A stretch of DNA of 21,168 nucleotides from positions 1 to 21,168 of IMG/VR virus record IMGVR_UViG_3300036791_000102. One strand, 5' to 3'. The notes beneath the pieces were generated by a model. It searched no databases. It worked only from the letters and a program-made list of their open reading frames with translations, and had not been told where the DNA came from. Origin of the DNA: a virus. Position numbers and translations under genes: made by a program. Below are positions 1-21,168 of this stretch, piece after piece (position 1 is the first letter of the stretch; every line of letters begins with the position of its first letter).

Positions 1-45
1 TAGTTGGGGTGAACTTAAGAAACAAAAATAATTTCTGTCACTGAC

Positions 46-76
46 TTGCATTCTGTTTTCAGATGTGCTATATACT
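46..76 (+). promoter_or_regulatory. Putative sigma70-type promoter for the lysine-rich protein gene
   Basis: TTGCAT (46-51) lies 17 nt before TATATA (69-74), which is preceded by TGC, an extended -10 arrangement. An overlapping alternative -10 is TATACT (71-76). The site is about 35 nt upstream of the first gene, in a stretch (1-110) that holds no other gene. A short TTGA-TG-TCAA inverted repeat at 87-96 could be an operator but is too short to rely on. Called by eye from consensus only. Confidence 0.45.
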
Positions 77-110
77 GATTCGCTAATTGATGTCAACATA
101 GGAGACAAGT

Positions 111-515
111 ATGTCAATTCCCGGTGCCACCCCACAGAACCCGCCCGCTGCTATCAAGAAAGAGCCAGTAAAGGCTGCCGATACTGGCGAAAAGAAGGAG
201 AAGAAGGCCAAGGTTAAGAAGGAAGGCGCTACCCCGAGGCCCCGTCTTCCCACGTTTCCTGATGAGCACGTTATTACTGTGCTGAAGGAGAACGCCAAGA
301 CGCGTGGTGCCAATGAACGTTTCAATGTTTATAAGACCGGTCAGACGGTAAAGCAGTATCTAGACATTATGGCTGCTGAGCCGTGGGACCGCACCAACGG
401 ACAGACCTTCGCTGACATGCGTTGGGATCATGACCACAAGTTCATCAACGTTGGACCGCATGTGGTTGATGTACCGAAGCCTGCTCCGGCCCCTGAGAAG
501 CAGCCTGCTGCCTGA
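111..515 (+). CDS. Lysine-rich conserved phage protein of unknown function
   Basis: Codes for 134 aa. The start is fixed by AGGAGA at 100-105, five nt before the ATG. Residues 1-45 are rich in Lys, Ala, Pro and Glu and look disordered and strongly basic. Residues 48-115 look like a folded domain containing HVITVLKENAKTRG and later ADMRWDHDHKFINV, a pattern I associate with an unnamed family of small phage and bacterial proteins; that association is from memory and unverified. The last 15 residues are Pro/Ala-rich. The basic tail would suit nucleic-acid or acidic-partner binding, but no function can be assigned. It has its own promoter and terminator, so it can be made independently of the genes that follow. 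Its base composition is more GC-rich than the downstream genes. Confidence 0.8.
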   Translation: MSIPGATPQNPPAAIKKEPVKAADTGEKKEKKAKVKKEGATPRPRLPTFPDEHVITVLKENAKTRGANERFNVYKTGQTVKQYLDIMAAEPWDRTNGQTFADMRWDHDHKFINVGPHVVDVPKPAPAPEKQPAA

Positions 516-521
516 GGAAAC

Positions 522-558
522 GACCCCGTTAATCTGGTTAAATTAACGGGGTCTTTTT
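522..558 (+). terminator. Strong rho-independent terminator
   Basis: A perfect 12-bp stem, GACCCCGTTAAT (522-533) with ATTAACGGGGTC (542-553), closes an 8-nt loop and is followed by five T residues (554-558). It begins 6 nt after the stop codon of the lysine-rich gene and ends 13 nt before the next start codon. No promoter can fit between it and the exonuclease gene, so downstream genes depend on read-through, antitermination or a promoter inside the upstream gene. Confidence 0.9.
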
Positions 559-571
559 ATGGGGCTCCGTC

Positions 572-1276
572 ATGAAACTTATCGTTGTAGACACTGAAAC
601 GTCCGCTCTTCCTGAGCAAGGCGGACACATGCTAGAGCTGGCATGGATTGCCTTATGGCACGGGAATCAAGGCTGGGAACCAATATCCTGCTATGAAACA
701 TATATCCAATATTCGGGTCCGATCGACCCGAGAGCGCAGGCCAGTCACCACATTCGCGCGGACCAGCTTACCGCGGAAAGAGGAGCCGTTACGCGTGAGC
801 AGGCAGTTCGTCAACTTCTTACTGAGGTTCAGCCTGATTCTTTCGTTGTGGCTCATAATTCTGATTTTGATTCTAAGTTCCTTCCAGAGATTCAAACCCC
901 TTGGATCTGTACTTACCGGGTGAGTAAGCATATCTGGCCTGAAGCTCCCGGCCATAGCAATCAAGTTCTACGGTACTGGCTGAACGTTAAGCCAGATTTA
1001 TCTATGGCTCCTACCATTAAATCCCGGCAACCACATCAAGCTTTATACGACGTGGCAACGACTGCCGGTATCTTACTGAAAATGCTAGACAAGCATTCAC
1101 CGGCTGAATTGTATGCGATTACTCAGGGTCCAAATAAGCTGAGGAACATTGGGTTCGGTAAACATAAAGGCATGAAGTTTGAAGATATACCTCGTGATTA
1201 TTTGGCTTGGCTACGAGGGCAATCGGAACTAGATCCGGATTTGAAATTCACGCTGGATTCTATCTTGCATGGCTAG
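572..1276 (+). CDS. exoX: ExoX-like DEDDh 3'-5' exonuclease
   Basis: Codes for 234 aa. The RNase T/DnaQ-type exonuclease fold is shown by Exo I (D7-T8-E9), Exo II (H95-N96 to D100 in AHNSDFD) and Exo III (H155 to D160 in HQALYD), the DEDDh set of metal-binding and catalytic residues. Residues 194-214 (IGFGKHKGMKFEDIP, then YLAWL) form the small C-terminal DUF3820-type segment. This order and length resemble Escherichia coli exonuclease X (about 220 aa), which degrades DNA from 3' ends, so the symbol is by homology only. Expected role: cytoplasmic 3'-end processing in phage recombination, repair or host DNA breakdown. The start ATG follows a weak GGGG ribosome site just after the terminator. 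Its 3' end overlaps the next nuclease gene by 8 nt, implying translational coupling. No catalytic residue is missing. Confidence 0.88.
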   Translation: MKLIVVDTETSALPEQGGHMLELAWIALWHGNQGWEPISCYETYIQYSGPIDPRAQASHHIRADQLTAERGAVTREQAVRQLLTEVQPDSFVVAHNSDFDSKFLPEIQTPWICTYRVSKHIWPEAPGHSNQVLRYWLNVKPDLSMAPTIKSRQPHQALYDVATTAGILLKMLDKHSPAELYAITQGPNKLRNIGFGKHKGMKFEDIPRDYLAWLRGQSELDPDLKFTLDSILHG

Positions 1277-1694
1277 TGATGGCGGATTAAGAAGCATATT
1301 CCGTCAACAACTTCGTGCATGGCAGTGGACCTCTATAGAGACAGCGTTCTCTGCCAGTGGTGTCCCAGATTCAGAGTTCTGTACGCCAACCGGCGTGTCT
1401 GGTTGGGTAGAGTTTAAGAAGACTCATATCTATTACGTGCAGACCAAACCCTTCCAAGTAGCATGGCTCATGCGTCGTTGCCGAATGGGCGGAAACGCAT
1501 GGATAGCTGTTCGCCGTTTGCCCAAAGCAAAGAAATATAATGGAGCGGATGAGCTGTGGCTCATGCGAGGGGATCAAGCTGAAGCTTTGTATAATCTAGG
1601 CTTAGAGGCCGTATCCGGCTGGATGTGGGAAGGTGGTCCCTCACGGTGGAATTTCGAAGAAATAGCGTCTTTGTTATCTAGCTGGCAATCCTAG
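1269..1694 (+). CDS. VRR-NUC-like PD-(D/E)XK nuclease
   Basis: Codes for 141 aa. The nuclease core is visible as GVPD (D34), a glycine-rich turn, then WVEFKK (E48, K50) and a downstream glutamine (Q63 in PFQVAWL). This is the D...ExK...Q pattern of VRR-NUC enzymes, which are Holliday-junction-resolvase-like endonucleases of the PD-(D/E)XK superfamily often encoded beside phage SNF2 helicases. The length is typical of the single-domain phage form. The ATG lies inside the end of the exonuclease gene (ATGGCTAG overlap), with only a weak upstream ribosome site, so translation is probably coupled. Likely role: cleavage of branched DNA during replication or recombination together with the helicase downstream. 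The substrate is inferred from family and context. Confidence 0.8.
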   Translation: MASDGGLRSIFRQQLRAWQWTSIETAFSASGVPDSEFCTPTGVSGWVEFKKTHIYYVQTKPFQVAWLMRRCRMGGNAWIAVRRLPKAKKYNGADELWLMRGDQAEALYNLGLEAVSGWMWEGGPSRWNFEEIASLLSSWQS

Positions 1695-1722
1695 GTTGGG
1701 TGTGGTAAAATGCTTTACAGCA
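1683..1722 (+). promoter_or_regulatory. Putative extended -10 promoter with operator-like inverted repeat
   Basis: TGG-TAAAAT (1703-1711) is an extended -10 element in the short gap after the nuclease gene. The -35 position, TGGCAA (1683-1688), matches consensus poorly (3 of 6). Immediately downstream is TGCT-TTAC-AGCA (1711-1722), a 4-bp inverted repeat at the expected transcription start. GTAAA-ATGC-TTTAC (1705-1718) is an overlapping alternative hairpin. It could drive the small HTH genes and helicase separately from the two nucleases. Confidence 0.35.
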
Positions 1723-1746
1723 TCAAACGCAGGAGATTAAAACTGA

Positions 1747-2163
1747 ATGCCAAAATTATTCTCTATATCCATTAAGGTGGAGGAGATAGCCGTCGGGCGT
1801 GTAATGAGCCTATTGCATCACACGGCAGGGGTTGCGAAACTTGACCTCGACATGGGGGACGCTAAACCCAAGAAGCCAAATGGCGCTCATCCTGCTACCC
1901 GCAAGCCCAAGAAAAGTTATGAAATCCCTAACAAGGATTTTTTGATAGGGGTTCTAGCCAAGGCCAAAGGTCCCATATCAGCCGGTCAACTCAAAGAGGC
2001 ATTTACTGAAGATGGCCGGGGTGCAGCCTCTATAAACTCACTTGTTTGGCAATTTAAAAAGGATGGCTTAGTCGATAACAAAGGTGATGGCTACTTCCTT
2101 ACTAAAAAGATGAAGGACCGGTTGCGCCACAGGGTCTCTAGAAAGGCGGCGAAGCATGGCTAA
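1747..2163 (+). CDS. Small protein with C-terminal winged-helix-like domain
   Basis: Codes for 138 aa. Residues 1-36 have alternating hydrophobic residues and a helix (LFSISIKVEEIAVGRVM), suggesting a small alpha/beta module. Residues 38-58 are a basic Lys/Pro linker. Residues 62-120 resemble a winged helix: helix 62-72, turn GPISAGQLKEAF, a recognition-helix candidate around SINSLVWQFKKDG, then the wing-like NKGDGYFLT. The tail (121-138) is strongly basic. AGGAG at 1731-1735 supports the start, with rather long spacing (11 nt). The gene overlaps the next one by 8 nt (ATGGCTAA). Probable DNA-binding or regulatory protein of the replication cassette; the target is unknown and the fold was assigned by eye. 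Confidence 0.7.
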   Translation: MPKLFSISIKVEEIAVGRVMSLLHHTAGVAKLDLDMGDAKPKKPNGAHPATRKPKKSYEIPNKDFLIGVLAKAKGPISAGQLKEAFTEDGRGAASINSLVWQFKKDGLVDNKGDGYFLTKKMKDRLRHRVSRKAAKHG

Positions 2164-2548
2164 AGTTCGCATCTACCGGAACTACCGCTTCATTGACAAA
2201 GACCCTATTCTGGATGCCGCTCGAACTATGGTCAGGACAGATGAAAAGCTGTCTAATGGCCGGGCAGAAAGGATAACAGGAGTTACTGCCTCCACATTCA
2301 GTAATTGGTTTGATGGTGGCACCCGCCGACCACAAAATGCGACCATTACTCAAGCGGCTGCGGCCCTCGGCTACGTGCGTCGTGATGAACTAAGATCAGA
2401 CGGCCAAGTAGTCGTTGGGTTCATCAAGGCTCACAATACCAAGTTGGATTTTGAAAAGGAAATTGAAAAGCAAGCCAATTGGTTATTGAAACAGGGGCTG
2501 AAGAAAAAGCGCAACCCCAGAAAGAAGAAACCTAATGGAAAAGGTTGA
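2156..2548 (+). CDS. Small helix-turn-helix-like basic protein
   Basis: Codes for 130 aa. Residues 35-73 look like an XRE/Cro-type HTH: GRAERITGVTASTFSNWF places the turn and recognition helix, followed by TITQAAAALGY, as in phage and mobile-element proteins that bind DNA through this fold. Residues 95-130 form a charged helix ending in a very basic tail (KKKRNPRKKK). The start lies inside the preceding gene's stop region, with AAGGCGG upstream as a ribosome site. The 3' end overlaps the zinc-ribbon gene by 14 nt. It could be a repressor-like regulator or a structural DNA-binding partner of the helicase; nothing in the sequence decides between them. Confidence 0.68.
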   Translation: MAKVRIYRNYRFIDKDPILDAARTMVRTDEKLSNGRAERITGVTASTFSNWFDGGTRRPQNATITQAAAALGYVRRDELRSDGQVVVGFIKAHNTKLDFEKEIEKQANWLLKQGLKKKRNPRKKKPNGKG

Positions 2549-2726
2549 ACAATTAAGGAAGTGCAAATGCGGCTCCGGATTGTGGAGCCGCTGGTACTAC
2601 GATGCTCGTGGCATCGAACTAGAAAAGGCTTGCGAAAAATGCTGGCCTGAGGAAAAGAAGAAATGGAGGCAGGATGTTTTGGAAGACCCTAACTACGAAT
2701 CCTATGAGGATATCGAACCGGATTAA
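2535..2726 (+). CDS. Small zinc-ribbon-like phage protein
   Basis: Codes for 63 aa. Two cysteine pairs, C10/C12 in CKCG and C33/C36 in CEKC, are spaced as in a zinc ribbon. Between them is YYDARGIEL and after them a charged segment ending DPNYESYEDIEPD. This layout (Cys pair, DARGIE, Cys pair, DPNYE, acidic end) matches a small family seen repeatedly in phage genomes, as I recall it; no biochemical role is known to me. The start lies within the end of the preceding gene, behind a purine-rich stretch rather than a clear ribosome site. The stop is 2 nt before the helicase start, so it is likely translated together with the helicase and could be an accessory factor for it, which is inference. 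Confidence 0.75.
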   Translation: MEKVEQLRKCKCGSGLWSRWYYDARGIELEKACEKCWPEEKKKWRQDVLEDPNYESYEDIEPD

Positions 2727-2728
2727 AC

Positions 2729-4219
2729 ATGGAACCACAATTCGCACATCAAGGAACAGCGGTAGAATTACTTGGGCAGAATGAATTTTTCGCCCTAATC
2801 ATGGAGCAAGGCACCGGCAAGTCCCGCCCGGTTATTGAAGATTGGTTGGCAAGAATTGATCTTGGTACAGCACAAGACTTGGTCGTACTGGCACCGAAAG
2901 GGTGCTATACGAATTGGATATATGGCACTAAAGAAGAGCCGAGTGAATTAGACAAATGGGTGCCAGAGGAAAGAAAACCTGCTATCCACCTTGTAGCATG
3001 GATTAGCGGGGGAAATAAATCACAACAGCAAGCCTTGGCCGAAGCACTTCATGTACGAAGGCCAAGGTTCCTAGCGATGAATATCGAAGCCCTAAACCGG
3101 GAGGGGGAGGCCCGCAGGTATCTCTTTAAATTCTTACAGGGGCGTAGGGTCATTGGCGTGATAGATGAATCCACCACCATTGCCCATGAGGATGCGGCAC
3201 GAACTAAGTTCATATTAGATAAACTGTCGCAGCATTTTGTAGCACGACGAATTCTTACCGGGTTGGTTGCCCCGGAAAGCCCAATGGATTTATTCACACA
3301 ATACTATTATTTAGATTGGAAGATTATAGGGCAGAAAAGCTTCTGGGGATTCAAGAACCGATATGCTATTATGGAGCAGGTTGACTTCCGGCCCATGGCG
3401 CAACGAGTTAATGATAGCCAGGATAGGAAGCCATTTCGAAAAGCCTCTATCATAGTTTCTTATAGAAACTTAGAGGAACTCAATCAAAAAATAATGAAGT
3501 CCAGCTACCGGGTCACAAAAGACCAAGTGCTGGACCTGCCGCCTAAAATTTACCAATTTTGGGATGTAGACTTAACCGAGGAACAACACCGTATCTATCA
3601 ACAGATGCGTGATGTTGCCATGGCGAAACTAGAAGAAGGTGTGTTCAGTACTGCCAGTATCAAGCTAGACCAGCTTGGAAAGATGCAGCACATCCTTTGC
3701 GGGCATGTCCGGCAAGAGGATGGCACGTTGTACGATATACCAGAAAACCGCACTCAAGCTGTGGTTGACATACTTCACAACCATGCTGGAAAGGCTATTA
3801 TCTGGGCACCATATCCACAAACATTAAGAAAAATAACAGCCAAACTAAGAAAGGAATTTGGTGATGATTCCACGGTTAGCTTCTGGGGAGAAACTACTCT
3901 TGACGAGAGGGTCGAAGCTCGTAGTCGCATTCAATCCGATGAAAGCTGCCGATTCATTGTTAGTAACCAAAGCGTTGGAAAGTTTGGAAACACTTGGACG
4001 GCCTGTAATCTTGTTATCTACTACGCGAACAGTTTTGACAATGAGGACAGGCAACAGTCTGAAGATCGAGCACATCGAATCGGGCAAACCAAGTTCGTAA
4101 CATATATCGATCTACGTGCCAGAGGCACCCTTGATGAAAAGCTAATCCATACCCTACGCAAAAAGATAAATATGTCTGCAACTCTACAGGGAGATAAGTT
4201 CAAAGAGTGGCTAATATAA
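2729..4219 (+). CDS. SNF2-type superfamily 2 DNA helicase/translocase
   Basis: Codes for 496 aa. Motif I (Walker A) is EQGTGKS (26-32) with K31. Motif II is IDES (145-148), a DES variant of the DEAD/DEAH box. Motif III is LTGLVAPESP (176-185), equivalent to the LTGTP of the family. Motif VI is QSEDRAHRIGQ (443-453), with R447 and R450 as the expected arginine fingers. The second RecA-like lobe starts near residue 340 (AIIWAPYPQT, 356-365). The set is diagnostic of SNF2-family ATP-dependent DNA translocases. The length is that of compact phage versions without accessory domains. Likely acts with the ExoX-like and VRR-NUC-like nucleases in replication restart, branch migration or recombination. 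The ribosome site is weak and the start lies 2 nt after the previous stop, so coupling is likely. Confidence 0.92.
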   Translation: MEPQFAHQGTAVELLGQNEFFALIMEQGTGKSRPVIEDWLARIDLGTAQDLVVLAPKGCYTNWIYGTKEEPSELDKWVPEERKPAIHLVAWISGGNKSQQQALAEALHVRRPRFLAMNIEALNREGEARRYLFKFLQGRRVIGVIDESTTIAHEDAARTKFILDKLSQHFVARRILTGLVAPESPMDLFTQYYYLDWKIIGQKSFWGFKNRYAIMEQVDFRPMAQRVNDSQDRKPFRKASIIVSYRNLEELNQKIMKSSYRVTKDQVLDLPPKIYQFWDVDLTEEQHRIYQQMRDVAMAKLEEGVFSTASIKLDQLGKMQHILCGHVRQEDGTLYDIPENRTQAVVDILHNHAGKAIIWAPYPQTLRKITAKLRKEFGDDSTVSFWGETTLDERVEARSRIQSDESCRFIVSNQSVGKFGNTWTACNLVIYYANSFDNEDRQQSEDRAHRIGQTKFVTYIDLRARGTLDEKLIHTLRKKINMSATLQGDKFKEWLI

Positions 4220-4228
4220 CACAAAGAA

Positions 4229-4258
4229 ATTGCTGGTGAGTTTTCATTGCTGTATAAT
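4229..4258 (+). promoter_or_regulatory. Strong sigma70-type promoter with 7-bp direct repeat
   Basis: TTGCTG (4230-4235) and a perfect TATAAT (4253-4258) are separated by 17 nt, the best promoter match in the window. ATTGCTG occurs twice, at 4229-4235 and 4246-4252, once over the -35 and once directly before the -10, 17 bp apart. The repeat could be an operator for a regulator, perhaps the HTH protein it precedes. It directs the small HTH gene at 4305-4571. Confidence 0.6.
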
Positions 4259-4284
4259 ATTGTAAAGTGCGATAGGGGGCAATT

Positions 4285-4305
4285 ATGGAGGTGAGAAACC
4301 TTTGA
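4285..4305 (+). other. Possible six-codon leader ORF (MEVRNL)
   Basis: ATG at 4285, preceded by AGGGGG (4274-4279), opens six codons ending in TGA at 4303-4305. The last base of that stop is the A of the next ATG (TGATG). The strong ribosome site GGAGGTGA (4287-4294) of the downstream gene lies inside this small ORF. It may be chance, since the ribosome site itself supplies part of the codons. Confidence 0.2.
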
Positions 4306-4571
4306 TGTCCGACGCAGATGTGTGTGAGGTTAAACCGCCAAGACGGCGGGGACCGAGTGCTGCTCCCAGGGACCCAGATAAAGTTTTTAAAATCATAGAC
4401 TTGCATGATAACCAAGGATTAAGTTGGGGCAAGATTTCGGAAGATATAGGCGAAACCCGCCAAGGTCCATATCTCCTTTATAAGAAGTGGTATGATTGGG
4501 CCAAGGTCATACAAGAAGAAAAAAACATTCAAAATGATGAGCAGAACACTATAGTCCCAGAAGGAGACTAA
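4305..4571 (+). CDS. Small HTH-like protein, last gene of the plus-strand unit
   Basis: Codes for 88 aa from ATG 4305. TTG at 4302, one codon earlier, is possible because GGAGGTGA (4287-4294), a full match to the 16S rRNA tail, lies 7 nt from TTG and 10 nt from ATG. Residues 25-66 have the shape of a helix-turn-helix: helix DKVFKIIDLH, then GLSWGKISEDIG and a recognition-helix candidate TRQGPYLLYKKWYDW. The N-terminus has a basic RRRG patch (13-16) and the C-terminus is acidic and Asn-rich. With its own strong promoter carrying a direct repeat, it may be an autoregulated transcription factor; this is inference. It is the last plus-strand gene before the convergent minus-strand operon. Confidence 0.72.
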   Translation: MSDADVCEVKPPRRRGPSAAPRDPDKVFKIIDLHDNQGLSWGKISEDIGETRQGPYLLYKKWYDWAKVIQEEKNIQNDEQNTIVPEGD

Positions 4572-4604
4572 CCCATTGTTTTTACAGGAAATTTTAAGAA
4601 GGCC

Positions 4605-4652
4605 CGTGGGTGGGTGTGAAAGTGGGGGGTTACAACCACCCACGCCACTTTC
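4605..4652. repeat. Interleaved G-rich inverted repeats at the convergent junction; possible bidirectional terminator
   Basis: CGTGGGTGG (4605-4613) pairs with CCACCCACG (4636-4644), and GAAAGTGG (4618-4625) pairs with CCACTTTC (4645-4652). The two stems interleave, so they cannot both form easily. A third hairpin, GTGGG (4622-4626) plus GGT (4628-4630) with ACC (4635-4637) plus CCCAC (4639-4643), competes for the same 3' strand around a TACA loop. The element fills the gap between the plus-strand unit (ends 4571) and the minus-strand operon (ends 4733). No good T-run follows on either strand, so a terminator role is inferred from position. The rest of 4572-4732 shows only a weak TGTAC/GTACA repeat (4662-4678) and no supportable gene. 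Confidence 0.5.
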
Positions 4653-4732
4653 CGTAAGGGGTGTACAGGGGTAGTACAAGTCCGTCTATAATGGCTAGAA
4701 CCTTGTATTGGCTGGCTTTTTGGCTTCTGGCC

Positions 4733-4915
4733 TTATCTATTGCACTTTTGAGACAATTCAGCAATTATCTTATCCTTATTTGTACTTGCTTCTGAAATAT
4801 GACTTAAGATGTAACCAAATCCAGCTAATAGAATAAGATTAGTAATAATCGATGCCAACAGCGCAGGCTGATTCCTTAACGAATCAACAACTTGACCAGC
4901 GAGTTGTCTTACCAT
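4733..4915 (-). CDS. Single-span membrane protein, holin candidate
   Basis: Codes for 60 aa. A short amphipathic N-terminal helix (1-16) is followed by one hydrophobic segment, about residues 17-38 (ALLASIITNLILLAGFGYI), and a charged C-terminal tail (41-60) with Lys, Glu and a terminal Arg. There is no cleavable signal peptide. The start is 1 nt after the endolysin stop (TGA-A-ATG) and this is the last gene of the late operon. Small size, one membrane span, charged tail and position beside the amidase fit a holin that would permeabilise the inner membrane and release the endolysin. Single-span proteins are hard to classify; a pinholin or an accessory lysis protein is also possible. Confidence 0.65.
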   Translation of the reverse strand: MVRQLAGQVVDSLRNQPALLASIITNLILLAGFGYILSHISEASTNKDKIIAELSQKCNR

Positions 4916-4916
4916 T

Positions 4917-5843
4917 TCACGTAAACTCCCAGTCCACTTTACCCATTCCGTCTATATCTAGAAGTGCTGCCAATGCCGGAGACAAGTCTATCCCGGCATT
5001 ATTGGTTTCCCGACCAGTCATATCAGTGCCAGACTCTGCCTGTGGTCGAGTCCCCTTGACCCAATATGGGTCATCTGTATTCCAAGGCCCAACGTCCCAG
5101 ATCTCTGCCACTGCCTCTTTACCAGATACCCGGTTGTAGACTTTTACTTCAGGTCTATCATCCATTTCAAATCTATCTGGCAAAGCCACATAGAGGTCTG
5201 TATCGTTCAGCACCTTATCTTCATCATAAGCACTGACGTTATAATCAGCTTCACCACCAAACATGCTCGCAACAATATTCATCTGATTAGCCGGGAGGGG
5301 ATTAGGATTCTTGATTTGTATTTCAGGATCAGTAGGACGTGCTACACCGGCAATCGCTCGACAGATTGCGTGAAATTTTGTCTTGTATGCATTCGCATCT
5401 GCAGAGCTATCGACGAAGCATACTTCTATTAAAATAGCTGGCCCTGAGGTATTATTAAGGAAATACAGATCAGTACGTTTCTTAGCACCCCGGTCAGGCA
5501 ACCCTGTCGTTTTCGCAATTGCTTGCGAGACGTCCGCCGCGATGTCTTTTTGGGAGACATATAGGACTTCAGTTCCCATTGGTTTGTTAGTCGTTTGATA
5601 GGCATTAAAATGAACACTAACATCGAGATCACGTACTTGTGAGTTATGATAATTTACAATCGTTTCTAGGTTTTCACTTTGTGTGGTTGAGGTGTTATCA
5701 TGAAATGTGTACACGTCAATGCCAAGCAGATTTAGATCCTTTGCCAGTTGCTCAACTACATTGCGAGCCTCGTCTACCTCATCGAGGTAGCCACTGGCAC
5801 CACGGACAAGTTCACCGTGCCCTGAGCTAATGACCACTTGCAT
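4917..5843 (-). CDS. Endolysin: N-acetylmuramoyl-L-alanine amidase fused to a double-psi beta-barrel domain
   Basis: Codes for 308 aa. Residues 1-168 are an Amidase_3-type zinc amidase: H9 in SSGHG, E25 in DEVDEARN, H78 in SVHFNA and E140 in LIEVCF are the expected zinc ligands and catalytic glutamate. It cuts the amide bond between N-acetylmuramic acid and L-alanine in peptidoglycan. Residues 188-307 resemble an RlpA/expansin-like double-psi beta-barrel: AEIWDVGPWNTDDPYW (246-261) followed by AGIDLSPALAALL (283-295) and a final VDWEF. A usual phage amidase is about 150-250 aa, so this is a two-domain enzyme. There is no signal peptide, so it needs the holin next door. GGAG (spacing 8) supports the start, which lies within the last codons of the preceding gene. 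Confidence 0.87.
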   Translation of the reverse strand: MQVVISSGHGELVRGASGYLDEVDEARNVVEQLAKDLNLLGIDVYTFHDNTSTTQSENLETIVNYHNSQVRDLDVSVHFNAYQTTNKPMGTEVLYVSQKDIAADVSQAIAKTTGLPDRGAKKRTDLYFLNNTSGPAILIEVCFVDSSADANAYKTKFHAICRAIAGVARPTDPEIQIKNPNPLPANQMNIVASMFGGEADYNVSAYDEDKVLNDTDLYVALPDRFEMDDRPEVKVYNRVSGKEAVAEIWDVGPWNTDDPYWVKGTRPQAESGTDMTGRETNNAGIDLSPALAALLDIDGMGKVDWEFT

Positions 5844-6018
5844 CTATCATCTCCAATGCTGCTGAAGGCCAATAGTCACAAGATCTTCGACCATCCCATA
5901 AGATTGTAACATTGCGAGTAACACGAGCATATTTGACAACAGTCCCTTTCCGTGCAGCCCAATTGCGTTTATGAGGGGCACTTGGTTTCATAAACGTCTT
6001 GGCTACGGAATCTTTCAA
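5827..6018 (-). CDS. Small KOW/SH3-like protein next to the lysis genes
   Basis: Annotated from TTG 6018 as 63 aa, since no ATG or GTG is available upstream. The core, RKGTVVKYARVTRNVTILWDG, followed by a Pro and an ALE near the end, resembles small KOW- or SH3-like beta-barrel proteins found in phages. The same frame is open further upstream to 6054 and reads RFKEGDRVKLKDSV across the TTG; EGDRVKL is the usual first strand of such barrels, so the true product probably begins upstream. The options are a rare ATT start at 6054, with GGGGG 6 nt before it, or a -1 frameshift from the preceding gene. The gene overlaps the endolysin by 17 nt. Function unknown. Confidence 0.6.
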   Translation of the reverse strand: MKDSVAKTFMKPSAPHKRNWAARKGTVVKYARVTRNVTILWDGRRSCDYWPSAALEMIDASGH

Positions 6019-6020
6019 CT

Positions 6021-6293
6021 TTACTCGGTCGCCTTCTTTGAATCTGGTGGTAATTGAGTTCCCCCAAGCTCTGCCTCAAACTCAGCAGTATTTGGTCTTG
6101 GCTTCAATTCTAGAGGAAGAGGTTCATCTTCTGGTACAGGCTCTGGCTTATTGCCTGCTGCGAGCCATGCTTGATACATTCTCCATTCCTTGTTTGTATC
6201 ATCACGAGGAATGAACATGGCAACAGAATCATCACCCGCTTGTTGAGCTCTAACCATATCTGGGTTATGGGTAAGTCTGTAGATAATCTTCAT
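6021..6293 (-). CDS. Fibre-linked small protein, tail fibre assembly-like
   Basis: Codes for 90 aa from ATG 6293, 2 nt after the fibre stop. An in-frame upstream start at 6335 would overlap the fibre gene and adds residues unlike the family. The segment DDTNKEWRMYQAWLAAGNKPEPVPED (shown here as EWRMYQAWLAAGN, residues 36-48, plus PEP) has the EW..Y.aWlaaGN.P.P pattern common in small proteins encoded just after phage tail fibres, some of which act as fibre chaperones. The C-terminal half is acidic and Pro-rich and probably disordered. The ribosome site is weak, suggesting coupling to the fibre gene. Likely helps fold or attach the adjacent fibre, or is a minor tail component. The family match is from pattern only. 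Confidence 0.68.
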   Translation of the reverse strand: MKIIYRLTHNPDMVRAQQAGDDSVAMFIPRDDTNKEWRMYQAWLAAGNKPEPVPEDEPLPLELKPRPNTAEFEAELGGTQLPPDSKKATE

Positions 6294-6295
6294 GA

Positions 6296-7486
6296 TTAGA
6301 ATTCCGCACTTGCGTTGTAGCTCCATCCATACCATCCAAAACCAGGAGCAGGAGCAGTTTTATAGACTTGTATTCCATAAGCAGTAACTTGATTAATTGC
6401 AGCAGCCCCCGCAGGAAATCCAGAGTTTGCTATGTCTATCATATTAATAGTAGGAGGTATACGCATGGGAGAATAAAATTTTTCAGAATGATAAGCATTA
6501 GATCCAGCAACGAAAGATCCTGACCATATGTTAACACCTGATCCAATTTGATAATATCTTTTAACAAAGTTTTGGTCTGTCGTATACGATCTATCCTCAA
6601 ATGGTGGCGGATTATAACAAATTCCTACCGGAAGACCAGGAGTTGCCCGTACATCTGCCTGTACTACATCAATAAAGTAACTGGGATTAGCAATGGGTGG
6701 AAGCACGAAACTAATATATATTCCTTGCTTGACTTGAGTTGGAGCATTGAATGTATACCCAATTCTTGTCCAAGTTCCTACTGGACAAGGTTGAAATAAT
6801 GCGCCATTAACAAAGATCGTAGCTGAAGACCAATTATCTGTCGCATTAGCATATGCAATATTCACACTCGGTGTGAAAGTGGCACCCGTACCATTATATA
6901 TCGCTATTGAAACAGTGGCATTCTGACCACTAAGTATCGCCACAGCTAGACTTTCCATAAACTGATAGACAGAAAGTGAAGTATTTCCTGCTACACCTTG
7001 CAGGAGCATTGCGAGATACGCACCGATACCAGTAGGTGGAGCCGTTGTGTATGTTACAGGAAATGCTGAACCAGTAGAAGAAACATACCATCCATCAGCC
7101 GTGATTACACCACCACCATTTGGAGCAGTAATGGAAGATCCACGTTGCCAAGATTCAAATTTAGGATTACGGAACTTGTTAACAAATCCTCCAAACTGCC
7201 AATTCGCATTTGGACTAACAGGGATCCATTGCGCTGGATTGAACGTTCCAGCGGCTATGGCTGTCTTAGCAACATACTGTTGACCCTGAAAATTGGTAGG
7301 TTGACCCGCACTATAGCTCGTAGCATTAGAAAAGAATGGGACACCTATTAAATCTTGAGCTACGTTGCTCGAATCAAACCCTCCAAATTGCTTATCCCCA
7401 AAATTGAAATACGGAACTCCATATGTCTGCCCTGATGGGCGACTACCGGGTGTAATCGATCGTAGCAGTTTAATGATACTGGCCAT
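6296..7486 (-). CDS. Tail fibre/receptor-binding protein with carbohydrate-binding-like region
   Basis: Codes for 396 aa. After a short basic N-terminus, residues 57-88 (SYSAGQ, then FQGQQYVAK, NPAQWIPV) resemble a CBM5/12-like carbohydrate-binding motif. Residues 105-140 contain NPKFESWQRGSS and ITADGWYV, the N..F..WQRG...aDgW signature of jelly-roll modules in many phage fibres. The remainder (140-396) is beta-rich, with few charged residues and many Gly, Ser, Asn, Tyr and Trp, as expected of an exposed receptor-binding part. AGGAA lies 8 nt before the ATG, which overlaps the previous stop by 1 nt (TGATG). It probably binds the host surface at the tip of the tail; the receptor is unknown. 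Confidence 0.8.
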   Translation of the reverse strand: MASIIKLLRSITPGSRPSGQTYGVPYFNFGDKQFGGFDSSNVAQDLIGVPFFSNATSYSAGQPTNFQGQQYVAKTAIAAGTFNPAQWIPVSPNANWQFGGFVNKFRNPKFESWQRGSSITAPNGGGVITADGWYVSSTGSAFPVTYTTAPPTGIGAYLAMLLQGVAGNTSLSVYQFMESLAVAILSGQNATVSIAIYNGTGATFTPSVNIAYANATDNWSSATIFVNGALFQPCPVGTWTRIGYTFNAPTQVKQGIYISFVLPPIANPSYFIDVVQADVRATPGLPVGICYNPPPFEDRSYTTDQNFVKRYYQIGSGVNIWSGSFVAGSNAYHSEKFYSPMRIPPTINMIDIANSGFPAGAAAINQVTAYGIQVYKTAPAPGFGWYGWSYNASAEF

Positions 7487-8241
7487 CAGTAAGTTCCTGC
7501 ATCAGTAGAAATAGTCACCCATGCCGCATTGTTTCGTCCATAGGTATTGCCATCAGAAGGTGCATCTGGAAAAGTGAATCCAGCAGCATGAGCATCCACG
7601 TACTGTTTCGTTGCGGCTTGAAGCAGAGCTGTAGGGTCGGCATTCAACGTCAATGCACCTGTTAACGTCCCACCGGCTAGTGGAAGGTAATTTGCTAACG
7701 GGACATTTCCGACAGCGGTATCAACATATAGCTTTGTCGCAGCATGAAGATTAACAGTAGGGGCACCAGACAAGGTCAATAGACCCGTCAACGTCCCACC
7801 AACCAACGGCAGATAAAGAGCAGCTTTGTTATCTACATAATTTTTGGTCGCTGCTCCAGCCGCCACTGCCGGGTCGCCTGACAAAATCAGGAGACCTGTC
7901 ATAGTCCCACCGGCTAAAGGAATCTTCGTATCTGCATACTGCTTGGGTACAGAATCAAGTGGATTAACCGGGTTTCCTGACAAGGTCAGTATACCAGTCA
8001 TAGTCCCGCCAGATAGATTCAAATAATTAGCAGGAATTATTTGTGATCCATTGGCATAGATCGCCGCAGCATTTATCGTTCCTGGCCCCTCATTCCCTCC
8101 TGTAGGACTACCAACGACAATACCACCGGAATATTGTAGATACCCGGTATATTGAATCCATGGCGTCGGAGGCGATAGTGGTCCACCGGCTCCTGAACCC
8201 AGAACAGCTTCTCTAGGAGTTGCTTCGGGAAGTTCAGTCAT
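7486..8241 (-). CDS. Repeat-containing tail fibre protein
   Basis: Codes for 251 aa from ATG 8241, which overlaps the previous stop as ATGA and lies 7 nt from GGTGA; GTG 8247 is an alternative but is too close to that site. Four repeats of the form LsGGT(M/L)TG.L.L.gdP....aATK.YVD occur at about residues 78-107, 111-138, 148-174 and 190-216. This is the well-known phage fibre repeat that builds elongated trimeric shafts. Residues 226-246 (DAPSDGNTYGRNNAAWV) form a common fibre C-terminal motif. The N-terminal 70 residues are Gly/Pro-rich and probably attach to the baseplate or to another fibre. It sits between a small tail module and the second fibre, so it may form the shaft that carries the 396-aa protein. 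Confidence 0.85.
   Translation of the reverse strand: MTELPEATPREAVLGSGAGGPLSPPTPWIQYTGYLQYSGGIVVGSPTGGNEGPGTINAAAIYANGSQIIPANYLNLSGGTMTGILTLSGNPVNPLDSVPKQYADTKIPLAGGTMTGLLILSGDPAVAAGAATKNYVDNKAALYLPLVGGTLTGLLTLSGAPTVNLHAATKLYVDTAVGNVPLANYLPLAGGTLTGALTLNADPTALLQAATKQYVDAHAAGFTFPDAPSDGNTYGRNNAAWVTISTDAGTY
7661..8010 (-). repeat. Four degenerate DNA repeats coding for fibre shaft units
   Basis: On the plus strand, GTTAACGTCCCACC (7661), GTCAACGTCCCACC (7787), GTCATAGTCCCACC (7898) and GTCATAGTCCCGCC (7997) recur at spacings of 126, 111 and 99 nt, all multiples of three. They encode the GGT(M/L)TG part of each fibre repeat. In-frame spacing means recombination between copies would change fibre length without breaking the frame. 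Confidence 0.75.
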
Positions 8242-8546
8242 GGCCACATCACCGCCGTGAATTTGTGGTTAGGGCTAAGAGAACAGACACTAACAGGAGT
8301 TGTTGTTTGTGGAATAATTGTATAAGATTGACCCGGCTGGAGAGCTATTGTCGTGCCATTCGCATTAGTAATGGCATTTCCAACCTGATTCACAAACAAC
8401 ACTTCTGCAGTCGCAAGTCCCTGATCCGCTGGCAGCAGAGGATTAACAACATATCCCCCACTCTGGTTAGCAGATATTGCGTTGACAGGAATGGCGGGAG
8501 TAGCTCCGGTCTGCGTCGTAAGTCCAGCAACTGGAGTCGTAGCCAT
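8238..8546 (-). CDS. Small tail protein: stand-alone copy of the baseplate protein N-terminal module
   Basis: Codes for 102 aa. AAGGAG lies 8 nt before the ATG. Residues 30-99 align with residues 33-100 of the 420-aa baseplate protein encoded at 10011-11273. Shared positions include GG, VNPL, DQGL, VN, NGT, PGQS and HKFTA (for example NPLLPADQGL against NPLRPEDQGL). The module is beta-rich and ends just after HKFTA. Residues 1-29 are low-complexity Ala/Thr/Pro. As an independent protein between the spike and fibre genes, it may be a connector that joins fibres to the baseplate, using the same fold as the wedge protein; this is inference. Its stop overlaps the next ATG (ATGA). Confidence 0.75.
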   Translation of the reverse strand: MATTPVAGLTTQTGATPAIPVNAISANQSGGYVVNPLLPADQGLATAEVLFVNQVGNAITNANGTTIALQPGQSYTIIPQTTTPVSVCSLSPNHKFTAVMWP

Positions 8547-8558
8547 TGTTCATACTCC

Positions 8559-10001
8559 TTATGCAGTCCAACCAGGAGGAGTAACGATACCGGGTTGTGT
8601 ACCTGGGAAGCCCGTTGTAACTCCAGTTTCGAAGTTGATACCACCGCCTGCACTGGCGCGGTATTGAGGACAATTTGGTGTGATTCCTATGAATGTGCAG
8701 GCATTGTTATAGAAGACTATATTTCCAGCACCGGCGACATATGCCGTTGAAGTCGTGATTGTGCCACTAATGATATTAAAGGTAAGAGTTGTAGTGGCGA
8801 CAGCATCAGTATAAGCAAAGAGCATTGAGCCGCCATCGTATACTCCAAAAAGAACTGGTGAGGAAACAGCACCAGTATACGAACAATTTCCCCACAATGA
8901 TACATGGGCAGCAGTATAAGAACCGATTGGAGAAGCTACACCAGAAGTTGGAGCTGTAAAATTACAAGTCGTTACACTTAGATTACCTCCTCCAGAAGCA
9001 GCGGCGTTTTCATAGTACGATTGAAATGTCATACCTGCAACAGCCATCACAGCAGTTCCACCAGATTGGATACCGCGAGCAGGAGAAGCATAGGCTGATG
9101 GATAACTACTCTGAACAACACTCGTTGCATTAATGACAACGTTACCTGGTGAAGTGGTATTTCCAATAATGCTCCATGAAGCGATATAGTTGGTATTGTC
9201 ACCAATACCATCTATGTATGTACCATCAGCAACACGAATTGTGATGCCAGTTTGTGATATATATCGTTGTTTTATTCTATTAATAGCGCCAGATGGAGTC
9301 GCAAAGGCTCCGGTCGGTGTATTCGCAAATCCAGAATTATTATCATTCCCATCTGTTCGAACATAGAACACAGTTTGTGGGGGCACTGATGGAATCGGTG
9401 GAATGGTTGAAGTAAAGTTCACCCCATTGTACATGAATAGATAATTTTCACCGGCGGCTAGATTGCCGCCAACCATGGCAGAACCATCAGTTCGTGTAGC
9501 TGCAATTCCAGCATTACCATTGAATTGTAATTGAACAGGACCGGGGTTTTGATTTTTAACCCAGATATCGAAAATCATTCCAACAGCAAGGCTTGCTGGA
9601 ACAGGGTTCGTGGCGCAAATAATCGTACCTGGAGTCGTTGAAGTATCTGTACCAACATAAACGATTGAAGTATTAGCAGGACCAGTTCCTGCCTGAACAA
9701 ACGCAGCCAACGTTCCTGCTGTGACTAGGTTAGCAAAAATATCTCCGGCATTCCAAGCTCTCGCAACAGTTCCTTCTTGCGCGCGGACAATCGTTGCAAC
9801 GTCACCAGCCATAGCTGTGACATGAACAATTTCATTTATTGTCTTTGTTCCTTGATCATAAAAGGTTGCGACGTAATAATTTCCTCCTGTTGGATTAGGA
9901 AATAAGACTCCTGTGCCCGCAGCAAGTTGAACACTTGTGCTCGCTGCCGTGATGCTGCCCGACACAGTGGTAGAGGCGTTATTGCTCCAGAGAATCGTCA
10001 T
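8559..10001 (-). CDS. Tail spike with N-terminal attachment domain and beta-helix-like body
   Basis: Codes for 480 aa. Residues 1-105 resemble a common fibre N-terminal domain (SVQLAAGTGVLFPNP, then IVRAQEGTVARAWNAGD), expected to dock on the baseplate. Residues 106-205 form a second beta-rich module (LQFNGNAGIAA, NYLFMYNG). Residues 212-245 contain FYVRTDGNDNNSG and TGAFATPSGAINRI, the usual opening of right-handed parallel beta-helix spikes, and the Ser/Thr/Asn-rich repeats to about 440 fit such a helix. No catalytic residues for a depolymerase can be named from the sequence. AGGGCGGA supports the start. Likely recognises or modifies a surface polysaccharide. Confidence 0.82.
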   Translation of the reverse strand: MTILWSNNASTTVSGSITAASTSVQLAAGTGVLFPNPTGGNYYVATFYDQGTKTINEIVHVTAMAGDVATIVRAQEGTVARAWNAGDIFANLVTAGTLAAFVQAGTGPANTSIVYVGTDTSTTPGTIICATNPVPASLAVGMIFDIWVKNQNPGPVQLQFNGNAGIAATRTDGSAMVGGNLAAGENYLFMYNGVNFTSTIPPIPSVPPQTVFYVRTDGNDNNSGFANTPTGAFATPSGAINRIKQRYISQTGITIRVADGTYIDGIGDNTNYIASWSIIGNTTSPGNVVINATSVVQSSYPSAYASPARGIQSGGTAVMAVAGMTFQSYYENAAASGGGNLSVTTCNFTAPTSGVASPIGSYTAAHVSLWGNCSYTGAVSSPVLFGVYDGGSMLFAYTDAVATTTLTFNIISGTITTSTAYVAGAGNIVFYNNACTFIGITPNCPQYRASAGGGINFETGVTTGFPGTQPGIVTPPGWTA

Positions 10002-10010
10002 TTTTCCGCC

Positions 10011-11273
10011 CTATCCAATATTACAAGTGAAGTTAAACTGGTACGGAACTTCCAGTACCCCAGAGTCCAACGCTTCTTTGAATATCGCCATATACGGAAG
10101 TGGTGGATATGGAACATAAGTTGTTTCCAGATCATTTAATGTAATTGAAGCAACTCCTATATCCCATGGTGGAGTTTTAGCGGTTGCTGGCTCAAACCCA
10201 TTACATCCAAAGGCATTGAGTAATGCTCCACCAGTAACCTTCCTATGTCCTAAAACAAACCGAATTGTTACATTTTGATCTACACCTATACTCAGGCTGA
10301 TTTGTTCTGTGTCTGCGATCGATTCATCACCTATACCGGGTGGGGATACCTCAATGGGTGTTCCATTTACACCATAAAGGAATCGCCAAATACGACGTTT
10401 CATCCAACGAAGACTAAAGTAATTACCGTCTCCCTTGAACAAATGCCATGTGAGAATACGACGGTATAAGTCATCATCAGTTAGGACAATATCACCAATA
10501 CTAAGGAACTGTAGTTCATTTAAACCAAACTTAATAGACGTGCTTGCAGGAGCTATATCCCATATCGGGAATAACCAATTTGGACCCCACGTATTGAGAG
10601 GACCCATCAGCACCGGCCGACCAGAATTCAGGGCCGGACGGGCCATTCCATATAAACCGGATCCCACCCAATCAAGTAACTTGCTTTCAACGAGTGAAGG
10701 TTGACCAGTATAAATGGGCAGGTTCAAAGCATTGAATGTATCAACATAATCATCTTGGCAGTCATTTTGTGCTTCAACAAATCCTTGCATATCGTCATCA
10801 TCACTATACTCTTGGTATAGGTATGAAGGAATAGTCTGCGTTAAGCCAGTGACTCCAACAGGTGGGAATGGCTGGCCTCCATATACAATCCCACCAATGA
10901 CAACTCCACCGGGACCTCCCGGTATTCCAGGAACACTCTCAGGAGGAAATGGAACAGTATAATTTGAAGAAAAGAATGCAGTAAACTTGTGACCAGAAGT
11001 TACTGCCGTGACCCAAACATTTGTTTCTGGTGGAACAAGAAAAGATTGCCCGGGGACTACTTCAACTGTTCCATTGACTGCGGCAGTCGCAGCAGATCCT
11101 AAGAGGTTAACCCAGAGTGATTCAGATACCGGCAACCCTTGGTCTTCAGGCCTGAGTGGGTTAACAATCAACCCACCCTTCGTGCCCATTGTAGTATCAG
11201 CTATTTGAACCGATTGTCCACCGACGCCAACGACTGCCGTGAGTGCTGGTTTTAGTATGAACAGAGATGCCAT
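10011..11273 (-). CDS. Baseplate wedge/tail protein I candidate with duplicated N-terminal module
   Basis: Codes for 420 aa. Residues 33-100 are the beta module shared with the 102-aa protein at 8238-8546. A Gly/Pro/Val linker follows (110-145). Residues 150-212 (YLYQEYSDDDDMQGF, then NLPIYTG, LLDWVGSGLYGMARP) resemble the phage tail proteins encoded directly after the J-type wedge protein, which join the wedge to the fibres (gpI or DUF2612 type). The rest contains a helical part around WHLFKGDGNYFSLRWMKRRIWRF (residues about 290-315) and a beta-rich end. AGGGTG lies 5 nt before the start, which abuts the previous stop. Position between J and the spike supports a wedge-to-fibre adaptor role. 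Family assignment is tentative, structural role fairly sure. Confidence 0.7.
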   Translation of the reverse strand: MASLFILKPALTAVVGVGGQSVQIADTTMGTKGGLIVNPLRPEDQGLPVSESLWVNLLGSAATAAVNGTVEVVPGQSFLVPPETNVWVTAVTSGHKFTAFFSSNYTVPFPPESVPGIPGGPGGVVIGGIVYGGQPFPPVGVTGLTQTIPSYLYQEYSDDDDMQGFVEAQNDCQDDYVDTFNALNLPIYTGQPSLVESKLLDWVGSGLYGMARPALNSGRPVLMGPLNTWGPNWLFPIWDIAPASTSIKFGLNELQFLSIGDIVLTDDDLYRRILTWHLFKGDGNYFSLRWMKRRIWRFLYGVNGTPIEVSPPGIGDESIADTEQISLSIGVDQNVTIRFVLGHRKVTGGALLNAFGCNGFEPATAKTPPWDIGVASITLNDLETTYVPYPPLPYMAIFKEALDSGVLEVPYQFNFTCNIG

Positions 11274-12701
11274 TTACGCACCCTGAATTACTGAAACATT
11301 CGAAGTGTCAGTGTAGAAATAACTGTATCGATCTCCATAAATAACCTGAGTACCAGAAGCTGGAACTGTACCAACTCCACTGACTGAGATAACCCAATTA
11401 ATATCTATAATTAATTCTCCTGCCAGAACATTAACGACTGAATCAATAAACACTTGATTCAACACATTCAGATTTATGGGTGTTGTTCCAGCCGGTAAAC
11501 TATTGATGTAATCTATGATAGCTGGTGAAGCAGCTTGAGCAATAGCAGATGAGGATACATAGTTTGGAGAATCTGTAACCCAAGTCACTTGGATGTTTAC
11601 TATTTCCTGAGGTGGATTTACAAAGGGTATAGTGAAAGAATCAGGATAGTCAGACACAGAAACCAACTCATTGATAGGATTAGGTGTGACTACACCTCCA
11701 TATTGCCACGTACCATATTGTGTCCCATCTACAGGAATAGTGAAGGTTTTTAATCCCGTTACAGTAATAGGCCAAGGATAATTATTAATTAGAGGAACCC
11801 CAACATTTCCTGATATAACTTCAATATCACCTGTAGCTAGATTATGATTATCTGCCGTGGTGATTCTAATTGGATTTGTATTAGAAATACCGGCAATCCG
11901 AATAACCGCGCCAGTTAGACCGGGAGTATAGAAATGTGCGCTCCAGATTGCATAGGCAACTTGATATGGGTCACCACCACCAACGATGATTGTAAACGCT
12001 TCTAAATCTTCTTGCTCTTGTACAGAAACTAACCGATTCTGAACACCTGGAACATTCGCTACCAGTGTTTTAAGATAACGAGCCATGCCGGTCGATGCAG
12101 CCAATCCGGCCGTAAAACAGCGCTCCCTGTAGATACTGATGGGCTCACCAGACTGGGACGGAATACCAGTAACCGGATTATTTACAACCAATGAAACATT
12201 AGCCGGAACAGATGTAATCATCTGCACTACAGTATTCGCAGCAACCGGCCAAGCTCCATCCTGAGTTGCAAGAGCATAAATAGGCAAGGTATTCCCATCT
12301 ATACCACAGATACCACCAGTCTGACAAACGTATTGATAAGTTCCATCACCAACCACAAACCCCTGAGCAACGATATAACCGGGAGTACCGGTGAATACAA
12401 CAAAGACCGATGTATTTGTGATAGGTTGTGGATCTACACCATATAATATGCCGAGCTGATTAAGCAAGTATGGATTAGCTCCATACGGAGTAACTGAATT
12501 AACAAGATCAACCAAAAAACTATCACTAACAACCAGAGCATAGGTATCAGTGCTAGAGACATCTTCAATTAATGATCCTGGAAGATTGGCGGTATAGTCA
12601 GGATTACTGGCTGCGACCAATGTAATCAGTCGATTCCGCAAGTCTGATGGAGCTGCCGGTTGCAGTCCTTGCGCTGTCATTACAAGAGGAAGTGTTGCCA
12701 T
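11274..12701 (-). CDS. Baseplate J-like wedge protein with inserted beta domain
   Basis: Codes for 475 aa. The N-terminal half shows the Mu gp47/P2 gpJ pattern: LRNRLITLVAASNPDYT (21-37), LIEDVSSTDTYAL, PYGANPYLLNQLG (72-84), GYIVAQGFVVGDG (108-120), then GEPISIYRERCF and TGMARYLKTLVANVPGV (204-220). Residues 270-340 look inserted: IRITTADNHNLATGDIEVIS and WPITVTGLKTFTIPVDG match a small beta module common in phage baseplate and fibre proteins. The core resumes with the IQVTWV strand near 370 and ends beta-rich. This protein forms the wedge arms that change shape on infection in contractile tails. There is no clear ribosome site; the upstream hairpin lies in its place. Confidence 0.87.
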   Translation of the reverse strand: MATLPLVMTAQGLQPAAPSDLRNRLITLVAASNPDYTANLPGSLIEDVSSTDTYALVVSDSFLVDLVNSVTPYGANPYLLNQLGILYGVDPQPITNTSVFVVFTGTPGYIVAQGFVVGDGTYQYVCQTGGICGIDGNTLPIYALATQDGAWPVAANTVVQMITSVPANVSLVVNNPVTGIPSQSGEPISIYRERCFTAGLAASTGMARYLKTLVANVPGVQNRLVSVQEQEDLEAFTIIVGGGDPYQVAYAIWSAHFYTPGLTGAVIRIAGISNTNPIRITTADNHNLATGDIEVISGNVGVPLINNYPWPITVTGLKTFTIPVDGTQYGTWQYGGVVTPNPINELVSVSDYPDSFTIPFVNPPQEIVNIQVTWVTDSPNYVSSSAIAQAASPAIIDYINSLPAGTTPINLNVLNQVFIDSVVNVLAGELIIDINWVISVSGVGTVPASGTQVIYGDRYSYFYTDTSNVSVIQGA

Positions 12702-12703
12702 GT

Positions 12704-13096
12704 TTAGATCGGTTGATCTAGAGGATAACCGGGAGCAGTTCGCACACCGATTCTGGAACCGTAGTTTGTTAGAACGCTGATATAATATGATGGTGCTGGT
12801 CTACCATCATCATCAACGGCGTCTGGCTGCTTCGTTAAAACTAAGGAAGCAAAATAAGGAAGAAATTGTTGATGGGTTCTAGCCATGAAGAAATCTGGTT
12901 GTATTTGGGTTACAACTGATGGGTGAGCAGGGATACCATAATTAGCAAAAAACGGGCTTTCACCCAAGTTCAATTTGACCACCTGAGCCAGAGTCGTTAA
13001 CCACACTCCGTCATTAAAGCCATTGCCATCAGTCGTAACTATCCACCACGTCTTTTTCCCGGTTAAGACATCACGTGTACGCCCGTATGTTCTCAT
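12704..13096 (-). CDS. gp25-like baseplate wedge protein
   Basis: Codes for 130 aa. TLAQVVKLNLGESPFFANYGIP (shortened here to LNLGESPFFANYGIP, residues 42-56) is the signature stretch of short GPW/gp25-like wedge proteins, preceded by a beta region with two tryptophans (W17, W18) and D23. Length matches the family (about 100-140 aa). In T4 and P2 this protein sits at the core of the wedge and contacts the sheath initiator region. It lies between the spike and J-like genes, the usual order in contractile-tail clusters. The start overlaps the spike stop as ATGA and is preceded by AGGGCGGATAGG. No enzymatic motif is seen, despite the old lysozyme label for this family. Confidence 0.82.
   Translation of the reverse strand: MRTYGRTRDVLTGKKTWWIVTTDGNGFNDGVWLTTLAQVVKLNLGESPFFANYGIPAHPSVVTQIQPDFFMARTHQQFLPYFASLVLTKQPDAVDDDGRPAPSYYISVLTNYGSRIGVRTAPGYPLDQPI
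12705..12720 (-). other. Hairpin in the ribosome-site position of the J-like gene
   Basis: TAGATC (12705-12710) and GATCTA (12715-12720) form a perfect 6-bp stem around a 4-nt loop. It spans the stop codon of the gp25-like gene and ends 3 nt before the J-like ATG, where a ribosome site would normally be. It could reduce J translation unless unfolded by ribosomes finishing the upstream gene. Confidence 0.4.
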
Positions 13097-13953
13097 CCTA
13101 TCCGCCCTAATGCATTAATAACAGGACCCTTGACTGTTGTCAATTGGGCATATTGTCCTTCTGAACCATCACCTCCTACATAAATCTTATGACCGGTAGG
13201 TACTTTGATGGTAATCTTTTTACCTTTTTGATCTACAGTAATGACGTGATCTGTATCTTTACTTTGCATTACAGCCTTACCATCTTTATCAAAGCTGAAT
13301 TGTGTTTTATCATCATCTTGTTGCTGTTGTCCAGAGGTAGAACCACCTGTTCCACCACCTGTTCCACCAGATCCACCTGATGTATCAAGAGGAACTGCCT
13401 GACGTAACCTTGATTGCTGTGCCCTGAACGCTGTCGTAGTTCTAAAAGCCGTTAGGACATTTCCTAACCCAGACTGACCACCATTTTGAGATTGCTGCTG
13501 ATCTTGCTGTTGCTTCTTGTGTGGCCCAACGATCCAACCATTTGGACCACCCATATGAGTTAATTGATCTTGATCACGATCCGGGTTTTGCTTATGACTT
13601 ACCGGCTGAAATGATATTGCAGTCAAGTTACCGCGAGGGTAGAAATTCGTATTACCGCCAGCTTCACCAGTCACACCACCAAGATAATAATCACTAGGAG
13701 AAGCAAATCCTTTATCTCCTACTTGAGTAGGGTCCCTACCATACTGAGACATCGACTGCGGGATTCTAACAGTCGGGGGAGTAAACAATCCATTTTGGGT
13801 TTCGAACGCAACCGTAATAAAGTCTTTATCAACCTTGGTTACATGGCAAGGGATAGACTTGGTTTGTGATTCTTGTACCGTATTGGTCCTTTTCTGGGAC
13901 CATTGGTTCATCCGATACTGGAACGGATGCTTATGTGAGTCATAGCGGCCCAT
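13093..13953 (-). CDS. Central baseplate spike, Gp138/gpV-like
   Basis: Codes for 286 aa. Residues 32-120 resemble the Gp138 N-terminal OB-fold: IPCHVTKVDKDFITVAFE (34-51), then QVGDKGFASPSDYYLGGVTG (77-96) and NLTAISFQPVSHK. Residues 147-215 are a Gln/Gly/Ser-rich linker. Residues 216-262 carry short beta strands (SFDKDGKAVM, HVITVDQKGKKITIKVP, HKIYVGGDG) as in the trimeric beta-helix needle of gpV/gp138 proteins. The end, LTTVKGPVINALGRIG, probably forms the tip or cap. It pierces the outer membrane when the tail contracts. An excellent ribosome site (GAGGTGA, 7 nt) precedes the start, which overlaps the previous stop (TAATG). The Q/G linker is longer than usual. Confidence 0.85.
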   Translation of the reverse strand: MGRYDSHKHPFQYRMNQWSQKRTNTVQESQTKSIPCHVTKVDKDFITVAFETQNGLFTPPTVRIPQSMSQYGRDPTQVGDKGFASPSDYYLGGVTGEAGGNTNFYPRGNLTAISFQPVSHKQNPDRDQDQLTHMGGPNGWIVGPHKKQQQDQQQSQNGGQSGLGNVLTAFRTTTAFRAQQSRLRQAVPLDTSGGSGGTGGGTGGSTSGQQQQDDDKTQFSFDKDGKAVMQSKDTDHVITVDQKGKKITIKVPTGHKIYVGGDGSEGQYAQLTTVKGPVINALGRIG

Positions 13954-14477
13954 TATGGATTCACCTCGAATGAACCATTACGATAGACAAGGGTGGATGT
14001 TTGAAATATTCCTTCGATCATATTCATTAATCTACCTATAGTACCAAGAATATTAATTGCACCGGGGTCTGCATCTAATGAAAATGAAAATATAGTTGGA
14101 GTAACCTGTAATGTTCGCCATTTACCATTCAATACAGCAGGGTCGAAATTTTCAAGCGTGTAATCAACAATTGTGCCAGGAGGTGTCAACAATCCAGCCG
14201 CAGCTAATGGAATCGGCCATTGAGATGGGTCTACCATTTGCACTGTCATTACTCTTCGCAAATTATCATAAGTGGCTGATTGTACAGGACGTGAAGGTGG
14301 TGTCTGAATCAAAGGTACAGTTACAATCCATTGATTATCGAATCCATAGATATTCACATAATAGCGTTGGGCAGAAACATTCCAAGTAATTATAACATCA
14401 AAATCATCTCCATCAAAATTCACCCTAAATTTAGGTGGAAATAAATTAGAAGGTAGGAATGGGATGACTGAGGTCAT
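13953..14477 (-). CDS. Baseplate plug-like tail protein
   Basis: Codes for 174 aa. Residues 16-58 (FRVNFDGDDFDVIITWN, QRYYVNIYGFDNQWIVTVPLI) have the pattern y.v.w N..a.rwy..iyd...w...vpl, seen in short plug proteins of simple myovirus baseplates (Pam3 gp18-like). Residues 66-170 form a further beta-rich part with GKWRTLQVTPTIFSFSLD. The family proteins are often near 100-120 aa, so this has an extra C-terminal part. It lies between the Dit-like and spike genes, consistent with a piece that seals the hub around the spike. The start overlaps the previous stop as ATGA, with no separate ribosome site. The family call is tentative; a structural tail role is well supported by position. Confidence 0.6.
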   Translation of the reverse strand: MTSVIPFLPSNLFPPKFRVNFDGDDFDVIITWNVSAQRYYVNIYGFDNQWIVTVPLIQTPPSRPVQSATYDNLRRVMTVQMVDPSQWPIPLAAAGLLTPPGTIVDYTLENFDPAVLNGKWRTLQVTPTIFSFSLDADPGAINILGTIGRLMNMIEGIFQTSTLVYRNGSFEVNP

Positions 14478-15259
14478 GATGTAGCATTAAATGGAAATTG
14501 AGCGGCATTCATAAAAGGTGGGAAATTCATGGTAGCTTGAGCTGTATCCAACACAGTTGGAGAACCAGATACGCTCCCCACCATTAATCCAGTTGATGGA
14601 TCTATTTGAAATTGTGACTGTGCAACCGTACTTCCTGGTTGAGCACCTGATAAGGATGTATTTGTTACTACTGTTCCATTACTGATTTTAGACATAAGCT
14701 GATTTTGTGCAGTTTGAATATCAGCTAGAGCTACAAGTGGTTTTTCAAAATCAAATCGCCATGCATTCTGCGGCAATGAATTATTACCGCGTGAGTTATC
14801 GGTCAAAGCTGTCATAATCAAATCAGTATACATAAAAGCCGGGGTAACGATAGCATAAGTTCCGCCCGCATTATTATGATAGTCGAGTGTTCCTTTTAAT
14901 GCGGTCATTATCATTGCCTTAATAGCCCATGCATTTGGACCGCGCATGGGAGCGTCCATGATTACTGATATCGTTAGTGGCTCTCGAATCGTGGCATTGG
15001 CTGCAACAGACTGATTCGCAAATGGATATTTAGCAATCTGCTGACTTACCAGTGTTCCACCCGGCAGAACATTGAAGGCACCAAAAGCATCATCTAAATC
15101 GCCAACATCAAACGGTAGACCTAATCCAGCAGGCCCAACTCCAGAGAATAAACTCAAAATCGGTAGACTACTTCCAGGAATTTGCGTAGCCACCCCTCCC
15201 GTTAAAATGATGGGGCAAACTTGATAAGATAGCTGGATAAACGAATTAGTTGACGGCAT
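14474..15259 (-). CDS. Conserved tail protein, Dit/hub-like
   Basis: Codes for 261 aa. Residues 56-160 contain conserved-looking stretches: LDDAFGAFNVLPGGTLV (55-71), AKYPFANQSVAANATI (76-91), LTISVIMDAPMRG (95-107) and GGTYAIVTPAFMYTDLIM. QNAWRFDFEKPLV follows. I recognise this set as a common tail protein encoded just after tape-measure-like genes in myovirus tail clusters, comparable in position to Dit or hub-initiator proteins, but I cannot give a firm family name. Residues 185-261 are Ser/Thr/Gln-rich. The start is fused with the previous stop as TAATG, with GAAGGA further upstream. Role in joining tail tube and baseplate is inferred. Confidence 0.62.
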   Translation of the reverse strand: MPSTNSFIQLSYQVCPIILTGGVATQIPGSSLPILSLFSGVGPAGLGLPFDVGDLDDAFGAFNVLPGGTLVSQQIAKYPFANQSVAANATIREPLTISVIMDAPMRGPNAWAIKAMIMTALKGTLDYHNNAGGTYAIVTPAFMYTDLIMTALTDNSRGNNSLPQNAWRFDFEKPLVALADIQTAQNQLMSKISNGTVVTNTSLSGAQPGSTVAQSQFQIDPSTGLMVGSVSGSPTVLDTAQATMNFPPFMNAAQFPFNATS

Positions 15260-16893
15260 TATCCAACCATTCCTTCAGCATTCATAAAGATGTTGGAACC
15301 GGGAACATTGCGTACAACCAGATTTGCAACTCTATTCATTTGCCAATTGTTCATTGACAATGGACCTGGACGAGAACCACCCTTTTCAGGTGTGTCTGAA
15401 GAGCCGGACCAATTCCCAAAACGACCACTAAATGGTGTTTGTGGAGTCATTTTAGAAGCAGCCCCGGACCAAGCTGAAGCTGTTCCACCTATTCCAGCTT
15501 GGTTCATACCACCAAATAACCATGAAGGCATTCCAGCTGGAAATGAGGCACCTTTCCCTGGAAGACCGCCTGCACCAGGAAATGGAAACCCACCGCCTCC
15601 ACCTGGAGACATTGCAGCAGGAGCAGTAGCAGGAGCAGCATTAGGAGAAGATGAAGCAGTAGGAGCTGCGGGTTTCCTACCTAACATCCAATCGAATATA
15701 GATGGTTTTGCAGCCTGTCCTGGTTTGATTATGCCTTGTTGTTCCTGGTATCGTTGCTTGGCTGTATCTCCTGCCCCTAGCATACCTTCAATCGGGTGAC
15801 GCAGGAATTTCATTACTTCTACAGCACCTTTCAAGATTTCAACAAAATCTTTCATAGCACTCTTAAATTCTTCCATCGTAGGCAACCAGTTCTGTATCTT
15901 GGTTATAAATTTTTCAATATCTTTTTCAGTTAGTCCTTTCATCTTAATTGCTAACTTATCAATCCATCCAGCTAGTTCTTTAATGATTGCTTGAACTGCT
16001 GGTGATTGCATTAAAGTTCGAACCATAGCTGCAAACCCATCACTCAAATGGCGTAATGGTTCAGCAAGGTCCGCCAGCTTTTCACCAAAGATTGATTCTA
16101 GCTGTGCTCCTGCCGCCTGAAGTTGTAGCGATAATTCAGACCAAGCCCTCTGTGCAGGTTTTGAGATTTCTAATTGTTTCTCATATTGCTTTCTAAGTTC
16201 CTTTTGTACTTGGTATTCTTTTTGACCTTCTTCAGTAGTCAACCGCAATAAATCCATGGGATCTTGAAATAGCTTATCGATCCCATACGCATGGGCCATC
16301 TGCAAAACCATTCCAGGCCCGCTCTTATTCAGCATTGCCGGGAGTTTTTCAACCAGCTTATCCATAACATCTTCTGGCTTCCCACCGGGTTGATACACAC
16401 CCGCAGCCATCAGAGCTTTCATCTGATCTGGTTCACCATGCATTCCCAACGTAATGTTTCTCATAACATCAGTTGGTGAGCCAATCAAAGACTGATTAAA
16501 AATGGAACTGGCTTGGATCCGACCGTAATCCCCGCCAAGTCCCATTACCATTCTTCGTTTCTGCATAATAGATGCAGCTAGTCTTTCAATGCCGAATAGG
16601 CTACCTCCTACACCTAGCAGAGCGGTGACAGCACCGATAATCGTGCCCCAACTCAAAAAGTGTTTCGTAATTCTACCAGCTACTCCTGCGACTCTTGTTA
16701 ATCCTGAATATAAAAGATTTGTTCCGGCCTGTGCACTACGGAGAAATATATTGGTTCTATTCAAAGTAGAATTGATCTGTGCGAAATTAGCATTCAACTG
16801 CTTCATCTGACCAGTGAGCGCGTTGAACTGTTTCGCAAACTGTTGGAACTGTTGCGAATTAACATTGACAGTTAAGGTCGGCTGTTTAGCCAT
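15259..16893 (-). CDS. Second tape-measure-like tail protein (short paralogue)
   Basis: Codes for 544 aa. Residues 1-50 are a Gln/Asn-rich helix (QQFQQFAKQFNALTGQ). A hydrophobic, membrane-like segment lies at about 78-100 (FLSWGTIIGAVTALLGVGG). Residues 105-370 are largely helical, ending with QAAGAQLESIFGEKLADL (259-276), which aligns with KAAGVQIETVIVEQLANK in the 916-aa protein. Residues 385-500 are Gly/Pro/Ala-rich and low in complexity. There is no enzymatic motif. The resemblance to the 916-aa protein in N-terminus, hydrophobic segment and helical core indicates a duplication. It may be a chaperone-like partner, an inner-tail component or a second ruler. The gene overlaps the hub gene by 8 nt (ATGGCTAA). 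Confidence 0.7.
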   Translation of the reverse strand: MAKQPTLTVNVNSQQFQQFAKQFNALTGQMKQLNANFAQINSTLNRTNIFLRSAQAGTNLLYSGLTRVAGVAGRITKHFLSWGTIIGAVTALLGVGGSLFGIERLAASIMQKRRMVMGLGGDYGRIQASSIFNQSLIGSPTDVMRNITLGMHGEPDQMKALMAAGVYQPGGKPEDVMDKLVEKLPAMLNKSGPGMVLQMAHAYGIDKLFQDPMDLLRLTTEEGQKEYQVQKELRKQYEKQLEISKPAQRAWSELSLQLQAAGAQLESIFGEKLADLAEPLRHLSDGFAAMVRTLMQSPAVQAIIKELAGWIDKLAIKMKGLTEKDIEKFITKIQNWLPTMEEFKSAMKDFVEILKGAVEVMKFLRHPIEGMLGAGDTAKQRYQEQQGIIKPGQAAKPSIFDWMLGRKPAAPTASSSPNAAPATAPAAMSPGGGGGFPFPGAGGLPGKGASFPAGMPSWLFGGMNQAGIGGTASAWSGAASKMTPQTPFSGRFGNWSGSSDTPEKGGSRPGPLSMNNWQMNRVANLVVRNVPGSNIFMNAEGMVG

Positions 16894-18307
16894 ATCTTCG
16901 TACCATACGCTGCGGTTGTGGGAATCCTCCCGGAGGAGGTCTTATCAATATATCTGTCTGCGTCTGTGGTGGTGGTGGTGGTGGTGAAGGTGATTCTGGT
17001 GGCAGTTGAGCAGCAACTGAACCCTGAGTAACTGCTTCTAGATTAGTACTCCAACTCGCACCATCCGGGTTCCGAAGATCACCTATATGCAAAACCTTCA
17101 TTATCTGATAAGATCCTGGAAGTGAAATATGGGACCTTTGATCAGATGCACCAGCTTCCATAGGTAACTGAGAACCCTCACCAGAAAAATTAACGACGGT
17201 GTCTGGTAATGTGATAAACATCCCCGGCTTTAATCCACCACGCAACACAATCTTAACGCTAATAGTTACCGGATCTAACCATGTAGGCTGACCTATCAAG
17301 TCCTTATAATCAATTACAGCATTCCCAAGAGATGTAGATGTATCCCATACATCAAGAACATGGCCGACAGAAGTTATATGGATCCCAGGATATTTTTTAA
17401 CTCCTAATATTGATTGGCTAAGTTTGTTGATGTACCCGGTATATTGTTCTAAAGACTGATACATCCCCGCATCTTGATAAGCCAATTTCAATGCAGATGA
17501 AATAGCTACATTGACATTTGCTTTAGGAAATGCTTTAGACAATGTCTCTTGAATTGCACCAGACAGAGGCATATTCGGCATTAAATTGTGGATAATATTC
17601 AATGGTGCTGATAGAGGGTTTGCATTGCCGCCACCAAGAAATGAACTAAAAACATTTCCAAATGTTGATGTCGCCGGTCCAATGTCAGCATCGGAAGTAA
17701 TCATACCTCCTATCATTTGTGCAATAGCTCCAGGATCCATTCCTAAGGGAGCAAAGCCTCTAGTACCTACTGATGGGCGACCAAGTGGAAATGTTCTACG
17801 ATCTATAGAACGAAATCCAGTACGGTTAACTTGGGGAGATGCACTACCTCCACCACTGCCACTACTTCCTTCACTACCGCCACCTGAAGAATCACCTACT
17901 GGTCCAGTTGCTGATCCTACAGAGGCCGGAGCAAGTAAGAATCCGATAGAAGTTTCATTCCCTATCCAATTTCCCCAAGCCTTTAGAATCGTGGTTTCCA
18001 TTAATAGCTTTGGTCTTTGAGATTGAAAAGTAGCCAATGGCAATCCTGCTGACATACCTCCATTAATAATCATCGGATGACCAACAAGCTGATTTGATGC
18101 TTTAATTTGATCCCAGCTCACTCCATATACGATTAGAGTACTATTTTCGGTAGGTGTCTTTGCATCCAGTGCTGTGAGTTGAAATTCAACCTGTTGTGCA
18201 TTAGGATCATGGTATCCACCAAATGTAGTTCCCCACTGTGCCCCGTTATCATATCTAGCCGGGAATACAGCAGGAGCGTCTGTTATTGCTACATTGATGT
18301 ATCTCAT
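16886..18307 (-). CDS. Baseplate hub protein
   Basis: Codes for 473 aa. Residues 57-127 (LIVYGVSWDQIKASNQLVG, MIINGGMSAGLPLA, AWGNWIGNETSIGFLLAP) and 333-368 (DYKDLIGQPTWLDPVTISV, LRGGLKPGMFITLP) match a hub family of simple myoviruses, analogous to gpD/gp27, which grips the spike. The two halves are separated by a Gly/Ser-rich linker (131-160) and a mostly helical part (190-310). The C-terminus (436-467) is Pro-rich with a run of six prolines. The start overlaps the previous stop as ATGA. It lies between the two tape-measure-like genes, a strange position, because the hub usually follows a single tape-measure gene. The hub role is inferred from sequence pattern and location. Confidence 0.72.
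   Translation of the reverse strand: MRYINVAITDAPAVFPARYDNGAQWGTTFGGYHDPNAQQVEFQLTALDAKTPTENSTLIVYGVSWDQIKASNQLVGHPMIINGGMSAGLPLATFQSQRPKLLMETTILKAWGNWIGNETSIGFLLAPASVGSATGPVGDSSGGGSEGSSGSGGGSASPQVNRTGFRSIDRRTFPLGRPSVGTRGFAPLGMDPGAIAQMIGGMITSDADIGPATSTFGNVFSSFLGGGNANPLSAPLNIIHNLMPNMPLSGAIQETLSKAFPKANVNVAISSALKLAYQDAGMYQSLEQYTGYINKLSQSILGVKKYPGIHITSVGHVLDVWDTSTSLGNAVIDYKDLIGQPTWLDPVTISVKIVLRGGLKPGMFITLPDTVVNFSGEGSQLPMEAGASDQRSHISLPGSYQIMKVLHIGDLRNPDGASWSTNLEAVTQGSVAAQLPPESPSPPPPPPQTQTDILIRPPPGGFPQPQRMVRRYG
16968..16985. repeat. GGT x6 trinucleotide run (six prolines in the hub)
   Basis: Six GGT units in a row on the plus strand encode PPPPPP near the hub C-terminus on the minus strand. Copy changes would keep the frame. 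Such a run is expected to need elongation factor P for smooth translation. Confidence 0.8.
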
Positions 18308-21054
18308 ACAGGAGCCGTTCCCTCAGCCAAGTCTTCCGCCGGGGTTGATTTACCACTATCATTATCAGAACTAGATTTAGCTTCACTAACATCTTCATCA
18401 GAATGGTTGTGTACCTTTACTTTGTTAATCGGATGGTCTTCTTCTGGCCAAGGCTCCGGCTTATATTGCGGCCAAGGAGTTTTAGGATCAGCAGGAGCTT
18501 GTGTCTGTTGATCTGGTCCTACAGAAGGGGTCTTTCCATATAAAACTCCCGGCATAGGTCCTAAATTCCCCATACGATTTTGGGTCCAATGCCCACGATC
18601 ACCACTAAGGTCAAAGTGCATCAAATCTGGAGGACCACCACCACCGAGTTGTGTGCCGAATGCACCACCCCATGCGAATCTACCCTTTAATTCAGGATAA
18701 CGAGCCTGCATTTCACCATAAGAATGTCGAGCATATTCGTGATATAAGCCAGTGGGATCATCACCCTTATTCGAAATTTCATGACCTTGTGGATCAACAA
18801 TAATCATGTCTATAGCACCAGTTTGAGAACTATGAGGTCCAGCCGTAGTACGACGACCTGAAGATGCTAGAACACGATAACCGGGATGGGCTTTCTCAAA
18901 TTGATTTCTACTTGCAGAAAGAATTTCGCGTAGCCTAGGATCAACTGTACGCAGTTCTGGATCATGTCCTTGGCGTTTTGGTAGATCTGACCATGTTCCA
19001 GGGCCAGTTTTTTGAACTGGTCCTACCGGGGCTTCTCGAGCAGCAGGAGGAGTCGTACCGTCCATTTCTTTAATATCTTGAACAGTGTATCCACCTACAC
19101 CTCCCCCTCTACCTGCTTGTTTCTTTTTCCATGCATCAAATTTAGGTATAAGATTTGGTTCTGCACTACCGGGTGAAAACATAGTGTCACCTTGCGGTGT
19201 TTTCTTAATAAACTTGAATTTACCTGACCGTGCCTCCCTTTCAGCCATACCTCCTGATGAGTTATCTGTTGCATATTCAGCCGCGTTGCTTCCACCCAAA
19301 GCATTATCTACTGAACGACCTAGAATAGCTTTACCTTGAGGACTTGCTGCTGTCGCTACCGCTCGACCATGGCCTCTAGCATCATCATAATAGCCACCTT
19401 CAGAAGTCCATCTAAGTTGTTTTTCTAAAGATGTGCCACGAACTTGCGCACGATTCATTGCAGACTCAATAATCATTTGAGTCCCGTGTGGATTAGTCCC
19501 TTCCTCATTTGCTGCAATCTCCATGGCTCTTTGGCGAAGCCACGGCTTATCCCGCATTTCATTAACAAATTGTGATCTGTCTATAATCCCACCACCACGA
19601 ACATAGCCTCCTTTAACTGCTTCTTGAGCAGTTTCTGGGGCTTCCTCTGGTTTAGTCGGGGCACGTAGCCTAGTAGGAGCTTCTGGTTCTGCTCCAGGTC
19701 TGGGTGAAATTCTTGGTTCATAAGGCTTACGCTCTATCCCAATTTTCTCATGAAATCTTTGTCTACCTGGATATCGAGCAATAGGAGCAGGACCAGTTAC
19801 GGAAGGAGCACCTGAAGGGCGTTCTATTCTTAATTGTCGCGCCAGAACTCTTCTACCACCACCACGAAGTTCCACCGGAGTCTTTCCTCCCCATATCTCT
19901 ATCATTTGCTTTAGATACATTATTGCTTCAAATACAGATTTAACAATGTCTTTTATAGTTTCTATTAGTTTTTCTATCTTTTCAATAGTTTCTGGCTTAC
20001 TTAAATATTTTCCGAAATCTTCAATCCACTTACCAAGAGTATCAACTCCTTCTTTCGTAATAAACTTATCTGTAAATATCTTAAAGAACCGGGTAATGCT
20101 TTGACTCAGATTTGTTAATGATTGCACAAATGGAGATTCCTTATTAGCCAGTTGCTCAACAATAACTGTCTCAATCTGTACGCCAGCCGCCTTCACTTGC
20201 AATCTAAAATTAATCCAACCTTTCGCAGCTTTTTCAGTTATCTGCATTAATGGTTTATATCTTTCATAATTTTCTTTCATTAACTTTAATTCGTCATCAT
20301 CCAAGTTTTTTAACTTGAGCAATGTTTGTGGATTAAAAAGAGAAGTTAACATCAAGGCATTGGCGATTCTTAATTCTTGACCGAGTTGTTGAGCCTTCAT
20401 AAACGCTGCCGCTCCAAGAGCTGCTTGAACCATCATGCCAGTGGTATCATTCTGTGGCATGACTTTCATCATTTGTAGGGCAGCGTATTGTGGAGACATA
20501 ACATCCCCACGAGCCCGCACCATTCCCGGCAATAATCCAGGATCATCTACCATACCAAAGGCAGTTCTAAATGCCCGTAATCCTCCTATTGTAGAACGTG
20601 AACCAGAAGCAGCAAGGTAGTCTTGAAGTATAGAATCTCCAAGACCGATCATCTTATCCCAAAACCATCTTGAAATTCTCAAAGTAAGTGTTGTCGCAAA
20701 AATAGCAGTAGAAATAGCAAAGGATGTAATGGTCACCGCAGCACTGATTATCGGTCCTAGTACTCCTGCTGCAACAGATAAACCTCGCAAAAAGTATTTT
20801 GCAACAGTCCCCATTGAATTTATAATCGAATCCAATGCCCGCTGAAGAGTGGCATATATCTTCTGCATTACATTATATAGTCTATGCGTTTGAGACGCAG
20901 CATAATGAACACGGTATAGATTTTGTGCCGCCGGAGTGGCTTGCATTTTTTGGACAAGCTGATTCGTTAATTGCTGCATTCTCTGAACATTCGCCATCAA
21001 CTGGTTCATGTTCTGGATAAAATTACTGGGGATTGTAACTGTGAGGGTTGCCAT
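18304..21054 (-). CDS. Tape-measure-like tail protein with cell-wall hydrolase and M15 peptidase domains
   Basis: Codes for 916 aa. Residues 1-75 are Gln-rich helix; 88-128 are strongly hydrophobic (one or two membrane-like segments). Residues 130-390 are helical and match the 544-aa paralogue. Residues 400-490 are a Pro/Arg-rich linker. Residues 498-645 (AMEIAANEEGTNPHGTQ, NRAQVRGTSLEKQLRW, YATDNSSGGMAE, FSPGSAEP) resemble a lysozyme/hydrolase-like domain of phage tail proteins; E517, E518 or E530 may be catalytic. Residues 705-825 are a VanY-type M15 peptidase: H741 in GPHSSQTGAIDM, D749 and H813 in DLMHFDL are the zinc ligands. Residues 860-916 are acidic and disordered. It would guide tail length and open peptidoglycan during DNA entry. 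GGAAAG precedes the start, directly after the previous stop. Confidence 0.82.
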   Translation of the reverse strand: MATLTVTIPSNFIQNMNQLMANVQRMQQLTNQLVQKMQATPAAQNLYRVHYAASQTHRLYNVMQKIYATLQRALDSIINSMGTVAKYFLRGLSVAAGVLGPIISAAVTITSFAISTAIFATTLTLRISRWFWDKMIGLGDSILQDYLAASGSRSTIGGLRAFRTAFGMVDDPGLLPGMVRARGDVMSPQYAALQMMKVMPQNDTTGMMVQAALGAAAFMKAQQLGQELRIANALMLTSLFNPQTLLKLKNLDDDELKLMKENYERYKPLMQITEKAAKGWINFRLQVKAAGVQIETVIVEQLANKESPFVQSLTNLSQSITRFFKIFTDKFITKEGVDTLGKWIEDFGKYLSKPETIEKIEKLIETIKDIVKSVFEAIMYLKQMIEIWGGKTPVELRGGGRRVLARQLRIERPSGAPSVTGPAPIARYPGRQRFHEKIGIERKPYEPRISPRPGAEPEAPTRLRAPTKPEEAPETAQEAVKGGYVRGGGIIDRSQFVNEMRDKPWLRQRAMEIAANEEGTNPHGTQMIIESAMNRAQVRGTSLEKQLRWTSEGGYYDDARGHGRAVATAASPQGKAILGRSVDNALGGSNAAEYATDNSSGGMAEREARSGKFKFIKKTPQGDTMFSPGSAEPNLIPKFDAWKKKQAGRGGGVGGYTVQDIKEMDGTTPPAAREAPVGPVQKTGPGTWSDLPKRQGHDPELRTVDPRLREILSASRNQFEKAHPGYRVLASSGRRTTAGPHSSQTGAIDMIIVDPQGHEISNKGDDPTGLYHEYARHSYGEMQARYPELKGRFAWGGAFGTQLGGGGPPDLMHFDLSGDRGHWTQNRMGNLGPMPGVLYGKTPSVGPDQQTQAPADPKTPWPQYKPEPWPEEDHPINKVKVHNHSDEDVSEAKSSSDNDSGKSTPAEDLAEGTAPV

Positions 21055-21168
21055 TTAGGCTTTCCACATAGCGATCATATATCGCTGTTGCCACTCTAAC
21101 CGGGAGTTATGCGGCCAAGACATCTCAAATTGGTCGAAGAAGTCTTTAAACTTCTCATCGACCAACCA
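21055..21168 (-). CDS. 3' end of an unidentified tail gene (partial)
   Basis: The last 37 codons of a gene that enters from the right edge and stops at TAA 21055-21057, directly before the 916-aa gene's ATG. The peptide contains VDEKFKDFFDQFEMSWP and SRLEWQQRYMIAMWKA, rich in aromatic and charged residues like a helical protein end. Position just before a tape-measure-like gene is where tail assembly chaperones are normally encoded, so that is the leading guess. A TTTAAAG heptamer at 21150-21144 is in the right phase for a -1 shift into this frame. The start and most of the protein are outside the window. Confidence 0.65.
   Translation of the reverse strand, partial: WLVDEKFKDFFDQFEMSWPHNSRLEWQQRYMIAMWKA

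Follow-up and report, generated by a model that had tools for sequence, protein, structure and literature searches.

In a group of uncultivated contractile-tailed phages, a module of about 100 residues is encoded both as a free-standing protein and as an N-terminal add-on joined by a linker to a baseplate wedge protein, and the two forms co-occur without exception in the relatives sampled. We analyzed a stretch of 21,168 nucleotides (hereafter the window), which was assigned by its ORFs and profile annotation to such a phage and carries a contractile-tail cluster on the minus strand. Three parts make up the 420-aa wedge protein (10011-11273, minus strand): the fused module copy (residues 4-105; 10959-11264), delimited by homology to the free protein and by predicted structure, a Gly/Pro-rich linker (residues 106-144; 10842-10958), and a body (residues 145-420; 10011-10841). 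The gene for a baseplate J-like wedge protein (11274-12701; phrog_6, E = 2.2e-20) lies directly upstream. On the other side follow, on the same strand, the genes for fibre A (480 aa; 8559-10001), the free-standing module (102 aa; 8238-8546), and fibre B (253 aa; 7486-8247), and a further fibre gene (6296-7486). Tape-measure-like and baseplate proteins and an amidase endolysin are also encoded in the minus-strand tail cluster, which contains a small ORF as well.

The two ORFs lie where the initial annotation placed them, and the homology that it observed between the free protein and the wedge N-terminus is confirmed and larger than first reported. BLASTP with compositional adjustment aligned residues 29-100 of the free protein with residues 32-101 of the wedge protein at 46% identity (E = 6e-17), and a search of the window with the free protein returned only itself and the wedge protein (E = 9.5e-17). 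The local alignment score was 159, compared with a mean of 35 and a maximum of 70 in 5000 shuffles. Since this corresponds to z = 21 and the match also survives compositional adjustment, chance and low complexity are ruled out as its source. The limits first given (residues 30-99 against 33-100) were too narrow, because, with relatives added, almost all of the free protein is homologous to wedge residues from about 4 to 103.

Both segments were then compared as predicted structures, and free/fused agreement was judged by the order of elements and the type of PDB match. The free-protein model (AlphaFold2 with 37 natural relatives; pLDDT 95.5) contains the elements E21-24, E30-34, H39-42, E50-53, E66-69, E74-76, E85-88, and E97-101, and the wedge-module model (pLDDT 90-96 across residues 11-100) contains E22-25, E33-37, H42-45, E53-56, E69-72, E77-80, E86-90, and E98-105. 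The element order, the spacing, the short helix, and the type of PDB match agree, which together with the homology upholds the earlier view of one fold existing both fused and free. The full wedge model retrieved the same fold class as the free module in a structure search; its mean pLDDT is 67, with residues ~112-163 below 50 and the remainder mixed.

The top solved-structure matches of the module were cupins and a designed double-stranded beta-helix (PDB 2fqp, 6e5c, 6b8w), with modest TM scores of about 0.45-0.53 and Foldseek E values of at least 0.026. A profile of the free copies matched the designed barrel 6e5c (E = 1.6e-4), and the best match in a viral model library was a 162-aa uncharacterized phage protein (TM 0.74). 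Based on these solved-structure, profile, and viral-model matches, the predicted fold of the module is a small jelly-roll or double-stranded beta-helix (cupin-like) barrel. In contrast to cupins with their metal-binding His/Glu set, the 37 free copies have one near-invariant His (H94) and no HxH motif, and the lack of a conserved metal-binding set rules out an enzymatic cupin. Pfam cupin matches of the module fell below the cutoff. No Ig-like Pfam family was matched among the 37 module members, Pfam-type profile searches matched no carbohydrate-binding family, and no curated family names a function for the module.

The wedge body also occurs without the module. Residues 145-418 match phrog_8212 (E = 1.3e-38), and in homologues from cultured phages (Klebsiella phage Chronis and phages of Yersinia, Pantoea, Shewanella, and others) the alignment to the window protein begins no earlier than residue ~134-144. 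Chronis gp21 resembles the window protein in its homologous body and in the position of its gene directly after that of a J-like protein, but it has only 234 aa, corresponds to the window protein from about residue 145 onward, and lacks the module and the linker; the Chronis genome carries no module copy, free or fused. No curated wedge model of Pfam or NCBIfam matched the window protein or Chronis gp21. In the AlphaFold models, the module is joined to the body by a poorly predicted Gly/Pro-rich linker of ~40-60 residues (pLDDT ~40 from residue 112 in the window protein). Since the cultured-phage homologues, Chronis included, have no module, the wedge works without it, and the module is an add-on and not a part of the wedge rim. 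The proposal of the initial annotation that the module builds the wedge rim is thus ruled out by the module-less wedges and the poorly predicted linker.

To survey the free and fused forms, viral contigs with at least one of three features (free form, wedge, N-terminus of fibre B) were gathered, and all their ORFs were profile-scanned. The wedge relatives were the best 80 of 463, those closest to the 420-aa protein, so rarer arrangements may be missed. Among the distinct wedges of this sample with at least 4 kb of downstream sequence, every module-bearing wedge (49/49) has a free copy 1.1-2.0 kb downstream, and 15 of the 16 wedges without a detected module have none. The exception, L058, has a wedge that is incomplete at the start of the stretch, and complete module-less wedges are never followed by a free copy (0/15). 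The Fisher p of 8e-14 for this co-occurrence overstates the independence of the cases, since the sequences are related. The pairing still holds where the identity of module-bearing wedge bodies falls to 38%, which shows that the pair has been kept over deep divergence. Shared ancestry and short physical linkage may account for part of the co-occurrence. Free-type copies are found without the wedge family in the stretch (L070, L074, L075, L076) and beside a module-less wedge (L077). Therefore, the dependence is one-sided: a fused copy is accompanied by a free copy, and a free copy can occur without a fused one.

A third module copy, found by whole-record search, is present in 10 of 22 relatives' records (G001-G004, G007-G010, G012, G015), and also in L022. 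It is known from relatives only, since the window ends before the corresponding region. Examples lie at 5006-5299 in G001 (L078) and at 17508-17798 in G002 (L079). The carrier is a phrog_6359 protein of ~430-480 aa whose gene is located just upstream of the sheath gene (phrog_205). In P0003, the module lies between residues ~52 and ~176, and alignment identifies Chronis gp10 as a homologue without it. Six relatives, several of them with records >70 kb, contain only the wedge and free copies. Since the third copy is encoded beside the sheath, the module is not restricted to the baseplate. Of the earlier idea that the module is used twice in one baseplate, the fused and free copies stand, and the limit to two does not, given the sheath-side copy and the phages with the free form only. 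Directly upstream of the sheath-side protein, some relatives have a long fibre-like gene (L078:3879-4802, L079:648-3296, L022:2-3535), which L214-L218 lack. A tie between the sheath-side copy and an adjoining fibre gene is not general, as such a gene is present in G001, G002, and L022 and not in G003, G010, G012, and G015.

In a tree of 139 copies, the ten sheath-side copies form one class and the free copies another, except for the very long branches of L076 and L077, and the wedge copies fall into three sets; the deep forks are unsure because few columns are available. The separation of the copy classes indicates that the copies are old and specialized, which rules out a recent tandem duplication. 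With weak support, the wedge-body tree requires module presence to have changed about four times.

The free gene had been placed among the fibre genes, and in the window and nearly all relatives it does lie between two of them: fibre A comes first, then the free module and fibre B, with neighbouring genes overlapping slightly or separated by short gaps. In the window, the stop codon of the free gene (TGA) and the in-frame start codon of fibre B (ATG) overlap as ATGA. The N-terminal domain of fibre A (residues 1-111), which is common to phage tail fibres, matches phrog_6427 (E = 3.1e-26) and also phrog_8469. The domain has a solved example in PDB 8jov_1 (putative tail fibre protein, 18 chains), which residues 3-106 match at E = 2.6e-9. 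Fibre B has an N-terminal segment conserved among relatives (GAGGPL..PTPW..GYLQY.GG.VVG.PTGGN.G.GTINA; 8038-8193). The fibre A domain is present in 41/49 module-bearing and 12/16 module-less cases. Since it occurs beside most module-less wedges, it needs no module, and a necessary adaptor for fibre A is ruled out. The fibre B segment, present in 32/49 module-bearing versus 1/16 module-less cases, tracks the module where fibre A does not, an association that lineage could explain. Fibre-B-like matches in L139-L143 and L145 were set aside, as they comprise a short Gly-rich motif only and no module or wedge occurs in the stretch. By eye, signal-peptide-like hydrophobic N-terminal stretches that end in AxA-type sites, which are odd for virion proteins, were seen in flanking fibres (L020, L021, L062, L066, L069, L072, L073, L076, L102) and in the free module itself in L070, L074, and L075.

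We tentatively consider the module to be an accessory virion component whose wedge-tethered and free copies act as a pair at the baseplate/fibre interface. The free protein would be produced alongside the fibres, become part of the virion, and be retained at the baseplate/fibre junction through the wedge-tethered copies. It would touch these copies either homotypically, barrel to barrel, or by way of a shared partner, for example the fibre B N-terminus. Around the fibre bases, the paired copies could form a ring or collar that is flexible, and the sheath-side copy may make a similar contact through the same surface or serve as plain virion decoration. As far as gene content can tell, a fibre-linking role is compatible with the strict fused/free co-occurrence and the fibre neighbourhood. 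Against pairing at the fibres, both the fibre A domain and the wedge body are found in the absence of the module, and the sheath-side copies occur with or without an adjoining fibre gene. The sheath-side copy and the free-only loci (L070, L074-L077) show that the fused/free pair is not the only use of the module. A more specific form of pairing seems improbable: the wedge copies, and in some phages the sheath-side copies, would act as a homotypic snap connector that captures free copies carrying or locking fibre B, so that two or more virion sites would depend on one small protein for fibre attachment.

A joint role is favoured by the strict co-retention, a general surface module by the sheath-side copy and the loci with free copies only. 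It is quite possible that each copy independently displays its barrel and binds cell-surface or environmental glycans weakly and multivalently, so that no mutual contact would be needed. Ig-like domains and carbohydrate-binding modules bind in this way in other phages. Such decoration or adhesion would suit the add-on architecture, with the module joined by a linker to the wedge and lying, in the sheath-side protein, as an insertion between two conserved parts, the patchy distribution of the sheath-side copy, and the module-less homologues that both host proteins have in cultured phages. The lactococcal 936 phages bear binding modules on several structural proteins, namely in neck, tail, and Dit proteins, and two of these modules bound host cells (PMC6669499). 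In those phages, however, neck decorations generally exclude others (PMC6669499), and retention of the fused and free copies together in 49 of 49 cases is unlike that of usual independent ornaments; neither a carbohydrate-binding nor an Ig family was matched by the module. We lean slightly towards the joint role.

Two other readings are unlikely. In the first, only the fused copies would be structural, and the free protein would either assist fibre assembly, as a factor or chaperone, or be exported; the translational overlap of the free gene with fibre B and the signal-peptide-like starts of the three free copies noted above could then be accommodated. However, the free protein has the same predicted fold as the structural domain, most free copies have no signal-like stretch, and, judged by position only, the usual place of a fibre chaperone downstream of the final fibre gene is taken by another small ORF (6021-6335). 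A shade less likely still is that the copies share only ancestry, an old duplication having left each copy structurally needed in its own place with no common partner. The separate classes in the tree and the roughly one third of residues that wedge and free copies have in common fit this history, which fails to explain why fused copies never occur without free ones and free copies do occur without fused ones.

The closest physical analogy is the garland of Agrobacterium phage 7-7-1, whose small protein gp014 surrounds the distal baseplate, touches short and long fibres, and is numbered next to the long tail fibre gp015 (PMC12796354). The available part of that report describes no fused copy, in contrast to the module, and the likeness is one of analogy only. 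No phage structure, the garland protein included, was matched by the module among PDB sequences. The closest modular analogy is the carbohydrate-binding modules of the 936 siphophages (PMC6669499), which are likewise small accessory modules on several structural proteins, the neck included; they differ in that their decorations rarely accompany a neck decoration, whereas the fused and free copies described here always co-occur. The distribution of the module suggests a reusable tail part present in two or three proteins of the tail region. One more modular tail domain is ordinary; the unbroken fused-plus-free arrangement in the sampled relatives and the reuse beside the sheath are less so. The analysis defines a compact, unnamed module reused by a group of uncultivated contractile-tailed phages, turns a vague idea of modular tails into a specific, testable fused/free pairing, and makes an accessory domain available for a large unexplored set of phages.

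Among isolate phages (INPHARED), tblastn gave no convincing match to four free copies, and Bacillus jumbo-phage matches at E~2 were discarded. A genome scan with the free form gave no match, and the diversity of the mixed profile A3 made it unsuitable for pattern scans. The match of an 854-aa ORF in G026 (E = 1.1e-5) was set aside, as it reads as a protease-like bacterial protein. Both window copies weakly match the second half only of phrog_22789, a family of 100-aa phage proteins (fused copy, E = 1e-5; free copy, E = 0.0061, or 1.9e-4 at single-record scale). The only cellular-genome contig found with both forms, L086, is binned as an uncultured Rhizobiales bacterium, which does not prove the host. 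A divergent 107-aa free copy occurs in a bog Gammaproteobacteria genome bin (L220, G025:C54:12000-24000; L103) in which the wedge homologue, L088, is without the module. Elsewhere in the window, residues 279-339 of the J-like protein, which lie within its wedge-family match, resemble E1_FCCH at a sub-threshold level (PF16190, E = 1.9e-6), and 13953-14477 weakly matches, below the cutoff, gp18 of cyanophage Pam3, a baseplate plug (PF22479, E = 0.0016).
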